64,000 nucleotides of DNA from an uncultured Glaciecola sp. (GTDB lineage Bacteria; Pseudomonadota; Gammaproteobacteria; Enterobacterales; Alteromonadaceae), in contig CANMCE010000005.1 of assembly GCA_947496235.1 (NCBI GenBank), positions 248,001 to 312,000 of the forward strand. Reading direction: 5' to 3'. Below, in pieces: positions 1-64,000 of the stretch. The first letter of the stretch is position 1; each line of letters begins with the position of its first letter. Under the pieces are notes generated by a model. The model saw nothing but the letters and a program-made list of their open reading frames with translations. It ran no database searches and was not told the origin of the DNA. Position numbers and translations under genes: made by a program.

Positions 1-647
1 TGCGCTATTTGCGTAAACATCATGGCTGCGAGTGTTTCAAAATCCGTGCAATCCGTTTCGCAATAGTCAGGCAGCACAACTAAGGTCAAATCAAGGGACA
101 TTGGTTGACATAGGTCATCTTCAGGGTGAATTCTCAAAGGTAATTTCCGGTCGTTATCTTCAACTCGTACTAAGTAGGTAATTCCTGAAACACGAGAGTT
201 ATTAGATGAAGAGAAAGCGCTATAAGAATTGCTTTCAAATTCAATATCGTCTTGGCGTATGCGTAAAATCGCTAAATCTCCAATTCTTGAGCGAATCCAA
301 TTGGGTACAGCGGTAGTTTCATTCCAGTTGTTATCTTTAAGGTGGGATAAGGACTGCATGACAAAATCTTCGGCAAAGTGATTAAGTCCACTGCGCTCTA
401 TAGTTTATAATGTTACCGAATCTAAACTAGGGATAAATTTATTATCTTCGCTGATGCTTAATCTCAGCTGCGCGTTTTCAGAGAAATCTCCATCACCATG
501 GGCCACTAACAATGGAGGTTGTAGAGTATCACCATTGTTTGAAACTAAATTTCCTTCCACGGCGGTTCTTTCGGGAGGGTGCCCGTGACAACCCATTAAA
601 ATGAAAGTAATAAGGTATAAAATGGCTGATCCGTTAGCAGTTTTCAT
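1..647 (-). pseudogene. lipoprotein gene interrupted by an in-frame TAA; runs off the window start
   Basis: The gene starts at 647 with a good ribosome site (GAGGA, 6 nt upstream). It begins with a lipoprotein signal: hydrophobic stretch, then lipobox LMGC with Cys20. It reads 80 codons to a TAA at 405-407. Past that stop the same frame stays open to the window edge (about 134 codons) and reads as ordinary soluble protein (IERSGLNHFAEDF, then VSGITYLVRVED, then CETDCTDFETLA), with no other start suited to a new gene. The simplest reading is one outer-membrane lipoprotein cut by a nonsense mutation, or by a consensus error. I recognise no family. The four cysteines in the distal part suggest a periplasmic or surface location. 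The 3' end is outside the window, so intactness beyond it is unknown. Confidence 0.6.
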
Positions 648-798
648 AGATTGTCCTCGAGTTACTCTCCCTTTATATAAACAGTGCAGTATAAACTTTG
701 AACAATTAAATAAGATCTATGTATTTACTACCTCAGTTAAATTAAACCTTCCTAAGCGCTTAATTTATTCGACCTTTAAAGGTCTTTAAATTTTTTGA

Positions 799-1452
799 TC
801 ATAATAAAAAATCCGTCTTTCGGTTTCGTAGTAATAAAACTGCTATTGGCAGCAACAGTAGTGTCACTGTAGAGGAGATAGGAACTGTATTAGCCGGTTC
901 TCTGACCAAAAGTACACCAAATTCCATATCTGAAAAGTCATTTGTGAAAGTTGGATGATCATCACCTATCACCACTACAGGGTCATAGTCGGAATAAAAA
1001 GACCCCAAGCTACGATAGAAACCATCGCTATCAGCGTCTTCGCCAAAGAGCATATTCGAAAAAGCAGGTCCTGGAGAAAATACAACTCCCATAATATTGG
1101 TGAAATCACGCCATAAATTGACGCCGCCTGCAGTGTGGTCAAGGGTTGCACCTACAGAAGTATTTTCATCTAACGCTGGCGACCAATCTTCAGCAGCGAA
1201 AAAAACGTTCATTAGATCAACAACTTCTTGGTTATAAGCTAATCGCCACCCTTCAGGCTGGTAAATGTTTAATGCTTGTTGAATACTCATATTTGCAGTC
1301 TCGGGCCATCTTAACCATTCTAATGAATTTCCGCTTACGATTTGCGTATCAGTATTTAAGGTAAATCCGTTGATGGTAAGCAACGACGCTTTAGTTGGAA
1401 AAGCCAAAGTAAAAAGAAATAATACCGCAATCTTTAGCAAAAAAGGTTTCAT
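799..1452 (-). CDS. secreted PEP-CTERM-like surface protein
   Basis: This 217-residue protein has an N-terminal signal peptide (about residues 1-22, ending near TKAS). Its mature part begins LLTINGFTLNTDTQ and carries the W-x-x-W-P pattern common in short exported PEP-CTERM proteins of marine gammaproteobacteria. The C-terminus is a tripartite sorting tail: a VPIS motif, a hydrophobic helix (TVTLLLLPIAVLLL), then basic RNRK. Such tails are recognised by exosortase, which releases the protein to the surface or the exopolysaccharide layer. The exosortase is not in this window. The function of the mature domain is unknown. A second PEP-CTERM-like gene lies divergently at 1777. The start is preceded by an AGGT ribosome site. 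Confidence 0.7.
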   Translation of the reverse strand: MKPFLLKIAVLFLFTLAFPTKASLLTINGFTLNTDTQIVSGNSLEWLRWPETANMSIQQALNIYQPEGWRLAYNQEVVDLMNVFFAAEDWSPALDENTSVGATLDHTAGGVNLWRDFTNIMGVVFSPGPAFSNMLFGEDADSDGFYRSLGSFYSDYDPVVVIGDDHPTFTNDFSDMEFGVLLVREPANTVPISSTVTLLLLPIAVLLLRNRKTDFLL

Positions 1453-1776
1453 TGTGATTTACCTATGAGCATTTATTTTATCGTTACTTTAGTATAGTTC
1501 GAAAAAATTTATATTCTACCCATAGCCTCTGGCTATTCAAACGCTATTTGAATGCTTTTTCACCTAGAGGAAAAATAGATTGCTTTTTTGCAGGGGAGCA
1601 ATAATCTTTTTAAAAAGTGTAATAAAATAAAACCTTGATACAAGTGAATTCAACACCAAAGCATCGTCGGATTACTTTACATTTGAGTTCAAGTATTTTG
1701 CTAACTCTTTGATTTTATTATTCTGGAATAAAACTTGCTGAGCTAATCCCACAGTCGTTTTTTATTTAGTTTTACA
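1453..1776. other. divergent intergenic region between two PEP-CTERM-like genes
   Basis: This 324-base AT-rich region separates two divergent secreted-protein genes. It contains a short inverted repeat ATTCAAA-N5-TTTGAAT at 1533-1551 and a TACCCATAG sequence near 1517 that resembles the repeats at 4868-4896. A sigma54-like element (listed separately) lies near the right end. I see no small gene, tRNA or terminator. Confidence 0.5.
1724..1739 (+). promoter_or_regulatory. sigma54 (RpoN)-type -24/-12 promoter candidate
   Basis: TGGAATAAAACTTGCT has GG and GC dinucleotides separated by exactly 10 bases, the defining geometry of sigma54 promoters. The -12 block TTGCT is a full match, but the -24 block is weaker (TGGAA rather than TGGCA). 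The predicted start at about 1750 leaves a leader of about 27 nt before the ATG at 1777. PEP-CTERM genes in exosortase-bearing bacteria are known to be controlled by RpoN with the PrsK/PrsR pair, which makes the position meaningful. It remains a single-motif prediction. Confidence 0.45.
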
Positions 1777-2544
1777 ATGAAATTTTTATCAGTACTTTTC
1801 CTAACGGGGATATTATTCACTTCTTATACCGCTAAATCAGCGTTAGTGACTTATAACTTTGAAGGATATGCAAGCTTTGGTTATGCGGGTAATTCAACAA
1901 CAGAAGGATATGTGGTTCGAAATTGGTTTGGCGCTGAACCTATAGATCCTTCGAGACCTGTGACGTCGCCGGCAAGTATTAAGTTTGCACTAACAGTCGA
2001 TGATCAAAATTCACCTAATTCGTATACTTCAAGTAATGGCGCTATCGTTGCTGAATATGCCCAATATACACTGGAAAGTTTGACCTTTTGGTTAGGCACT
2101 CAAAGTTGGAGTCAAACTCAAGGTGTGCAAATGACGGTTTTAAATGGTATCGCTGAAGATCCCGGATACAATACTCATGACAGAATTTCTTTTTTTAGCC
2201 AAGAAGATTCGTTTTTAGGCCTAAACCGCAATCTATCAATGTTAAGTTCGTATTTTGTAGGTCAAGCAGATGAAAACACCTTTTCGATGTCTGATACTTC
2301 TGCGCTTGCCTTTTTTAATGACTTACATGATCCAAATAACGAGCGTAATTCACCTACAGGTACATTGAGATATTTGTGGGAAGACCCTACCACTCCAGGT
2401 TTCCAATATGTTGGCGAAATAAATTTAGGTAATATTCAACTAACAGCTGTAGAAACCGCCAACGTATCTGCGCCCACGACTTTTTTGATGTTATCTAGCA
2501 TGCTGCTGATAGGTGGTTTAGCCCAAAAGCAACGTAAAAAATAA
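1777..2544 (+). CDS. secreted PEP-CTERM-like protein
   Basis: This 255-residue exported protein has a signal peptide (residues 1-21, ending TAKSA) and a beta-rich mature domain starting LVTYNFEGYASFGYAG. That opening is typical of PEP-CTERM proteins, many of which begin with an F-x-G-x-x strand after cleavage. The C-terminal sorting tail is VSAP, a hydrophobic helix (TFLMLSSMLLIGGLA) and basic QKQRKK. VSAP is a common variant of the VPEP motif in Alteromonadales. The protein is probably processed by an exosortase elsewhere in the genome and displayed in or released with the polysaccharide matrix. It is preceded by a sigma54-like promoter. Its molecular function is unknown. Confidence 0.72.
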   Translation: MKFLSVLFLTGILFTSYTAKSALVTYNFEGYASFGYAGNSTTEGYVVRNWFGAEPIDPSRPVTSPASIKFALTVDDQNSPNSYTSSNGAIVAEYAQYTLESLTFWLGTQSWSQTQGVQMTVLNGIAEDPGYNTHDRISFFSQEDSFLGLNRNLSMLSSYFVGQADENTFSMSDTSALAFFNDLHDPNNERNSPTGTLRYLWEDPTTPGFQYVGEINLGNIQLTAVETANVSAPTTFLMLSSMLLIGGLAQKQRKK

Positions 2545-2558
2545 CGTTAAAATCTTAC

Positions 2559-2581
2559 GAGGAAGCTTAACAGGCTTCCTC
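2559..2581. terminator. hairpin between convergent genes
   Basis: GAGGAAGC - 7 nt loop - GCTTCCTC forms a perfect 8-bp stem between the ends of the + gene at 2544 and the - gene at 2588. Neither side has a strong T-run, so it may be a weak bidirectional terminator or an RNA-stabilising hairpin. Confidence 0.4.
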
Positions 2582-2587
2582 AACTAT

Positions 2588-3631
2588 CTATTTAGTTTTC
2601 TTGTCCAAAAAAGTTGTCAAAGCATTACTAAAAGTCGAGGCGTCGCACCATGGGTCAGCATGCCCACAGTCTTTATCTAATTCGATAAAATTAGCATCAA
2701 TCAAATCAGCAAACTCTCTAGCCGGCTGAGGTGTCACAACTCGATCATCGGCACCTACAATAATCAAAAACTCACCTTTTACCTTGCTCGCAGCTAATGA
2801 CATATCATTATTAAAATCCATTGCAATGTTATGGGTGAGCATAGCTTGGGTTTGTCTTATTTGATTCCAGGCTTTTCCCGTGGTCATATTAATTCGCTGG
2901 GCATTTTCATTAATTCTAGTAGCAATGATTTCTCTTGGAATATCAAGGCTTAGTTTCTCAGGCACAGCACCTAAAAGTTGTATACCCGCAAGCACTTCTA
3001 AAGGGGCATTGCATTGGCATTCTAAAAATTGTTTTAACAGCTTGTTTCGGGTGGTCCAATGCGCAATATCAAATGTGGCTAATCGAGGCGAAGCAATGGC
3101 TATAGCATATTTTGAAGAAACTTCAGGGTATTGAACTGCAAATTGAAAAGCTTGCATTCCTCCCATAGAAAGCCCAACGACAGCATATAGCTGCTCTATC
3201 TGTAAAACTTCTACAAGAAGACGATGTTGGATACTAACCAAATCTGCCATAGTAAATTGGGGAAATTTTTCGTTTGATTGGGTTGCACTGTTGGAAGGTG
3301 ATGAGGAAATATGGTTGCCCAAGGCATCTATTATAATGATGAAAAATTTTTTTGGATCTATATATTCAGCGTCAGCTAAATAAGCATGTCCTTCAGAGGT
3401 ACCGCCGTACCATGTTGGTACTAGAATGGCGTTAGATTTTGCTTTATTAAGGGCCCCGAAGGTTCGATAACCTATATTGCATGGAGAAATAACTTGACCA
3501 GCAATGAGCTCGCAGGATTTAAAGTGGGCATATTTTTGCTCACTCGCTGCCACAGGTTCTGATATTACAAAGTAACTAGAGAGGAATAGCAGAAACGCGT
3601 ATTTAAGATAAGTGCTCACTTTACTATCCAT
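2588..3631 (-). CDS. exported alpha/beta hydrolase of the homoserine O-acetyltransferase (MetX)-like family
   Basis: This 347-residue protein begins with a signal peptide (about residues 1-29, ending VAAS). The rest is an alpha/beta-hydrolase fold of the MetX group: the oxyanion region (VPTWYGG), the nucleophile elbow GLSMGG, the acid in IIVGADDRVV, and the catalytic His in CGHADPW. True MetX enzymes are cytosolic and make O-acetylhomoserine. An exported form is more likely a hydrolase or acyltransferase of unknown substrate, so calling it MetX would over-interpret the fold. Two Cys pairs (CELIAGQVISPC and CQC) fit a periplasmic protein with disulfides. The start has AAGGA 5 nt upstream. It is monocistronic and convergent with the PEP-CTERM gene. 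Confidence 0.72.
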   Translation of the reverse strand: MDSKVSTYLKYAFLLFLSSYFVISEPVAASEQKYAHFKSCELIAGQVISPCNIGYRTFGALNKAKSNAILVPTWYGGTSEGHAYLADAEYIDPKKFFIIIIDALGNHISSSPSNSATQSNEKFPQFTMADLVSIQHRLLVEVLQIEQLYAVVGLSMGGMQAFQFAVQYPEVSSKYAIAIASPRLATFDIAHWTTRNKLLKQFLECQCNAPLEVLAGIQLLGAVPEKLSLDIPREIIATRINENAQRINMTTGKAWNQIRQTQAMLTHNIAMDFNNDMSLAASKVKGEFLIIVGADDRVVTPQPAREFADLIDANFIELDKDCGHADPWCDASTFSNALTTFLDKKTK

Positions 3632-3859
3632 CCTTTCCTTGATGCTTTTTTTTGTTGTACCTTAAATGACAATCTTTTACTAGGTTTGGCTTTCTTTTTC
3701 CGCAATGACTATCTTTAAAATAAATTTTATTATCAACATTTCATTGATAGTTAAGCAATTATAGCCTTCTTAATAGCCAAAAATAATAATAGTAGAATTT
3801 CTCTAACATCTTAAAAGGCAATCTAGCCTACTAAGCGCAACTAAGTTGGAGCAATTATT

Positions 3860-4804
3860 ATGTTAGTGAACGGAAAATGGGATGCAGATTGGCAACCCGT
3901 GCAAAAGAAAGATAAAGACGGCAGATTCATTCGTCAGGTATCGTCATTTCGCAATTGGATAACCCCAGATGGCGAAGCAGGTCCGACTGGTGAAGGCGGG
4001 TTCAAGGCTGAAGCAGGGCGATATCACCTGTATGTAGCCTATATTTGTCCATGGGCATCTAGAGCATTAGCTGTGAGAGCGCTTAAACACTTGGAAGACT
4101 ATATCTCAGTTTCAGTTGTTGATCCTCGCATGAGTGACCAAGGCTGGAAATTTGGTGAATACCCTGAATCTACAGATGATCCTTTAAATCAAGCCACTTA
4201 CATGCATCAAATTTACACTAAGGTAGATCCTGTTTTTACAGGTAGAGCAACTGTTCCTGTGTTATGGGACAAGAAGCGCAATACCATAGTGAATAATGAG
4301 TCAGCAGACATTCTACGAATGTTAAACAGTGCATTTTCGAACTTAACCGATGCGGGACCAAACTTATATCCGTCTGAATTGGCAGCAGAAATAGACGAAC
4401 TGAATGCTGAAATTTATTCCAAGCTAAACAATGGTGTATATCAGGCTGGTTTCGCTTCTAGCCAGCAAGCCTATGAAGAAGCCTATAAGAATGTATTTAG
4501 TACTTTAGATAAATTAGAAAACCAATTGTCAGACGGTCGCCAGTTTTTGTTCGGAGACAAGTTAACAGAAACCGATATTCGATTGTTTGTAACGCTAGTT
4601 CGATTTGATGCCGCCTACTATGGACTTTTTAAATGTAATCGAAATTTGATTCAGCAGATGTCATTCATGTATCCCTATATGAACCGCATTTGGCAACTAC
4701 AAGGAATAGCGGAAACCGTTAACTTGGATCATATAAAGACAGGCTACTATTCCATCAAGGCGTTAAATCCAAATAAAATTATCCCCAAAGGACCTCTTGT
4801 TTAG
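3860..4804 (+). CDS. yqjG: glutathionyl-hydroquinone reductase (omega/xi-class GST)
   Basis: This 314-residue protein is the usual length for the YqjG / PcpF family. It reduces glutathionyl-hydroquinones with glutathione through an active-site cysteine. The diagnostic CPWA motif (ICPWASRALAVRAL, about residues 68-81) supplies that Cys. The thioredoxin-like domain continues with TVPVLWDKK and the NNESADI glutathione-contact loop (V-P and E-S). An all-alpha C-terminal domain carries LTETDIRLFVTLVRFD, also diagnostic. It is cytosolic and stands alone. A ribosome site (TTGGAG) lies about 9 nt before the ATG. The stop codon sits inside a hairpin (4788-4812). Confidence 0.9.
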   Translation: MLVNGKWDADWQPVQKKDKDGRFIRQVSSFRNWITPDGEAGPTGEGGFKAEAGRYHLYVAYICPWASRALAVRALKHLEDYISVSVVDPRMSDQGWKFGEYPESTDDPLNQATYMHQIYTKVDPVFTGRATVPVLWDKKRNTIVNNESADILRMLNSAFSNLTDAGPNLYPSELAAEIDELNAEIYSKLNNGVYQAGFASSQQAYEEAYKNVFSTLDKLENQLSDGRQFLFGDKLTETDIRLFVTLVRFDAAYYGLFKCNRNLIQQMSFMYPYMNRIWQLQGIAETVNLDHIKTGYYSIKALNPNKIIPKGPLV

Positions 4805-4812
4805 AGGTCCTT
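4788..4812 (+). terminator. hairpin spanning the yqjG stop codon
   Basis: AAGGACCTCT - TGTTT - AGAGGTCCTT is a perfect 10-bp stem. Its loop and 3' arm include the TAG stop of the upstream gene. The following bases (ACATCCTT) lack a T-run, so it may act as a weak terminator or as 3'-end protection. Confidence 0.45.
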
Positions 4813-4867
4813 ACATCCTTAGGTATTAAATAAGCCGATTAATCTATTTAACATTCCAAAACTTTAC

Positions 4868-4896
4868 CCCATAGGTTTCCCATAGGTTTTCCATAG
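4868..4896. repeat. 11-bp direct repeats (CCCATAGGTTT), two perfect plus one partial
   Basis: CCCATAGGTTT occurs at 4868-4878 and again immediately at 4879-4889, followed by a third degenerate copy (TCCATAG). The 11-bp period places each copy on the same DNA face, as in tandem sites of OmpR/PhoB-type response regulators. It lies about 100 bases before the interrupted gene at 4997. Regulator identity is unknown. Confidence 0.5.
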
Positions 4897-4996
4897 ACTA
4901 TTAGACTGCTTATTCTTTTATGGTAGAGGCTAGGAATCTCGTGCTTCGAGATATTTTCGTGACCAAGCCAACTATCATTCAAGGAGGAACCAAGGA

Positions 4997-7033
4997 ATGA
5001 GGAAATTTTTTGCTAACTACAAGGGCCGAGAAGCCGAATTCGTTATTCAAAAAATATTATTTTTTACCATACTCTTAATCTTCAATACGCAATTAGCTCA
5101 GGCTAGATTGGTGTTAGTGCAAAGCGATGAAGCTTTCGACAATGCTACCCAACTACAATTTTTACCTGAATACGGGTTTGGTGCAGGGCAGAGCCAATTG
5201 CAGTTTAGCGTAGGCGCTACTACCTTTGACTTCAACAATACCAGTCCAATAGGAACCTTAGGTCAGAATACTATTGTCGCTTGGAACCCAGACCCTATTA
5301 TTGTGAGCTTTTCTCCTGGCGTTCAAAGCGTTGGTTTCATTTTTACCAGTGGTGAGTGCAGTGGCAGGGCCCGCTTTGTCGGTACCTTGGGGACTGAAGA
5401 CCATACTTTAGAGTTTGGTGCCTTTAATTGATTTTTAGGTGCCACAGATATTGGAGACATTACATCCGCGGAGCTTTACAGTACTTGTGCATTTGGCTCA
5501 TTCAGGGACATGTATTTCGATACTAATGCCATCAACCCTCCGCCAACTGAATCTGCAGATTTGGCTATAGTTCAATTACTGCCTTCAGAAGCAAGCCAAG
5601 ATAATAATCCAACAGATGTTCCTTTTGACGCGGTGAATTTTGGTCCTGATAATGCGCCCGATGCCAGACTTTATGTGATTCCCCCCACGCACATGGAGAT
5701 TATTGCAACCAGCCCGACAACACCAGTTAATAACGGTAATGATGCTATAGTAGAATTTGAAATCGGAGATGTTAACAATGGCTCCACCACAAGAACCACA
5801 GCCACGGTAGAGTTCCCTCCCTTTTACGCTTCAGGCACCGGCGATGAATATACGGGGTTTTTTCGTTGTAATTCTAGGCTATTGACCATAGGCACAGTGA
5901 CTTCTGGCGCTATCGATAGTAATTTGTTAAACAATACAATGCTTTCCACAACGCGCTTTGATAACACTTCAAGGCAAAGTGAGCCTGAAATATGCAACAA
6001 TGGCATAGATGATGATTGTGACGGTCGAACAGACTGTGCGGATAGTGGTTGTTCTTCATCGCCTGCTTGTGCGCCTCCGGTGTTTATTAATAATCCAACA
6101 CCACCTGATAGATGCATAATCAATGGTAATACAGTGACTTGCTTTAATGGGGAGGATATCGATAATTTTCCCACAGATCCCAATAATATTCCTAATCCCC
6201 CACCGCCACAATCGTGCAATTTAAGAGATTTACATGACAATCCAATACCAGCGCCAGCTTGTTGTTGTTCTCATGGACCATGCGATAGAGCTCGATGTGA
6301 AGCGATAAATGCAGAACAGATACGGACGGATACGAATTGGGTAGAGCATGCGATTGAAGACCCTGATTTTCCTTCCGTGCCTGATCTAGGTGTGGTGCAG
6401 TGCTTTAGAGATGATGAAGATTCTGATGAATGGACGGTAGTACTTTATAATAAGGGAACGGCATTTGCGCATAACGCTAGCGCTCGAATAATAAATGCTC
6501 CCGAAGGAATCAATGTTATTGATGGGAATGTTCGTTTTGGTCGTTCGGATGATACAGACCCTGAAGTGATAGGTACTGTGGTTCCAATGGGAAGTACTCA
6601 TAGTATAGATAAAGCGCACTTTACCGCAGATACTTCAGCCTCAGTATGTAAGGCACTTACTTGGCAAATAACCTATCTGACGTCTGATGAAGAAACATAT
6701 ACGATAGAAGTTCAAGTTTCCGCAGACAGGGACAACGATGGTGTAGCAGATGAAGACGACAATTGTCCTGATACAGCTAACCTGAATCAACTTGATTCCG
6801 ACCAAGATGGGCAAGGAGATGCTTGTGATATTCCAGAGCCTCTAGTTTGTGGAGATTTGGATGGCGATAGGGACGTTGATAATCTTGATAGAATGCGCTT
6901 TATGTCGGCACTTCGCTCTACCAGCGACGATACGAATTACATAGAATTAGCTGATTTCGATAATAATCAACAAATCGATTTTGCGGACTACCAAGCTTGG
7001 TATAGTTGTTATACGAATTATATTTCGCAGTAA
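4997..7033 (+). pseudogene. secreted dockerin/TSP3-repeat protein gene with an in-frame TGA at 5429-5431
   Basis: The reading frame from 4997 (strong AAGGAGGA ribosome site) is broken by TGA at 5429 and continues in the same frame to 7033. The 26 codons between the stop and the next ATG (5510) read as normal protein (FLGATDIGDITSAELYSTCAF), so this was one gene of 678 codons, most simply with TGG (Trp) changed to TGA. The intact product would have a signal peptide (about 1-37, ending QAR), a beta-sandwich domain with the QSVGF / AFN-FLG pattern seen in PEP-CTERM-type proteins, a CARDB-like part, a MopE-like metal-binding motif (CNNGIDDDCDGRTDC), a thrombospondin type 3 calcium repeat (DRDNDGVADEDDNCPD) and a dockerin-like end (GDLDGDRDVDNLDRMRFM, then ADFDNNQQIDFADY). 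It was probably a calcium-binding surface protein. Confidence 0.65.
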
Positions 7034-7113
7034 CTAAGTCTGTAGTGGGTGGGTTGATGGCTTCATTCCACTCTTTAAACTCTAGACTACTGATTTAAAG
7101 TTGTTTACTTAGG

Positions 7114-7146
7114 ATGGTTGAATCTACAAGGTTCAACCATTTTTTT
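7114..7146 (+). terminator. Rho-independent terminator
   Basis: ATGGTTGAA - 9 nt loop - TTCAACCAT is followed directly by a run of seven T (7140-7146). It ends transcription of the interrupted gene at 7033 and also overlaps the 3' flank of the reverse gene at 7150. Confidence 0.75.
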
Positions 7147-7149
7147 CGT

Positions 7150-7956
7150 TTAGTCCAAAAGTACCGAGTCAACTTGTTCAAAGGTTTCAAACATTGGTTT
7201 GCCGAAATAGTAGCCTTGTTGTTTAAAAATGCCCATTTCGATTAAACGGTCTCTTTCTGCTCGGGTTTCTACGCCTTCAGCCAAAACGGTAATACCTAAA
7301 TCTTTACAAAGCTGGGAAACATGAGAAACAATCAACTGTTTACGTTTTGAACTATCGATATCTCTAATCAAAGTGATATCTAACTTAATAATGTCAGGTT
7401 GTAAGGATACTAACCAATCGAGATTTGCGTGTTTAGAGCCGAAGTCATCTAAAGCGGTGCGAAAGCCCATGCTTTTATAGCTTTCGATAATATTATAAAG
7501 GTGAGGTAAGTCGGCAACATGGTCAGTTTCTACTATTTCAAAACTGATTTTATCCAAGGGAAAACCATAGTCTCTTGCCGCCGCCAAGGTTGTTCGAATA
7601 CAGTGCTCAGGTTTATAAACAGCACCAGGCATGAAATTGATACTGAGGTTTTTATCTAGTTTCGCCGAAGCTGCTAAAGCGATTGATTTCACGCGGCAGG
7701 CTTGATCAAATCGATACACATTTTCTGTGGTCACTTTTTTAAGTACTTCAAAAGCTGACTCACCGTTTAAACCTCTTACAAGGCTTTCATATCCGTAAAC
7801 TTCAGCTTTCTCTAAATCAACCAAAGGTTGAAATGCCATTGAAAAATTAAAGTCTAAATTTTTGCCATTTCGACAAGCGTTACAAGACAACGAAGGCGCT
7901 TGTTGTTCTGTAATATGAATGGGCAATTTATCGGTTTGAAAATAAGGTGAACTCAA
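7150..7956 (-). CDS. EAL-domain cyclic-di-GMP phosphodiesterase
   Basis: This 268-residue cytosolic protein is almost entirely one EAL domain, which hydrolyses c-di-GMP to pGpG. The metal/catalytic motifs are present: ESLVRG (variant of EALLR), INFMPG (Asn), FEIVETD (Glu), LDDFGSKHANLD (paired Asp), IKLD (Lys), AEGVET (Glu) and QGYYFGKP. It is therefore probably active. The first 40 residues carry a short CNAC motif (Cys26 and Cys29 region) that may bind a metal or act as a redox switch; this is inference. There is no REC, PAS or GGDEF domain. The start appears to be TTG, because the nearby upstream ATG is followed immediately by a stop. AGGAT lies about 9 nt upstream. Confidence 0.82.
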   Translation of the reverse strand: MSSPYFQTDKLPIHITEQQAPSLSCNACRNGKNLDFNFSMAFQPLVDLEKAEVYGYESLVRGLNGESAFEVLKKVTTENVYRFDQACRVKSIALAASAKLDKNLSINFMPGAVYKPEHCIRTTLAAARDYGFPLDKISFEIVETDHVADLPHLYNIIESYKSMGFRTALDDFGSKHANLDWLVSLQPDIIKLDITLIRDIDSSKRKQLIVSHVSQLCKDLGITVLAEGVETRAERDRLIEMGIFKQQGYYFGKPMFETFEQVDSVLLD

Positions 7957-8028
7957 GTCATTTATCCTGTTTATCAGAAAATTTAATTTGTTCGAAAATA
8001 GTCTGTCGCGCTTTCCAAATAATGTTTT

Positions 8029-9033
8029 TTATAACGGCAAATTGTCGTTTTTATTTAGTTGCCCCTGATCATCCAAAATATAATGCTCAAGATCATTAGC
8101 TAGAATCAAGTTTCCCGAATAATACTGCTTAGCCTCATCTTCAACTTCTTGGATATTATGTCCTTTTGTAGACTTTATTTTACTGTAGTTAAGAGCTTCT
8201 ATCGAATGGTAGCGAGCACTAAAATGGGTAAGGACGAGATTGGGTATGTTATGCCTTTCAGCAAAACTAGCGACAGCCTTAGCACTGCTATGCATAGGTG
8301 ATTTACCCACTTTATCGGATATTTCTTGGGTGTAGGTCGACTCGTGCATTAATACATGCGCGCCCTCAGCAACATCTGCCAGTTTTTCAGGGGTATCGTT
8401 GTCGCCTGACACAATAATGCGTTTGCGATCTTGGTTTACTTGTCGATAGTCGTTGGCAACTATAGTTCGACCATCACTAAGCTGAACGTCTATCCCTTGT
8501 TGTATTTTGCCCCACAATGGACCTTGAGAAATACCATCATCCATAAGCTTTTGTCTATCGAGTTGTACTTTTTTAATGGTCTTGGTAAACACAAATGCAT
8601 GGGTAGGTACTCGATGTGAAAGTGGAACAGCCTTGACTTCAATAGCATCATCGGAAAATAAAACGCCCTTGCTGTGGGTATGAATGAACTCCATTGGGTA
8701 GTTAACAAACATATCGCTTAACAATTGCGTTTGTTTGATAAAGGTCTCAATTTCAGGTGGGCATATTATTGTTAGAGGCTCAGTACGTCCTACCATAGCC
8801 GCCGTAGCTAGTAATCCCGGCAATCCGTAGGTGTGATCACCATGTACATGAGTGATAAAAATCGCCCTTAAATTGGCTAAGGAAAGAGGTAAATGCAGCA
8901 ATCTATGCTGAGTACCTTCGCCGCAATCGACTAGGTACCAAGGCTTTCTGTTGGTAATGCAAACAGCAGTTGCTGATACGTTTCTCGCTTTGGTAGGGAC
9001 TCCCGATGAAGTACCTAAGATAAATAGCTCCAT
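8029..9033 (-). CDS. rnz: ribonuclease Z (tRNA 3' endonuclease)
   Basis: This 334-residue member of the ElaC/RNase Z family cuts the 3' trailer from tRNA precursors. The N-terminal LGTSSGVPTKARN strand-loop, the zinc motif THVHGDHTYGLPG (HxHxDH) and the later ligands (VSGDNDTP Asp, MHESTY His, LTHFSARY His) are all in order, giving the two-zinc site. The length and LVDCGEGTQHRL match bacterial short-form RNase Z. It ends in a charged tail (about 30 residues after FSARYHS) of usual character. The promoter presumably lies in the 104-base gap to the next gene. No clear Shine-Dalgarno is visible. Confidence 0.92.
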   Translation of the reverse strand: MELFILGTSSGVPTKARNVSATAVCITNRKPWYLVDCGEGTQHRLLHLPLSLANLRAIFITHVHGDHTYGLPGLLATAAMVGRTEPLTIICPPEIETFIKQTQLLSDMFVNYPMEFIHTHSKGVLFSDDAIEVKAVPLSHRVPTHAFVFTKTIKKVQLDRQKLMDDGISQGPLWGKIQQGIDVQLSDGRTIVANDYRQVNQDRKRIIVSGDNDTPEKLADVAEGAHVLMHESTYTQEISDKVGKSPMHSSAKAVASFAERHNIPNLVLTHFSARYHSIEALNYSKIKSTKGHNIQEVEDEAKQYYSGNLILANDLEHYILDDQGQLNKNDNLPL

Positions 9034-9137
9034 AAAAATGCTTGAATTAAGGTATGGTAACCAAGTTATAAAGGTTTGTTTAACAATACCTGATGTTCAA
9101 GCAACTAACATCCTTTTGTTGCTCAATTTCACAAACT

Positions 9138-9920
9138 TTATTGTTGTGCTTGATGCGCTTCTTGATCTGCTCGCTTGTCAATTTTATGCTGATCTTCGGA
9201 CCGGCCTTGACGCCAATAACTGCTGATATAGAGCTGTTGTCTCGGCACTTGATATTCTGAACCTAGAATACTTCGTAAGGTCCGCATGGAAGAAAACTCA
9301 CATGCTACCCAAACAGCTGGCGTTCCCTCTAGCCATTCAATAGCCGAAAGCGCACTGGGCAAATCTTCACCGTACTCTTTTATCCGCCAAATTATGCGCA
9401 TATTGTCGGGCAAATCTAACGTCTGGATATCATCTTTTGTCGCGACTTCTATCACCACAAAGCCTTGGGTAACTGTAGGTAATTCCTCAAGGTAATTGCT
9501 GATAGCTGGTAATGATGTCATATCGCCCATAAACAACACCCAATCATAATCAGATGCTAAGGCTTTGCTAGCTCCTGGACCAGCAACCAGAATTTGCTCG
9601 CCCTTGGTCGCCTGCTTCGCCCAATAGGATGCAGGACCACTTTCAACGGTATCACCATGCAGGGCAAAATCGACCACTAAACGTAGATTTACAGGATCAA
9701 ACTCGCGCACAGTGTAGGTCCGCATCACGACTTTTTGATTTTCTGTTGACGGCGCTGTTAATGCTTCACCATAACCATTAAACAAAAGCTTTATATAGCT
9801 TCCCGATTGCACCTCAGGAAATCGCTTGAGATCATCGCCAACAAATTCGATTCGGCGCATATTTGGGGTAAGCTGAACACTTTGGTCAACAGTTAATAAA
9901 TATGGCATTCTTTTGTTCAT
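9138..9920 (-). CDS. siderophore-interacting protein (NAD(P)H/FAD ferric-siderophore reductase family)
   Basis: This 260-residue cytosolic protein of the SIP/ViuB family reduces ferric siderophores to release iron. The FAD-binding half has VMRTYTVREFDP (RxYTxR signature) and VVDFALHG; the C-terminal half has AGPGASKAL, FMGDMTSLPAI and VWVACEFSSMRTLR, the family's nucleotide-binding motifs. I chose ATG at 9920 (MNKRMPYLL) rather than an upstream extension because AAAGGAGAG lies just before it and the extension would cross the Fur box at 9949-9963. Expression should be iron-repressed. No siderophore transport genes adjoin it. Confidence 0.88.
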   Translation of the reverse strand: MNKRMPYLLTVDQSVQLTPNMRRIEFVGDDLKRFPEVQSGSYIKLLFNGYGEALTAPSTENQKVVMRTYTVREFDPVNLRLVVDFALHGDTVESGPASYWAKQATKGEQILVAGPGASKALASDYDWVLFMGDMTSLPAISNYLEELPTVTQGFVVIEVATKDDIQTLDLPDNMRIIWRIKEYGEDLPSALSAIEWLEGTPAVWVACEFSSMRTLRSILGSEYQVPRQQLYISSYWRQGRSEDQHKIDKRADQEAHQAQQ

Positions 9921-9948
9921 AAACTCTCCTTTTCTCATTAATTGTAAA

Positions 9949-9963
9949 TGATAATTATTATCA
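9949..9963. promoter_or_regulatory. Fur box
   Basis: TGATAATTATTATCA is a perfect 7-1-7 inverted repeat and matches the Fur core TGATAATnATTATCA exactly. It lies 28 bases upstream of the siderophore-interacting protein start, so Fe-Fur should repress that gene. Confidence 0.9.
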
Positions 9964-10027
9964 ATTAAAAGTGAGAAAAAGTGCATTTATTGTTCGATTA
10001 AATCGAATTGCGGCTTTTTTGGAAACT

Positions 10028-10062
10028 AAAAAAGCCCCGGGATCAAATCTGATTCGGGGCTT
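10028..10062 (-). terminator. Rho-independent terminator of the M3 peptidase gene
   Basis: On the reverse strand, AAGCCCCGAATC...GATCCCGGGGCTT forms a GC-rich stem followed by a run of six T. It lies about 20 bases after the peptidase stop at 10081. Confidence 0.88.
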
Positions 10063-10080
10063 GGTATACTTAGTAAAACC

Positions 10081-12255
10081 TTATTGAATGTTGGTTTTAA
10101 GACCTCTTCTGATTAACAGCGCATCCGTAGTAGGTTCTTGACCACGGAAAGCTTTATAGCTTTCCATTGGAGGACGAGAATTACCTACTTCAAGAATATT
10201 TTTGCGGTATCGCATACCATTTTCTAAGGTCAAACCGCCATTTTGTTGAATAAAGGCAAATGCATCAGCGGCTAATATTTCACTCCACATGTATGCATAA
10301 TATCCCGCAGAATAACCACCGCCCATAGAGTGAGAGAAGTAAGTTGAGCGATATCTTGGTGGAACCGCTTCAAGATTTACACCGTGTTTTTCTAAGGCTT
10401 TTTGCTCAAAAGCACTGACATCTTCTACTTTATCGCCAGCTTTTCGCATATGCCATTCCATATCGAGTAAAGCTGCTGACATATATTCAAGGGTATCAAA
10501 GCCCATGTTAAACGTGCGAGAAGTCATAACTTTTTTCAACAAATCTGCAGGAATGGCTTCACCGGTTTGATAATGTTTTGCATAATTTGCGATGACTTCA
10601 GGGTGAGCTGCCCAGTCCTCTTCGAAAGTAGAAGGAAACTCAACAAAATCTCGTGATACTGAAGTGCCCGCTAGGCTAGGGTACGCCACATCAGATAACA
10701 TTCCATGTAACCCATGCCCCAACTCATGGAACATAGTGGTGACATGGTCATAGCTAATAAGCGTGGGCTCGCCTTCAGGGGCTTTAGGAATATTCATGAC
10801 ATTTACCACTACTGGTTTCTTACCTAGTAGTTTAGATTGTCCTACGAAAGAAGACATCCAGGCACCGCCACGTTTACCGTCTCTGGCGTAATAATCGGCA
10901 TAAAAGATTGCTTTACTTTCTCCGTCAATATCAAATAACTCATAGGCTTTTACGTCAGGATGGTACACAGGCAGATCTGGACGAGGCTCGAAGGTCACGC
11001 CATATAAACGATTCATGGTGTAGAACAATCCGTCTTCAAGCACTCGGTTAAACTCGAAATATTGACGCACTTCTTCTTCATCTAAATCATATCTGGCTTG
11101 TCTCACTTGCTCTGCATAATAAGCCCAATCCCAAGGTTTAACGTTAAAGTCTCCGCCTTGAGTGTCAATGATGGTTTGAATATCAGCGGCTTCACGCTCA
11201 ACATTTGCAACCACCGCAGGCACCATGCTACCGAACATATCGAGTACTGCGTCTGGAGTTTTTGCCATTTGCGCATTTAACGAATAGTCAGCCCAGGTGT
11301 CATAACCTAATATAGCGGCTTTTTCTGCGCGAAGTTCGGTTAGACGAGCTACTAATGGACGATTATCCGTTTCACCACTTTGAGCACGATTGGCAGAAGC
11401 TTCCCAAACACGTTGTCTAAGTTCACGATTATCCAAAGACGCTAAAATAGGTTGGCGAGTAGTGTTTGTAATAGACAGTAAATACTTATCTTCTAAGCCT
11501 TCTTTTTCTGCGGCTAGTTTGGCAGCTTTAATTCTAGATTCACTCAATCCCGCTAATTCTTCAACATTCTCAACGACAACTGCGATCTTTTTAGTTTCGG
11601 CTAAAAGGTTTTGAGAAAACTGTGTTGTTAGTGTGGAGTGCTCTTCATTAATTGCACGAATTTTAGTTTTTTGCTCTTCGTTTAATTTGGCGCCTGCGCG
11701 AACAAAATCATCATAATAGACGTCAATTAACCGCATTGCCTCAGCATCCAAATCAAGTTCATCACGTTGTTCATATAGTGTTTCTATGCGTGCGAACAAA
11801 TCTGCATTCAACATGATATTGTCATTATGAGCGGCAAGTTTAGGGGCTAGTTCTTTTTGAATTTCACGTCGCTTTTCATTACTGTCGGTGCCAACAAGAT
11901 TATAAAAAACTCTCAGGGAACGGGTTAACAAAGCGCCACTTTTTTCCATTGCAACCAAGGTATTGTCAAAAGTAGGAGCCTCTGGATTTGCGGCGATGGC
12001 TTCTATTTCTTCAATTTTTTCAGCCATACCTTGTTCTATGGCGGGTAAAAAGTGCTTATCTTCAATGACATCAAAATTAGGCGCTTCGTAAGTCAGGTTA
12101 CTTGCCGTTAATAGTGGATTATTCATAGTGTCAGTGGATGATGCTTGTTCTATAGTTGACCCTTGGCTTGTTTCCGATTGCGTAGTTGTTGGTTCGCTAC
12201 ATGCGGTGCCTAATAGTAGAGCACTAATTCCGATAGCTAATATTTTTTTTTGCAT
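10081..12255 (-). CDS. dcp: M3-family zinc oligopeptidase / dipeptidyl carboxypeptidase, lipoprotein
   Basis: This 724-residue peptidase is of the thimet-oligopeptidase (M3) family, close to Dcp. It removes dipeptides or trims short peptides. The zinc site is HELGH at residues 510-514 (FHELGHGLHGM), with the third ligand Glu in the following FVEFPSTFEEDW segment. The substrate-binding HSMGGGYSAGYYAYMWSE is near the C-terminus. Unlike cytosolic Dcp or OpdA it begins with a lipoprotein signal (ISALLLGTACSE, Cys19), so it should act in the periplasm, anchored to a membrane. A near-perfect Zur box lies 47 bases upstream, suggesting zinc-dependent repression. It is monocistronic with a strong terminator. 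Confidence 0.88.
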   Translation of the reverse strand: MQKKILAIGISALLLGTACSEPTTTQSETSQGSTIEQASSTDTMNNPLLTASNLTYEAPNFDVIEDKHFLPAIEQGMAEKIEEIEAIAANPEAPTFDNTLVAMEKSGALLTRSLRVFYNLVGTDSNEKRREIQKELAPKLAAHNDNIMLNADLFARIETLYEQRDELDLDAEAMRLIDVYYDDFVRAGAKLNEEQKTKIRAINEEHSTLTTQFSQNLLAETKKIAVVVENVEELAGLSESRIKAAKLAAEKEGLEDKYLLSITNTTRQPILASLDNRELRQRVWEASANRAQSGETDNRPLVARLTELRAEKAAILGYDTWADYSLNAQMAKTPDAVLDMFGSMVPAVVANVEREAADIQTIIDTQGGDFNVKPWDWAYYAEQVRQARYDLDEEEVRQYFEFNRVLEDGLFYTMNRLYGVTFEPRPDLPVYHPDVKAYELFDIDGESKAIFYADYYARDGKRGGAWMSSFVGQSKLLGKKPVVVNVMNIPKAPEGEPTLISYDHVTTMFHELGHGLHGMLSDVAYPSLAGTSVSRDFVEFPSTFEEDWAAHPEVIANYAKHYQTGEAIPADLLKKVMTSRTFNMGFDTLEYMSAALLDMEWHMRKAGDKVEDVSAFEQKALEKHGVNLEAVPPRYRSTYFSHSMGGGYSAGYYAYMWSEILAADAFAFIQQNGGLTLENGMRYRKNILEVGNSRPPMESYKAFRGQEPTTDALLIRRGLKTNIQ

Positions 12256-12301
12256 GGGTACTTCTCTGTCGTTTATTCTGGTTGTATTTATAATGTTTAA
12301 A

Positions 12302-12320
12302 GATGTTATACTATAACATC
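12302..12320. promoter_or_regulatory. Zur box (zinc-uptake regulator operator)
   Basis: GATGTTATACTATAACATC is a perfect 9-1-9 inverted repeat, and its core ATGTTATAnTATAACAT equals the gammaproteobacterial Zur consensus. It is 47 bases upstream of the M3 peptidase start (reverse strand) and 178 bases upstream of the nuclease-phosphatase gene at 12499. The nearer, peptidase gene is the more likely target, but both could be controlled. A zur gene is present at 36287-36751. Confidence 0.8.
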
Positions 12321-12498
12321 AATTCTCTTATCGTATAGATGTAAATCTATTCGATAGCTGCATTAAAAAGGGATTATTGAACAATTAAGACGTTATAAAC
12401 GAATTGCTTTATACTGCTCGTTGTCTTTTTACAAGATGTCATGATAAACGGATTAACAGCTAAAAATTAAAATAAATTTCTGGGAAAACTAGTTACTA

Positions 12499-14169
12499 AT
12501 GAAATCAAATATATTGTGCAGACTTTCTAGCATAGCAGCCTTAGCTGTATTATCCCTTGGATGTGCTAATACTGATCACCTAGCCTCAAAAGATGTAAGC
12601 CTTGTTCAACCTGCTACAATTTTACCTGCAAAAAATAACGGAGTAGCGGATACTCAAAATGTGTTTTCATTAAAAGTAGCAACATGGAACACAGAACATC
12701 TGGCTTATCCGATAGACGCAGGTTGTCGGCCTCGAAATCAAGCCGAAATTATACAGTTAAAACAATATATTGAAGCGGTGGATGCTGATATTTTTGCATT
12801 GCAAGAAGTAGCCTCTTCCCAAGCGGTTGCACAGTTATTTCCAGAAACCCAATGGCAAATTTATCTATCGGAACGCCCAGATAGTGATCCCTATGTTTGT
12901 CGCGAATCCGGTCATAACTCGACTCAACAAAAGGTTGCCTATGCGGTACGAAAAGACATTAAGGTTGATAAGGTAGAGAGTCTTTCAGCTTTTGGCTTAG
13001 ATAATCCTGGTTTACGATATGGACTAGAATTGAAAGTTGATACTGCAACTGGCCCTCTATGGCTACTCAATGTACATATGAAAAGTGGTTGTTTTGTAGA
13101 TAATTATAGCCGCAAAGATTCAGAAGCCTGTCAAACCTTTGCAAAACAAGCACCTATATTAGACGCTTGGATCGAAGAAAAAGAAGCAGAGCAGGCTAAG
13201 TATATGGTGTTAGGTGACTTTAATCATCGATTAAGCGCGCCTTATAATCATTTAACTCAACAATTATTGACCAATTCAGATGGTTCTGGCTCTAGCTTGA
13301 AAAATGCTACGGCCAACTTAATTGGTTGTCATCCATATTATCCTGCACCAATTGATCAGATTTTTGTTGGTGGATTAGCTAACAAATCAACTTCATTTAA
13401 AACCCAAGCGCATAATTTTACCGATATGCATCCTGACAATATGTTAAGTGATCATTGCGCAGTGTCAGTGAGCATAGCACAGCAGCAATTACCTATTACA
13501 AATGCGGTCAAATGGCTAACCCAAAGTAAGGAATATGAATTCTTAACAACCGCAATATATCAGCAGGCAGCGAATACCATTAACACCATGGATACACCAA
13601 AAGATAATTGGGTAGTGGTAATGGATGTAGATGAGACTGTGTTAGATAATAGTGCCTATCAAGTAGCGTTGGATGAAACAGGAGCGAGTTATACCTCTAA
13701 AACTTGGGATGACTGGGTCAAAAAAGAGCAAGCAGGGCTTGTTCCTGGCGTACAAAGTTTCATTCAAACAGTGTTAGCAAAAGGTGGAAAACTAGCCTTA
13801 GTAACCAATAGAAACAACGCACTTGATGCCTATACTTGGCGTAATTTGCAAGCCCAAGGACTTCCAGTTACAAAAGACAATACTTGTTTAATGGGGCGAC
13901 TTGCTGAAGATAAAAGTGCAATTAATGGCACTACTATTATTAATGACAAGGACAGACGCCGTCAGTTAGTGAGTAGTGGTCAAGCGCAGTGTTTCGGAGT
14001 AACTGATAATTCTGACTGGGCCAACCCACACGAGATTGTAATGGAAGTCGGCGATAATATTGAAGACTTTACCGGTATTACCCAAGAAGAGGCAGAGATC
14101 GAAACACTCGCACCTCAATTTCCGGCTCGACTGATCTTGCTACCAAATCCTATGTATGGGTCTTGGTAA
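12499..14169 (+). CDS. lipoprotein fusing an endonuclease/exonuclease/phosphatase domain to a HAD (class B-like) acid phosphatase
   Basis: This 556-residue two-domain protein starts with a lipoprotein signal (LAVLSLGCAN, Cys22). Residues about 55-325 are an EEP (DNase I-like) domain: ATWNTEH (N64), FALQEVAS (Glu), LLNVHMKSGC (His), MVLGDFNHR (Asp, Asn) and SDHCA (S317-D318-H319) are all intact. Residues about 335-556 are a HAD subfamily IIIB acid phosphatase like lipoprotein e(P4): DVDETVLDNS (nucleophile Asp376, Asp378), LVTNRN (motif II) and EVGDNIEDFTG (acidic motif). A periplasmic protein that cuts nucleic acid or phosphodiesters and then dephosphorylates the nucleotides would scavenge phosphate and nucleosides; that coupling is inference. 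The Zur box lies upstream. It is convergent with the next gene. Confidence 0.85.
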   Translation: MKSNILCRLSSIAALAVLSLGCANTDHLASKDVSLVQPATILPAKNNGVADTQNVFSLKVATWNTEHLAYPIDAGCRPRNQAEIIQLKQYIEAVDADIFALQEVASSQAVAQLFPETQWQIYLSERPDSDPYVCRESGHNSTQQKVAYAVRKDIKVDKVESLSAFGLDNPGLRYGLELKVDTATGPLWLLNVHMKSGCFVDNYSRKDSEACQTFAKQAPILDAWIEEKEAEQAKYMVLGDFNHRLSAPYNHLTQQLLTNSDGSGSSLKNATANLIGCHPYYPAPIDQIFVGGLANKSTSFKTQAHNFTDMHPDNMLSDHCAVSVSIAQQQLPITNAVKWLTQSKEYEFLTTAIYQQAANTINTMDTPKDNWVVVMDVDETVLDNSAYQVALDETGASYTSKTWDDWVKKEQAGLVPGVQSFIQTVLAKGGKLALVTNRNNALDAYTWRNLQAQGLPVTKDNTCLMGRLAEDKSAINGTTIINDKDRRRQLVSSGQAQCFGVTDNSDWANPHEIVMEVGDNIEDFTGITQEEAEIETLAPQFPARLILLPNPMYGSW

Positions 14170-14185
14170 TCAAAGATTTACACTT

Positions 14186-15199
14186 TTAAACTGTCAGGTC
14201 AGCGCGATTTAGGTGTATATCTATATTCGCTATCCTGGCAATTTTATGGCAATCACGAAGGAACTGAATGCTTGCTGAGTCACCTTTTCTATAGTTGTCA
14301 TTCATGGCTAAATAAATAATGGCGGCTCGGGACATGCCAAAACTTATGCCTTTCACTTTATCTTTATCAATACCTGCATAGCCCATCATAAAACTTTCAG
14401 GGCTAGGTTGAGGAGTAACGGCTACGCCTTGCAAGTCGCTAACCGGCTTGGTGGAGCGTGGAATCAAGCTCTCGAACAAGGCTGCATATCCATATTTTTT
14501 TTGATACAGCCTTAAAAATTCTACACCACCATCTAACTCATCTTTGTCTTGGCAATATAAAACAATCTTGTCTGCCCTTTTGCTAGTTCCAGGGCCGGGA
14601 ATTAACATTTTAGCTGAGCTGGGCATTTTGAACGTAGAGGGTACTTGGGAATTCATTTTCCTAACAATGGCAGTGAATACCTTTGGACAGAATAAGGATT
14701 GTGGCGTTACGTAAATGCGGTACATCGCCATATTCTTACTTCTAGGAGTACGATTCCATAAGAACTGGTCCAACATAAATGCTGGGTCTGACTTCACGAG
14801 TTCTTTGGCGGTTCTAGGTGCACGGAATCTTCTGGTAGTTTTATCAAAATAACTGTGTTGATAACTATCTTTACCAATATCTTGTAGTAGGGCAAGAGCT
14901 GCAGAATCGTTGTTTAGAAGATCTCTGAGCGAGTAAGCCATGTAAGATAGATGATCACCTCTAAAGTGAATGTCGTTTAAGCCCTGAAAGTAAAAAATCA
15001 AATCACGACTGACTAAAAATTCTGTTTCAAGTGATGTTAATAATTCACACCAATCGGGTTGCTCTATGCCTTCAAAATAATTGTAATAGTTATAGATTCG
15101 ACGCGTGCATTCCGCTGCATTTTTTGCCTGCATTATGTGGTCACGATGATGCCAAGCTTTGATTGCAAATTCTAAAAAACCACCACTGGGGTCTGCCAT
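14186..15199 (-). CDS. uncharacterised protein, possibly of the HopA1-like fold
   Basis: This 337-residue soluble protein has no signal peptide or membrane segment. ATG at 15199 (MADPSGG) is chosen because AAGGA lies 7 nt upstream; a TTG 15 bases earlier lacks support. The arrangement RIYVTP, then STFKMP, then KRADKIVLYC, then STKPVSDLQGVAV, then GISFGMSRAA resembles the order R-x-Y, F-K, R-x-D-x-x-V-L-Y, T-K-P-G, S-F-G-x-x-R of HopA1-type effector domains, a fold also used by lyase components of class V lanthipeptide synthetases. I recall this from memory and could not test it. No secretion-system or lanthipeptide genes adjoin it. Convergent with the phosphatase gene. Confidence 0.6.
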   Translation of the reverse strand: MADPSGGFLEFAIKAWHHRDHIMQAKNAAECTRRIYNYYNYFEGIEQPDWCELLTSLETEFLVSRDLIFYFQGLNDIHFRGDHLSYMAYSLRDLLNNDSAALALLQDIGKDSYQHSYFDKTTRRFRAPRTAKELVKSDPAFMLDQFLWNRTPRSKNMAMYRIYVTPQSLFCPKVFTAIVRKMNSQVPSTFKMPSSAKMLIPGPGTSKRADKIVLYCQDKDELDGGVEFLRLYQKKYGYAALFESLIPRSTKPVSDLQGVAVTPQPSPESFMMGYAGIDKDKVKGISFGMSRAAIIYLAMNDNYRKGDSASIQFLRDCHKIARIANIDIHLNRADLTV

Positions 15200-15332
15200 C
15201 GAAAATTCCTTCAAATAGAGTTAAAAAAATTATTTCTATCTCTCAATACGAAGGTTGATCAGTGGAAGTTGCAGTGGCTAAAAATGCGAATAAAGCGCTA
15301 GTAGAGTATTACCAGCGCTTTACAGAAAAGAC

Positions 15333-17273
15333 TTATAGATACTTTCTCAAAAAGTTGATATAAGCTTTTTGGGCCGCAATGCGGTTCTCTTTTTTAGTAA
15401 AGCCATGGCCCTCATCATCAAATAATACGTATTCCACTGGTACTTCATTGGCGCGCATATTTTCAACCATTTCATCACTTTCAATTTGCAACACCCTAGG
15501 GTCATTTGCGCCTTGAACGATAAGCACTGGACTTTGTATTTTATCCGCATGAAATAAAGGTGAAATCCGGGTAAGTCGCTCTTTGTCTGTGGCAGGGTCT
15601 CCTAACTCGTCATACAAGGCTTGTCTGAATGAACCCCACCAAGGTGGAATGCTTTCTAAGGTCCGAACCCAGTTGGTTACACCAAAAATGTTAATGCCTA
15701 GTTTAAACTCGTTAGTAAATGCCATGGCTGCCATTACCATGTATCCGCCATAGCTACCGCCCATAATGGCAATTTTATCTTGTTCCACCCAATCTAAAGA
15801 TTGCAGATACTTTTTGGCGTACACTATATCTTGCAGGTCGTCTTCACCGTGTTTTTTATCATCTAAATGATAAAAGGTTTTTCCGTAACCTGAAGAGCCG
15901 CGATTATTCACATCAAAAATTGCGTAACCATTATTCACCAAATGTTGAATGGTTGGGTTATAGTCTTTTCGCGCTTGACCGCCTGGTCCACCATGCACTA
16001 ACACAATAGCAGGTACCTTATTGTCGGCAGAGGCAGCATGAGGTCTATACAATAAGCCTGGTACAGATAATCCATCAAAACTTTCGAATCGTTCAACGGT
16101 ACTTTCTACAAGTTCATCCGAGGACATTTTTGGATTGAGTGTCTTTGATAGCTTTTTGGCGCTGCTGCTCCCCAATTTGTGGTAATAAAGGTTAGACGGA
16201 GTCGAATCAGCATTAAGCAAAAATGCGATTGCTGTCTCATCTTGATTAAAGTTCACATTTTGGATAGAGCCTACAGGTAGTTCTGGCAGATCCACAGGTT
16301 GTCTGGTTTTTGTATCTATTATGGTGACTTTAATTTTTGCATCTTCATTGGTATTTACAACAATATATCTACCTTGCGGCGAGTAGTAATAATAGGTGAT
16401 ATCCCAATCGGTGGGGTAGGTCAATTCTGTGTTATTGGTAACAATATCGTAGGTGTAGGCTTGATAGAATTCTGAATCTTCATTGCCTGCATAGACAAGT
16501 TTATGCTTACCGGGAATAAAGGTAAGCGCGCTGTGTTCAACTTGCGCTTCAGCGTCTGTAATGAGTTTGGGTTTTTTATCGTCGTTAACCAAGTCGATTA
16601 AATATAAATCGGTTTTTTGATTCGATATGCTTTTTGAAGCAGCTAGATATCGACCATCTTGACTGATTATATCTAAAGATAAGTTTTCTGTGTTCTCATA
16701 AATGAGTGTTCGTGAATAATCTTCGGTTGAGTAACGGTAAAGATCAAACAGGTTGTTATCTCTTTCATTGGTTAAAATATATACCTGAGATTTATCGTCA
16801 TTAAATGCCAAAAAGGAGGCTTTCAGATTATCTCCCGGCGTTAAATCAACAACGCTACCATCAGACTCTTGAACATAAACATGATCGAGTTCGTCACCAC
16901 CTTTGTCGCTCACATATAAAAAGCGATTTTCACCATTTAACCAATCTACCACCCAGACAGAATCTTCTGTTGAATTGGTAAGTGCAATGGGATCTCCGCC
17001 ATTGACAGGATATTTAAACGCGTTAAACACCCCAGATGCATCACTGGAAACTAAAATATATTCGCCTTTTGCATCAATTCTAGAGCCGAGCAAGGTTGTT
17101 GTTTCAAAAAAATCTTCTACCGAATACTGGGGAACTTCTTTAACTATCGGTTTTATTTCTTGGTTTGCTGTATCGGCTGGTGGGTTTTCAGTTTGTTCTG
17201 CTTCGTTTTTGGGCTGGCAAGCAGTTAGTAATAAGCTTGAGCATAGGAGCAGTGCCAAAATTTTTGTATTCAT
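15333..17273 (-). CDS. S9-family prolyl oligopeptidase / acylaminoacyl peptidase, lipoprotein
   Basis: This 646-residue periplasmic serine peptidase has a lipoprotein signal (LLLCSSLLLTACQ). An N-terminal seven-bladed propeller (about 60-400) contains WD-like strands such as GRYLAASKS and GRYIVVNTNED. The C-terminal alpha/beta-hydrolase domain has LVHGGPGGQA, the nucleophile GGSYGG (Ser507), QGANDPRV (Asp) and DDEGHGF (His). The S9C type attacks short peptides from the N-terminus. The ATG at 17273 has AAAGGA 7 nt upstream; the frame stays open further but lacks a signal and is rejected. It overlaps nothing, and follows the TSUP gene (17380) by about 106 bases, so it may be cotranscribed. Confidence 0.88.
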   Translation of the reverse strand: MNTKILALLLCSSLLLTACQPKNEAEQTENPPADTANQEIKPIVKEVPQYSVEDFFETTTLLGSRIDAKGEYILVSSDASGVFNAFKYPVNGGDPIALTNSTEDSVWVVDWLNGENRFLYVSDKGGDELDHVYVQESDGSVVDLTPGDNLKASFLAFNDDKSQVYILTNERDNNLFDLYRYSTEDYSRTLIYENTENLSLDIISQDGRYLAASKSISNQKTDLYLIDLVNDDKKPKLITDAEAQVEHSALTFIPGKHKLVYAGNEDSEFYQAYTYDIVTNNTELTYPTDWDITYYYYSPQGRYIVVNTNEDAKIKVTIIDTKTRQPVDLPELPVGSIQNVNFNQDETAIAFLLNADSTPSNLYYHKLGSSSAKKLSKTLNPKMSSDELVESTVERFESFDGLSVPGLLYRPHAASADNKVPAIVLVHGGPGGQARKDYNPTIQHLVNNGYAIFDVNNRGSSGYGKTFYHLDDKKHGEDDLQDIVYAKKYLQSLDWVEQDKIAIMGGSYGGYMVMAAMAFTNEFKLGINIFGVTNWVRTLESIPPWWGSFRQALYDELGDPATDKERLTRISPLFHADKIQSPVLIVQGANDPRVLQIESDEMVENMRANEVPVEYVLFDDEGHGFTKKENRIAAQKAYINFLRKYL

Positions 17274-17379
17274 GGAAATTCCTTTAAACATTAGTGGCAT
17301 CAAGCCTTGTTTTGTTTTTACGGCAAAATTGAGCAATTTGATTAAACTAAGAGGATTATTTAAAAATAGCAAGTAAGAT

Positions 17380-18132
17380 CTATGCCAGCATGGCGCCCGC
17401 AGCAATCAACGTCATTAAAATCACTAACCAACGGTAGCGTTTGTCGGAGAAGCGTTTGATAATCCATATGCCGATGAAGGCTCCTAGAGCTATGGCTGGC
17501 AGTGTTATCGCATTTAAGCCAAACGAAGAAAGCGTAATCGTATCCCAAACAAAAATATGAAATGGCACCTTGAATACATTAATGACTAAGAAAAACCATG
17601 CGGCTGTACCTATATATTCATTTTTGGGCAGGCGCATACTGAGCAAATAAACTGCCATCACTGGACCTGCTAGGTTACCTATCATGGTGGTTATACCGCC
17701 CAAGGTCCCCATCAAGATAGCGAACCAAGTGTAGTCTGGGACAAATTTATTTTTACGAGTTTCTTGCCAAATCATGATGCCTAAGCTGGCAAAAATAATC
17801 AGCACCATGATTTGAGTGAAAACAGCATCCGAAATGTTGTCACCAATCAAGGTCGCAATGACTACACCTGCTGCCGCTGCAGGAAAGAGTTTATATAGAT
17901 AACCCCAATTTGCGTGCCTATGGTAATAAATGACAGCAAATATATCAGCCATGATTAGCATAGGTAAAACAATACCAGCACTGCTTTTAGCACCAAAAAT
18001 AATCGCCATAACAGGCACGCTCAACATGCCAACACCGTGGACACCTGTTTTTGCCATGCCAATAAAAAAAGCACTAACAAAGAGTAATCCGAGATCCCAG
18101 AGGCTTATTGCGATACCAAATACATCAATCAT
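17380..18132 (-). CDS. TSUP-family membrane transporter (sulfite exporter TauE/SafE type)
   Basis: This 250-residue inner-membrane protein has about eight hydrophobic helices. The TSUP hallmarks include FFIGMAKTGVHGVGML in helix 1, repeated in the second half as GGITTMIGNLAGPVMAVYLL. Members export or import small organic anions, sulfite, sulfoacetate or related compounds. The substrate cannot be read from sequence. The start lies only 3 bases after the fumarase stop at 18136, so the two genes form one transcript, an unusual partnership worth noting. The C-terminus ends in a helix (WLVILMTLIAAGAML). Confidence 0.85.
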   Translation of the reverse strand: MIDVFGIAISLWDLGLLFVSAFFIGMAKTGVHGVGMLSVPVMAIIFGAKSSAGIVLPMLIMADIFAVIYYHRHANWGYLYKLFPAAAAGVVIATLIGDNISDAVFTQIMVLIIFASLGIMIWQETRKNKFVPDYTWFAILMGTLGGITTMIGNLAGPVMAVYLLSMRLPKNEYIGTAAWFFLVINVFKVPFHIFVWDTITLSSFGLNAITLPAIALGAFIGIWIIKRFSDKRYRWLVILMTLIAAGAMLA

Positions 18133-18135
18133 TTT

Positions 18136-19542
18136 TTATTGTTCTGCATGTCCTAACATTTTGTTGGCGTCTACCCATAGATCAAACTCATCTTCAGTAA
18201 GATAGCCTAAAGACAAGGCGGCTTGTTTCAACTTTGTGCCTTCTTTGTAGGCTTTTTTGGCGATTTCGGCTGCTTTGTCATAGCCAATATGGGGATTAAG
18301 CGCTGTAACTAACATTAATGAATTGTTCAAATGCTTATCAATGGATTTTACGTCAGGTTGAATGCCAATAACACAATTTTCAGTAAAGCTTTTACAGGCG
18401 TCACTTAACAAGGTGGCAGAATTAATCAAATTAAACGCCATCATGGGTTTAAACACGTTTAGCTGGAACTGACCACTACTACCACCAACGGACATTGCAA
18501 CATCATTACCCATTACTTGAGCCGCAACCATAGTAATTGCCTCTACCTGAGTCGGATTTACTTTCCCCGGCATAATAGAAGAACCCGGTTCATTGGCTGG
18601 TAGATGAATTTCTCCAATACCGGCTCTGGGTCCTGAGCCTAACATGCGAATATCATTAGCAATTTTCATTAAGCTAACAGCAATTTGCTTTAGGGCACCG
18701 TGGCTTTCAACTAGGGCATCATGGGCTGACAAAGTAGCAAATTTATTCTCCGCGGTAACAAATGGGTGACCTGTTAACTTTGCAATTATCTGTGCAACTT
18801 TTTGGGCATAACCTTTAGGTGTGTTCAAACCCGTACCTACAGCTGTTCCTCCTAAAGCCAGTTGGCTTAGATGGGGGAGTGTGTTTTCTAAGGCTTCTAA
18901 TCCATGATCTAATTGCGTTACGTAACCCGAAAACTCCATGCCAAGCGTCAGGGGCGTTGCATCCATAAAGTGGGTTCTACCAATTTTGACAATTTGCTGA
19001 AATTCATCTGACTTTTTAGCTAGTGCATCTCGTAACATCTTTACATTAGGTATGCAGTTTTCAACGATTAATTTATAGCCTGCAATGTGCATGGCGGTAG
19101 GAAAAGTATCATTGGACGATTGAGATTTATTCACATCATCATTTGGATGAATTGTTTTATCTGTGTCATTGAGGGAGCCACCTTTTAATACGTGCGCTCT
19201 GTTGGCAATAACTTCGTTTACATTCATGTTAGATTGAGTACCAGAACCTGTTTGCCACACCACTAGTGGGAATTGCTCATCAAGTTCACCAGAGAGAATT
19301 TCATCACACACTTTGGCGATTAGTTCGGCTTTTTCTTTGGATAATACTGCTAATTCTGCATTGGTTAATGCTGCCGCCTTTTTTAAATAGGCAAAGGCAT
19401 AGATAATCTGCATTGGCATTTTCATTGTGCTCGATGCAATATCAAAGTTTTGTTTGGACCTCTGGGTTTGTGCGCCCCAATATTTGTCTGCCGGCACCTC
19501 AATTGCGCCGATTGAATCTTGTTCCGTTCTCTTTTTTGACAT
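18136..19542 (-). CDS. fumC: fumarate hydratase, class II
   Basis: This 468-residue enzyme interconverts fumarate and L-malate in the TCA cycle as a homotetramer, without an Fe-S cluster. The fumarase/aspartase signature [13 protein letters not shown] is present, with [12 protein letters not shown] and the catalytic loop region TGLNTPKG. The length and the N-terminal [23 protein letters not shown] match FumC. FumC is the stress- and iron-independent isozyme in enterics; its regulator here is not visible. Its stop is 3 bases from the start of the TSUP gene. Confidence 0.95.
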
Positions 19543-19611
19543 AAGACAGCCTAAATTACATTAATAGAATTAATTGCTACATGAATTAAATCAGGCTGGA
19601 TTTATCTAGTT

Positions 19612-20259
19612 TTATAATTTCTTCAGAATACGGTTCAGTTTGCCTTGCCACTCTGGCGCTAGGCTAGATAAGGTTGCCGCCTTTTGAATATCTTGGACAC
19701 TGTATTCCACACCCTTTGGTGGTTTGGTCATAAACATGATGTCTTTTACACTACAAGTTTGTTGTTCTCGATGAGACAGATTTACAGTATCACCAATAGC
19801 AACTGTGCCAGGTTCAAGTACGCGAAAATACCAGCCGGTATTGCCTTGTTCTAAAATAAAGCTATCTACTTTTTTAACATCATATCTATGATTTATTTTA
19901 GCGCAGGGCGCTCGCGGCGAACTGACCTGAAGAACTAAAGATCCCATTGTGTAAACATCGCCGATAAACACATTTTCTTCGTGCATATCGGGGATAGAAA
20001 TATTTTCACCTATGGTACCAATTTGCATCTTACTGGCATGTTCAGGAAAAGCGCTTTGCAGAATTTCATACCCAAGCGTGGAATATTGATGAAACGCCAT
20101 TTCAGGTCCACCGTGTAACTGTTTGTTACCTTGCTCGTCCTCTACGGCTCCCTCTTTTTCAACATGAAGTTGCTGATACGCTTGTTTAATAATGCTACTT
20201 GGCGAGCCTTTGGGACCAAAGGGCTGGGGCTTGCCAGCAAAAAGATGAGTTACCTGCAT
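19612..20259 (-). CDS. yiiM: MOSC-domain protein (YiiM family)
   Basis: This 215-residue protein is of the MOSC superfamily, whose members handle molybdenum-cofactor sulfur or detoxify N-hydroxylated compounds. YiiM in E. coli reduces 6-N-hydroxylaminopurine. The key cysteine lies in SSPRAPCAKINHRYDV, and the preceding GTIGENISI and FIGDVYTMG segments and the GWYFRVLEPG stretch are typical. The C-terminal 3-alpha bundle (about 165-215) is also YiiM-like. The ATG at 20259 (MQVTHLFAGKPQPFG) matches the family start. A longer frame to 20418 would overlap the sigma gene and has an odd basic leader, so it is rejected. Confidence 0.85.
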   Translation of the reverse strand: MQVTHLFAGKPQPFGPKGSPSSIIKQAYQQLHVEKEGAVEDEQGNKQLHGGPEMAFHQYSTLGYEILQSAFPEHASKMQIGTIGENISIPDMHEENVFIGDVYTMGSLVLQVSSPRAPCAKINHRYDVKKVDSFILEQGNTGWYFRVLEPGTVAIGDTVNLSHREQQTCSVKDIMFMTKPPKGVEYSVQDIQKAATLSSLAPEWQGKLNRILKKL

Positions 20260-20397
20260 TGTTGTATAAACCTGTCGAACTAGCCTAGCTTCAGTGTATG
20301 CTAAATAACACCTTATTTGTACAGTCAAATTTTTTAATTTTTTGGTGTAAACCTTTTTGAGCTCAGTTGCGACTATAGATTCAAGACGGACACGAAA

Positions 20398-20970
20398 ATG
20401 AGAAAAATGAGACATCACTTGAACCTAGTGACGCCGATGGAAATACAGGAATGTAATGAAGATAGCTTAATAGCTTCAGCTCGCGCTGGGGACGTTTCTG
20501 CCTTCAAAACCATTTATGAGCTGCATATAAACCGAGTTTATGGGCTATGTTTGCGCTTGTGCGCGGACAAAAGTTTGGCAGAAGACGCGGCGCAAGAGGT
20601 ATTTATTCAACTGTGGAACAAATTAGACAACTTTGATGGCAAGAGCAAGTTTTCTACTTGGTTACATAGTGTTACTTCCAATGTCACTATTAGCTATATC
20701 CGTAAACAGCGGGGCTGGTGGCAACGAATGTTTGATATTGAAGCTTCCGACATAGATGAAAGAAGCGCTGACTTAATTACAGATTTAAGTGACCTAGAAA
20801 AAATGATCTATCGATTACCTGAGCGAGCTAGGTGGGTGTTTGTCCTCCATGCAATTGAAGGTTACCGGCATGAACAAATAGCAGAAACCTTAGATATTGC
20901 AGTAGGTACAAGCAAAGTGCAATTTCACCGAGCAAGAACCATGATTGAGGAGTGGATGGGAAATGAGTAA
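20398..20970 (+). CDS. RNA polymerase ECF sigma factor
   Basis: This 190-residue sigma70-family ECF factor has region 2 (about residues 25-95: AEDAAQEVFIQLWNKL and FDGKSKFSTWLHSVTSN) and region 4 (about 125-185: LPERARWVFVLHAIEGYRHEQIAETL with the HTH GTSKVQFHRARTMI). It directs polymerase to a small regulon, probably including its own operon. The gene overlaps its downstream anti-sigma partner by 8 bases (ATGAGTAA), so translation is coupled. The start is uncertain: in-frame ATGs occur at 20398, 20407 and 20437, none with a strong ribosome site. Confidence 0.9.
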   Translation: MRKMRHHLNLVTPMEIQECNEDSLIASARAGDVSAFKTIYELHINRVYGLCLRLCADKSLAEDAAQEVFIQLWNKLDNFDGKSKFSTWLHSVTSNVTISYIRKQRGWWQRMFDIEASDIDERSADLITDLSDLEKMIYRLPERARWVFVLHAIEGYRHEQIAETLDIAVGTSKVQFHRARTMIEEWMGNE

Positions 20971-21436
20971 GCAAGATAGATTAACTCGACAAATCAACGA
21001 GCTTGCACGTGAAAAAACGCCACAAAGAGATCTTTGGCAAGGCGTTGAACATGCAATTACTCAAGGTTCTACCAAGGTTGAAACAAATTGGCGACCTCAA
21101 CTAGCAATTGCGGCATCTCTGCTTCTAGTGGTGTTGGTTGGGTATATGGGATACCAATCAGGCATTAATACACAAAGTTCAATAATTGCAGAGCAAATGA
21201 GCGAGCAATATTTGAAACAACGAGAAGAATTATTGGTGAGTTTTCAAGATAAACCTGCCACCACAGAAAATTGGCAACAACAACTTGACGATTTAGACCG
21301 AGCAGCAGCTGCGATAAAAAGTGCGTTGCAAGAAGACCCGAAAAATCCAGCGTTGCTGCACATGCTTAAGCAGGTGTATGAGCAACAATTGAAACTGATT
21401 GAGCGTGTGCATGCGCCATCATGGCAAAAAATTTAA
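20963..21436 (+). CDS. single-pass membrane anti-sigma factor candidate
   Basis: This 157-residue protein has about 45 N-terminal cytoplasmic residues (KQDRLTRQINELAREKTPQRDLW), one transmembrane helix (about 46-63, LAIAASLLLVVLVGYMGYQ) and a charged periplasmic coiled-coil/TPR-like region (LDDLDRAAAAIKSAL, then NPALLHMLKQVYEQQ). Position and topology are those of an anti-sigma factor for the ECF sigma gene with which it overlaps. No zinc-binding (ZAS) HxxxCxxC motif is present, so it is a non-canonical type. The ATG at 20963 starts within the sigma gene's last codons. It is followed by the DUF4097 gene after 17 bases. Confidence 0.75.
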   Translation: MSKQDRLTRQINELAREKTPQRDLWQGVEHAITQGSTKVETNWRPQLAIAASLLLVVLVGYMGYQSGINTQSSIIAEQMSEQYLKQREELLVSFQDKPATTENWQQQLDDLDRAAAAIKSALQEDPKNPALLHMLKQVYEQQLKLIERVHAPSWQKI

Positions 21437-21453
21437 TAGGAAAAGGTGTAATT

Positions 21454-22419
21454 ATGACGAAGTTAACGAAATTGATATTGGGTTCAGGTATGCTCCTATT
21501 ACCTCTGTGCTTAATGGCGAAAACTCAAGTCAACAAAACCTTGGACGCAGATCCTAACAGTATTGTGGAAATAGAGCACACTGCAGGTAAGGCCAGAATA
21601 GAGGGGTGGGACAAAAATCAAGTTAAAGTGGAAGGTACTTTAGGGGATGACACCGAAGAGTTTAAATTTGAGCGCAATGGCAAAACTATACAGATCATTG
21701 TTGAAACTGAAACCGGCGGCTGGGGCAATTGGGGCGGAAGCAATGTTGACGAAGATAATTTGCGAATATTTGTACCTAAGATGGCTACAATAAATTATCA
21801 ATCGGTAAATGCTGATGTTGATATTTTGGATATAGCCGGAGGGGCTGAAGTAGAAGTCATTAATGGCGAAATTAAAGCCAAAAACATTGCCGGTGGACTG
21901 GAAATGACCACAGTCAATGGTGATCTTAAAGGTGATGATATCAGCGGAGACGTGGAAGTTGAAGCTGTAAATGGTGATATAAAATTCTCCCACAAAAATG
22001 GTGAAAAAGTCCAAGTCGTTGCAGTTAATGGCGATATTGAATTTGCTTCAGAGGCCAAAGACATAAAGATTGAAACGGTAAACGGTGATATGGAAGCCAT
22101 TTTAACTAACGTCAATTCAATGAGCTTAGATACGGTGAACGGCAATATTGATGTTTATCTGAGTTTACTGGACGGCGCAAGAGTGCGCGCAGCCTCAGTT
22201 AGCGGTGATATGGAATTCTTTTTCGACAAAGACGTGCAGGCAAAATTTGATATTGAAGCCCATGCCGGCGGTGATATTACCAATAAGCTTACCAACCAAA
22301 GAGCGCAAGAAGCAGAGTTTGGTCCAAGATCTTGGTTGGAATTTTCAAAAGGCAATCCAAAAGCCTCAGTGAAAGTATCTACGGTAAGCGGTGGTATAAC
22401 ATTAAACAGTAAAAAATAA
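21454..22419 (+). CDS. exported DUF4097-type beta-solenoid protein
   Basis: This 321-residue protein has a signal peptide (about 1-21, LPLCLMAKT). The mature part is a chain of short beta-strand repeats keyed on VNGD: VINGEI, TVNGDL, AVNGDI, AVNGDI, TVNGDM, TVNGNI, then SVSGDM and VSGGI, each about 18-22 residues apart. This is the DUF4097 (putative adhesin) beta-helix fold. The repeat spacing suggests one solenoid turn each. It is third in the sigma/anti-sigma operon (ATG at 21454, AAAAGG upstream) and precedes a strong terminator, so it may be a sensor or target of that envelope-stress system. The biochemical role is unknown. Confidence 0.78.
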   Translation: MTKLTKLILGSGMLLLPLCLMAKTQVNKTLDADPNSIVEIEHTAGKARIEGWDKNQVKVEGTLGDDTEEFKFERNGKTIQIIVETETGGWGNWGGSNVDEDNLRIFVPKMATINYQSVNADVDILDIAGGAEVEVINGEIKAKNIAGGLEMTTVNGDLKGDDISGDVEVEAVNGDIKFSHKNGEKVQVVAVNGDIEFASEAKDIKIETVNGDMEAILTNVNSMSLDTVNGNIDVYLSLLDGARVRAASVSGDMEFFFDKDVQAKFDIEAHAGGDITNKLTNQRAQEAEFGPRSWLEFSKGNPKASVKVSTVSGGITLNSKK

Positions 22420-22442
22420 TAGGTTATTAAAAAACTATCTAT

Positions 22443-22476
22443 AACCCAGCCCAGCTTATGCTGGGCTGGGTTTTTT
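22443..22476 (+). terminator. strong Rho-independent terminator
   Basis: AACCCAGCCCAGC - TTAT - GCTGGGCTGGGTT is a perfect 13-bp GC-rich stem with a TTAT loop, followed by T's to 22476. It ends the sigma operon. Confidence 0.92.
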
Positions 22477-22583
22477 AAATGCATAAGACATCTTTGCTTG
22501 GTATTGCTTACGTAAACCGCAATTGCTTTTCTGTATAGACTCAGTAAGCTATGAAAAGCAAGTCTATGTGATATGGAAGTGAC

Positions 22584-23093
22584 ATGAACAATAAACATAT
22601 CAGTGTATTTACGCATTCTTTGCATCAGTTACTGCAAATAATTTGTAAAATCGATTTGGCTGTAGAAGGCAACGAAGATATTTTATTTAAGCGGCTAGCG
22701 GAAGATATGTTGCCATTAATTGTTCAAGCAGAAATTGCGGCGAGTTTTGCTTTACGTGCCTGTTGTCCCATTGCTGGTGTGAAAACCTCTACCTTTGTCA
22801 AACAAGAAAAGAACTTTCAAGGGATTAAGTTGCAATTAGCCCAAACTATTGAATACATCGAAAGTTTGGATAATTCAAAAAATGATTTTTCAGTCACCAT
22901 ATTGGATCGGGCCGGTCCTATTCCTGTAGAGCTAAAGGCGGATGATTTTCTATTGGAATTCGCTTATCCAAATTTCTATTTTCATATCAGCATAGTGTAT
23001 GCCATAGCCAGAGCTAACAATGTCCCCTTAACTAAAGGTGATTTTGATGGAAAACATCAATATCCCGAAGGTTTTTCATTTGAAGCCCAATAA
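22584..23093 (+). CDS. DUF1993 family protein
   Basis: This 169-residue soluble protein of the DUF1993 family is built like DinB-type four-helix bundles. Evidence: HSLHQLLQIICKIDLA at the N-terminus, the central LAEDMLPLIVQAEIA, and the C-terminal LLEFAYPNFYFHISIVYAIARANNVPLTKGDF, where LxFAxPNFYFHxxxxYAxLR and KxDF are the family's strongest signature. Its function is not established. It stands alone with a GGAAG site upstream. Confidence 0.85.
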   Translation: MNNKHISVFTHSLHQLLQIICKIDLAVEGNEDILFKRLAEDMLPLIVQAEIAASFALRACCPIAGVKTSTFVKQEKNFQGIKLQLAQTIEYIESLDNSKNDFSVTILDRAGPIPVELKADDFLLEFAYPNFYFHISIVYAIARANNVPLTKGDFDGKHQYPEGFSFEAQ

Positions 23094-23196
23094 TCTGGAA
23101 ACTGTTTAACTCTCTATATTGATAAGCCGCAATATAGTGTTTAACATGAAAATTCTGGTATGGACTAAGTATCTCACTTTCAAGGTTGGACTCTAA

Positions 23197-24594
23197 TTGT
23201 CAAAGCTCATAGCTGAAATCAAACGTCGCCGAGTAGTACAAACCTTCGTGCCTTATTTAGCATTAGTATGGCTACTTTTGCAGATTGTCTCGGTACTAAC
23301 GCCTATGCTGAATTGGCATCCATTGGTAAATACCTTGGTTGCGGTGGTGTTGTTTGCCGGAATCCCGGTGATGTTATATTTGTCTTGGTATTTTGACTTT
23401 ACTGCTGAAGGACTAAAACCGGTTTTTGCATCTGATCAACAAGAAGATGAACTGGCTAAATTTGGACTTGTTCATTGGATCTTTCTGATTGCTATCACCT
23501 TATGTTCTGGCTATATAGGTTATCAAGTTTATTATGATATTAAATCAGAGCTTGATAAACAGGCTGAGCCAGAAGATGCCAGTTTCTCTGCTAATTCTAT
23601 TGCGGTTATACCCTTTAAAGATAACAGTCCAAGCCAAGATCAAGACTATTTAGCACAGGGTATCGCAGAAGAAATTTCCAATCTTTTAGGTCGCTTTAAA
23701 GAGTTTAAAGTAGCCTCTACCAGTTCTACCTCACGTTTGGCTGACCAACAATTAACACCGGTAGAAATAGCAAAGTTAGTGAATGTACAAACGGTAATAA
23801 CCGGTAGTGTACGCAAAAATGGTAACCAGCTAAAAGTGTTTGCTGAATTGCTAAATGCTGAAGATGGTCGGGTGTTATGGTCAGACAATTTTTCACGTAA
23901 TTTTGAAGACATCTTTTTTATTGAATCAGAGATTGCCCGCTCAATTGTAAACTTGATTCAAGATAGCTATGTGACCTCAGATCAAATGGCTAATCAGGCG
24001 AGAACCCAAAGTACAGAAGCTTATGTGGTATATCTGAAAGGTAGAGAGCAATATAGCAAGCAAACTACCGAATCCATGAAGCAGGCTCGGGCATTATTTG
24101 AACAAGCCATAGGTTTGGATCCAGAATATGCTCAAGCTTATATTAGCTTGGCTGATACCCTTCTTTTGCTGTCTAAAGGCGATACTAGATTTGGCGTTTT
24201 AGATCCTGATATTGCAGTTAATCTAGCCACTGAGAAAATCAATAACGCCCTGTTGAGATCAGATACCAATGCAGAAGCTTTTGCAATTTTAGGCAAAACA
24301 TTTGAATTGACTGGTAATCAACAAGACGCATTAGATGCCTATGAAAAAGCCACAGAATTAAACCCCAGTTTAGCCAAAGCCTATATGTGGAAGCATTTAT
24401 TGCTTAAAAATATGGCACGCTATGCAGAGTCTTTTGAAGCGATTGAAAAAGCTATTGAGCTTGATCCTGTATCGCTCGCGACCATGTCTAATTATGCCTT
24501 GGCATTAGAGTATATAGGTGAAGTAGAAGAGGCTAAGAAACAATATAGCCTCATCAAAGAGTACTTTCCCGAATTTTCTTATACAGATGATTAG
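23197..24594 (+). CDS. membrane protein with TolB/FlgO-like domain and TPR repeats
   Basis: This 465-residue protein has three transmembrane helices at the N-terminus (about 17-38, 43-66 and 90-110; for example LVWLLLQIVSVLTPML). A TolB-N/FlgO-like domain (about 132-255: AVIPFKDNS, DYLAQGIAEEISNLL, VITGSVRKNGNQLKVFAELL) follows, then TPR repeats (about 270-460: AEAFAILGKTFELTGNQQDALDAYEKA). The same domain set follows winged-helix or adenylate cyclase domains in other proteins; here no output domain is attached, so it may work with a partner. The start is TTG at 23197, with AAGGTTGG upstream. It is monocistronic. The ligand is unknown. Confidence 0.75.
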   Translation: MSKLIAEIKRRRVVQTFVPYLALVWLLLQIVSVLTPMLNWHPLVNTLVAVVLFAGIPVMLYLSWYFDFTAEGLKPVFASDQQEDELAKFGLVHWIFLIAITLCSGYIGYQVYYDIKSELDKQAEPEDASFSANSIAVIPFKDNSPSQDQDYLAQGIAEEISNLLGRFKEFKVASTSSTSRLADQQLTPVEIAKLVNVQTVITGSVRKNGNQLKVFAELLNAEDGRVLWSDNFSRNFEDIFFIESEIARSIVNLIQDSYVTSDQMANQARTQSTEAYVVYLKGREQYSKQTTESMKQARALFEQAIGLDPEYAQAYISLADTLLLLSKGDTRFGVLDPDIAVNLATEKINNALLRSDTNAEAFAILGKTFELTGNQQDALDAYEKATELNPSLAKAYMWKHLLLKNMARYAESFEAIEKAIELDPVSLATMSNYALALEYIGEVEEAKKQYSLIKEYFPEFSYTDD

Positions 24595-24709
24595 GCTTTT
24601 AGTAAGTTCCAATTTATTGAATAAAATAATAAAAAAGCAATTATAAAAGAATATGAGGTTTCGGAAGGTTTCTTTAAATCAATTATGATTGTCTATAAAA
24701 AGGTAAGTT

Positions 24710-24796
24710 ATGAAGTATTCAAAATTCAATGTGAAATATAACAGCTGTTCTGCTGGCTTTTCTGTTATCCATATGATTGACCTTACCTGGACATAG
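24710..24796 (+). pseudogene. possible remnant of a TonB-dependent receptor 5' end
   Basis: ATG at 24710, with AAAAAGG upstream, opens a 28-codon frame: MKYSKFNVKYN and then a nonsense-like end. Shifting frame after codon 11 gives TAVLLAFLLSI, a signal-peptide-like core. The opening resembles Alteromonadales TonB-dependent receptors, which often accompany SSS/GH loci. I read it tentatively as a frameshifted and deleted relic; it could be chance. Confidence 0.25.
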
Positions 24797-24987
24797 AACA
24801 AGCTATGAGAATGACAATGTTTCTTTATTTATAACCCCCTCAACCTATTCTTATCTTTCCCAATCGGCGATTACAAAAATATAACATTCAATTTTTGTCT
24901 TGGTTTCTTTTATGTCATGGCTCAATTCATAACCGACTGAAATCTATCAAATTGATTATCGAACTCGAATAAGCCATCAGAACCCCT

Positions 24988-25016
24988 TTAACTTTTTTGT
25001 AAACAAATTGTATAAA
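24988..25016 (+). promoter_or_regulatory. sigma70-like promoter of the cellobiose operon
   Basis: TTAACT (24988-24993, 4/6 match to -35) - 17-bp spacer - TATAAA (25011-25016, 5/6 match to TATAAT) lies about 70 bases upstream of the symporter start. The perfect operator begins 10 bases downstream of the -10, so a bound repressor would block initiation or elongation. Confidence 0.5.
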
Positions 25017-25025
25017 TGAAACACT

Positions 25026-25039
25026 TGTAAACGTTTACA
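25026..25039. promoter_or_regulatory. LacI-family operator palindrome
   Basis: TGTAAACGTTTACA is a perfect 14-bp palindrome with the central CG typical of LacI/GalR-family operators. It lies just downstream of the predicted -10 and upstream of the SSS-GH94-GH5 operon. A convergent LacI-type gene at the operon's end is the likely repressor. Inference from sequence symmetry and context. Confidence 0.75.
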
Positions 25040-25086
25040 TAATCAGCTACATTTACGCAAATTTTTAAATAAGTAAAAGGGATTAG

Positions 25087-26949
25087 ATGCAGTTAGCAGG
25101 AATCGATATCGCCATTATTCTGGCATATTTAGTCGCTATTTTAAGTATAGGTCTACTACTTAAACGCCGCGCCGCCAAAGATCTTAGTGCGTATTATCAG
25201 GGTGGAAAAACCTTGCCTTGGTACATGTTAGGCTTATCCAATGCCTCTGGTATGTTCGATATTTCAGGAACCATGTGGTTGGTTACCTTGTTATTTGTTT
25301 ATGGGCTTAAAAGTATTTGGATACCATGGTTATGGCCTGTGTTTAACCAAGTATTTCTAATGGTGTTCCTATCCATTTGGTTGCGCCGTTCTAACGTATT
25401 AACCGGTGCAGAATGGATGCGAACCCGTTTTGGCGATAGCCAAGGCGGAAAGCTCTCACATTTTATCGTTATTCTATTTGCCATAATAAGTGTATTGGGA
25501 TTTCTCGCTTATGGATTTGTTGGTGTAGGAAAATTCGTCGAGATATTTATTCCCTACGAAACTGTTGCCCCTTATTTGCCTTTCACACTAGCGCCAGAAT
25601 TTGTACCGCATTTTTACGGCATTATCTTTACCACAATAGCAACCCTTTACGTAATGATGGGTGGCATGATGAGTATCGTATGGGCCGATGTGTTGCAATT
25701 TACGATTATGACCTTCGCATCCTTGGCAATCGGTATTATCGCTATGACACAAGTGTCACCAGAAGCGTTAAATAGCGCGGTGCCAGAAGGTTGGACAAAT
25801 CCATTTTTCGGATGGAGTTTAGAATTAGATTGGTCAGCGCTGATAGCTGAAGTCAATGACAAAATTCTCTCTGACGGTTATTCACTGTTCAGTATATTTG
25901 TCATGATGATGTTGTTTAAAGGCGTTTTAGTAAGTGCTGCTGGCCCTGCTCCCAATTATGATATGCAGAAAATACTCGCCACGCGTTCACCCAAAGAAGG
26001 CGCGTTAATGAGTGGATTCGTTTCTATTGTGTTAATGCCAATTCGCTATTTCATGATTGCAGGCTTTACCGTATTGGCCATAGTATTTTATGAGCGCTTG
26101 GATTTGATGTCAGGTGGTTCACTGGATTTTGAAAACATTCTTCCAAGTGCAATTTTGGAATTTGCACCTGTAGGCATTTTAGGTATCTTGCTCGCGGGTT
26201 TGATCTCCGCCTTTATGTCAACTTTCGCGGCTACAGTAAATGCTGCACCTGCATATTTGGTTAACGATATTTACTATCGATATATCAACCCAAATGCGTC
26301 AAACAAAACCTTAATCAGAGCAAGTTATATCGTCTCTGTTAGTGTAGTGCTAATTAGTACTGTCATTGGACTCTATGTGCAAAGTATCAATAGTATTTTG
26401 CAATGGTTGGTGTCTGGACTGTGGGGCGGTTACGTAGTATCTAACGTGCTCAAATGGTATTGGTGGCGACTCAACGGCTTGGGTTATTTCTACGGCATGT
26501 TAGCAGGAATAGTCGGGGCTCTCGTTCTGCCACCTGTCGCCGGCGCCTTGTTCCCAGAATTGAGCTCGGATCTTCTGCCTCTAACAGTGTTCCCTGTGTT
26601 GTTAGTAATATCAGGTTTTATCTGCATCATGGTCAGTATCAAAACTGATTCTGATGATATCGAAGTACTTAAATCCTTCTATAAAACGGTCAAGCCCTGG
26701 GGCTTCTGGGGACCAATAAAAGAACAGGTGATGAAGGAAGATCCATCATTTGAACCAAATAACAACTTCAAACAAGACATGTTTAATGTGCTAACAGGCG
26801 TTATTGCACAAACAAGTCTGGTAGCACTCCCGATATTCATTGTGATCAAAGAATGGGGCTCACTTACAACAACTCTCGTCATTCTCGCGATAAGCGCAAT
26901 TCTGCTGAAGCGAAATTGGTACAACAAACTTGATGAAAACGCAGCATGA
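25087..26949 (+). CDS. sodium:solute symporter (SSS family), likely sugar/cellobiose transporter
   Basis: This 620-residue inner-membrane protein of the SSS/SGLT family has about 13-14 hydrophobic helices, the first of them IDIAIILAYLVAILSIGLLL. It contains the family motifs YYQGGKTLPWYMLGLSNASGMFD (helix 2 region), AYGFVGVGKFVEIF and LAGLISAFMSTFAATVNAAPAYLVNDIYYRY (Na2-site region). It is operonic with cellobiose phosphorylase, overlapping it by 4 bases (ATGA), so the simplest substrate is cellobiose or a related beta-glucoside. The substrate is inferred, not read. The ribosome site AAAAGGG is near optimal. Confidence 0.88.
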   Translation: MQLAGIDIAIILAYLVAILSIGLLLKRRAAKDLSAYYQGGKTLPWYMLGLSNASGMFDISGTMWLVTLLFVYGLKSIWIPWLWPVFNQVFLMVFLSIWLRRSNVLTGAEWMRTRFGDSQGGKLSHFIVILFAIISVLGFLAYGFVGVGKFVEIFIPYETVAPYLPFTLAPEFVPHFYGIIFTTIATLYVMMGGMMSIVWADVLQFTIMTFASLAIGIIAMTQVSPEALNSAVPEGWTNPFFGWSLELDWSALIAEVNDKILSDGYSLFSIFVMMMLFKGVLVSAAGPAPNYDMQKILATRSPKEGALMSGFVSIVLMPIRYFMIAGFTVLAIVFYERLDLMSGGSLDFENILPSAILEFAPVGILGILLAGLISAFMSTFAATVNAAPAYLVNDIYYRYINPNASNKTLIRASYIVSVSVVLISTVIGLYVQSINSILQWLVSGLWGGYVVSNVLKWYWWRLNGLGYFYGMLAGIVGALVLPPVAGALFPELSSDLLPLTVFPVLLVISGFICIMVSIKTDSDDIEVLKSFYKTVKPWGFWGPIKEQVMKEDPSFEPNNNFKQDMFNVLTGVIAQTSLVALPIFIVIKEWGSLTTTLVILAISAILLKRNWYNKLDENAA

Positions 26950-29399
26950 ATAAAGATTTAAATAAATACGGCTATTTCGATAACACTCAATATGAATATG
27001 TGATAACCAGCCCTTTTACTCCGTCACCTTGGATCAACTATCTAGGAAATGATGGCTTTCATGGGCTTATATCAAACACTGCTGGTGGTTATACTTTTTA
27101 TCGCGACCCCAAGTTTCGTCGATTAACTCGCTACAGATACAATAACGTACCTGTGGATACCGGTGGCCGTTATTTCTATCTGACCAATAATGACAAAGCT
27201 TGGTCGTTAACAGGTCGACCAATGGACACAGCATTGGATGAATATGAATGTCGCCATGGTATGGGTTACAGCAAAATATCCTCGAGCTTCCAAAATATTA
27301 AGGCCAGTGCCACTTATTTTGTACCTTTAAATACTACAGCCGAAGTCTGTATCTTAAGCCTAAAAAACACCTCTGATAGCGAACAATCTATTGGTCTGTT
27401 TTCATTTTTGGAATGGTGTTTATGGAATGCGGAAGATGATGCGGCAAACTTCCAGCGCAATCTATCAACTGGCGAAGTTGAAGTGGATGGCAGTACCTTG
27501 TATCACAAGACAGAGTTTCGTGAACGCCGTAATCATTACGCTTTTTATCATGTAAACACCGAAATCCAAGGGTTTGATACTTGTCGCGATAATTTCCTAG
27601 GGCCCTATAAAGGCATGCACAATCCTCGTGCGGTCCTAGAACGTAAATCAAACAATTCAAAAGCAAGAGGCTTTTCGCCCATTGCATCCCATCATATTGA
27701 ATTGAATTTAGCGCCTAACGAAGAAATCGAACTGGTTTTTGTGATGGGCTATTGCGAACTCGATGAAGCTCAAAAGTGGGAAAGCAAAGGTGTAATTAAT
27801 AAGGGGCCAGCGAAAGCTATGATCGCCCAGTTTGATACAGTGGAAAAAGCAAAGCAAAAGTTGCTTGAACTTAATCAATACTGGCGAACCTTGCTGAATA
27901 AATGTCTTGTTAAGACGCCAGATGAAGCCTTTGATACCAGTATTAATATTTGGAACCAATACCAAAACATGGTGACCTTCAACCTTTCCCGAAGCGCCAG
28001 TTTTTATGAAAGCGGTATAGGCCGAGGCATGGGGTTTAGAGATTCAAACCAAGATACCATCGGCTTTACACACATGGTACCAGCAAAAGTAAGAGAGAGA
28101 ATTCTCGATCTTTCGGCAACTCAAAAACCCGACGGTTCCGCATTTCACCAATATCAACCGCTAACCAAAAAGGGCAATGCGAATATAGGTGGTAACTTTA
28201 ATGACGACCCAATGTGGTTAGTCTTGTCTACGGTGAACTACATCAAAGAAACCGGTGATTTTACTATCTTGGATGAGCAAGTTCCTTATGATAATGATAT
28301 GTCAAACATGGCAAGTCACTTTGATCACCTTCAACGGGCCTTTGACCATGTTGTTAATAATTTAGGTCCTCATGGATTGCCATTAATTGGACGAGCAGAT
28401 TGGAATGACTGTTTAAATCTTAATTGTTTTTCAACCGACCCTAATGAATCTTTCCAAACTACCCAACGAGGCAAATCAGACGTTGCTGAATCTGTAATGA
28501 TTGCTGGTCAGTTTGTACTTTATGGACGTGATTTTGCTGAGCTTTGCAAGGTCACAGGGCGTCAGGAACTAGCCGATGCCTGTCTGCAACATGTTGAAAA
28601 AATGGTTGAGACTATTAAGACTCACGCATGGGACGGAGAATGGTTCTTGCGCGCTTATGATGCTAATGGTGAGAAAATCGGTTCAAATGAAAATGAAGAA
28701 GGTAAAATTTTCATTGAATCTCAAGGTTTCTGCGTAATGGCGGAAGTAGGCGTAGATGACGGTAAGGCACAGCAGGCAATGGATTCTGTGGAAAAAATGT
28801 TAGCTACTGACTACGGTATTATGTTGCAGCAACCTGCATTCAGTGAATACAACAAGTACTTAGGTGAAATATCGTCTTATCCCCCTGGATATAAAGAAAA
28901 CGCAGGTATCTTTTGTCACAATAATCCATGGATTCTGATCAGTGATGCTATGTTAGGCAATAGTGATCGTTGTTATGATTACTTTTCTCGCCTATGTCCT
29001 TCGTATTTACAAGACACTCAAGATCTTCGTCGATCTGAACCTTATGTCTATAGTCAGATGGTGGCAGGTAAAGACGCAGAGTTTCCTGGGCAAGCTAAGA
29101 ATTCATGGTTAACAGGTACAGCCGCATGGTGTTACTATGCTGCAGTACAATACATACTCGGTATTCGGCCAGACTATCATGGTCTAGTAATCGCGCCTTC
29201 TATCCCATCTTCTTGGGATAAAGTGGAGGTGCATCGTGAGTATAGAGATGCTACTTACGACATAGAAATTGTGCGCCGGACAACGGGTAAAATAAACAAT
29301 ATAGTAGTGGAAGTTGACGGAGTGAAGATGAAAGATAATCTTATTCCTTATGATTTATTTCATAACCATCACTCTGTACGAGTCACTTTACTCGATTAA
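26946..29399 (+). CDS. cellobiose phosphorylase (GH94)
   Basis: This 817-residue cytosolic enzyme has the typical length of cellobiose phosphorylase (about 820). It phosphorolyses cellobiose to glucose-1-phosphate and glucose, conserving a phosphate bond. The N-terminal beta-sandwich (MNKDLNKYGYFDNTQYEY, SPFTPSPWINYLG) and the (alpha/alpha)6 barrel are recognisable. The catalytic acid lies in GRADWNDCLNL at Asp488; MGFRDSNQD forms the sugar subsite; the C-terminal part has LTGTAAWCYYAAVQYILGIRPDY. I prefer cellobiose over laminaribiose phosphorylase by overall resemblance. It is in one operon with the symporter and GH5. Confidence 0.9.
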   Translation: MNKDLNKYGYFDNTQYEYVITSPFTPSPWINYLGNDGFHGLISNTAGGYTFYRDPKFRRLTRYRYNNVPVDTGGRYFYLTNNDKAWSLTGRPMDTALDEYECRHGMGYSKISSSFQNIKASATYFVPLNTTAEVCILSLKNTSDSEQSIGLFSFLEWCLWNAEDDAANFQRNLSTGEVEVDGSTLYHKTEFRERRNHYAFYHVNTEIQGFDTCRDNFLGPYKGMHNPRAVLERKSNNSKARGFSPIASHHIELNLAPNEEIELVFVMGYCELDEAQKWESKGVINKGPAKAMIAQFDTVEKAKQKLLELNQYWRTLLNKCLVKTPDEAFDTSINIWNQYQNMVTFNLSRSASFYESGIGRGMGFRDSNQDTIGFTHMVPAKVRERILDLSATQKPDGSAFHQYQPLTKKGNANIGGNFNDDPMWLVLSTVNYIKETGDFTILDEQVPYDNDMSNMASHFDHLQRAFDHVVNNLGPHGLPLIGRADWNDCLNLNCFSTDPNESFQTTQRGKSDVAESVMIAGQFVLYGRDFAELCKVTGRQELADACLQHVEKMVETIKTHAWDGEWFLRAYDANGEKIGSNENEEGKIFIESQGFCVMAEVGVDDGKAQQAMDSVEKMLATDYGIMLQQPAFSEYNKYLGEISSYPPGYKENAGIFCHNNPWILISDAMLGNSDRCYDYFSRLCPSYLQDTQDLRRSEPYVYSQMVAGKDAEFPGQAKNSWLTGTAAWCYYAAVQYILGIRPDYHGLVIAPSIPSSWDKVEVHREYRDATYDIEIVRRTTGKINNIVVEVDGVKMKDNLIPYDLFHNHHSVRVTLLD

Positions 29400-29413
29400 C
29401 AAGAGAGCACAAT

Positions 29414-30502
29414 ATGTTGAATCTACCAAAGGCAATGATAGTGTTTTGGGGGTTGAGTTACGCAGCCTTTGGCTGCGTTTCTGTGTCTCCCAATATTATA
29501 CAAGACCCAACTCTCCACTCTTCAACAGCCTTTGATAGTGCTCAGTTAATAAAACAGAACAAAATAGCCATTCAAGCAAATCGTTTCATAGATGAACACA
29601 ATGAGACCTTCGTTTTTAAAGGCTTTAACATTGCTTCTCCAGAAAAATTGATCAAAGACGGGAAATGGGACAAAGCCATATTTGCAGAAATCAAACGCTG
29701 GGGAGCAAATACCGTTAGATTGCCGGTGCACCCAATAGGATGGCGCAGATACGGTGAAGATGAATATCTGAAATTAATCGATCAAGCCGTAGTTTGGGCA
29801 AATGAATTGGATCTTTATTTAATAATTGATTGGCATTCAATTGGATATTTGCTCAATGAAACCTTTCAAAATCCAATCTATGAAACAACAGTAGAAGAGA
29901 CCTTAAGGTTTTGGCAATTGGTCGCTAGGCGCTATGCCAATATTCCTACCCTAGCTGCTTATGAAATCTTTAATGAACCTACTGATAAACATAGTAAAAC
30001 CGGACGGGAAAACTGGGCTGAATGGAAAGCATTCAACGAGCGAGCTATCGATATTATTCAGGCGTTTGATGATCAAACTATAATCTTAGTGGCTGGGTTT
30101 AATTGGGCCTATGAACTCAAAAACGCTAAGCAAGCTCCCATCGAACGAACCGGGGTAGGCTATGTGTCTCATCCCTATCCGCAAAAAGAGAGACCTAATC
30201 CAAGAACAAAAGAAGCCTTATTTAAACGCTGGACAGCAGCATGGGGTATTTTGGCAGAGGATTATCCGATTATTTTAACAGAATTGGGTTGGGTCGCAGA
30301 AGATGGGCACGGTGCTCATATCCCGGTGATTGATGATGGCAGTTATGGCCCTTACATCATGGAATACATACAACAAAACGGGCTTTCATGGACCGCTTGG
30401 TGCTTTGATCCCAATTGGTCGCCGACCATAATTCAGGATTGGTCATATACACCGACAGAACAAGGGGAGTTTTTCAAGCAGGTGCTAGCCGACCAACAGT
30501 AA
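29414..30502 (+). CDS. GH5-family glycoside hydrolase, lipoprotein
   Basis: This 362-residue protein has a lipoprotein signal (WGLSYAAFGCVS, Cys21) and then a GH5 beta/alpha barrel. The motifs in order are WGANTVRLPVHP (Arg), LYLIIDWHSIG (His), AAYEIFNEPTD (acid/base Glu) and IILTELGWVAED (nucleophile Glu). An outer-membrane or periplasmic endo-beta-glucanase would supply cellobiose to the downstream pathway; specificity is inferred from the operon. It starts 14 bases after the GH94 stop and ends 2 bases before the convergent LacI gene's stop, with no visible terminator between them. Confidence 0.85.
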   Translation: MLNLPKAMIVFWGLSYAAFGCVSVSPNIIQDPTLHSSTAFDSAQLIKQNKIAIQANRFIDEHNETFVFKGFNIASPEKLIKDGKWDKAIFAEIKRWGANTVRLPVHPIGWRRYGEDEYLKLIDQAVVWANELDLYLIIDWHSIGYLLNETFQNPIYETTVEETLRFWQLVARRYANIPTLAAYEIFNEPTDKHSKTGRENWAEWKAFNERAIDIIQAFDDQTIILVAGFNWAYELKNAKQAPIERTGVGYVSHPYPQKERPNPRTKEALFKRWTAAWGILAEDYPIILTELGWVAEDGHGAHIPVIDDGSYGPYIMEYIQQNGLSWTAWCFDPNWSPTIIQDWSYTPTEQGEFFKQVLADQQ

Positions 30503-30504
30503 CA

Positions 30505-31512
30505 TCAAGTCCCTGCTTTAGGTGCGGCTGTGCTTTGTCGCACCACGAGTTCAAAAGGCAATTGCATGACTTTTTGTTCCGGCTGTTGCCCTTTCATTAA
30601 TTTAAGCAAGGTTTTCATACATTGCCGCCCTAGAGCTTCTAAGGGTTGCTTAATGGTAGTTAGTTTTGGCGACATTAAACTGGCATAGCTGATATCATCG
30701 AAACCAATGATCGACATATCCTGAGGGATGTTATATTCGTTTTCTCTTAACGTGTTCATGGCGCCTATGGCCATGTCATCACTAAAACAAAATACCGCCG
30801 TTGGTCGACTTTTCAATTTTAATAATTTTTCCATAGCCGCAATACCTGATTCGACACCATAGTCACCAGTAATAATGTATTTTTCATCAATGGGAATATC
30901 GGCTTTTTGTAAGGCCTTTTTATAACCCGCTAATCGATCTCTGGTACTAGGTGTTAAGCTAGGGCCCTTAATAGCGGCTATTTTTGTGTGCCCCAAGGAA
31001 ATTAAATGTTCAACAGCAGTTATTGCACCGGCTTCATTATCAATGGTAACTTTACATACATCAGCATGATCAATTTCCTCACATGAATTCACTATGGCAG
31101 GAAGCTTGGTTAAATTTCCAAGTTCAAAAGGTAATCTGGGAGTAAAAACCAATATGCCATCAGCTTGCCCTGATAATACCATCTCTCCATAATGACGTTC
31201 GCGTTCTTCACTGTTTTGAGTATCACCTAGCAACACAGAATATCCTGCATCCATAGCTTCTCGCTCAATCGCGCGAATTATACTGGCATTTACTTGGTTA
31301 GTAATATCAGGCATTACTACCACCACATTGCCACTCTTTTGGGTACGTAAACTGGCACCAAATCTATTGGGTTTGTAGCCAGTAGCATTAACGGCTTCCA
31401 TCACCTTAGAGCGGGTATTTTCGGTGACAAGTTCAGGGTTTGATAAGGTGCGTGATACAGTTGCAGATGAAACACCTGCTTTTTTTGCAACATCTTTAAT
31501 GCCGATTTTCAT
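30505..31512 (-). CDS. LacI-family transcriptional repressor, CytR-like
   Basis: This 335-residue regulator has an N-terminal HTH (IKDVAKKAGVSSATVSRTLSN, residues about 4-24), a hinge helix region (NRFGASLRTQKS) and a periplasmic-binding-protein-like effector domain. Sequence details (VVVMPDITNQVNASIIRAIEREA, PTAVFCFSDDMAIGAMNTL, LSIIGFDDISYA) resemble CytR. Its position converging on the SSS-GH94-GH5 operon and the TGTAAACGTTTACA operator upstream of that operon argue that it represses the operon until a sugar binds. A GAAAACGATTTC motif (31545-31556) just upstream suggests autoregulation. Confidence 0.87.
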   Translation of the reverse strand: MKIGIKDVAKKAGVSSATVSRTLSNPELVTENTRSKVMEAVNATGYKPNRFGASLRTQKSGNVVVVMPDITNQVNASIIRAIEREAMDAGYSVLLGDTQNSEERERHYGEMVLSGQADGILVFTPRLPFELGNLTKLPAIVNSCEEIDHADVCKVTIDNEAGAITAVEHLISLGHTKIAAIKGPSLTPSTRDRLAGYKKALQKADIPIDEKYIITGDYGVESGIAAMEKLLKLKSRPTAVFCFSDDMAIGAMNTLRENEYNIPQDMSIIGFDDISYASLMSPKLTTIKQPLEALGRQCMKTLLKLMKGQQPEQKVMQLPFELVVRQSTAAPKAGT

Positions 31513-31544
31513 TCATACCACTCTGTTTGCGGGTTGCTCTATGC

Positions 31545-31556
31545 GAAAACGATTTC
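31545..31556. promoter_or_regulatory. candidate LacI-type operator (autoregulatory)
   Basis: GAAAACGATTTC is a near-palindrome centred on CG (one mismatched pair) 33 bases upstream of the LacI-type gene's start codon. It is the usual place for autoregulation. Differs from the 25026 operator, so it may belong to another LacI protein. Confidence 0.4.
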
Positions 31557-31658
31557 AAAATCATCTGAATTACAGATATTAAAAAAGGACTAAAGCCATC
31601 TTGGCGACAATAATAGCCGAATTTATGTTAATAAAGGGAGATTTTTTTGCAATTATTT

Positions 31659-31672
31659 TGTAATCGGTTTCA
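31659..31672. promoter_or_regulatory. candidate LacI-type operator, distal
   Basis: TGTAATCGGTTTCA is an imperfect CG-centred palindrome: its left half resembles TGTAA of the 25026 site and its right half resembles GTTTCA operators. It lies 147 bases upstream of the LacI-type gene. Weak. Confidence 0.3.
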
Positions 31673-31840
31673 TCTTTTCAGTTGACGATAATTTTAGAGG
31701 TACCAAGTGAGCTATCGCCTTTGCTAAAAGTCTTTCAACTGTTACCTTGTTATTTCCTGTTACTTAGATACCATATCAATAAAGACATTCTTGCTAATTT
31801 ATCGCATACTATTGGGCCAATTAACTAGGCAGTAATTTCT

Positions 31841-34510
31841 GTGGCAACCGAAAATAATTCTTCTAACATTGAAAAACTCCATATTCCTCCGCACAGCATA
31901 GAGGCGGAACAATCTGTTTTAGGGTCTTTGATGATCTCCGCAGATGCTTGGGATAAAGTCGCTGATCTTATTGTTGCCGAAGATTTCTACAATCACGCCC
32001 ATAGAGTTATATATCGTGGCATTATTAGGCTAATTAATAACAATAAATCGGTCGACATCGTCACTTTAAAAACAGAACTTGAAGCGCATAACGAACTAGA
32101 CGCCGCAGGTGGATACGCCTATTTAATCGAACTAGCCAAGAATACGCCAAGTGCCGCCAACGTCGCCGCTTATGCCAATGCAATTCGTGAACGGGCAGTG
32201 ATAAGAGAACTGATTGGCGTCGCCCATGATATCGCAGATGTAGGGTTTAACCCTGAAGGTCGCGAAGCTAAAGAAGTATTAGACTATGCAGAGACAAAAG
32301 TATTTGAAATTGCAGAAAAGCGTACTTCTTCTAGCGAAGGGCCGGTGGATGTAAAAAGCGTCCTTAAAAAGACTGTTGATAGACTCGATGAGTTAGCTAA
32401 ACAAGACCAAGAAGTTACTGGCGTATCCTCTGGTTACACCGACTTAGATAAGATGACCAGTGGATTGCAACGCTCAGATCTCATAATCGTTGCAGCCAGA
32501 CCATCAATGGGGAAATGTATCGTTAGTGGCTCACAGCTGGTAAATCCTGAGACAGGTGCGTTGCAAAGCATAGATCACATGGTTGAAAACAAAATATCAG
32601 GGGTTAGTGCGCTTAATCATGACTTTAGCATGCAAAAAGCAAAAGCGTCGCATTTTGTGGATGACGGGATAAAACCTGTGTTTAAAATCACTACAGCTTT
32701 GGGCAAAGTGATTGAAACTACTCTTACACATCCGTTTTTAAGTGGTAACGGCTGGCAACCTCTAGCTAAGTTGTCGTCTGGGGATAAAATCGCAGTGCCG
32801 CGCGCTATGCCCATTTTTGGTAATAAAAAAATATCTACGTCTTTGCTATCAACTTTGGGATTCCTAGTGACTGGCAGAGTTAACGCTAAAGGCGATTGCT
32901 TTGTCTTTAATAATAGAAAAGCCGCTCAATTGGCTCAACAGGCGTTTGCTGAATCTTCAGGTCAACCTTTGAACTTAGTAAAAACCTCTACCGGTTTTGC
33001 GCTTTCCATTAAAGCCTCTGTAGCGCCGTTAAAAAAAGTAAAAAACCTTTGCGCTTGGATGCAGCAACTGGCTCATCAAACTGTTGCCCCTTTAATCAGC
33101 CAGCAAGCTCAGTTTTTTTCCGGCAATGACCTAGCTTTGGGTGCCGATTTGGTACCCTTTACTGTAGAAACGGTTTCTACTAAAACGACCAAAGAAGTTC
33201 TTGATCTTCAATCACTGCCGCAGCAAGTCTTTGAATTAACAAAAGATCAATTAGAAAAGTTATTAACAAGCATTTTTTCAGCTTGTGCACAGGTGCAAGT
33301 CGAGAATCAGATAGCAATAAACCTGAGATTGAAAAATCAAGGTTTGGCACGCCAAATTCAGCACCTGTTATTGCGATTTGGCATAGTTGCTCACTACGTT
33401 GAAGTAGAAAATTCTCACCAAATTTGTTTACGACATCATGAAAGTTTATTAGTCGCTTTGTCTACCTTTAGTATTGCAGGTCAGGAACATCTCTGTCAGC
33501 AAGCGTTAGAGACTTTGAGAACAAGTAGAAAATGTAGTTTGCAAGAAAGTTTACCAGCAAGTTTAACTGTTTATGCTGACCAAATAGCTCAAGAAGCAGG
33601 TCTGCCCACAGGCATAAATAGCTTACATCAGTTGCAAGGGCTGGCGACTAGGCTAAACGACGAATATCTGAATCAAATGGCCAACGCCGATATCTACTGG
33701 GATGAAATAAAAAGCATAGAATTTACAGGTCACAAGCAGGTATATGATCTAACTGTGCCAGAGCTACACAATTTTATAGCGCAAGACATATGCGTACATA
33801 ACACTACCTTTGCCATGAACCTGTGTGAAAATGCCATGATGATGCAGGATAAACCTGTATTGGTATTTTCCTTGGAGATGCCTTCAGAGCAGATCATGAT
33901 GAGGATGCTGGCCTCTTTAAGCCGAGTCAATCAAACCAGTATCCGAACTGCGAAACTTGCTGATACGGATTGGGCTAGATTGCAGCAAACCATGAAAGAG
34001 TTGCACGACAAAGATAACCTCTATATTGATGACAGTTCCGGGCTAACGCCAATGGAATTGCGCACTAGAGCGCGTAAACTTGCCAGGGAGCGTGGTGGTT
34101 TATCCTTAATCATGGTGGACTATTTACAATTAATGCGAGTGCCAAGTTTATCTGATAACCGAACCTTAGAAATTGCGGAAATTTCTCGCTCACTCAAAGC
34201 ACTAGCAAAAGAACTGGAAGTGCCAGTTGTTGCATTGTCTCAGTTAAATCGTGGCTTGGAACAAAGGGCTGATAAGCGTCCTATTAACTCAGATTTACGT
34301 GAATCTGGCTCTATTGAGCAGGATGCCGACTTAATCATGTTTATTTACCGCGATGAGGTATACCATGAAAATTCAGAATATAAGGGTATTGCTGAAATTA
34401 TCATTGGTAAGCAGCGTAACGGACCCATAGGTACCTGTAGATTGACTTTCCAAGGACAATTTTCCCGCTTTGACAACTATGCGGGACCCGCCTTCGAAGA
34501 TGAATACTAG
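31841..34510 (+). CDS. dnaB: replicative DNA helicase DnaB containing an in-frame intein
   Basis: This 889-codon frame starts with GTG at 31841. Extein residues 1-225 and 655-889 together make a normal 460-residue DnaB: the N-terminal primase-interacting domain (PPHSIEAEQSVLGSLM), Walker A ARPSMGK-TT (split by the intein), Walker B LIMVDYLQLM, and the C-terminal motor motifs (GSIEQDADLIMFIYRDEVY). The helicase is the ring-shaped hexamer that unwinds DNA at the fork, loaded with DnaC/DciA. The intein (226-654) must splice out before the P-loop can bind ATP, so helicase activity depends on splicing. Confidence 0.95.
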   Translation: MATENNSSNIEKLHIPPHSIEAEQSVLGSLMISADAWDKVADLIVAEDFYNHAHRVIYRGIIRLINNNKSVDIVTLKTELEAHNELDAAGGYAYLIELAKNTPSAANVAAYANAIRERAVIRELIGVAHDIADVGFNPEGREAKEVLDYAETKVFEIAEKRTSSSEGPVDVKSVLKKTVDRLDELAKQDQEVTGVSSGYTDLDKMTSGLQRSDLIIVAARPSMGKCIVSGSQLVNPETGALQSIDHMVENKISGVSALNHDFSMQKAKASHFVDDGIKPVFKITTALGKVIETTLTHPFLSGNGWQPLAKLSSGDKIAVPRAMPIFGNKKISTSLLSTLGFLVTGRVNAKGDCFVFNNRKAAQLAQQAFAESSGQPLNLVKTSTGFALSIKASVAPLKKVKNLCAWMQQLAHQTVAPLISQQAQFFSGNDLALGADLVPFTVETVSTKTTKEVLDLQSLPQQVFELTKDQLEKLLTSIFSACAQVQVENQIAINLRLKNQGLARQIQHLLLRFGIVAHYVEVENSHQICLRHHESLLVALSTFSIAGQEHLCQQALETLRTSRKCSLQESLPASLTVYADQIAQEAGLPTGINSLHQLQGLATRLNDEYLNQMANADIYWDEIKSIEFTGHKQVYDLTVPELHNFIAQDICVHNTTFAMNLCENAMMMQDKPVLVFSLEMPSEQIMMRMLASLSRVNQTSIRTAKLADTDWARLQQTMKELHDKDNLYIDDSSGLTPMELRTRARKLARERGGLSLIMVDYLQLMRVPSLSDNRTLEIAEISRSLKALAKELEVPVVALSQLNRGLEQRADKRPINSDLRESGSIEQDADLIMFIYRDEVYHENSEYKGIAEIIIGKQRNGPIGTCRLTFQGQFSRFDNYAGPAFEDEY
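32516..33802 (+). other. intein within dnaB (429 residues), degenerate homing endonuclease
   Basis: The intein begins at Cys226 (CIVSGSQL, block A) and ends at Asn654 with HN before the +1 Thr655, at the Walker A P-loop between GK and T, a recurrent DnaB insertion site. Block B is THPFLSGNGWQPLAKL with the conserved T-x-x-H (TLTH). Block F/G is VYDLTVPELHNFIAQDICVHN. The middle resembles a LAGLIDADG endonuclease, but both catalytic acids seem lost: the first motif reads LGFLVTGR and the second IFSACAQV, where LIGDG and FxADG are expected. QHLLLRFGIVA, the downstream hallmark, is retained. I infer splicing-competent but endonuclease-dead. Confidence 0.9.
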
Positions 34511-34516
34511 AAACAA

Positions 34517-34544
34517 AAAAGGCAGATGTAATCATCTGCCTTTT
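34517..34544. terminator. bidirectional terminator between dnaB and the OmpA-family gene
   Basis: AAAAGGCAGATG - TAAT - CATCTGCCTTTT is a perfect 12-bp inverted repeat with A/T flanks on both sides, so it can work for dnaB (+) and the convergent OmpA-type gene (-). Confidence 0.88.
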
Positions 34545-34560
34545 GCTTAGTTTGAGTATT

Positions 34561-35754
34561 TTATCTAGTTACTTTAGTTTGTATTGTAGTACTTACTTTA
34601 GCTTCAATACGGCGGTTTAGTCTGTGTGCTTCAGCCGTGTTTTCAGTGTATTTAAGCTTAGTTTCACCGTAACCAACAGCACGTAAACGCTTAGCATCAA
34701 TGCCATGTTCATTAATTAAGAAACTACGAACAGCATTCGCACGTTTTTCTGAGAGCATCTGATTGTAGGCTGCATCACCTACAGCTGAAGTATGACCTTC
34801 GATTACCGCATCAGTGTTCGGGAAACGTTCCATGAAAGCAACAAACTCTTCAATTTTCTGAGAATCAGGGTTGCTGATAACACTGCTGTTATTCGGGAAC
34901 AAAATGTCTAATTCAATAGCCACTTCAGATTCTTGCAGAATTGAACAGCCGTCTTCATCTACTTTGTCTGCTACTGGAGTATCAGGACACTTGTCATCTT
35001 TATCCAGCACACCGTCACCATCAGAATCTTTCAATGCACAACCAACGGCATCTACTTCAACACCAGCAGGCGTCGTAGGGCACTGGTCAACGCTGTTAAA
35101 TACACCGTCGCCATCTAAATCTATATTACAACCAGTGGCATCAACCTGTGTTCCAGGAGGCGTAGTTGGACAACGATCAACTGCGTCATAAACGCCATCA
35201 CCATCAGTATCAGGTTGCGCAGCAGGCGCTTTGTTCTGACCGAAAATATAAGCTAATCCAAGCTTAGCACTATATTCGTTGTAGCCTTGACCAAAATCAT
35301 AATAAGTCGCTAACTCGGTGATAACACGCCAATCTTCAGATACAGCCCAGTGTTTTCCCACACCAGCTGCGGCCATACGATAATCATCGCGTAAGCTTTG
35401 CTCACGCACACCACCGAACAAATAGGCGACATCATCTTCTAAGAAATACATCATGTCGGCGCCAATCATGGTGCCATCATCCGCAAGGGCTAGAGGATTG
35501 TTGTTGTCTTTGTCAATTAATACTCGACCTAATTCGAAACGAACGGCCCATGAAGGGTCAAAACGAAAACCTAATTCTGCGCCAAAGCCTTTACCATCAT
35601 CTAAACCGCCAACGGGTTCATGTTTCTCATCGTCAGCATTGTAATAACTTGCAAAACCACCTATCCAAGATTCATAGGGAGGAGCTTCTTGGGCCATAAT
35701 TGCAGTTGAGACAGCTGTAAGGGAGATGCCAGCCAATAAAGCTAGTTTTTTCAT
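34561..35754 (-). CDS. OmpA-family outer-membrane porin with TSP3 repeats
   Basis: This 397-residue outer-membrane protein has a signal peptide (1-21, ending IMAQ) and an N-terminal eight-strand beta-barrel (about 25-190: SWIGGFASYYNADDEK to AKLGLAYIFGQ). A calcium-binding linker of thrombospondin type 3 repeats follows (DTDGDGVYDAVDRCPTTPPG, then DLDGDGVFNSVDQCP, then DSDGDGVLDKDDKCPD). The C-terminal OmpA peptidoglycan-binding domain is about 280-390 (IEGHTSAVGDAAYNQMLSEKRA). This OprF-like arrangement is common in Alteromonadales and links the outer membrane to the wall. Ribosome site AAAGGA is good. It is monocistronic with a terminator. Confidence 0.9.
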   Translation of the reverse strand: MKKLALLAGISLTAVSTAIMAQEAPPYESWIGGFASYYNADDEKHEPVGGLDDGKGFGAELGFRFDPSWAVRFELGRVLIDKDNNNPLALADDGTMIGADMMYFLEDDVAYLFGGVREQSLRDDYRMAAAGVGKHWAVSEDWRVITELATYYDFGQGYNEYSAKLGLAYIFGQNKAPAAQPDTDGDGVYDAVDRCPTTPPGTQVDATGCNIDLDGDGVFNSVDQCPTTPAGVEVDAVGCALKDSDGDGVLDKDDKCPDTPVADKVDEDGCSILQESEVAIELDILFPNNSSVISNPDSQKIEEFVAFMERFPNTDAVIEGHTSAVGDAAYNQMLSEKRANAVRSFLINEHGIDAKRLRAVGYGETKLKYTENTAEAHRLNRRIEAKVSTTIQTKVTR

Positions 35755-35820
35755 GTTTTAAATCCTTTTTTAGATTTTTTAATAATTCAACAGGGTATTT
35801 GGCGAGTTGAGTTCATATTA

Positions 35821-36285
35821 CTAATTATTAAATGATATTTCTAAGTATGCATTACCTTGTTCGCTTTCAAAAGCTAATAAGATCACTGGACTTTCTATAT
35901 CATGTTTTATTGTATGCCGATGACCGGTAATAATACGAGGGATTGCCATTTCAAAGTCATAGCCTTTTTCGGACAATGTACTTTTAGCACCACCACATAT
36001 CATGTTGGTAATTTCACCCACCATATCTTTTACTTGCTCATCGATACTTGTTACGCTCTCACCGAGCATATTGTTCATTATACTAAAGGCTAAGTCTTGG
36101 TCGAACACTATGGCTAAAGAACCTCTGGTTTGGGGTCCTCGCATAGTGATCAATCCTGTTACATCACCTTCAGATTCATCACTTGTTTTGCGCTTAGGTT
36201 TGTTGGGCGCCAGCTCAATCATTGCCATAGTACTTAGCACATTTTGCATAGAGGCTATGAATGGATTGATAAATTCAACGTTCAT
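35821..36285 (-). CDS. cheX: CheX-family chemotaxis phosphatase (CheY-P phosphatase)
   Basis: This 154-residue protein matches the CheC/CheX family. The diagnostic acid-amide pair that acts on CheY-P lies in the helix VGEITNMICGGAKSTL (E and N of ExxN). The first half has MNVEFINPFIASMQNVL and GLITMRGPQTRGSLAIVFD, both typical of CheX. It removes phosphate from the response regulator and so resets chemotactic signalling. It lies two bases after the zur stop, so the two may share a transcript. No other chemotaxis genes are near, so the partner CheY must be encoded elsewhere. Confidence 0.85.
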   Translation of the reverse strand: MNVEFINPFIASMQNVLSTMAMIELAPNKPKRKTSDESEGDVTGLITMRGPQTRGSLAIVFDQDLAFSIMNNMLGESVTSIDEQVKDMVGEITNMICGGAKSTLSEKGYDFEMAIPRIITGHRHTIKHDIESPVILLAFESEQGNAYLEISFNN

Positions 36286-36286
36286 A

Positions 36287-36751
36287 CTAGCTCATCGCGT
36301 TACATTGCTTACAAGTACCGTGTGCCTCAATTGTTTGTGTTCTTATTATAAAGGCATTCTGTAACGCTTGTGCTTCTAGAGTATCTTTCACTCCTTCAGA
36401 CTGTATTTCTTGTACATCTCCACATTTATCGCAAATTAAAAACTGGACAGGATGTGAGCAGTCAAAATGATGACAAGCCTTAAATGTATTAGTAGATTCA
36501 ACTTTGTGCACAAGCCCAAGATTTAAGAAAAAGTCGAGAGCTCTATAAATGGTCGGAGGTTTGGCATTATCGTCCGTCTCACGAAGTTTATCTAACAGGT
36601 CATAAGCACCTATAGATCCATTTTCGAGCAATAATAATTCGTAAACCTTTGCACGAATCGGAGTAAAACGATTACCATTGTTTTCACAATACTCACGCGC
36701 CTTATTTAACAAAGTTTGTTGTTTATTGTTTAAATGCGTTGTATTAGACAA
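36287..36751 (-). CDS. zur: zinc uptake regulator Zur (Fur family)
   Basis: This 154-residue Fur-family repressor is more like Zur than Fur: GAYDLLDKLRETDDNAKPPTIY, YRALDFFLNLGLVHKVESTN and the CHHFDCSHPVQFLICDKCGDVQEI zinc region follow E. coli Zur. The structural zinc Cys pairs (CDKC and CKQC) are intact. With zinc it represses uptake genes. I choose TTG at 36751 (LSNTTHLNNK), because GGAG sits 5 nt upstream and the upstream extension is a hydrophobic, non-homologous tail. The window holds one exact Zur box (12302-12320). The gene is divergent from nudC. Confidence 0.88.
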   Translation of the reverse strand: MSNTTHLNNKQQTLLNKAREYCENNGNRFTPIRAKVYELLLLENGSIGAYDLLDKLRETDDNAKPPTIYRALDFFLNLGLVHKVESTNTFKACHHFDCSHPVQFLICDKCGDVQEIQSEGVKDTLEAQALQNAFIIRTQTIEAHGTCKQCNAMS

Positions 36752-36866
36752 AAAAACTCCGACAATTAATATCAACACTAAAGCAAGTATATCATTGCTT
36801 CGTTTGTGAACAAGATTGAAAACACGTAAAGTGCCAATTATATAACATAATCTTACAGGAATCTTG

Positions 36867-37658
36867 ATGAAGTTTGTTTTCGCACATGACAAGTTAGTTA
36901 TAAAACAGTCAGTTGACCACGGTGCAATTCCTGAATTTCTACGAAATTTAAACTTAAACGAATTTTCTTCCTCCTATGAAGACGTCGTAAAATATTCCGC
37001 TTTAAATGGACGTCACCATCACTTACTTGATTTGCATAAATCACAAGTAGACGAAGAGTCTTGGCAATTAGTAAGTCTGCGAGAGCTTCTGTTTTCTCTT
37101 CCCGATCAAGATTTTGCCAGTGTTGCGCAAGCTTGGCAGTATGCGCAATTTTTAAAAACCCATAGATATTGCGGGCAATGCGGCTCACAAATGTATCGAG
37201 TGCATTGGGAAATGGCTACCCATTGTCATAAATGTCAGCACCGATGTTATCCTCGCGTAAGTCCTTGCATTATTGTAGCTGTGCGCAAAGACGATAAAAT
37301 TTTATTGGCTCAAGGTGCCCATCATAAAACCAGAGATATGCACTCGACCTTGGCCGGTTTCGTTGAAAGTGCTGAGTCGTTGGAACAAGCCGTGCATCGA
37401 GAAGTGTTTGAAGAAGTAGGGATTCAAATTAAAAATCTTAGATACTTTGACAGTCAGCCTTGGCCATTTCCTCATTCTTTGATGTGTGGATATTTAGCTG
37501 ACTATGCCAGCGGGGATATTAAGGTGGATGAGAAAGAAATACTTAACGCCGATTGGTTTGATGTAGATCACTTGCCGAATACGCCGCCAACTGTTTCAAT
37601 AGCGGGCCGTTTGATCAAGGCAACGATTGAACTTATTAAAGGTGAGCAAATCGGCTGA
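36867..37658 (+). CDS. nudC: NADH pyrophosphatase / RNA-decapping Nudix hydrolase
   Basis: This 263-residue Nudix enzyme hydrolyses NADH and removes NAD caps from RNA. The N-terminal domain is followed by a four-Cys zinc ribbon (CGQCGSQMYRVHWEM, then CHKCQHRC). The Nudix box is GFVESAESLEQAVHREVFEEVGI (Glu residues of REVFEE), and the NudC-specific SQPWPFPHSLM motif follows. ATG at 36867 is chosen over a TTG three bases earlier because AGGA lies 6 nt upstream. It is divergent from zur. Confidence 0.93.
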   Translation: MKFVFAHDKLVIKQSVDHGAIPEFLRNLNLNEFSSSYEDVVKYSALNGRHHHLLDLHKSQVDEESWQLVSLRELLFSLPDQDFASVAQAWQYAQFLKTHRYCGQCGSQMYRVHWEMATHCHKCQHRCYPRVSPCIIVAVRKDDKILLAQGAHHKTRDMHSTLAGFVESAESLEQAVHREVFEEVGIQIKNLRYFDSQPWPFPHSLMCGYLADYASGDIKVDEKEILNADWFDVDHLPNTPPTVSIAGRLIKATIELIKGEQIG

Positions 37659-37749
37659 AATAGCATGGGAATCTGGGCTAAAAAACAGTACACTTGCGCC
37701 TGATTTTAAAGACCAACTAAATACCGAATTATTTGTATAAGAGAGAAAT

Positions 37750-38814
37750 ATGACAGGCCTGAAAAATGACCGCTATTTACGTGCACTATTAAAACAACCC
37801 GTTGATGTCACACCCGTGTGGATGATGCGTCAAGCAGGGCGTTACTTGCCTGAGTATCGAGAAATTCGAGCAGAAGCAGGTAATTTTATGGCCTTGTGTA
37901 CCAATCCTGAATTAGCATGTGAAGTTACATTACAGCCTCTACGTCGGTTTGAACTTGATGCGGCCATTCTGTTTTCCGATATTCTCACCATTCCTGATGC
38001 TATGGGACTAGGTTTATACTTTGAACAAGGTGAAGGTCCCAAGTTTAAAAAAACAATTACTAGCGAACAGGATGTTAAGAATTTGCCTGTTCCAGATCCC
38101 GAACTATCATTGACTTATGTGATGGATGCGGTTCGCACTATTCGAAAAAATCTTCAAGGTAGCGTTCCTTTAATCGGTTTTTCAGGTAGTCCTTGGACCT
38201 TGGCGACCTACATGGTTGAAGGCGGTTCTAGTAAGGCTTTTACCAAAATAAAGAAAATGATGTTTAGTTCACCTCAAACCTTGCATGCTCTATTGGATAA
38301 ACTAGCTGATTCAGTTATTTCATACCTGAATGCACAAATCGCCGCTGGTGCTCAGTCTGTTATGGTGTTTGACACTTGGGGAGGCGTTTTAAGTCCAAGA
38401 GATTACAAACTATTCTCATTGCAGTATATGCACAAAATTGTCGATGGACTTACTCGCGAGTATGAAGGTCAGAAAATCCCAGTGACGCTATTCACCAAAA
38501 ATGGCGGTATGTGGCTTGAGCATATTGCAGCTACAGGTTGTGATGCTCTAGGTTTAGATTGGACCATAGATATTGCCGATGCTAAAGCCAGAGTAGGTGA
38601 CAAAGTAGCCTTACAAGGAAATATGGATCCTTCCGTTTTATATGCACCTGCGGAGCGTATTGAGCAGGAAGTGCAGGATATTTTACAGGGATTTGGCGAG
38701 GGGACAGGGCATGTGTTTAATCTTGGACATGGTATTCATTTAGATGTACCACCAGAAAATGCCAAAGTATTTGTAGACGCAATACACAAATATAGCGCTC
38801 AGTATCACAAATAA
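37750..38814 (+). CDS. hemE: uroporphyrinogen decarboxylase
   Basis: This 354-residue enzyme decarboxylates the four acetate side chains of uroporphyrinogen III to give coproporphyrinogen III in heme biosynthesis. The signatures are [16 protein letters not shown] near residue 20-36 (Arg residues binding substrate carboxylates) and [17 protein letters not shown], with catalytic Asp in [15 protein letters not shown]. The length is standard. It starts after an AAGAGAG ribosome site. hemH, a later step, is also in the window (56657), but not linked. Confidence 0.96.
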
Positions 38815-38817
38815 AAT

Positions 38818-39972
38818 CTAAGCATCTCTAGGCAGGCCTTTACGGACGGTTCTGGCCAGCCTTGCTTGCTGACGATTGACTTGAGCTTTATCAGCGCCGT
38901 CTGATTTTTTTCTTTGTTGCTGGTCCAGCGCCCAACGATAATGCTGATTAAGTGTATCATTGGATTCTTTGTCTAAGGCAGCGCTGAGTGCACTTTCTAT
39001 AGCCTCAGAGTAAGGCGCGTTGCCTAAGGCTATGGAAATATTTCGACGCCATTTGATAATGCCGATGCGACGAATGGGCGAGCCCTGAAGCTTTTGCATA
39101 AATTCTTCTTCTGACCAATAAAACAGACGCAATAAGTCTGCATTTTTTAGCCCATACAAATCGTTAAACCCTGTTTCTTGGGTAAGTTGTGCCTGCTTAT
39201 TGTAAGGGCAAACAAGCTGACAATCGTCACACCCATAGATGCGGTTTCCCATTGCTGTCCTGAAATGTTCAGGAATAACACCTTCATACTCTATGGTTAA
39301 ATAGGAAATACATTTATTGGCATCAATGGTGTAAGGTGCCACTATTGCATTTGTTGGGCATATAGAGATACATGCATTGCAACTACCACAACCTTCTTCT
39401 ACTGGCTGGTCGACGGGTAGGGGTAAATTAATAAAAATCTCACCTAAGAAAAACCAAGAACCCGCTTCTCGATTCAATGTGAGTGAGTGCTTACCAGTCC
39501 AGCCAATTCCTGCTTTCTCGGCAAATGCATGTTCAAGCACAGGGGCTGAATCAACAAAAGGCCGATAGTCAGTATCTGTAAAATGTTCGGTGATTTTCTC
39601 GGCTAATTGCTTTAGTCGTTTGCGGATTAATTTATGGTAGTCTTTGCCTAGCGCGTAGCGACTGACAAAAGCTTTCGTAGGTTGTTCTAAATTGTCGGCA
39701 AAAGCTGCATCATCTGGCAAATAGTCCATGCGCACACTTATGATCCTTGATGTGCCCGGATGCAATCTTTCTGGATATAGACGTTTTTCGAGATTTCGTT
39801 GAAAAAAATCCATTTGCCCGTGGTATCCTTTGTCCAACCAAGCTTGTAAATAGTCGCTATGTTGACCAAGGTCAAGATCACTTATACCAACTTGTTGGAA
39901 ACCTAGCGATTTCCCCCACGCCTTGATATTGTTTGCAAGTTGAATTAGGTCAATTGTTGGAATTAAGGACAT
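38818..39972 (-). CDS. queG: epoxyqueuosine reductase
   Basis: This 384-residue cobalamin-dependent iron-sulfur enzyme carries out the last step of queuosine synthesis, reducing epoxyqueuosine in tRNA. Two [4Fe-4S] motifs are visible: CGSCNACISICPTNAI, then CDDCQLVCPYN. The flavin/cobalamin half includes FVDSAPVLEHAFAEKAGIGWTGKHSL and MDYLPDDAAF. The length is typical. It is convergent with hemE (3-base gap) and divergent from nnr, with start codons 6 bases apart, so the promoter must lie inside the neighbouring gene. Confidence 0.94.
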   Translation of the reverse strand: MSLIPTIDLIQLANNIKAWGKSLGFQQVGISDLDLGQHSDYLQAWLDKGYHGQMDFFQRNLEKRLYPERLHPGTSRIISVRMDYLPDDAAFADNLEQPTKAFVSRYALGKDYHKLIRKRLKQLAEKITEHFTDTDYRPFVDSAPVLEHAFAEKAGIGWTGKHSLTLNREAGSWFFLGEIFINLPLPVDQPVEEGCGSCNACISICPTNAIVAPYTIDANKCISYLTIEYEGVIPEHFRTAMGNRIYGCDDCQLVCPYNKQAQLTQETGFNDLYGLKNADLLRLFYWSEEEFMQKLQGSPIRRIGIIKWRRNISIALGNAPYSEAIESALSAALDKESNDTLNQHYRWALDQQQRKKSDGADKAQVNRQQARLARTVRKGLPRDA

Positions 39973-39978
39973 AAGCTC

Positions 39979-41478
39979 ATGTTAGACAAAATAAACGCAC
40001 CCAGCTTAACACAAAAACTCTATCGGGCTGATCAGGTTCGTTTGCACGAAAAATCTGCCGCCGAAAAACTTGGCCTAGAAATGTACAGCTTAATGCAACG
40101 TGCTGGCAAGGCTGTTTTCGAAGAATGTGTAAACTTAATTCCTAATGTGGACCGTTATCTAGTATTGGTAGGCGTTGGCAACAACGCAGGGGATGGATAC
40201 GTTGCCGGACTGCAAGCAAAAATTGCCGGTAAAAACGTTACTTTATGCGCTGTAGACCCTAAGCGAGAATTGTCGGGTGATGCAGCAAGAGCACGTCAAG
40301 AATGGGAAGCCAATGGAGGAAAAGTTGAAACCTTCAGTCCTGATTTACTTGAAAAAGCCGATATTGTGATTGATGGCTTATTGGGTACCGGCATCAATGG
40401 CATCATCCGAAATGAATATGCAGACGTTATCGATACCATCAATCACTCAGATATCCCCGTGGTAAGTATCGATGTGCCTAGCGGCTTAGATGCAGATACA
40501 GGCGAATCACTTGGCCGCTGCGTACAAGCAGATGTCACAGTGACTTTTATCGGCATTAAAATGGGCCTTACAACAGGTGCTGGTAAGCAATCCTGTGGCA
40601 AATTAGTGTTTAAAGATTTAGGGGTAGGCAAAACTTTCGCTTCTTTAGCCAGAAGTGATGCCCGAGCCTTAGATATGAAGCATTTTAGAGGCATGGCACC
40701 AAGAGATATAAATAGCCATAAAGGCAGTTATGGTCGATTGCTATGTATCGGCGGCAATGCAGGTATGTCTGGCGCAATTCGTCTAACCGCAGAAGCGGCG
40801 TTGCGCACCGGCACTGGTTTGGTCAAAGTGTTTGCTCATGAAGCGTCTAAAGTGCAGATTTGTGCTGGCCGCCCAGAACTTATGGTGATAAGTGAAGGTC
40901 TAGAAGATGCATTGGAGTGGGCAACCTGTATCGCACTTGGACCAGGCTTAGGAAGAGATGATTGGAGTAAGTCAATATTCGATAAGGTGATGGAATATAC
41001 TCAACGAAATCCAAAACCTATAGTGGTTGATGCAGATGCGTTAAATCTAAAAGCCGTAAATGCCACTTTCGTATCTCTGCCTGATTGTGTTGTTACGCCG
41101 CATGCTGGAGAGGCGGCTAGACTGTTAAACGTGAGTATAGATGAAATCGAATCCAATAGATTTAATTATGCCCGGTTGTGCGCACAAAGATACGATGCAG
41201 TATGTGTATTAAAAGGCGCTGGAAGTATTATTGATGATCAACGACATTCTTGGGTATGTCGCCATGGTAATCCTGGTATGGCAACAGCAGGAATGGGGGA
41301 TGTATTAACCGGCGTCATCAGCTCACTCATGGCCCAAGGCATCGATAAATCAATGGCTTGTCAATTTGGGGTATCATTGCATGCTAAAGCAGGTGACATG
41401 ATTGCTGAGGAATATGGTCAAAGGGGTATTATTGCCAGTGATTTATTCCCTAAAATCAGATTGCTAGTCAATCAATAA
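39979..41478 (+). CDS. nnr: bifunctional NAD(P)H-hydrate epimerase / ADP-dependent dehydratase
   Basis: This 499-residue repair enzyme converts damaged NAD(P)H hydrates back. The N-terminal YjeF_N epimerase domain (about 1-220) has VGVGNNAGDGYVAGL and VIDGLLGTGINGI. The C-terminal dehydratase (about 225-499) has HKGSYGRLLCIGGNAGMSGA and the ATP/ADP-binding GNPGMATAGMGDVLTG. The fused arrangement is normal for gammaproteobacteria. It heads the tsaE-amiB-mutL-miaA block, starting back to back with queG. The spacing to tsaE is 16 bases. Confidence 0.94.
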   Translation: MLDKINAPSLTQKLYRADQVRLHEKSAAEKLGLEMYSLMQRAGKAVFEECVNLIPNVDRYLVLVGVGNNAGDGYVAGLQAKIAGKNVTLCAVDPKRELSGDAARARQEWEANGGKVETFSPDLLEKADIVIDGLLGTGINGIIRNEYADVIDTINHSDIPVVSIDVPSGLDADTGESLGRCVQADVTVTFIGIKMGLTTGAGKQSCGKLVFKDLGVGKTFASLARSDARALDMKHFRGMAPRDINSHKGSYGRLLCIGGNAGMSGAIRLTAEAALRTGTGLVKVFAHEASKVQICAGRPELMVISEGLEDALEWATCIALGPGLGRDDWSKSIFDKVMEYTQRNPKPIVVDADALNLKAVNATFVSLPDCVVTPHAGEAARLLNVSIDEIESNRFNYARLCAQRYDAVCVLKGAGSIIDDQRHSWVCRHGNPGMATAGMGDVLTGVISSLMAQGIDKSMACQFGVSLHAKAGDMIAEEYGQRGIIASDLFPKIRLLVNQ

Positions 41479-41494
41479 GGTTAATTAAGGTGTT

Positions 41495-41959
41495 ATGCAA
41501 GTTACAGTCAATGTCAATGACGAAACCCAAACCCAAGCGCTTGCTGTAGGGTTTGCTCAAAACTTAAAAGCGTCCGGTTTAGGTGGCGCTGTTATTTTTT
41601 TACATGGCGATTTGGGGGCCGGGAAAACCACTTTTTCTCGTTTTTTGCTACAATCATTAGGTCATGATGGAAAAGTGAAAAGCCCTACTTATACATTGGT
41701 TGAACCCTATAATATTGCCGGCATGGATGTTTTTCACTTTGACCTTTACAGATTAGCAGACCCCGAAGAACTTGAGTTTATGGGGATAAGAGATTATTTT
41801 AATGCAAATGCTTGTTGTTTGGTGGAATGGCCTGAAAAAGGTGGACATTTATTACCAACAGCGGATGTTGAACTTAATATCCTGTTTACAGAACAGGGGC
41901 GGTCCTTTGAATTTAGCGCGCTTAGCGAACGCGGTCGCCGTTATATTGCGAACCTATAA
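41495..41959 (+). CDS. tsaE: tRNA threonylcarbamoyladenosine biosynthesis ATPase TsaE
   Basis: This 154-residue essential ATPase works with TsaB and TsaD to install t6A on tRNAs. Walker A is [26 protein letters not shown] and [24 protein letters not shown] are the family signature. The conserved VEWPEKG ends the core. It precedes amiB by 10 bases, matching the order seen in E. coli. Confidence 0.94.
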
Positions 41960-41969
41960 GAATAATAAA

Positions 41970-43301
41970 ATGCAACTAGGGTTAGTGCAAAAAATTGTCA
42001 CGTGGAGCATAGGAATAAGTTTTATCCTATTTTCTACTGTGAGTTACGCCGATAAAATTACCGATGCTAGATTTTCTCATGCAGCGGACACAAGCCGTTT
42101 AGTCTTAGAATTAGAAGACGCCCCAAGCTTTACTTACTTTTCCCTGAAAAATCCAGATCGTCTGGTAATTGACTTACAGGATGTGAAACGGAATTTCGAT
42201 TTTACATCGGTGGGAATCACAGGTGCACTGGTCTCGAAAATTCGTCATAGTAAGCCAAAAACAAAAGCTGATACCCGTCTTGTTATTGAGTTAACCAAGA
42301 AACCAAATGTAACCTTGTATGCCTTAGCAAAAAATGACGATTTTCCCGATCGTTTGGTCATAGAAATGGTCGATCCTGATCCTGTTCCAGTGTTGATTAA
42401 TAATCAAGGGCCTGACCGCGATAAGGATATAATTGTTGTGGTTGATGCCGGACACGGCGGCAATGATCCTGGCTCTATTGGACCCTCTGGAAGTTACGAA
42501 AAAAATATTACCCTAAGCATCGCTAAAATGCTGCAGGACTACATCGATAACGAACCAGGCATGCGCGCCATTATGACGCGTACTGGGGACTATTATATTT
42601 CGCCCAATGACAGACCAAAATTCGCGGCCAAAGAACGAGCAGACTTGTTAATTTCCATTCATGCCGATGCTTTCACCACACCTCAACCACGAGGGGGTTC
42701 AGTGTGGGTGTTATCCAAAGGTCGCGCAGACAGTGAATTGGGTCGGTTACTGGAGCAGACGGAAAGAAGCTCTGCTTTACTTGGAGCTGCTGCGGGTGTA
42801 ATTGAAGATAGAGATACTGAGCGCTACTTCGCAGAAACTATTTTTAACATGTCGATGGATTTGTCTCGTGCCTCTAGTTATGAATTGAGCAACAATGTCA
42901 TTGGGCAAATGAAGAACATCACTAAAATGCACAAAAGGTCGCCACAAAGTGCCAGTTTAGCTGTGCTTACAGCATCTGAAACTCCTTCTATTTTGGTTGA
43001 AGTGGGTTTTATCAGTAATCCTCAAGAAGAGAAAAATTTAAATTGGGCACAGCACCGCAAGCGTTTAGCCAATGCGATGTTTGTTGCAATTAAGCAATTT
43101 TTCCAGAAAACGCCACCAGATGGCACATTATGGGCTCAGTGGAAAAGTGAGAAGCCCAAGCAACATAAAGTAGAACGCGGTGACTCCCTTTCTCTTCTGG
43201 CACAACGATATGGTGTTACGGTTGGGCAAATTAAGACTGAAAATAACCTGAAATCCGACGTTGTTCGCGTTGGACAAGTATTAAAGATCCCGCGCGCCTA
43301 A
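41970..43301 (+). CDS. amiB: N-acetylmuramoyl-L-alanine amidase with AMIN and LysM domains
   Basis: This 443-residue periplasmic amidase cleaves septal peptidoglycan during cell separation. It has a signal peptide (1-26, ending VSYA), an AMIN domain (about 28-130, [19 protein letters not shown]) for septal targeting, a zinc amidase_3 domain (about 147-370: [45 protein letters not shown], carrying the His/Glu/His ligands and the catalytic Glu) and a C-terminal LysM ([17 protein letters not shown]). The real start is ATG at 41970; an earlier open frame overlaps tsaE and has no signal sequence. Its last base is shared with the mutL start (TAATG). Confidence 0.93.
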
Positions 43302-45019
43302 TGACCACTGAAGAAAGTCGTCAAATACGGATACTACCGCAACAATTAGCCAATCAAATAGCTGCTGGGGAAGTGGTAGAGCGGCCCGCATCCGTAGTTA
43401 AAGAATTAGTTGAAAATAGTCTTGATGCCGGCGCGTCCTCGATTCAAATTGAAATCGATATGGGAGGACATAAACGCATATGTATTCGCGACGACGGAAA
43501 AGGCATAGCAAAAGATCAACTGTCCTTGGCATTAAGTCGACATGCCACCAGTAAAATATATTCGTTGGATGATTTGGATGCCATTATGAGTATGGGATTC
43601 AGAGGTGAGGCGCTTGCTAGTATCAGTTCTGTGAGTCGTTGCACCTTAACCTCAAAAACTCAACATCAAGAAGCTGCTTGGCAAGCTTCCGCCGAAGGCT
43701 CTGACATGGTGGTGGATATCATTCCCGCAGCTCATCCTAAAGGTACTTCAGTAGAAGTCATCGATCTTTTTTACAATACGCCTGCGCGCAGAAAATTTCT
43801 GCGCGCGCCCAAGACAGAATTTCAGCACATTGAGCAAATCGTCAAGCGAATCGCGCTAGCTTACCCTCAGATCAGTTTCGAACTTAAACACAATGGTAAA
43901 CGGGTATATAAATTTACTGGCACCGATCAACAAAAACGCATACTTCAAGTGTGTAAGAATAAGTTTTTGGACGCAATGCTTCCGCTAGATTATGCATATG
44001 AGCAAATTAAGATCAGTGGCTGGATCACGCCGCCGGGAAATGGCTTTGATAATAATGAAAATCAGTTTTTGTTTATCAATCATCGCATGATGAAAGACAG
44101 GCTTTTAATGCATGCATTGCGTCAAGCCTATGAAGGCATGTTGCCAGACGCAAAGCATCCTGGGTTTGTGATTTTTTTAGATATTCCGCCAAATGAACTG
44201 GATGTGAACGTGCATCCTGCAAAACATGAGGTAAGGTTTAGAGAGTCTCGACATGTACATGATGTATTCTACAGCGCTATTAATCAAAGGTTGATTTCAG
44301 ATTCAACTGAATCATTTGATAAAGAGTCGCAACCAACAGATATACATGAGCCTAGCCATAATTATATTCGTCCTTTGAATACTGAAGTGGTCAGCACTAC
44401 TAACCCTACAAGGCAGTCTCTAGGTGGCGGTTATAGTTTTAATAAGCCCTCGGCTAGTCATATAAAAAAAGCCAGTCAATCTTATCACCAGTTAATGCAG
44501 GTAAGCTCACAAGACGAACAAGGAAATTCTGAGCAATTTATCTTAATCAAAGATACCCTTCTAATAAGTAAGAACGAACAACTTTGGGCGCTTAAAACAG
44601 ATAAAATTGCCCATGCTCTGTTAACTAAAAGGTTAGATACTGACGCATCCGAAAATGGCATAACAATGCAGCCTTTGTTGATGCCGATTTCGGTATCCGA
44701 CACAGGTTTCGCGCAATTTAAGCAAAAATTACAGGATATGGGGTTTAACCTACACCAACATAACCAAAAATTGATGCTAAAACAGGTGCCAAGTTTTTTA
44801 CGCAGTTTACCGTGGGCGCAGATATTTCCAGCATGGGTGTCATTCCATCCAGATTCTGAAGCAGCTTTGCTAACAGGATTAGCGAAAGCTTGGTGTCGCT
44901 CCGTGGTTTTGGACCATACTCTTGTCAAAAGTTGGATAATAGAATTGGGAGACAGTTTTACATCCGTGTTGCAACTTAGTGGTCAGCAAATTCAAATAGA
45001 GTCTTTGCTAGATGACTGA
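43301..45019 (+). CDS. mutL: DNA mismatch repair protein MutL
   Basis: This 572-residue GHKL ATPase bridges MutS to MutH/UvrD in mismatch repair. The N-terminal ATPase is intact: ELVENSLDAGA, RDDGKGI, GFRGEALASIS and GTSVEVIDLFYNTPARRKFL. The C-terminal dimerisation domain (about 400-572) lacks the DQHAxxE endonuclease motif, as in E. coli-type MutL, so it depends on MutH. The linker (about 335-395) is Ser/Thr-rich and variable. It overlaps miaA by 8 bases (ATGACTGA) and amiB by 1. Confidence 0.95.
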   Translation: MTTEESRQIRILPQQLANQIAAGEVVERPASVVKELVENSLDAGASSIQIEIDMGGHKRICIRDDGKGIAKDQLSLALSRHATSKIYSLDDLDAIMSMGFRGEALASISSVSRCTLTSKTQHQEAAWQASAEGSDMVVDIIPAAHPKGTSVEVIDLFYNTPARRKFLRAPKTEFQHIEQIVKRIALAYPQISFELKHNGKRVYKFTGTDQQKRILQVCKNKFLDAMLPLDYAYEQIKISGWITPPGNGFDNNENQFLFINHRMMKDRLLMHALRQAYEGMLPDAKHPGFVIFLDIPPNELDVNVHPAKHEVRFRESRHVHDVFYSAINQRLISDSTESFDKESQPTDIHEPSHNYIRPLNTEVVSTTNPTRQSLGGGYSFNKPSASHIKKASQSYHQLMQVSSQDEQGNSEQFILIKDTLLISKNEQLWALKTDKIAHALLTKRLDTDASENGITMQPLLMPISVSDTGFAQFKQKLQDMGFNLHQHNQKLMLKQVPSFLRSLPWAQIFPAWVSFHPDSEAALLTGLAKAWCRSVVLDHTLVKSWIIELGDSFTSVLQLSGQQIQIESLLDD

Positions 45020-45938
45020 CCCGCTACCAAATGCTATTTGTATCATGGGACCAACAGCTTCTGGCAAGACTGATTTGGCGATTGAACTTGCACAACACAT
45101 AAATGGTGAAGTGATCAGTGTTGATTCGGCTTTAGTGTTTCAAGACATGAACATAGGCACAGCGAAACCAACTATGGACGAAAGGCAAGGGATACCGCAT
45201 TGGTTAATTGATATATTAAGCCCAGAACAAAGCTATTCTGTCTCTGATTTTATTATTGATGCAGAAAGTAAAATACGGGAGATTCTGGTTAAGGGCAAAA
45301 TTCCAATACTAGCGGGTGGCACCATGATGTATTTCAATGGGCTAATCAATGGCATTTCCCAAATCCCAGCCAGTGATGCTGTCACCCGAGAAAAAGTAAA
45401 ATCTTTAATTGAAGAACAGGGCCTTGAATCTGTGCATGCGCAATTGGCGCAGATAGATCCAGAAGCTGCACAACGATTGCATCCAAATGATACCCAAAGA
45501 GTATCAAGGGCGATGGAAGTTTATTTAGCAACTGGCCACTCGCTCACTCATTGGCAACAACAAAAAGCAACACCTTCTGAATTCAATTTTACTCAATTTG
45601 CTATTATGCCGACCGATAGAAGCCTTCTGCATCAGGCGATTGAAAGGCGTTTTGATCTAATGTTGGAAAAAGGATTTATTGATGAAGTGAAGTTTTTATT
45701 AGAAAAATATCAACTACACGAAGACTTGCCAGCCCTTAGAAGCGTGGGATATCGTCAAATATTTGAGTATTTAAAGGGTAAAACAACCTTTAACGAAATG
45801 CGTGAACTTGGTATTATTGCAACACGTCAACTTGCCAAACGCCAAATAACATGGCTAAGGGGTTGGGAAAATTTGACGAACTTAGAAACTGGTGATATAA
45901 AAAATTTATCCATAGTTCTTAAAAAAGTGGGTACATAA
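45012..45938 (+). CDS. miaA: tRNA dimethylallyltransferase
   Basis: This 308-residue enzyme adds a dimethylallyl group to A37 of tRNAs reading UNN codons. The P-loop GPTASGKTDLAIEL, the VISVDSALVFQDMNIGTAKP substrate loop, and the LAGGTMMYFNGL and GIIATRQLAKRQITWLRGW motifs are all present. The length is standard. It starts within the end of mutL and precedes hfq by 69 bases, the classic order. Confidence 0.96.
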   Translation: MTDPLPNAICIMGPTASGKTDLAIELAQHINGEVISVDSALVFQDMNIGTAKPTMDERQGIPHWLIDILSPEQSYSVSDFIIDAESKIREILVKGKIPILAGGTMMYFNGLINGISQIPASDAVTREKVKSLIEEQGLESVHAQLAQIDPEAAQRLHPNDTQRVSRAMEVYLATGHSLTHWQQQKATPSEFNFTQFAIMPTDRSLLHQAIERRFDLMLEKGFIDEVKFLLEKYQLHEDLPALRSVGYRQIFEYLKGKTTFNEMRELGIIATRQLAKRQITWLRGWENLTNLETGDIKNLSIVLKKVGT

Positions 45939-46007
45939 TACCTTTTTTTTGGTGTACACTAAATATTCACATGGGTAACAAAACATAATAATAAATAAGG
46001 ACATAGA

Positions 46008-46256
46008 ATGGCAAAAGGTCAGTCTTTACAAGACCCATTTCTAAACGCACTTAGAAAGGAACGCATACCAGTTTCAATTTATCTGGTAAATGGGATTAAA
46101 CTACAGGGTCAAGTGGAGTCATTTGATCAGTTTGTAGTGTTGTTAAAAAATACTGTGAGTCAGATGGTATATAAGCATGCTATCTCAACGGTAGTGCCTT
46201 CACGCGCTATTACAATGCCCACAAATCACGGTGATAGTGAGGGCAATCAAGATTAA
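46008..46256 (+). CDS. hfq: RNA chaperone Hfq
   Basis: This 82-residue Sm-like hexameric chaperone matches small RNAs with target mRNAs. [31 protein letters not shown] and the Sm2 [15 protein letters not shown] are near-identical to the enteric protein. The C-terminal tail is short and acidic (HGDSEGNQD). It has an AAGGACA ribosome site. hflX follows 14 bases later. Confidence 0.98.
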
Positions 46257-46270
46257 TTGGAGTTTACTGT

Positions 46271-47557
46271 TTGTTTGATCGTTTTGAAGCGGGTGAAAAC
46301 GCTGTACTTGTTCATGTAGATTTTTCGGACGATCAAACAAAGGAAGATATCCAAGAATTGCAAATGTTGGTGTCTTCTGCTGGTGTAAACCAGTTGGCCG
46401 TTCTTACTACCAAGCGTAATGCACCACATGCCAAATATTTTGTGGGCAGTGGTAAAGCGGAAGAAATCGCCGAAGCCGTTAAAGCATTAGAAGCTGATGT
46501 GGTTATCTTCAATCATTCCTTATCTCCTGCACAAGAAAGAAATATTGAATCCTTAGTCAAATGCCGTGTGTTGGATCGCACCAGTTTGATTTTGGATATC
46601 TTTGCCCAACGAGCACGTACTCACGAAGGTAAGTTGCAAGTTGAACTTGCGCAATTAAAACACTTATCTACGCGTTTGATCAGGGGTTGGACACACTTAG
46701 AAAGACAGAAAGGTGGTATTGGGCTTAGAGGTCCAGGTGAAACCCAGCTGGAAACAGATAGGCGTTTAATCCGCGGGCGTATGAAAGCTATTATGCGTCG
46801 CCTTGAACGGGTACAAAAACAGCGAGAACAAGGGCGTCGTTCGCGCCAACGCGCTGAAATACCAACAGTTTCTTTGGTTGGCTATACCAACGCTGGCAAG
46901 TCAACGCTATTTAACAGCATTACTCAGGCTGGCGTATATGCGGCTGACCAATTATTTGCCACCCTAGACCCAACCTTGAGAAAAATTGAGATCAGTGAAA
47001 TCGGCCCAGTTATTTTAGCGGATACAGTTGGATTTATTCGCCATTTACCTCATGATTTGGTGGCGGCGTTTAAAGCAACTTTGCAAGAAACCCAAGAAGC
47101 AGACTTACTTTTACATGTGGTTGACTATTCTGACGGTCAATATAAAGAGAATATGGATCAGGTCAACAATGTATTAGAAGAGATTGATGCTCTAGAGGTG
47201 CCTCAACTCATTATTTGTAACAAAATCGACCGCTTAGAAGCTGTTTCGCCAAAGATTGATAGGGACCAAGATGGTAATCCCATTAGGGTTTGGATTTCAG
47301 CTGCTCAAGATCAAGGTATTGATTTATTAAAAAATGCCCTCACTGAACGTCTTAGACGGTCCATGGTCAATTATACATTATGCATTCCACCTGATGATGG
47401 AAAAATTCGTGGTATGTTGTATGAGTTGAATTGCATCTTGGAGCAAGAATATTCAGACAAAGGCGATTGGGTGGTAAATGTACAGATGCCAACAGCGGAC
47501 TGGCATAGAATGGATAAAAAAGTCGATAATCGATTAAGCCAATATATTGTGCATTAA
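46271..47557 (+). CDS. hflX: GTPase HflX (ribosome splitting/rescue)
   Basis: This 428-residue GTPase splits stalled 70S ribosomes, especially under heat stress. The N-terminal HflX domain (about 1-190) has KRNAPHAKYFVGSGKAEEI and VFNHSLSPAQERNIE. The G domain has GYTNAGKSTLFN, ILADTVGFIRHLPHDLVAAF and CNKIDRL. The start is TTG at 46271, with GGAG 8 nt upstream, and MFDRFEAGENAVLVHVDF matches the known N-terminus. It belongs to the hfq-hflXKC cluster. Confidence 0.96.
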   Translation: MFDRFEAGENAVLVHVDFSDDQTKEDIQELQMLVSSAGVNQLAVLTTKRNAPHAKYFVGSGKAEEIAEAVKALEADVVIFNHSLSPAQERNIESLVKCRVLDRTSLILDIFAQRARTHEGKLQVELAQLKHLSTRLIRGWTHLERQKGGIGLRGPGETQLETDRRLIRGRMKAIMRRLERVQKQREQGRRSRQRAEIPTVSLVGYTNAGKSTLFNSITQAGVYAADQLFATLDPTLRKIEISEIGPVILADTVGFIRHLPHDLVAAFKATLQETQEADLLLHVVDYSDGQYKENMDQVNNVLEEIDALEVPQLIICNKIDRLEAVSPKIDRDQDGNPIRVWISAAQDQGIDLLKNALTERLRRSMVNYTLCIPPDDGKIRGMLYELNCILEQEYSDKGDWVVNVQMPTADWHRMDKKVDNRLSQYIVH

Positions 47558-47672
47558 TATTGTTTTCACACTTAGTTGACCTTTTGTTACAGTTTTCGTA
47601 TCGATTGGTAAAACTATTCGAGTTTTAATCTAGTATAATAACTAGCTAACGTATTTATTGGAGTATGAACTT

Positions 47673-48812
47673 ATGGCTTGGAACGAGCCTGGCGGTAATA
47701 ACGATAAAGATCCTTGGAAAAACAAAGGCGGTAATGATCAGGGGCCACCTGATCTTGATGATGTATTAAAAAACCTCTTTGGTAAATTTGGTAAAGGTAA
47801 ATCTTCTGGTGGCGGCAGCGGTAACTTCGGCGCTAAAGGCATTGGCCTAATAGTCGCAATAGCCATCTTTATTTATGGTTTAACAGGTTTCTACACCATT
47901 AAAGAAGCGGAACGAGGTGTATTACTGCGCTTCGGTGAGTACGTAGGACTGGTAGATCCAGGTCTACAATGGAAGTTCACTTTTATTGATGAAGTGATTC
48001 CTGTCAATATTCAAGAGATTAACTCACTATCTTCTCGTGGTGCTATGTTAACAGACGATGAGAACATGGTAAGTGTAGAAATGGAAGTGCAATACCGAGT
48101 AATGGACCCCCAGCAATGGGTATTCTCGGTGGTGAATCCCAGAGTTAGTTTAAGTCACGCTTTTGATAGTGCTATTCGTTATGTGATTGGTCATTCAAAC
48201 ATGGATGATATCTTAACAGGCGGTCGTGAAGATATTCGAGGCAGAGTATTAGAAGAACTTCAGGGAATAATTGAACCTTACAAAATGGGTGTTTCAATCA
48301 TAGATTTAAACTTCTCAAACGCGCGTCCACCGGAAGAAGTGCGTGAAGCCTTTGATGATGCTATAGCTGCTCAGGAAGACCAAGTTAGGTTCATTCGTTT
48401 AGCTGAAGCCTATGCCAAAGAGCGTGAACCAGAAGCTCGCGGTGTTGTGAATCGTATGCTTGAAGAAGCTCAAGCTTATAAAGAGAGAGTTATCCTTGAA
48501 GCACAGGGTGAAGTGGCACGCTTCGAAGAGTTATTGCCTCAATACGAAGCTGCGCCTGAAGTAACACGTCAACGTTTGTACCTAGAAACTATGGAACAAG
48601 TGTTTGGTAACACCAGTAAAGTCATGGTTGATACTGAAGGTGGCAATAACATGATGTACTTGCCATTGGATAAGATTATGCAACAACAGCAACAAAATAC
48701 AACGAATAGAACTTCAACTAGCACTACACCTAGTCGTTTCCAAGACATAAACGATAGTTCTAGCAGTTCTAGCCAATCAAGTAATCGTAGTAGTAGACAG
48801 GGGAGAAATTAG
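47673..48812 (+). CDS. hflK: FtsH-protease regulatory subunit HflK
   Basis: This 379-residue SPFH-domain membrane protein complexes with HflC around FtsH and controls its access to substrates. The N-terminus MAWNEPGGNNDKDPW and GGNDQGPPDLDDVLKNLFGKF matches HflK. One transmembrane helix (about 60-80, GLIVAIAIFIYGLTGFYTI) is followed by the SPFH domain. The C-terminus is Ser/Gln-rich (low complexity), longer than in enterics. ATG at 47673 (GGAG 9 nt upstream) is chosen over a TTG at 47658. It is 3 bases from hflC. Confidence 0.95.
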   Translation: MAWNEPGGNNDKDPWKNKGGNDQGPPDLDDVLKNLFGKFGKGKSSGGGSGNFGAKGIGLIVAIAIFIYGLTGFYTIKEAERGVLLRFGEYVGLVDPGLQWKFTFIDEVIPVNIQEINSLSSRGAMLTDDENMVSVEMEVQYRVMDPQQWVFSVVNPRVSLSHAFDSAIRYVIGHSNMDDILTGGREDIRGRVLEELQGIIEPYKMGVSIIDLNFSNARPPEEVREAFDDAIAAQEDQVRFIRLAEAYAKEREPEARGVVNRMLEEAQAYKERVILEAQGEVARFEELLPQYEAAPEVTRQRLYLETMEQVFGNTSKVMVDTEGGNNMMYLPLDKIMQQQQQNTTNRTSTSTTPSRFQDINDSSSSSSQSSNRSSRQGRN

Positions 48813-48815
48813 TCA

Positions 48816-49694
48816 ATGAAACCATTTGCAGCAATCCTCTTAGTAGTCGCATTATTGCTTGGATATAATTCTCTCTTTGTTGTCGAGGAAGGCACAAGAG
48901 CCATTGTTATTACTTTCGGTAAAGTAAAAATGGATGATTCTGGCACGCCTGTGGTCTATGAGCCGGGTCTACACGGAAAGATCCCGTTTTTTGCCCGCGT
49001 ACAACGACTAGATGCACGCATTCAAACCTTGGACGAACGTGCTGACCGCTTTGTTACCAGTGAAAAAGAAGACTTAATCGTTGATTCTTACGTTAAATGG
49101 CGTATTCAAGACTTTGCTCGTTATTACCTGTCGACTGGCGGAAACATTATGCAAGCAGAAACCCTGTTAAAGCAAAAAGTAACCAACGGTCTACGTTCTG
49201 AATTTGGTACACGTACTATTAACCAAATTGTTTCTGGTGAACGTTCTGAATTGATGGATGATGCGTTAACACAGGCCAGCAGTAGTTCGAATGAACTGGG
49301 TGTTGAAATTTTAGATGTGCGAGTTAAGCAAATTAACTTACCAACTGAAATCAGTAACAACATCTTTAACAGAATGCGAGCTGAACGTAACGCAGCTGCT
49401 CGAGAATACCGCTCTAAAGGTCAGGAACAAGCAGCCATAATTGAAGCTAATATAGACGCTAAAATCACTGTAATGTACGCAGATGCTGAACGAAATTCAC
49501 GTCAGTTACGCGGTGAAGGCGATGCTATTGCAGCTGAGATATATGCCAATACTTACAACAAGAACCCAGAGTTTTATTCGTTCTTAAGAAGTATGGATGC
49601 GTACAGAGCAAGCTTTAACAGTAAAAATGACATTTTGGTTGTAGAACCAGACAGTGACTTCTTTAAATATATGAAGCAAGCATCTGGCAAATAA
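48816..49694 (+). CDS. hflC: FtsH-protease regulatory subunit HflC
   Basis: This 292-residue SPFH-domain partner of HflK has one N-terminal membrane helix (about 4-20, AAILLVVALLLGYNSLFVV) and then VEEGTRAIVITFGKVK. The stretch LDARIQTLDERADRFVTSEKEDLIVDSYVKWRI is diagnostic. The coiled region around RNAAAREYRSKGQEQAA is typical. It closes the hfq-hflXKC block and is followed by a terminator. In enterics purA-type genes often follow downstream of this cluster, whereas here a reverse-strand c-di-GMP/GTPase operon does. Confidence 0.95.
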   Translation: MKPFAAILLVVALLLGYNSLFVVEEGTRAIVITFGKVKMDDSGTPVVYEPGLHGKIPFFARVQRLDARIQTLDERADRFVTSEKEDLIVDSYVKWRIQDFARYYLSTGGNIMQAETLLKQKVTNGLRSEFGTRTINQIVSGERSELMDDALTQASSSSNELGVEILDVRVKQINLPTEISNNIFNRMRAERNAAAREYRSKGQEQAAIIEANIDAKITVMYADAERNSRQLRGEGDAIAAEIYANTYNKNPEFYSFLRSMDAYRASFNSKNDILVVEPDSDFFKYMKQASGK

Positions 49695-49717
49695 TACACC
49701 AAGCTATTTGCATATCG

Positions 49718-49746
49718 AAAGCCTCTTTAAGTAGAGGCTTTTTTTT
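49718..49746 (+). terminator. Rho-independent terminator after hflC
   Basis: AAGCCTCT - TTAAGT - AGAGGCTT followed by a run of eight T (to 49746). It closes the hfq-hflXKC transcript, and sits 26 bases beyond the end of the reverse-strand gene at 49772. Confidence 0.85.
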
Positions 49747-49771
49747 GCCTGAATTTCGCTATTTCAAGCTA

Positions 49772-51910
49772 TTAATGGTTAGCTTGATATAATTTGTTAA
49801 AGTCAGCTACCGAGCAAGGCTCACCAAACAAAAAACCTTGTACTAGATGACAATCATGATTTATCAGATAACTCTCTTGCGCTGGGGTTTCTACTCCTTC
49901 GGCAATTACCTTCAGTTTAAGGTTATTTGCCATAGCAATTATGGCATTGACTATAGCTTGATCATCTTCACTATTGGCCAAATCAATAATAAAAGAGCGA
50001 TCAATTTTTAAGGTATCAATGGGTAGATGCTTCAAATAAGAAAGTGAACAATAGCCGGTACCAAAGTCATCAACTGAAATACTGATACCAGAGTCTTTAA
50101 GTTCCTTCAGGAACATTTTTACTTTGTTGTAATTATTAATTAATACACCTTCAGTTACTTCTATTTCGAGTAAATTGGGCGCAATATTCTTTTGCGTAAT
50201 GACGTTACGGAAAAAGCCTATAAGATTAAGATCATAGATTTGTTTAGGTGAAAAATTCAAAGAAATCGGCACTACAATTTGGGCTTTTTTCTGTTGAGTT
50301 AAAATATCGCATACTTGGGTAAAGACCCAGCGACCAATGGTGTTGATAAGCTCCGACTTTTCAGCGATGGGAATGAACTCTTCAGGCGATATAGTTTCGC
50401 CGTTTAAATGCCAACGTAATAAAGCCTCTGCTTTTATAATTTGCTTACTGTGCAGGTCATAGATGGGCTGCAAAAATAGTTCAAATTGATCTTTCTCGAT
50501 GGCATGTTTCAGCGCTTCTTCTAACAGAATACGTCGTCGAGATTTGCGTTTTAAGGCTTCGGTGTAAACTACCACATCATTACTCATTGACGCTTTTGCT
50601 GTAGACAGTGCTAGGTCAGCACAACCTAATAATTCTTCGCTATTGATAGCATTTTGTGGAAAGTGTGCGACACCAATTTTGACTGACAGTTCGCAACGGC
50701 TATTGCTTTTGGTATATAAGGGTTGGCGACAAATATTGCTTATATCGCGAGCGAGCATTTCAATATTGTCTTGATTTTCATTTAGAGTGTCAGGGTCACT
50801 CGCATTCTCTAGTCGACGCATGATCATAAATTCATCGGCGCCAACACGGGTCATAAAGTCGCCCTCTTGCAATATGGCAGAGATACGTTTTACCATTTGG
50901 ATCAAAAGGTCATCACCATCAAGATAACCATATAATTCATTGACGCTTCTAAAATTCACAATATCGATATTTAACAATGCCACAGCTTGTTTGTTATCTA
51001 CTAACTGATGCAACTCTTGCCAGAAGAATTGTCTGTTTGGTAAGCCCGTAAGCGGATCATGTAGCGCCAGTTCTTCGTTGGTCTGAAGAAGATATTTTAC
51101 TCGGGAGATGTCGCTAATTGTGAAAATCCAAAAAGTGCTAAACCCTATTCCATTTAGTACAGGATGAATATTTACCTTTAGCCATTTATGCGGCGTCGGC
51201 GGAGAATGCCAATACAGTTCTCCAGCCCAAGATGTAGTACCCGATAAAATATCTTCAGAAGCTCCGTATTGCCGATCTACTAGCCCCTTAATAGTGGCTA
51301 AGATATCAAACGTTTGGTTACTCGGGCTTTTTTCGAATATTTTCCATGCTGCTGGGTTAACTTCTTTAATTACGCCTACTGAATCTGTTATTAGAACACC
51401 TATGTCAGCTTTTCTTATCGCGTCAAGTATAGGCAATTCGGTTTTTGCTTCGGCAGATTCAATTAGAAGACTTCGAATTCGTTCACTTAAATAGTCATGG
51501 CGTTCAATGACTTCATCGTTGGAAATAAGTAATTCGCGCGCTATCTGTAACGTTTCTTTTTGTTGGTGATAAAGCTGAGCCTGATTCTTAATGATTAAAA
51601 ACTGGCCTTCGGTTACATGTGCGGCGATGGCCTCTAAATAGAGTTCACCATCAGCCGTAATTTCTGTCCAGATACCGCTTTCAATCTGCCCTTGTACTTG
51701 CTTGCGCCAATATTCATTGGCATCGAACATGAAGTCATCTAAAAATAATGATTGAGAATCAATGTTAACTTGTTGGCCAACAGCAAGATTTTTGAATAAT
51801 TGACTAACCCATTCATTTTGCGCATAAATCATCTCAAACAAATTATCTTTTAATCGTTTCAAGATAATGCAATCAGCAATTCCTAAAGATTTAATCAGCG
51901 ATAGATGCAT
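49772..51910 (-). CDS. PAS-GGDEF-EAL cyclic-di-GMP signalling protein
   Basis: This 712-residue soluble protein has no transmembrane helix. About 1-165 is an unrecognised N-terminal region rich in helices; 165-280 is PAS-like (IRKADIGVLITDSVGVIKEVNPAAWKIFE). About 285-440 is a GGDEF domain with a degenerate active site (RVGADEF instead of GGDEF). About 455-705 is an EAL domain with EALLRWH, NFSPKQIYD, LLEIEVTEGVL, SVDDFGTGYCSLSYL, LKIDRSFI and AEGVET, so phosphodiesterase activity is likely. The altered GGDEF may only bind GTP. It is the last gene of a four-gene reverse-strand operon with the GTPase and OmpA-type genes, starting 5 bases after the GTPase stop. Confidence 0.85.
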   Translation of the reverse strand: MHLSLIKSLGIADCIILKRLKDNLFEMIYAQNEWVSQLFKNLAVGQQVNIDSQSLFLDDFMFDANEYWRKQVQGQIESGIWTEITADGELYLEAIAAHVTEGQFLIIKNQAQLYHQQKETLQIARELLISNDEVIERHDYLSERIRSLLIESAEAKTELPILDAIRKADIGVLITDSVGVIKEVNPAAWKIFEKSPSNQTFDILATIKGLVDRQYGASEDILSGTTSWAGELYWHSPPTPHKWLKVNIHPVLNGIGFSTFWIFTISDISRVKYLLQTNEELALHDPLTGLPNRQFFWQELHQLVDNKQAVALLNIDIVNFRSVNELYGYLDGDDLLIQMVKRISAILQEGDFMTRVGADEFMIMRRLENASDPDTLNENQDNIEMLARDISNICRQPLYTKSNSRCELSVKIGVAHFPQNAINSEELLGCADLALSTAKASMSNDVVVYTEALKRKSRRRILLEEALKHAIEKDQFELFLQPIYDLHSKQIIKAEALLRWHLNGETISPEEFIPIAEKSELINTIGRWVFTQVCDILTQQKKAQIVVPISLNFSPKQIYDLNLIGFFRNVITQKNIAPNLLEIEVTEGVLINNYNKVKMFLKELKDSGISISVDDFGTGYCSLSYLKHLPIDTLKIDRSFIIDLANSEDDQAIVNAIIAMANNLKLKVIAEGVETPAQESYLINHDCHLVQGFLFGEPCSVADFNKLYQANH

Positions 51911-51914
51911 AAGA

Positions 51915-52409
51915 CTAGCTCTCTGTGATTAATTTGCCTATTTGCTCAAACATTTCTTCTACCGACTGTCCTGTTTTAGCACTGGTGGTAAATATACGGT
52001 CAAAACTTTGCGCGTGACTGTCTACGATGGATTGATCCCATTTTATTGATTGGGGTAAATCGTCTTTGTTAATAGCTAAAATACTTGGTACATCAAGATG
52101 TTTTTTCGTTAATGAATAGATTTCCATTAATTCTGAAACAGAGCTAAAGCGGGATTTATCAGCAACGAAAATGAGACCAGAAGCGCCACGCAGGTAGCGC
52201 GGATTAAAATGGCTATATTTATCTATGCCCTCTAAATCCCATATCATAAGTTGCACGGGGCGAATGCCATTTATTAGCAGTTTTTTGTCTATTTTTACGC
52301 CAATAGAGGTTAGGTATTTTTCTGAAAAAATACCCTCTACAAACTGCTTAATTAGACTGGTTTTGCCGACCCCTGTAGGTCCTAAAACACAGATTTTCTT
52401 CTGCAACAT
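51915..52409 (-). CDS. Ras-like small GTPase (prokaryotic MglA/Rup type)
   Basis: This 164-residue protein is a single small-GTPase domain: G1 GPTGVGKTSLIKQF, G2 region YLTSIGVKI (Thr), G3 WDLEGIDKY (DxxG), G4 AINKDDLP (NKxD), G5 TTSAKTGQ (SAK). The residue matching Ras Gln61 is Ile (DLEGI), so intrinsic hydrolysis should be slow and a partner GAP may be needed. Ras-superfamily GTPases in prokaryotes (MglA, Rup families) typically pair with roadblock-domain proteins, and the adjacent upstream protein appears to contain such a domain. ATG at 52409 begins MLQKKICVLGPTG; a longer open frame would overlap the upstream gene and is rejected. Confidence 0.85.
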   Translation of the reverse strand: MLQKKICVLGPTGVGKTSLIKQFVEGIFSEKYLTSIGVKIDKKLLINGIRPVQLMIWDLEGIDKYSHFNPRYLRGASGLIFVADKSRFSSVSELMEIYSLTKKHLDVPSILAINKDDLPQSIKWDQSIVDSHAQSFDRIFTTSAKTGQSVEEMFEQIGKLITES

Positions 52410-52431
52410 AATCGTCTGATTATCTCTTGAG

Positions 52432-54177
52432 TTAATAGAGTGCGGCGAAGATGACCTTCCTAGCATTTGAATTCTTTCCTGATGTTTCTATTTGGCTTGC
52501 TGCGACCGAAACAACTTCAGTTTCAAGTAAACCACGACGCAATAACTCTCTTCTGACTTTACTTGCCCGTTCAATACTTAGCACTTCATTTCTTGACTGT
52601 GCGCCAAGTGTATCGCTAGCCCCAATGATTAGCAATGTCGGCGTAATTTGAATATTTTCAGCCAGCTGCTTCAATCGCTGAAAAGTACTCACCACTTCAT
52701 CTAGTTTTGATTGAGCTTGTGGATGCATAGTACTCTGGTTTACGTCAAATAGCACCTGAATACTGGCCAGTTGCGCACTTAACTGGCCTATCATATTTCT
52801 AATCATAGGTGCAGTAGATTCATTACTTGAATTAAGCCTGTCTTGTTTTAGCGTGGGCATGCCAATACGATCAAGGTCAATACCTGGAATGGCTGATAAT
52901 GATTTCTCTAAAGCAATCACATCAGAATATTGTGCGCTTTGTAAAGCTTCAATTTTTCCTTCATTGTAGTTAAATCGAGGATCTTCTTTAATTAACGTTT
53001 GAATTTTATTGTCAATAACCTCTGGAGCATCAGAAATGAAAGAAATTTCATTTACCTGAATCCAATCAGCTGGGAGGTTAAGAGACTCCAGCCATTGGCT
53101 CACAGAAATGGCAGACTTATCCCGTAGTAAGGTAAGCTCTATGTCTTGCAATCCTCGCACACTCGCACTTGTTACCACAATACCATTATTAGTGTTTGAT
53201 TCTCTAAGAGACGATGCAACATTCGAAGTTTGCCAACTTAAATAAGCATACCAGCCTGCCAGTCCAGCTAGAATTCCGATAAATACCCAAGCAAACCAGG
53301 CTTTTTTTGGGGGGGTACTTTTTTCTTCAAACAACAAACATTCTTCGAGAATTGGCGTGGTTTCGGCGAAGGGCGTTTTGTCACCATCAAAATTCTGAAT
53401 TTCCTTAATATAGAGTTTGTGGATGTACTCTAAGGTTGATTGCAATTTTGCTTTTGCAGAAGGAGAGATTGAACCTGTTACCGATGCAACTAATGCTACT
53501 GACGGGCCTTGCTTAATAAATAAGGTAAAATCATCGGTTTTAATTTCGTCTAATTGCTGATCGTGTTGCAGTTTGGATGAAAATGAATCCGCGACAAAAT
53601 CATTTATTGCGGTGAGCATGGCGGAAACCAATTCAGAATTTTCATCAACTTCATTGGTTAGATTCACCGCATTTAGTAAAGCACCAGTTTCCTTGTGAAT
53701 TAACAGCACATTGTGGATTTGAAACACATAGGTTTGAGATGCAACGTAAGTAGCGTAGGGCATTCCTGCTCGCCATGCGCGATAACGCCAGAAAATGGAC
53801 TCCATAGAAACTGATTTTTCGATAATTTCATTAGTCTTCTCAATAAAATCTCTTAAGCTAGCGGCTACATATTTTCTGACCAAGTCACCAACTAACGGAA
53901 AAATGTAATTCAACATTTCACCACGTTGTCGGGTGAATGAATGCTGCATACTTTCTTCAACAACTGGTATTAAAACCTTAGACACACTCTGATCGGTTAA
54001 TTCTCGATCTCGGATCGCTTCGGTCACTACCTCTTTGACCATTTCACGAGTGTTTTCCTGCAGTTCTGCTTGATGCTCTGTCAATGGTTGATGTAGCAAC
54101 AGATAACGAAGTTTTTCGAGATCCTTCTCTGCCTGTTGTTTTAATTCTTCGGGGTCGTTATCCACTAGTTTTGACAT
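52432..54177 (-). CDS. membrane protein with predicted roadblock-like cytoplasmic region, single TM helix and OmpA-like peptidoglycan-binding domain
   Basis: This 581-residue protein has no signal peptide. Residues 1-135 are helical and charged; about 140-260 resembles a roadblock/longin-like fold (VFQIHNVLLIHKETGALLNAV, then LVSAMLTAINDFVADSF, then FIKQGPSVALVASVTG). A transmembrane helix (293-315, AWFAWVFIGILAGLAGWYAY) follows, then a periplasmic region with possible BON-like parts (about 332-445). An OmpA/MotB-like domain (about 472-560: IQVLFDVNQST, GASDTLGAQSRNEVLSIERA) keeps the Asp and Arg that bind diaminopimelate. Cytoplasm to wall topology is inferred. It sits upstream of a Ras-like GTPase (22-base gap), so the roadblock-like region is a candidate GTPase partner. 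Confidence 0.72.
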   Translation of the reverse strand: MSKLVDNDPEELKQQAEKDLEKLRYLLLHQPLTEHQAELQENTREMVKEVVTEAIRDRELTDQSVSKVLIPVVEESMQHSFTRQRGEMLNYIFPLVGDLVRKYVAASLRDFIEKTNEIIEKSVSMESIFWRYRAWRAGMPYATYVASQTYVFQIHNVLLIHKETGALLNAVNLTNEVDENSELVSAMLTAINDFVADSFSSKLQHDQQLDEIKTDDFTLFIKQGPSVALVASVTGSISPSAKAKLQSTLEYIHKLYIKEIQNFDGDKTPFAETTPILEECLLFEEKSTPPKKAWFAWVFIGILAGLAGWYAYLSWQTSNVASSLRESNTNNGIVVTSASVRGLQDIELTLLRDKSAISVSQWLESLNLPADWIQVNEISFISDAPEVIDNKIQTLIKEDPRFNYNEGKIEALQSAQYSDVIALEKSLSAIPGIDLDRIGMPTLKQDRLNSSNESTAPMIRNMIGQLSAQLASIQVLFDVNQSTMHPQAQSKLDEVVSTFQRLKQLAENIQITPTLLIIGASDTLGAQSRNEVLSIERASKVRRELLRRGLLETEVVSVAASQIETSGKNSNARKVIFAALY

Positions 54178-54200
54178 AACTATAAGTCAGGTGATTTTTA

Positions 54201-54725
54201 TCAATCACCCGCCTCTAGATTATTAGCAACATTTGCCAATAATTGGGCCAGCGTTTTACGATCGGTTTTACTGGTGGTTAGCTCGTTGGTAACGGAGTCT
54301 AACTTCGCCATTAAGCGTTCTACCGCGTCTTTTAGCTCTCCTTGCAGTTGATTAACCTCTTCATCCAAGCGTTTATGCAATTGTTGAGCATCGTCTTGGG
54401 CAGCGTTTTCGGCCATTTCCAATTGGCTACTTAATGAATTTGTGGTGTCTAGGAATGCCTGTTTGTTACTCTCTTGAATTTCGTTAGATTGTGAAAGTTT
54501 AAGTAATAAATCCGCTTGATTGTCAGCCATATTCTGCTGGACCAGGCTGAATTGCTCCGAAAAATGAGTCTGTAACTTAGACATTTCATCGGTCAAACGT
54601 TGATTTAATTGCTCAATCTTAGCGTCTAGTTCTTGTTTGGCCGCACCAAAAACAATTAATCTAAGTTGTTCTAGATCGTTCAAGGGGTCATTTGACGCGT
54701 TATCAGGAATCACTTTTGTTGCCAT
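54201..54725 (-). CDS. coiled-coil protein of the GTPase/OmpA operon
   Basis: This 174-residue soluble protein is almost wholly helical coiled coil, with heptad-like repeats from about residue 30 to 160 (for example QLHKRLDEEVNQLQGELKDAVERLM). The N-terminal stretch NDLEQLRLIVFGAAKQELDAKI echoes the start of the adjacent OmpA-type protein (KDLEKLRYLLLHQPL). It probably forms a rod or adaptor linking to that membrane protein. No enzyme motif is visible. It is the first gene of the operon, with AAGGGA 9 nt upstream, and is 23 bases from the next gene. Confidence 0.7.
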   Translation of the reverse strand: MATKVIPDNASNDPLNDLEQLRLIVFGAAKQELDAKIEQLNQRLTDEMSKLQTHFSEQFSLVQQNMADNQADLLLKLSQSNEIQESNKQAFLDTTNSLSSQLEMAENAAQDDAQQLHKRLDEEVNQLQGELKDAVERLMAKLDSVTNELTTSKTDRKTLAQLLANVANNLEAGD

Positions 54726-54959
54726 AATAAAAGTCCCTTAGAATTTTGGCGATAATTCATACCTAGTTCAGGTATAAGCTATTATAACTGTATACAATTT
54801 AAGCGCTTCACACAATTATATATGAAAAGCTTTTAGAACTTAGGTAGTATAGCCGAGTTAGGGAAAAAAGAAGCCATTGGCTGTAAAAAACTCTTCGCCT
54901 TTACACCTATTAAAAATACGACAGATTTAAAAATAACAATAAAATGAGGAACCTGCGTT

Positions 54960-56573
54960 TTGTCTAAAAGCTCAACAACGGAAAATTCACAACAAAATAA
55001 TTCACCAAACAACAGTGGATGGTTTTCAAAATTTCTCTCCACGGTTGAGTGGCTAGGAAATTTATTACCTCATCCTATTACGTTGTTTGCTTCTTTGGCT
55101 TTATTTATCGTTATTCTCAGCGGTATTTTGGGATATTTCGATGTATCCGTACTCGACCCTCGTCCAGTGGGTGCTAAGGGCCGAGAGGCAGATGGGGTCA
55201 TTGAGGTCATCTCTTTACTCAATGCAGAAGGTTTGCAACGCATTGTCACTGGCTTAGTTACCAATTTTACTGGTTTTGCGCCACTTGGCACTGTATTAGT
55301 GGCTCTTCTTGGCGTCTCGGTGGCTGAACATTCTGGTTTGTTGGCTACCATTATGCGCGCAATGGTAATGAATGCTTCTAAAACCGCAGTAACTGTAGTG
55401 GTGGTTTTCGCCGGCGTGGTCTCCAATACTGCATCAGAGTTGGGCTACGTGGTCTTAATTCCTTTGGCAGCTATGATCTTCCATTCTTTGGGCCGACATC
55501 CTTTGGCGGGGCTTGCCGCTGCTTTTGCCGGTGTTTCCGCAGGGTATAGTGCAAACTTACTATTAGGTACAGTTGATCCCTTATTGTCAGGGATTACCCA
55601 AGACGCGGCTAGAATGATAGATCCAGAATACATTGTAGGGCCTGAAGTTAATTGGTATTTCATGTTTGTTAGTACCTTTTTAGTGGCCGCTATGGGGGCT
55701 TTTGTCACTGAAAAAATTGTAGAACCTCGGCTAGGTAAATATGACCCCTCTGAGGCTGCCATAGATCTTGGGCAACAAAAAATGGAAGAGCCCAATGCCC
55801 AAGAAATAAAAGCAATGAAGTGGGCAGGGGTAGCCTTTGTGGTCGTCTGCGGTATATTGGCGCTAACCATAGTGCCGGAAAATGGTATTTTACGTCACCC
55901 AGAAACGGGTGCAGTTGCTGGTAGTCCATTTTTAAAAGGAATTGTGGCTTTTATCTTTATTACCTTTGCAATTCCAGGTTTTGTGTATGGCCGAATTGCT
56001 GGGACCATGAAAAATGACCGGGACATCATTGATGCCATGGCGAAAAGCATGGGGTCTATGGGGCTATACATCACCTTAGTGTTTTTCGCAGCTCAATTTG
56101 TGGCCTTTTTTAAATGGACAAATCTTGGCACTGTGTTGGCAGTGAAAGGTGCCGCTTTCTTACAAGCTACCGGCTTCGATGGACCTGAAGTATTTGTGCT
56201 ATTTATTCTCATGTGTGGCGTTGTGAATCTATCCTTAGGTAGTGCTTCAGCTCAATGGGCGGTGACGGCACCTATTTTTGTCCCTATGTTGATGCTCATT
56301 GGCTTTGCGCCTGAAACTATTCAAGCGGCATACAGAATAGGAGATTCTGTGACCAATGTAATTTCACCTATGATGAGTTACTTTGGGCTCATTTTGGCCA
56401 TAGCGGCCAGATACAAAAAAGATTTGGGAATGGGTACTCTAATTGCCACTATGTTGCCTTACACCCTAGTCTTTATTGTTGGATGGTCCATATTATTTTA
56501 TATTTGGGTATTCTTATTCGGCTTCCCTGTTGGTCCAGGTGCAGAAACCTACTATACCCCGGTGACAGGCTAG
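54960..56573 (+). CDS. AbgT-family transporter
   Basis: This 537-residue inner-membrane protein has about 9-11 helices. The first are PHPITLFASLALFIVILSGIL; the domain HPLAGLAAAFAGVSAGYSANLLLGTVDPLLSG matches AbgT, and GSASAQWAVTAPIFVPMLMLIGF and SVTNVISPMMSYFGLILAIA are the second-half signature. Family members import p-aminobenzoyl-glutamate or export sulfonamides; which applies here is unknown. The start is TTG at 54960 with AGGA about 9 nt upstream. It is a single transcript with a clear terminator. Confidence 0.88.
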   Translation: MSKSSTTENSQQNNSPNNSGWFSKFLSTVEWLGNLLPHPITLFASLALFIVILSGILGYFDVSVLDPRPVGAKGREADGVIEVISLLNAEGLQRIVTGLVTNFTGFAPLGTVLVALLGVSVAEHSGLLATIMRAMVMNASKTAVTVVVVFAGVVSNTASELGYVVLIPLAAMIFHSLGRHPLAGLAAAFAGVSAGYSANLLLGTVDPLLSGITQDAARMIDPEYIVGPEVNWYFMFVSTFLVAAMGAFVTEKIVEPRLGKYDPSEAAIDLGQQKMEEPNAQEIKAMKWAGVAFVVVCGILALTIVPENGILRHPETGAVAGSPFLKGIVAFIFITFAIPGFVYGRIAGTMKNDRDIIDAMAKSMGSMGLYITLVFFAAQFVAFFKWTNLGTVLAVKGAAFLQATGFDGPEVFVLFILMCGVVNLSLGSASAQWAVTAPIFVPMLMLIGFAPETIQAAYRIGDSVTNVISPMMSYFGLILAIAARYKKDLGMGTLIATMLPYTLVFIVGWSILFYIWVFLFGFPVGPGAETYYTPVTG

Positions 56574-56589
56574 TATTTGGCAAAATGTT

Positions 56590-56621
56590 AAGTTGGCATT
56601 TGGTCTTAGTGCCAACTTTTT
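56590..56621 (+). terminator. Rho-independent terminator after the AbgT gene
   Basis: AAGTTGGCA - 11 nt loop - TGCCAACTT followed by TTT. It sits 17 bases past the stop and before hemH. Confidence 0.75.
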
Positions 56622-56656
56622 CGTATAACAAGCTAATTAACTAAAAATCATTACTT

Positions 56657-57736
56657 ATGAAGTTTAAGGCGCAGACAGCATTTACTCATCAACAGCGGGA
56701 TAAGTTAGGTGTTCTGATTACCAACTTAGGCACACCTGAAGCACCTACTGCTCAGGCGTTAAAACCTTATTTAAAACAATTTTTATCTGATCCTAGAGTG
56801 GTTGAAGTTCCTAAATTAATTTGGTGGTTCATTTTAAATGGCATCATATTGAATATTCGACCTAAGCGATCAGCAAAAGCCTATGAAACTGTGTGGACGG
56901 ATGAAGGATCACCCTTATTAACTCATACCAAGGCGCAAGCTACTGCAATAGATAATAAGCTTAAGGCAGAATTTGGCGATCAGGTAGTGGTAGATTTTGC
57001 TATGCGCTATGGTCAACCTTCGGTGACATCCGCAATAGACAAAATGCTAAACTCAGGGGTTAGAAAATTATTGGTATTGCCTTTGTATCCTCAATATTGT
57101 GCTTCAACTACAGCGTCCACCTTTGACGCTGTTGCAGAAGATTTTACTCAGCGCCGATGGATACCTGAATTACGTTTTATTAATCAATATCATGATAATC
57201 CCAGCTACATTAAATGCGTAGCCGACAAAATTAGAGCGCATCGAGAAGTCCATGGAAACGCAGATAAGCTCGTTTTTTCTTATCATGGCATTCCAAAACG
57301 TTATTTGCTTAATGGCGACCCTTATCATTGTCAATGTTACAAAACGTCTCGCCTTATTGCGACCGAACTAGGCTTATCAGAAGACGAGTATTTAACCAGC
57401 TTTCAATCAAGATTTGGTCGCGAAGAATGGTTGAAACCATACACCGATGAAACCTTAAAGTCGCTACCTGCAAAGGGTGTGAAAAGTGTACAAATTGTTT
57501 GCCCAGGCTTTTCATCTGATTGTTTGGAAACTATAGAAGAAATTGGCGAAGAAAACCGAGAGTATTTTCTGCATAGTGGTGGTGAAAGTTATCAATACAT
57601 AGCCGCTCTAAATAGTGATGAACAACACATCGATATGCTGGTTGGATTAGTTAAAGAGAATATTGCTGGCTGGCAGATAGAACAAGACACGACACAAAGA
57701 GCGCAACTTGCAAAAGCTTTGGGTGCAGATAAATGA
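56657..57736 (+). CDS. hemH: ferrochelatase
   Basis: This 359-residue enzyme inserts Fe(II) into protoporphyrin IX in the last step of heme synthesis. The catalytic His lies in FSYHGIPKRYLLNGDPYHCQC; QIVCPGFSSDCLETIEEIGEENRE is the second signature, with the catalytic Glu region. The N-terminus GVLITNLGTPEAPTAQALKPYLKQFLSDPRVVE is typical. It shares ATGA with the DUF4112 gene (4-base overlap). Confidence 0.95.
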   Translation: MKFKAQTAFTHQQRDKLGVLITNLGTPEAPTAQALKPYLKQFLSDPRVVEVPKLIWWFILNGIILNIRPKRSAKAYETVWTDEGSPLLTHTKAQATAIDNKLKAEFGDQVVVDFAMRYGQPSVTSAIDKMLNSGVRKLLVLPLYPQYCASTTASTFDAVAEDFTQRRWIPELRFINQYHDNPSYIKCVADKIRAHREVHGNADKLVFSYHGIPKRYLLNGDPYHCQCYKTSRLIATELGLSEDEYLTSFQSRFGREEWLKPYTDETLKSLPAKGVKSVQIVCPGFSSDCLETIEEIGEENREYFLHSGGESYQYIAALNSDEQHIDMLVGLVKENIAGWQIEQDTTQRAQLAKALGADK

Positions 57737-58191
57737 GTGAGCAAAAAGACCAAGATTCTTACGAATTTCGTGCGCCAAAAGAACTACTTAAAGCCCAGTC
57801 TTTAGCCAACTTGTTAGATTATTCTGTACGCATTCCAATTATTAACTTCCACATTGGTTTGGATTCTTTAATAGGGCTAATTCCAGGTGTTGGGGATGGC
57901 TTGATGATGTTACTTTCTCTACGCATCATTTGGTTAGCGCGTAAAATGAATGTACCTAAACCTCTGATCTCAGTTATGTTACGCAATACTGTTATCGACT
58001 TTGCTCTGGGCTTGATTCCTATAGTGGGTGATATTGCAGATATGGTATTTAAAGCTAACATTCGAAATGTGCGCATAATGGAGAAATATTGGGTATCGCA
58101 AAATAAAGATGCCATTGATGCCATGTCGGCGAAAAAATTACAACAATGGGAAGAACAACAAGAAAAACTCGACTCTCACACCGATGGGTAA
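57733..58191 (+). CDS. DUF4112 membrane protein
   Basis: This 152-residue protein is of the DUF4112 family. A conserved segment RIPIINFHIGLDSLIGLIPGVGD is followed by a repeat-like VIDFALGLIPIVGDIADMVFKAN, two related halves with the GxIPxVGD pattern. Two to three hydrophobic segments suggest an inner-membrane location. Function is unknown. It is translationally coupled to hemH. Its 3' end overlaps the convergent DUF2237 gene by 16 bases. Confidence 0.82.
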   Translation: MSEQKDQDSYEFRAPKELLKAQSLANLLDYSVRIPIINFHIGLDSLIGLIPGVGDGLMMLLSLRIIWLARKMNVPKPLISVMLRNTVIDFALGLIPIVGDIADMVFKANIRNVRIMEKYWVSQNKDAIDAMSAKKLQQWEEQQEKLDSHTDG

Positions 58192-58541
58192 GCATGTTTT
58201 TCTAAATCTTCTAACTTGACCAATTCTAGGGCTTTACTATTGGTTGCCGCGAGAATCACAGGTGGTGCTACTCCTGCGACCAATGCTTGCTGCCATCGAC
58301 TGGCACATAAACACCAGCGATCGCCAGGCTTTAATCCAGGAAATGAATATTGGGGCATAGGTGTGATAAGATCATTGCCCATAGATTTTGAATAATTGAG
58401 AAATTCTGTTGTCATAATTGCACAAACACTGTGGTTGCCAAAATCGCCATCAGGAACATAACAGAATCCTTCACGCGTAAAACCTGTATTTCCACAACAA
58501 AGGAGCAGAGGATTACCATAAACATTGGTCGCATTGGCCAT
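58176..58541 (-). CDS. DUF2237 family protein
   Basis: This 121-residue soluble protein of the DUF2237 family is common in proteobacteria. It has many conserved residues: CCGNTGFTREGFC, SVCAIMTTEFLNYSKSMGNDL, and FPGLKPGDRWCLCASRWQQALVAGVAPPVIL. The spaced Cys residues may bind a metal, but the role is unproven. ATG at 58541 has GGAG 6 nt upstream; an earlier TTG is rejected. It is convergent with DUF4112 and overlaps its end by 16 bases. Confidence 0.85.
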   Translation of the reverse strand: MANATNVYGNPLLLCCGNTGFTREGFCYVPDGDFGNHSVCAIMTTEFLNYSKSMGNDLITPMPQYSFPGLKPGDRWCLCASRWQQALVAGVAPPVILAATNSKALELVKLEDLEKHAYPSV

Positions 58542-58593
58542 AATGGACTCCAATTATTAAACGTAAAGAAGTGAACGCTTTATAAGGTATACG

Positions 58594-59373
58594 ATGTTAG
58601 ATAAAAGTGAGCTTAAATCAGTTACCAGTCAAGATACAACCCTTTCATCCGAGGAAATCGCAAGATTTGATCGCATGGCCGAGCAATGGTGGGATCCCAA
58701 TGGGGATTATAAGATGGCATTGCTATTTAACGAGGCAAGGGTAGCGTATTTTGTTGAGACTATATGCAGCCATTTTAAACGCAGTGCGAGTGCCCGAAAT
58801 TGTCTTTCTGGATTGAACATTTTGGATTTAGGCTGTGGTGGAGGCTTAGTCAGTGAGGCTTTGGCGCTCAAGGGAGCAAAAGTTGTCGGTATTGATGCCA
58901 GCCAAACCAGCGTTGAGGTAGCTAAACGTCATGCGGTGAAATCGGGCGTTTCTGTGGATTATCGCCATCAGACCTCCAAGCAATTAGTTGATGCCCGAGA
59001 AAGCTTTGATGTTGTAATCAATGCTGAAGTTATCGAACACGTTCCCGATCAAAAAACCTTAGTCAAACACTGTGCTTATCTTACCAGAGTGGGGGGACTA
59101 ACAATTCTTGCGACTTTGAATCGAACAGTTAAATCCTATTTTTTTGGCATCATTGGTGCTGAATATATTATGCGATACTTGCCTGTGGGAACGCACTCTT
59201 GGGGCCTTTTTGTCACGCCTCTTGAACTTAATAGTTGGGCCTCTATGAGTCGTCTTCAGTTAATTGAAGAAAAGGGTATGAGTTACAACATGTTTACCAA
59301 ATCGTGGAAACTGAACGCGAATTTAAGTGTTAACTATGTGCAGGTGTATAAAAAGCTACCACCGCAAAACTAA
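58594..59373 (+). CDS. ubiG: ubiquinone biosynthesis O-methyltransferase
   Basis: This 259-residue SAM-dependent methyltransferase carries out both O-methylations in ubiquinone synthesis. The N-terminal EEIARFDRMAEQWWDPNGDYKMALLFN is family-specific; the SAM motif is ILDLGCGGGLVSEAL; NAEVIEHVPDQ and LNRTVKSYFFGIIGAEYIMRYLPVGTH complete the signature. Slightly longer than the E. coli enzyme, through an insertion near residue 62-67 (RSASARNC). Confidence 0.94.
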   Translation: MLDKSELKSVTSQDTTLSSEEIARFDRMAEQWWDPNGDYKMALLFNEARVAYFVETICSHFKRSASARNCLSGLNILDLGCGGGLVSEALALKGAKVVGIDASQTSVEVAKRHAVKSGVSVDYRHQTSKQLVDARESFDVVINAEVIEHVPDQKTLVKHCAYLTRVGGLTILATLNRTVKSYFFGIIGAEYIMRYLPVGTHSWGLFVTPLELNSWASMSRLQLIEEKGMSYNMFTKSWKLNANLSVNYVQVYKKLPPQN

Positions 59374-59564
59374 GGTTTATTCTTAACTCGAATAAATTCC
59401 TCGGAGGTATTTGAAATTTTAGCGAAAAATAAAGCTTATGCGCTAAAGCAAATAGGTGTTTTTACCGATGAATCTATACATTGATAGGCGTCTTTCGTCT
59501 TTATCACTGAGCCCGATACTGCGGCGTAGAATAATCAATAAAATTGTCTGTTTTGGAATATTGA

Positions 59565-60644
59565 ATGCTATATGACCTCATAGCCGTTCTTAACTTGATC
59601 TTAATACTAGTGCTGGTTGCTTTAGTATTATTTAGGGATCGTCAAATTCAAAACAAGAAAACGCGCCACATCAAACAACAAAGTGAGAAGAGCTGGCCTA
59701 GCCACACCAATTTAGACTCCCAAGCATTGGATAATCGTTTGCTTAAGCAGGCGGATGATGCGGTAAAATTTACCCAAACCTTTCAAAAGTTTGTGCCCAA
59801 ACAATTTTTAGCCCATTTTACTCGCAGTGGATTTGATTCTATTCAACTAGGTCAGGCGATTGAAGCTGACGTGTCGATACTTTTTTGTGATATCCGAGGT
59901 TTTACTACCTTAGCTGAAAAGATGCCCCCGAAAGATTTAATTACCTTCTTGAATTCTTATTTTTATCGTATGAATGATCCTATTCACGAAAACGGTGGTT
60001 TCATCGATAAATTTATTGGTGATGCCATTATGGCATTATTTGACCGACCGGATAGCGAGCAAGCCAATAATGCTTATGATGCTATTAAAGCTTCTTCTGA
60101 GCTTTATCGCGCGTTAGAGTTGTATAATAGTCATCGTAAAAAGACAGGGTACGATCCTGTAAGAATTGGCGTTGGCGTACATCATGGGTCTGTGGTAATT
60201 GGTACTGTTGGCTCTGAAGATCGCATGGATACAACGGTAATTGGAGATGCAGTTAACGTAGCAGAAAGGGTGGAAAAACTCAGCGCCGTCTATGAAGTCG
60301 ATATTTTGGTTACTGACGATCTACTTGAGCGTGCTTTAGAAAAAGGTCGTTTCGCCTACCGCTTTGTTGATCGCCTTAAAGTCAGAGGCCGTGAAAAGTC
60401 ATTAGATGTGTATGAAATCTTGGAACACCTAGCATCTGATGTTATTCAGCAAAAGCTTGAAGTCGCCAGATTAATTCAATCGGGTGTAAAACATAGACTA
60501 AAATCTGAATGGGATTTGGCAATAAAGGAATTTGAGCAGGCAATTTCTATGAACCCTGATGACAGATTAGCCTTTTATCATCTTAAACGGTGTATAGAAA
60601 TTAAAAATTCTCACATTGAAATGGCAGATATAAACACACTCTAG
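59565..60644 (+). CDS. membrane-anchored class III adenylate/guanylate cyclase
   Basis: This 359-residue protein has an N-terminal membrane helix (about 4-23, DLIAVLNLILILVLVALVLF), a short basic linker, and a class III cyclase domain (about 95-260: VSILFCDIRGFTTLAEKM with the metal-binding Asp, FIDKFIGDAIMALF with the second Asp, GVGVHHGSVVIGTVGSEDRMD, VIGDAVNVAERVE). The C-terminal 80 residues are TPR-like (WDLAIKEFEQAISMNPDDRLAFYHL). The substrate (ATP or GTP) cannot be settled by eye. It is monocistronic. Confidence 0.88.
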   Translation: MLYDLIAVLNLILILVLVALVLFRDRQIQNKKTRHIKQQSEKSWPSHTNLDSQALDNRLLKQADDAVKFTQTFQKFVPKQFLAHFTRSGFDSIQLGQAIEADVSILFCDIRGFTTLAEKMPPKDLITFLNSYFYRMNDPIHENGGFIDKFIGDAIMALFDRPDSEQANNAYDAIKASSELYRALELYNSHRKKTGYDPVRIGVGVHHGSVVIGTVGSEDRMDTTVIGDAVNVAERVEKLSAVYEVDILVTDDLLERALEKGRFAYRFVDRLKVRGREKSLDVYEILEHLASDVIQQKLEVARLIQSGVKHRLKSEWDLAIKEFEQAISMNPDDRLAFYHLKRCIEIKNSHIEMADINTL

Positions 60645-60732
60645 TAATTATCCATTATTCAAATTCAAAATAGGCAGTTCGGTAAAATTCTGCCACACTT
60701 AGCTCAAACTGCGTTAATAAGAGCTAAAGCAA

Positions 60733-61341
60733 ATGCGAATTTTTGATACCAAAACAGCCCCTACACCTCGTCGAGTTAGAATTTTCCTAGCAGAAAAAGG
60801 CATCGAAATGGAATACGTGCAGATTGATTTGCAGAAGGGCGAAAACTTATCCCCAGAAATGCGTGCTAAAAATCCTATCGGTAAAATTCCAGTATTAGAA
60901 CTGGATGATGGAACCTGTATCAGTGAAAGCGATGCCATTTGTACTTATTTTGAAGCCTTGCATCCTGAACCTCCCTTAATGGGGCGCACACCTTTGGAAA
61001 AAGGCGTTATTGCACAATGGGCTCGACAAGTAGAATTTGGTTTATTTATGCAAGTCGGAATGTGTTTTCAACACTCTACTGGATATTTTAAAGACCGTAT
61101 GAATCCGATTCCAGAATGGGGCGCTGAAGCCGGAAAAAATGCCAGTAAATTCCTGCATTTATTGAACAAACGACTAGCCACACTAGACTATGTAGCAGGA
61201 GATAGTTTCAGTATCGCGGATATTACGGCTTTATGTGCCATAGATTTTGCGCGGGTGGTGAATATTCGAATAGATGAAAAGCAGACCGCTTTGCAACAGT
61301 GGTACAATAAAGTCAGTAGCAGGCCTTCAGCGAAAGCCTGA
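60733..61341 (+). CDS. glutathione S-transferase family protein
   Basis: This 202-residue cytosolic GST has a thioredoxin-like N-terminal domain (about 1-78: TAPTPRRVRIFLAEKGIEMEYV; NPIGKIPVLELDDGTCISESDAIC with the cis-Pro and Glu-Ser glutathione contacts) and an alpha-helical C-terminal domain (GDSFSIADITALCAIDFAR, the N-capping box). The active residue position has Thr/Pro (TAPTPRR) rather than a clear Cys or Tyr, so its chemistry is uncertain. Stands alone. Confidence 0.86.
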   Translation: MRIFDTKTAPTPRRVRIFLAEKGIEMEYVQIDLQKGENLSPEMRAKNPIGKIPVLELDDGTCISESDAICTYFEALHPEPPLMGRTPLEKGVIAQWARQVEFGLFMQVGMCFQHSTGYFKDRMNPIPEWGAEAGKNASKFLHLLNKRLATLDYVAGDSFSIADITALCAIDFARVVNIRIDEKQTALQQWYNKVSSRPSAKA

Positions 61342-61366
61342 TACTGCTAGAGTGCGCTGGAATTAA

Positions 61367-61996
61367 TCAGGATAAAGACCAGGCTCGGGTTGATGCCGTC
61401 ATTTGCATATCTTCGTAATTTCCAGGTACTTGATCGTAAGCAAGTACCTTTTCACCTACTAGTTGTGAATTCACATAGGCTTCAAGCACAATTGAGCGCA
61501 AGTTAAACAAAAAGCTATACAGATAATATTGGTCATCCTTCTTAGCTTCTTTGTTTTGTCCATTAATAAGCCATAGCATTTGTTCTTGCAGTTTAGCTGG
61601 CAAATTGTACATGCTGTAAACAATCTCTGTTTGTTGTTTATTCGACAAACTCACAAAATTGCTATTCAGATTTTTTTCACAATAGGCATCAAATACCTGC
61701 ATGCCTTTTTTAAACTTCTGTTGCTCATCTTCATCTAACAGTTTGGCGAACAGCATATCTAAAAACGGAATTGTCGCTACTGCTTCCGCCCCAGGAACAT
61801 CCTTTGAAGATGGTATAATGACATGACTAATTTGTTCCAACATATGTGCTTGTTCAGAGCTTAAATACTGCCACTCTCTAACATTATTAGACTGTGCATA
61901 AGCGGTGTTTAGCATGCCTATAATACTTGAAGAAGAAATAACAAGACCAGAACCTAAAGCGATAGATTTTAACGCCTGTCTACGAGTCATATTCAT
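61367..61996 (-). CDS. gluconate 2-dehydrogenase subunit 3-like protein, Tat-exported
   Basis: This 209-residue protein has a Tat signal (MTRRQALKSIALGSGLV, ending AYAQ) and a mature all-alpha domain of the gluconate 2-dehydrogenase subunit 3 family (LSSEQAHMLEQISHVIIPSSKDVPGAEAV, residues about 43-72). Such small subunits escort GMC flavoprotein partners through the Tat pathway. It overlaps the upstream GMC gene by 4 bases (ATGA), so they form a complex-encoding pair. No cytochrome subunit follows in this window. Confidence 0.87.
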   Translation of the reverse strand: MNMTRRQALKSIALGSGLVISSSSIIGMLNTAYAQSNNVREWQYLSSEQAHMLEQISHVIIPSSKDVPGAEAVATIPFLDMLFAKLLDEDEQQKFKKGMQVFDAYCEKNLNSNFVSLSNKQQTEIVYSMYNLPAKLQEQMLWLINGQNKEAKKDDQYYLYSFLFNLRSIVLEAYVNSQLVGEKVLAYDQVPGNYEDMQMTASTRAWSLS

Positions 61997-63675
61997 AGTT
62001 TATTCTCCTTTATGAGGTTGGCAGCGTAATTTGCGGCTCGCGCCGTAAACGCCATATAAGTCAAGGAAGGATTCTGGCAAGCAGCCGAGGTCATGAAAGC
62101 GCCATCAGTGACAAATACATTGGGTACTTCGTGCACCTGATTATAACCATTTAGCACTGATGTTTTAGGATCTCGGCCCATGCGAGCTGTGCCCATTTCA
62201 TGAATACCAAGACCAATGCCATAGCTGTTTTCAAAAGTATGCACATTTTTATATCCGGCTCGCTCGAATATCTTCTTAGCTTGTACCTTCATATCTTCGC
62301 GCATGGCAAGTTCGTTTTTCTGCAGTTCAGCAGAGAAGGTAATGGTCGGAATACCCCATTTATCGCGTTTATCAAAGTTAAGGCGCATATGGTTTTTGTG
62401 ATTTGGTAAAATCTCACCAAATGCCATCATACCAATTCGCCATTTACCAGGTTTGGTGATCTTGTCTTTAAGAGGTTCGCCGACAGATAATTCACGCACT
62501 GCTGTAGTCCAGTTTTCACGGTTAGCAGAACCTTGGAAACCATAACCACGAACAAAATCTTTTGCTTGAGACTCTTCATCCATATTTCTAAATCTAGGAA
62601 TGTAAAAGCCATTTGCTCGTCGACCTTTATAGAACATATCATCAAAGCCATCGACTTCAGCAGAAGCGCCTATGCCGAGGTGATGGTCCATAATATTGTG
62701 ACCTAGCTCACCAGAATCATTGCCAAGCCCGTTAGGAAAACGCTCAGAAACAGAATTCAAGAGAATAGACGCTGACGCCAATGCAGACGCACAACTGAAT
62801 ATGACTTTGGCAAACACTTGAGATTTTTCCATAGTCTCAGCGTCGATAATATTTACCCCAATGGCACGTTTTTTATCATCATCGTAGATAATGGAGTGCA
62901 CAATAGCATTGTTGCGAATTTCGCAATTTCCGGTCGCTAAAGCGGCAGGGAGTGTTGATGATAGGCTACTAAAATATCCCCCAAACGGACATCCAGCACT
63001 GCATCTATTGCGGTACTGACACTTATTTCGCCCTTTGAAAGGTGTATTGTCAGTGATATGTGCGGTGCGACCTATGGTTAATAGATAGTTGTTACCCCAT
63101 GTGGCCATTTTATTTTGCAAGTCTCTTTCGACCGCGTTGAGATGCATAGGGGCTAAGAACTTTCCATCGGGTATTTGGGCGATGCCTAAATTTTCTCCTG
63201 AAACACCAATAAAACTCTCTACTTTGTCATACCAAGGCTTGATATCCGCATAGCGTACTGGCCAATCGACGCCAATATTTTCTTTTTTATTCGCTTCGAA
63301 ATCTAAATCACCCAAGCGATAGCTTTGGCGTCCCCAGGTAATAGAACGGCCACCTGTGTGGTAACCTCGCATCCAATCAAAGCGTTTGTCTTCGTAATAA
63401 GGATGTTCTTTATCATTTACGAACCAATGGGACATAGACGGACTGGTAGTATACCCAGTGCGGTTTTGTTTGAATTGATTTTCTAGTGCTTCTGGTGAAG
63501 GGCGTCCTTTTAATTCAAAGTCCCATGGATCCATCCACATGGTTTTATAGTCTTTGATATGCTCAATGTTGCGACCTCTTTCCAGCACTAAGGTCTTTAA
63601 TCCATTTTCGCTGAGCTCCTTTGCTGCCCAACCGCCAGAAATGCCACTGCCAATTACTATTGCATCATAGGCCAT
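61993..63675 (-). CDS. GMC-family FAD-dependent oxidoreductase
   Basis: This 560-residue protein is the catalytic subunit partner of the downstream subunit-3 gene. The FAD Rossmann motif is VIGSGISGGWAAKELSENG (residues about 6-24). The GMC_C domain ends with MGTARMGRDP and FVTDGAFMTSAACQNPSLTYMAF (active-site His/Asn region). A Cys cluster (CQYRNRCSAGCPFGG) resembles the Fe-S site of FAD-dependent glucose/gluconate dehydrogenases. It oxidises a sugar or alcohol; the substrate is unknown. It has no signal of its own, so it probably hitch-hikes with the Tat-exported partner. The divergent AraC-type gene may regulate it. Confidence 0.87.
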   Translation of the reverse strand: MAYDAIVIGSGISGGWAAKELSENGLKTLVLERGRNIEHIKDYKTMWMDPWDFELKGRPSPEALENQFKQNRTGYTTSPSMSHWFVNDKEHPYYEDKRFDWMRGYHTGGRSITWGRQSYRLGDLDFEANKKENIGVDWPVRYADIKPWYDKVESFIGVSGENLGIAQIPDGKFLAPMHLNAVERDLQNKMATWGNNYLLTIGRTAHITDNTPFKGRNKCQYRNRCSAGCPFGGYFSSLSSTLPAALATGNCEIRNNAIVHSIIYDDDKKRAIGVNIIDAETMEKSQVFAKVIFSCASALASASILLNSVSERFPNGLGNDSGELGHNIMDHHLGIGASAEVDGFDDMFYKGRRANGFYIPRFRNMDEESQAKDFVRGYGFQGSANRENWTTAVRELSVGEPLKDKITKPGKWRIGMMAFGEILPNHKNHMRLNFDKRDKWGIPTITFSAELQKNELAMREDMKVQAKKIFERAGYKNVHTFENSYGIGLGIHEMGTARMGRDPKTSVLNGYNQVHEVPNVFVTDGAFMTSAACQNPSLTYMAFTARAANYAANLIKENKL

Positions 63676-63902
63676 AAATTATCTCGCTGTTATTATCTTT
63701 TTATAAACGATTGGCGCATTATGCCAGCACGTCTTTGTTAACATCAATTTAAAGTTTCACCTAATAATACTCGCTATTGAATATGTTGCGATTGTTAAAA
63801 ATGACAACGCGGTTTTAAAAATTCGCAATTTTTGTCAAGTTTAGTGCGTTTCATTGTTTTACTATTGGTTTATTGTTAGAAAACGCAAAGCCTTGTTGTG
63901 AG

Positions 63903-64000
63903 ATGTATAAACTAAAAATCCAGAAAGCCCTGTTATTTGCAGAACAGAATCTTGATCAGCCATTAGGGTTAGAACAACTAGCTCTACAAGCGGGTATTTC
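63903..64000 (+). CDS. AraC-family regulator, 5' end only (runs off the window)
   Basis: ATG at 63903 opens a frame that continues to the end of the window: MYKLKIQKALLFAEQNLDQP, then LGLEQLALQAGIS. This is the start of an AraC/Rob-type HTH located at the N-terminus. 227 bases separate it from the divergent GMC gene. I cannot see its effector domain (AraC-HTH-first proteins often continue with a GyrI-like domain). Confidence 0.7.
   Translation, partial: MYKLKIQKALLFAEQNLDQPLGLEQLALQAGI

Follow-up and report, generated by a model that had tools for sequence, protein, structure and literature searches.

A Group 1 Rup-type operon in an uncultured Glaciecola sp. joins a Rab-like GTPase to a membrane protein with a predicted longin fold

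Judged by its gene order and sequence motifs, a four-gene cluster in a 64,000-nucleotide stretch of DNA (the window) from contig C5 of a 4.4 Mb Glaciecola genome represents a signalling operon of the known Group 1 Rup kind, in which the cytoplasmic domain of the membrane protein is predicted to adopt a longin fold. The Group 1 Rup neighbourhood was described by Wuichet & Søgaard-Andersen (2014; PMC4316618) as a coiled-coil protein, a protein with an unknown domain, a transmembrane segment and an OmpA domain, the Rup GTPase and an output protein. In the main-text sections of that paper the G3 glutamine is noted as missing in Group 1 Rup and a glutamine as invariant in the output N-terminus, and a signalling complex is proposed. 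The statement in the first-pass annotation of the window that no described system with this gene set was known is therefore superseded. The window has the same four genes, no G3 Gln and an invariant output Gln, and shows no difference in kind from the system in those sections, the likening of its Q122 to the published invariant Gln following their description rather than the alignment in their figure 4. Relative to the same sections, the prediction of the unknown domain as a longin is new. At that time experimental characterisation was lacking for all Rup members, apart from the demonstrated transcription of one from Nostoc (PMC4316618). Our search of the openly licensed literature, at the level of listings and abstract openings, found neither experimental work on the Group 1 Rup gene set or later Rup studies nor any paper on bacterial longin-OmpA-GTPase proteins.

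Gene content, order and distribution

The operon is flanked by hflC and by a divergently oriented transporter gene, as these neighbours were named from their translations, and its genes span positions 49772-54725 in the order coiled coil, membrane protein, GTPase and output (Table 1). All four same-strand ORFs named in the first-pass annotation are present on the minus strand, and of the gaps it gave between them those of 23 and 22 bases stand, while the last is 4 rather than 5 bases. A hairpin followed by a T run is found at 49717-49742. The scan for promoter-like and terminator-like sites was near chance overall, yielding 12 of the former against 14.9 expected and 7 of the latter against 4.2 expected (sd 2.2).

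Table 1. Coordinates of the operon genes and predicted domains within the window
Feature	Position	Strand	Characteristics
Coiled-coil protein, 174 aa	54201..54725	-	N-terminal LRLIVFG motif, resembling the membrane-protein N-terminus
Membrane protein, 581 aa	52432..54177	-	N-terminal helices, predicted longin-fold domain, TM, periplasmic linker, OmpA-like domain
DNA of predicted longin domain, residues about 150-286	53320..53730	-	Fold prediction and structure search
Rup (Rab/Ras-like) small GTPase, 164 aa	51915..52409	-	Intact G1, G4 and G5; switch I, IGVKIDKK; G3, WDLEGID, lacking Gln
Output protein, 712 aa	49772..51910	-	PAS-like N-terminal domain, Q122/R125 helix, second PAS, degenerate GGDEF (GADEF), intact EAL motifs
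Output N-terminal domain and helix, residues 1-140	51491..51910	-	Also present in histidine-kinase and HD-GYP outputs from other phyla

A search of genome contigs with the GTPase alone identified 151 relatives, and the analysis kept the 80 best loci. In 67 of these 80 GTPase-found loci, as scored by script, the GTPase is accompanied in the same order and on the same strand by an ORF of coiled-coil size, the membrane protein and the N-terminal domain of an output, which rules out a chance arrangement or a recent cluster; the gene order, poor conservation of which had been named as speaking against the first-pass interpretation, is thus conserved. The output domain is the only component missing from a further four loci (L053, L102, L106 and L114), two of which, L106 and L114, lie on stretches that end within 1.1 kb. 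Together with L104, which has neither the output domain nor the membrane protein and only a sub-threshold cyclase match, this gives 5/80 loci where no N-terminal output domain is found beside the GTPase. Both output and membrane protein are present but not in simple order in five loci, of which L100, L103 and L112 are divergent; by our reading, L098 shows an overlap arising from an early start codon and L083 has a split membrane gene. In three more (L110, L111 and L116) the output is found and no membrane protein; the stretches of L106, L111, L114, L116 and L118 begin or end near the GTPase.

In L083, L062 and L066 several ORFs take the place of a single membrane-protein gene, which suggests decay or sequencing errors; the GTPase is intact. 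The L053 locus belongs to Alteromonas profundi, where the coiled coil, membrane protein and GTPase are kept and no GGDEF-EAL gene lies alongside.

An ORF of 90-320 aa occupies the coiled-coil slot in 71/80 loci. Its product matches the window's protein by phmmer in 70/71 cases and carries the N-terminal motif in 68/71, and in the complete loci the first ORF matches at an E-value of 1e-3 or better in 66/67, with coiled coils matching easily, so that the match is weak for six rows under 25 bits. A helix of the LRxLLxG type opens both the coiled-coil protein and the membrane protein in the loci printed, and may represent a shared oligomerisation motif or an old duplication.

By the phylum labels used on the GTPase tree, the GTPase is found in 11 phyla and the complete same-strand set in six, namely Pseudomonadota, Myxococcota, Chloroflexota, Thermodesulfobacteriota, Acidobacteriota and Rhodothermota, the records outside Pseudomonadota being mostly metagenome bins. 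Within the order, 12/295 genomes contain a membrane-protein match with an E-value below 1e-50, while a profile of the cytoplasmic part finds matches in 51/398 genomes of the phylum. Among twenty regions drawn from the latter 51, the script places the GTPase beside the membrane gene in 17, and manual reading adds L197; no GTPase lies next to the membrane gene of L195, and the contig of L198 ends there. The operon is patchy in its distribution, since ten of the 24 own-family genomes listed have a membrane-protein match and one genome of the same genus has none.

The membrane protein and its predicted longin domain

The membrane protein contains one hydrophobic segment (residues 295-313), and the OmpA-like end that had been assigned to it is confirmed (residues 476-562; Pfam E-value: 1.3e-8). 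Structure prediction and structure search point to a longin fold for the cytoplasmic domain (about residues 150-286), whose predicted bbabbbaa order with two C-terminal helices is that by which the fold is recognized. The best structure matches are to TRAPP, AP, Mon1-Ccz1 and Ragulator, several of them being Rab exchange factor subunits, and longin structures match more closely than roadblock ones. The first-pass reading of this region as roadblock-like is consequently upheld at the level of the superfamily. In the N-terminal half of the model, block pLDDT values of 55-60 are observed around residues 31-40 and 81-120.

Sequence evidence for membership of the longin/roadblock superfamily is weak. 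Local hhalign comparison of the domain (25 of 29 rows) with Robl_LC7 gave a score of 20.2 over 73 columns (E-value: 0.015), a value reached by 0/50 column-shuffled controls (maximum: 18.6), whereas the global score was 8.4, against 9.0 for an unrelated GTPase profile. For 55 membrane-protein members, the 25 Pfam families listed (out of 41) included neither Longin nor Robl_LC7, and PDB profile searches with the unclassified domains of the membrane and output proteins returned no sequence match at an E-value of 1. Robl_LC7 was likewise without a match in the window's own genome at an E-value of 0.001, the identical search finding matches in 3/14 control genomes.

The operon resembles MglA-MglB of Myxococcus and the actinobacterial conservons in combining a small GTPase with a roadblock-superfamily protein, here a predicted one, and signalling partners. 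It differs from them in its Rab/Rup-type GTPase, in a predicted longin-type domain joined to a transmembrane segment and an OmpA-like domain, and in the lack of a Robl_LC7 match in the genome. An MglA-type system was rejected on this last observation and because the best listed PDB relatives of the GTPase are Rabs. Longin domains occur also in SNAREs and adaptors, and the fold does not, therefore, prove exchange activity. A further likeness is to the eukaryotic longin Rab exchange factors, TRAPP, Mon1-Ccz1 and Fuzzy-Inturned (the last described as such in PMC6864590), from which the present protein differs in being a single-TM bacterial protein with no sequence-level match, for which we infer the exchange role.

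The GTPase and the output proteins

The GTPase comprises 164 aa when translated from the ATG common to its homologues, and 183 aa from an upstream ATG. Its earlier designation as a Ras-like small GTPase agrees with the Pfam Ras match (E-value: 3.7e-24) and with Rab35, Sec4 and Rab32 as the best PDB matches among those listed. The residue at Ras position 61 is I62 in place of Gln, and across the 98 GTPases (99 rows) in which a residue is present this position is occupied by I (39), E (27), V (12), N (8) and others, with Gln in none, while 88/98 have S, T or F at the equivalent of Ras residue 12. Switch I (IGVKIDKK) is identical in 79/99 rows, and the G1, G4 and G5 residues (P-loop Lys, NKxD and SAK) are retained in nearly all. 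Four distant rows (L190 and L199-L201) carry a WDTDG G3 motif and have the membrane protein adjoining the GTPase; a search for the output N-terminal domain nearby gave no match in these four.

For the output protein, Pfam supports the EAL (E-value: 3.9e-72) and GGDEF (2.2e-28) domains of the PAS-GGDEF-EAL architecture first assigned to it, and PAS weakly (0.087, below the cut-off). The structure search, which covered the second PAS only, recovers that domain clearly, and residues 14-109 are predicted from their helix and strand order to form a PAS-like first domain, giving a PAS-PAS-GGDEF-EAL architecture. The catalytic motifs EAL, DDFG, KID and EGVE are present, while the GADEF signature departs from the GGDEF/GGEEF of diguanylate cyclases; as the EAL motifs are intact and GGDEF is degenerate, the protein is probably a c-di-GMP phosphodiesterase. 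Among the 59 outputs examined, intact EAL motifs are found in 59 and GGDEF in 14.

Early in the helix that follows the first domain, the position of Q122 is Gln in 89/89 aligned outputs (90 rows), where in many cyclase outputs it lies inside a QQ or QQQ run with an alignment freedom of one or two residues. In a 34-row alignment without cyclase outputs Q122 is the sole invariant helix residue. A dual Gln/Arg finger was considered as a universal feature and rejected, since R125, conserved in 44/46 of the first set, falls to 74/89 once the cyclase outputs are included, leaving only the Gln as general.

The outputs differ by lineage and include GGDEF-EAL, histidine kinase, HD-GYP and class III cyclase proteins. 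The main-text sections of PMC4316618 give GGDEF/EAL fusions and histidine kinases as typical outputs, to which HD-GYP and class III cyclases are added here; the titles and abstract openings of papers retrieved from the openly licensed literature contain no description of a cyclase-linked Rup. In other Pseudomonadota families, class III nucleotide cyclases are paired with the GTPase and the longin-OmpA protein in 6/11 loci scanned (L182-L185, L187-L189 and L191-L194), and in a Desulfobacterales operon (L113: 6596-9588) the GTPase is followed by two outputs, a class III cyclase and a hybrid histidine kinase. The pairing of Ras with a cyclase is reminiscent of yeast. The GTPase tree was examined for repeated exchange of outputs: 12 changes of output label are observed on 53 rows against a least possible 5, with labels that we assigned partly by similarity without a Pfam scan. 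The well-supported branches, however, force only 1 to 3 changes per label, so that the tree is compatible with a single origin for the cyclase outputs and for the kinase outputs.

Proposed mechanism and alternative explanations

We tentatively suggest that the wall-bound longin protein sets the state of the GTPase, and that the output, bound by the GTPase in its GTP state, contributes the Gln that the GTPase lacks. The periplasmic OmpA-like domain would hold the membrane protein in the wall, with the longin domain facing the cytoplasm, perhaps aided by the coiled-coil protein, and serving as the site where the Rab-like GTPase docks and probably exchanges its nucleotide, a role proposed because its best matches include eukaryotic Rab exchange factor subunits. 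The GTP-loaded GTPase would bind to the output's N-terminal domain and helix and alter the c-di-GMP phosphodiesterase activity of that protein in either direction, while the invariant Gln of the output would replace that missing from the GTPase and, as a GAP finger, switch it off. The gene order, the nucleotide-binding motifs, the absent GTPase Gln, the invariant partner Gln and the EAL motifs are read directly from sequence, whereas the longin fold and the PAS-like first domain are predictions; folding covered single chains, and we infer every contact between proteins in this scheme.

MglB, a related roadblock protein, acts as a GAP. By analogy with MglB and MglA, the longin/roadblock domain could itself be the GAP, or a mere tether, with the output only an effector and its Gln a structural residue of a signalling helix. 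We regard this as unlikely, given that the longin match beats the roadblock match and that several of the best matches are, by entry titles and PMC6864590, Rab exchange factor subunits. A purely structural Gln also fits poorly with Q122 as the only invariant helix residue outside the cyclase outputs, as does an effector-only output with GTPases that in no case examined carry their own Gln.

The first-pass interpretation, which is partly supported overall, took the operon to govern polarity, with a GTPase that marks the poles, a wall-bound protein that positions a motility or envelope machine and c-di-GMP as a side input. MglA does govern polarity and motility in Myxococcus, and an OmpA-like end could fix position, yet the Rab-type relatives of the GTPase, the genome without Robl_LC7, the absence of a motility gene from the four conserved genes and the kinase, HD-GYP or cyclase outputs of other lineages make this reading improbable. 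Least plausible is a constitutively GTP-bound GTPase that serves the output as a structural subunit rather than as a cycled switch, which would accord with the universal lack of Gln and the S, T or F at Ras position 12, but not with the retained P-loop Lys, NKxD and SAK residues or with the partner Gln kept in every aligned output.

Extended beyond the preferred exchange and GAP-finger scheme, the operon could constitute a bacterial counterpart of receptor-G protein-effector signalling, in which a transmembrane longin protein anchored in the wall is the exchange factor for a Rab-like G protein, and the effector, depending on lineage a c-di-GMP phosphodiesterase, HD-GYP protein, class III cyclase or histidine kinase, doubles as the GAP, although we consider this rather doubtful. 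If true, a conserved operon would preserve a living bacterial relative of the pairing between longins and Rabs in eukaryotic membrane traffic. Eukaryotic Ras-superfamily GTPases have been proposed to come from ancestral Rup GTPases (PMC4316618), and longins to derive from prokaryotic MglB-like domains (PMC3521125). A conserved bacterial operon that encodes a Rab-like GTPase and a predicted longin-fold membrane protein offers a concrete test of the age of this pairing, in bacteria of which some are in culture. It would also illuminate how one small G protein can come to govern c-di-GMP, cyclase or kinase outputs. The genome that contains the window also encodes three PilZ domain matches in two ORFs, and these could serve as c-di-GMP readers.
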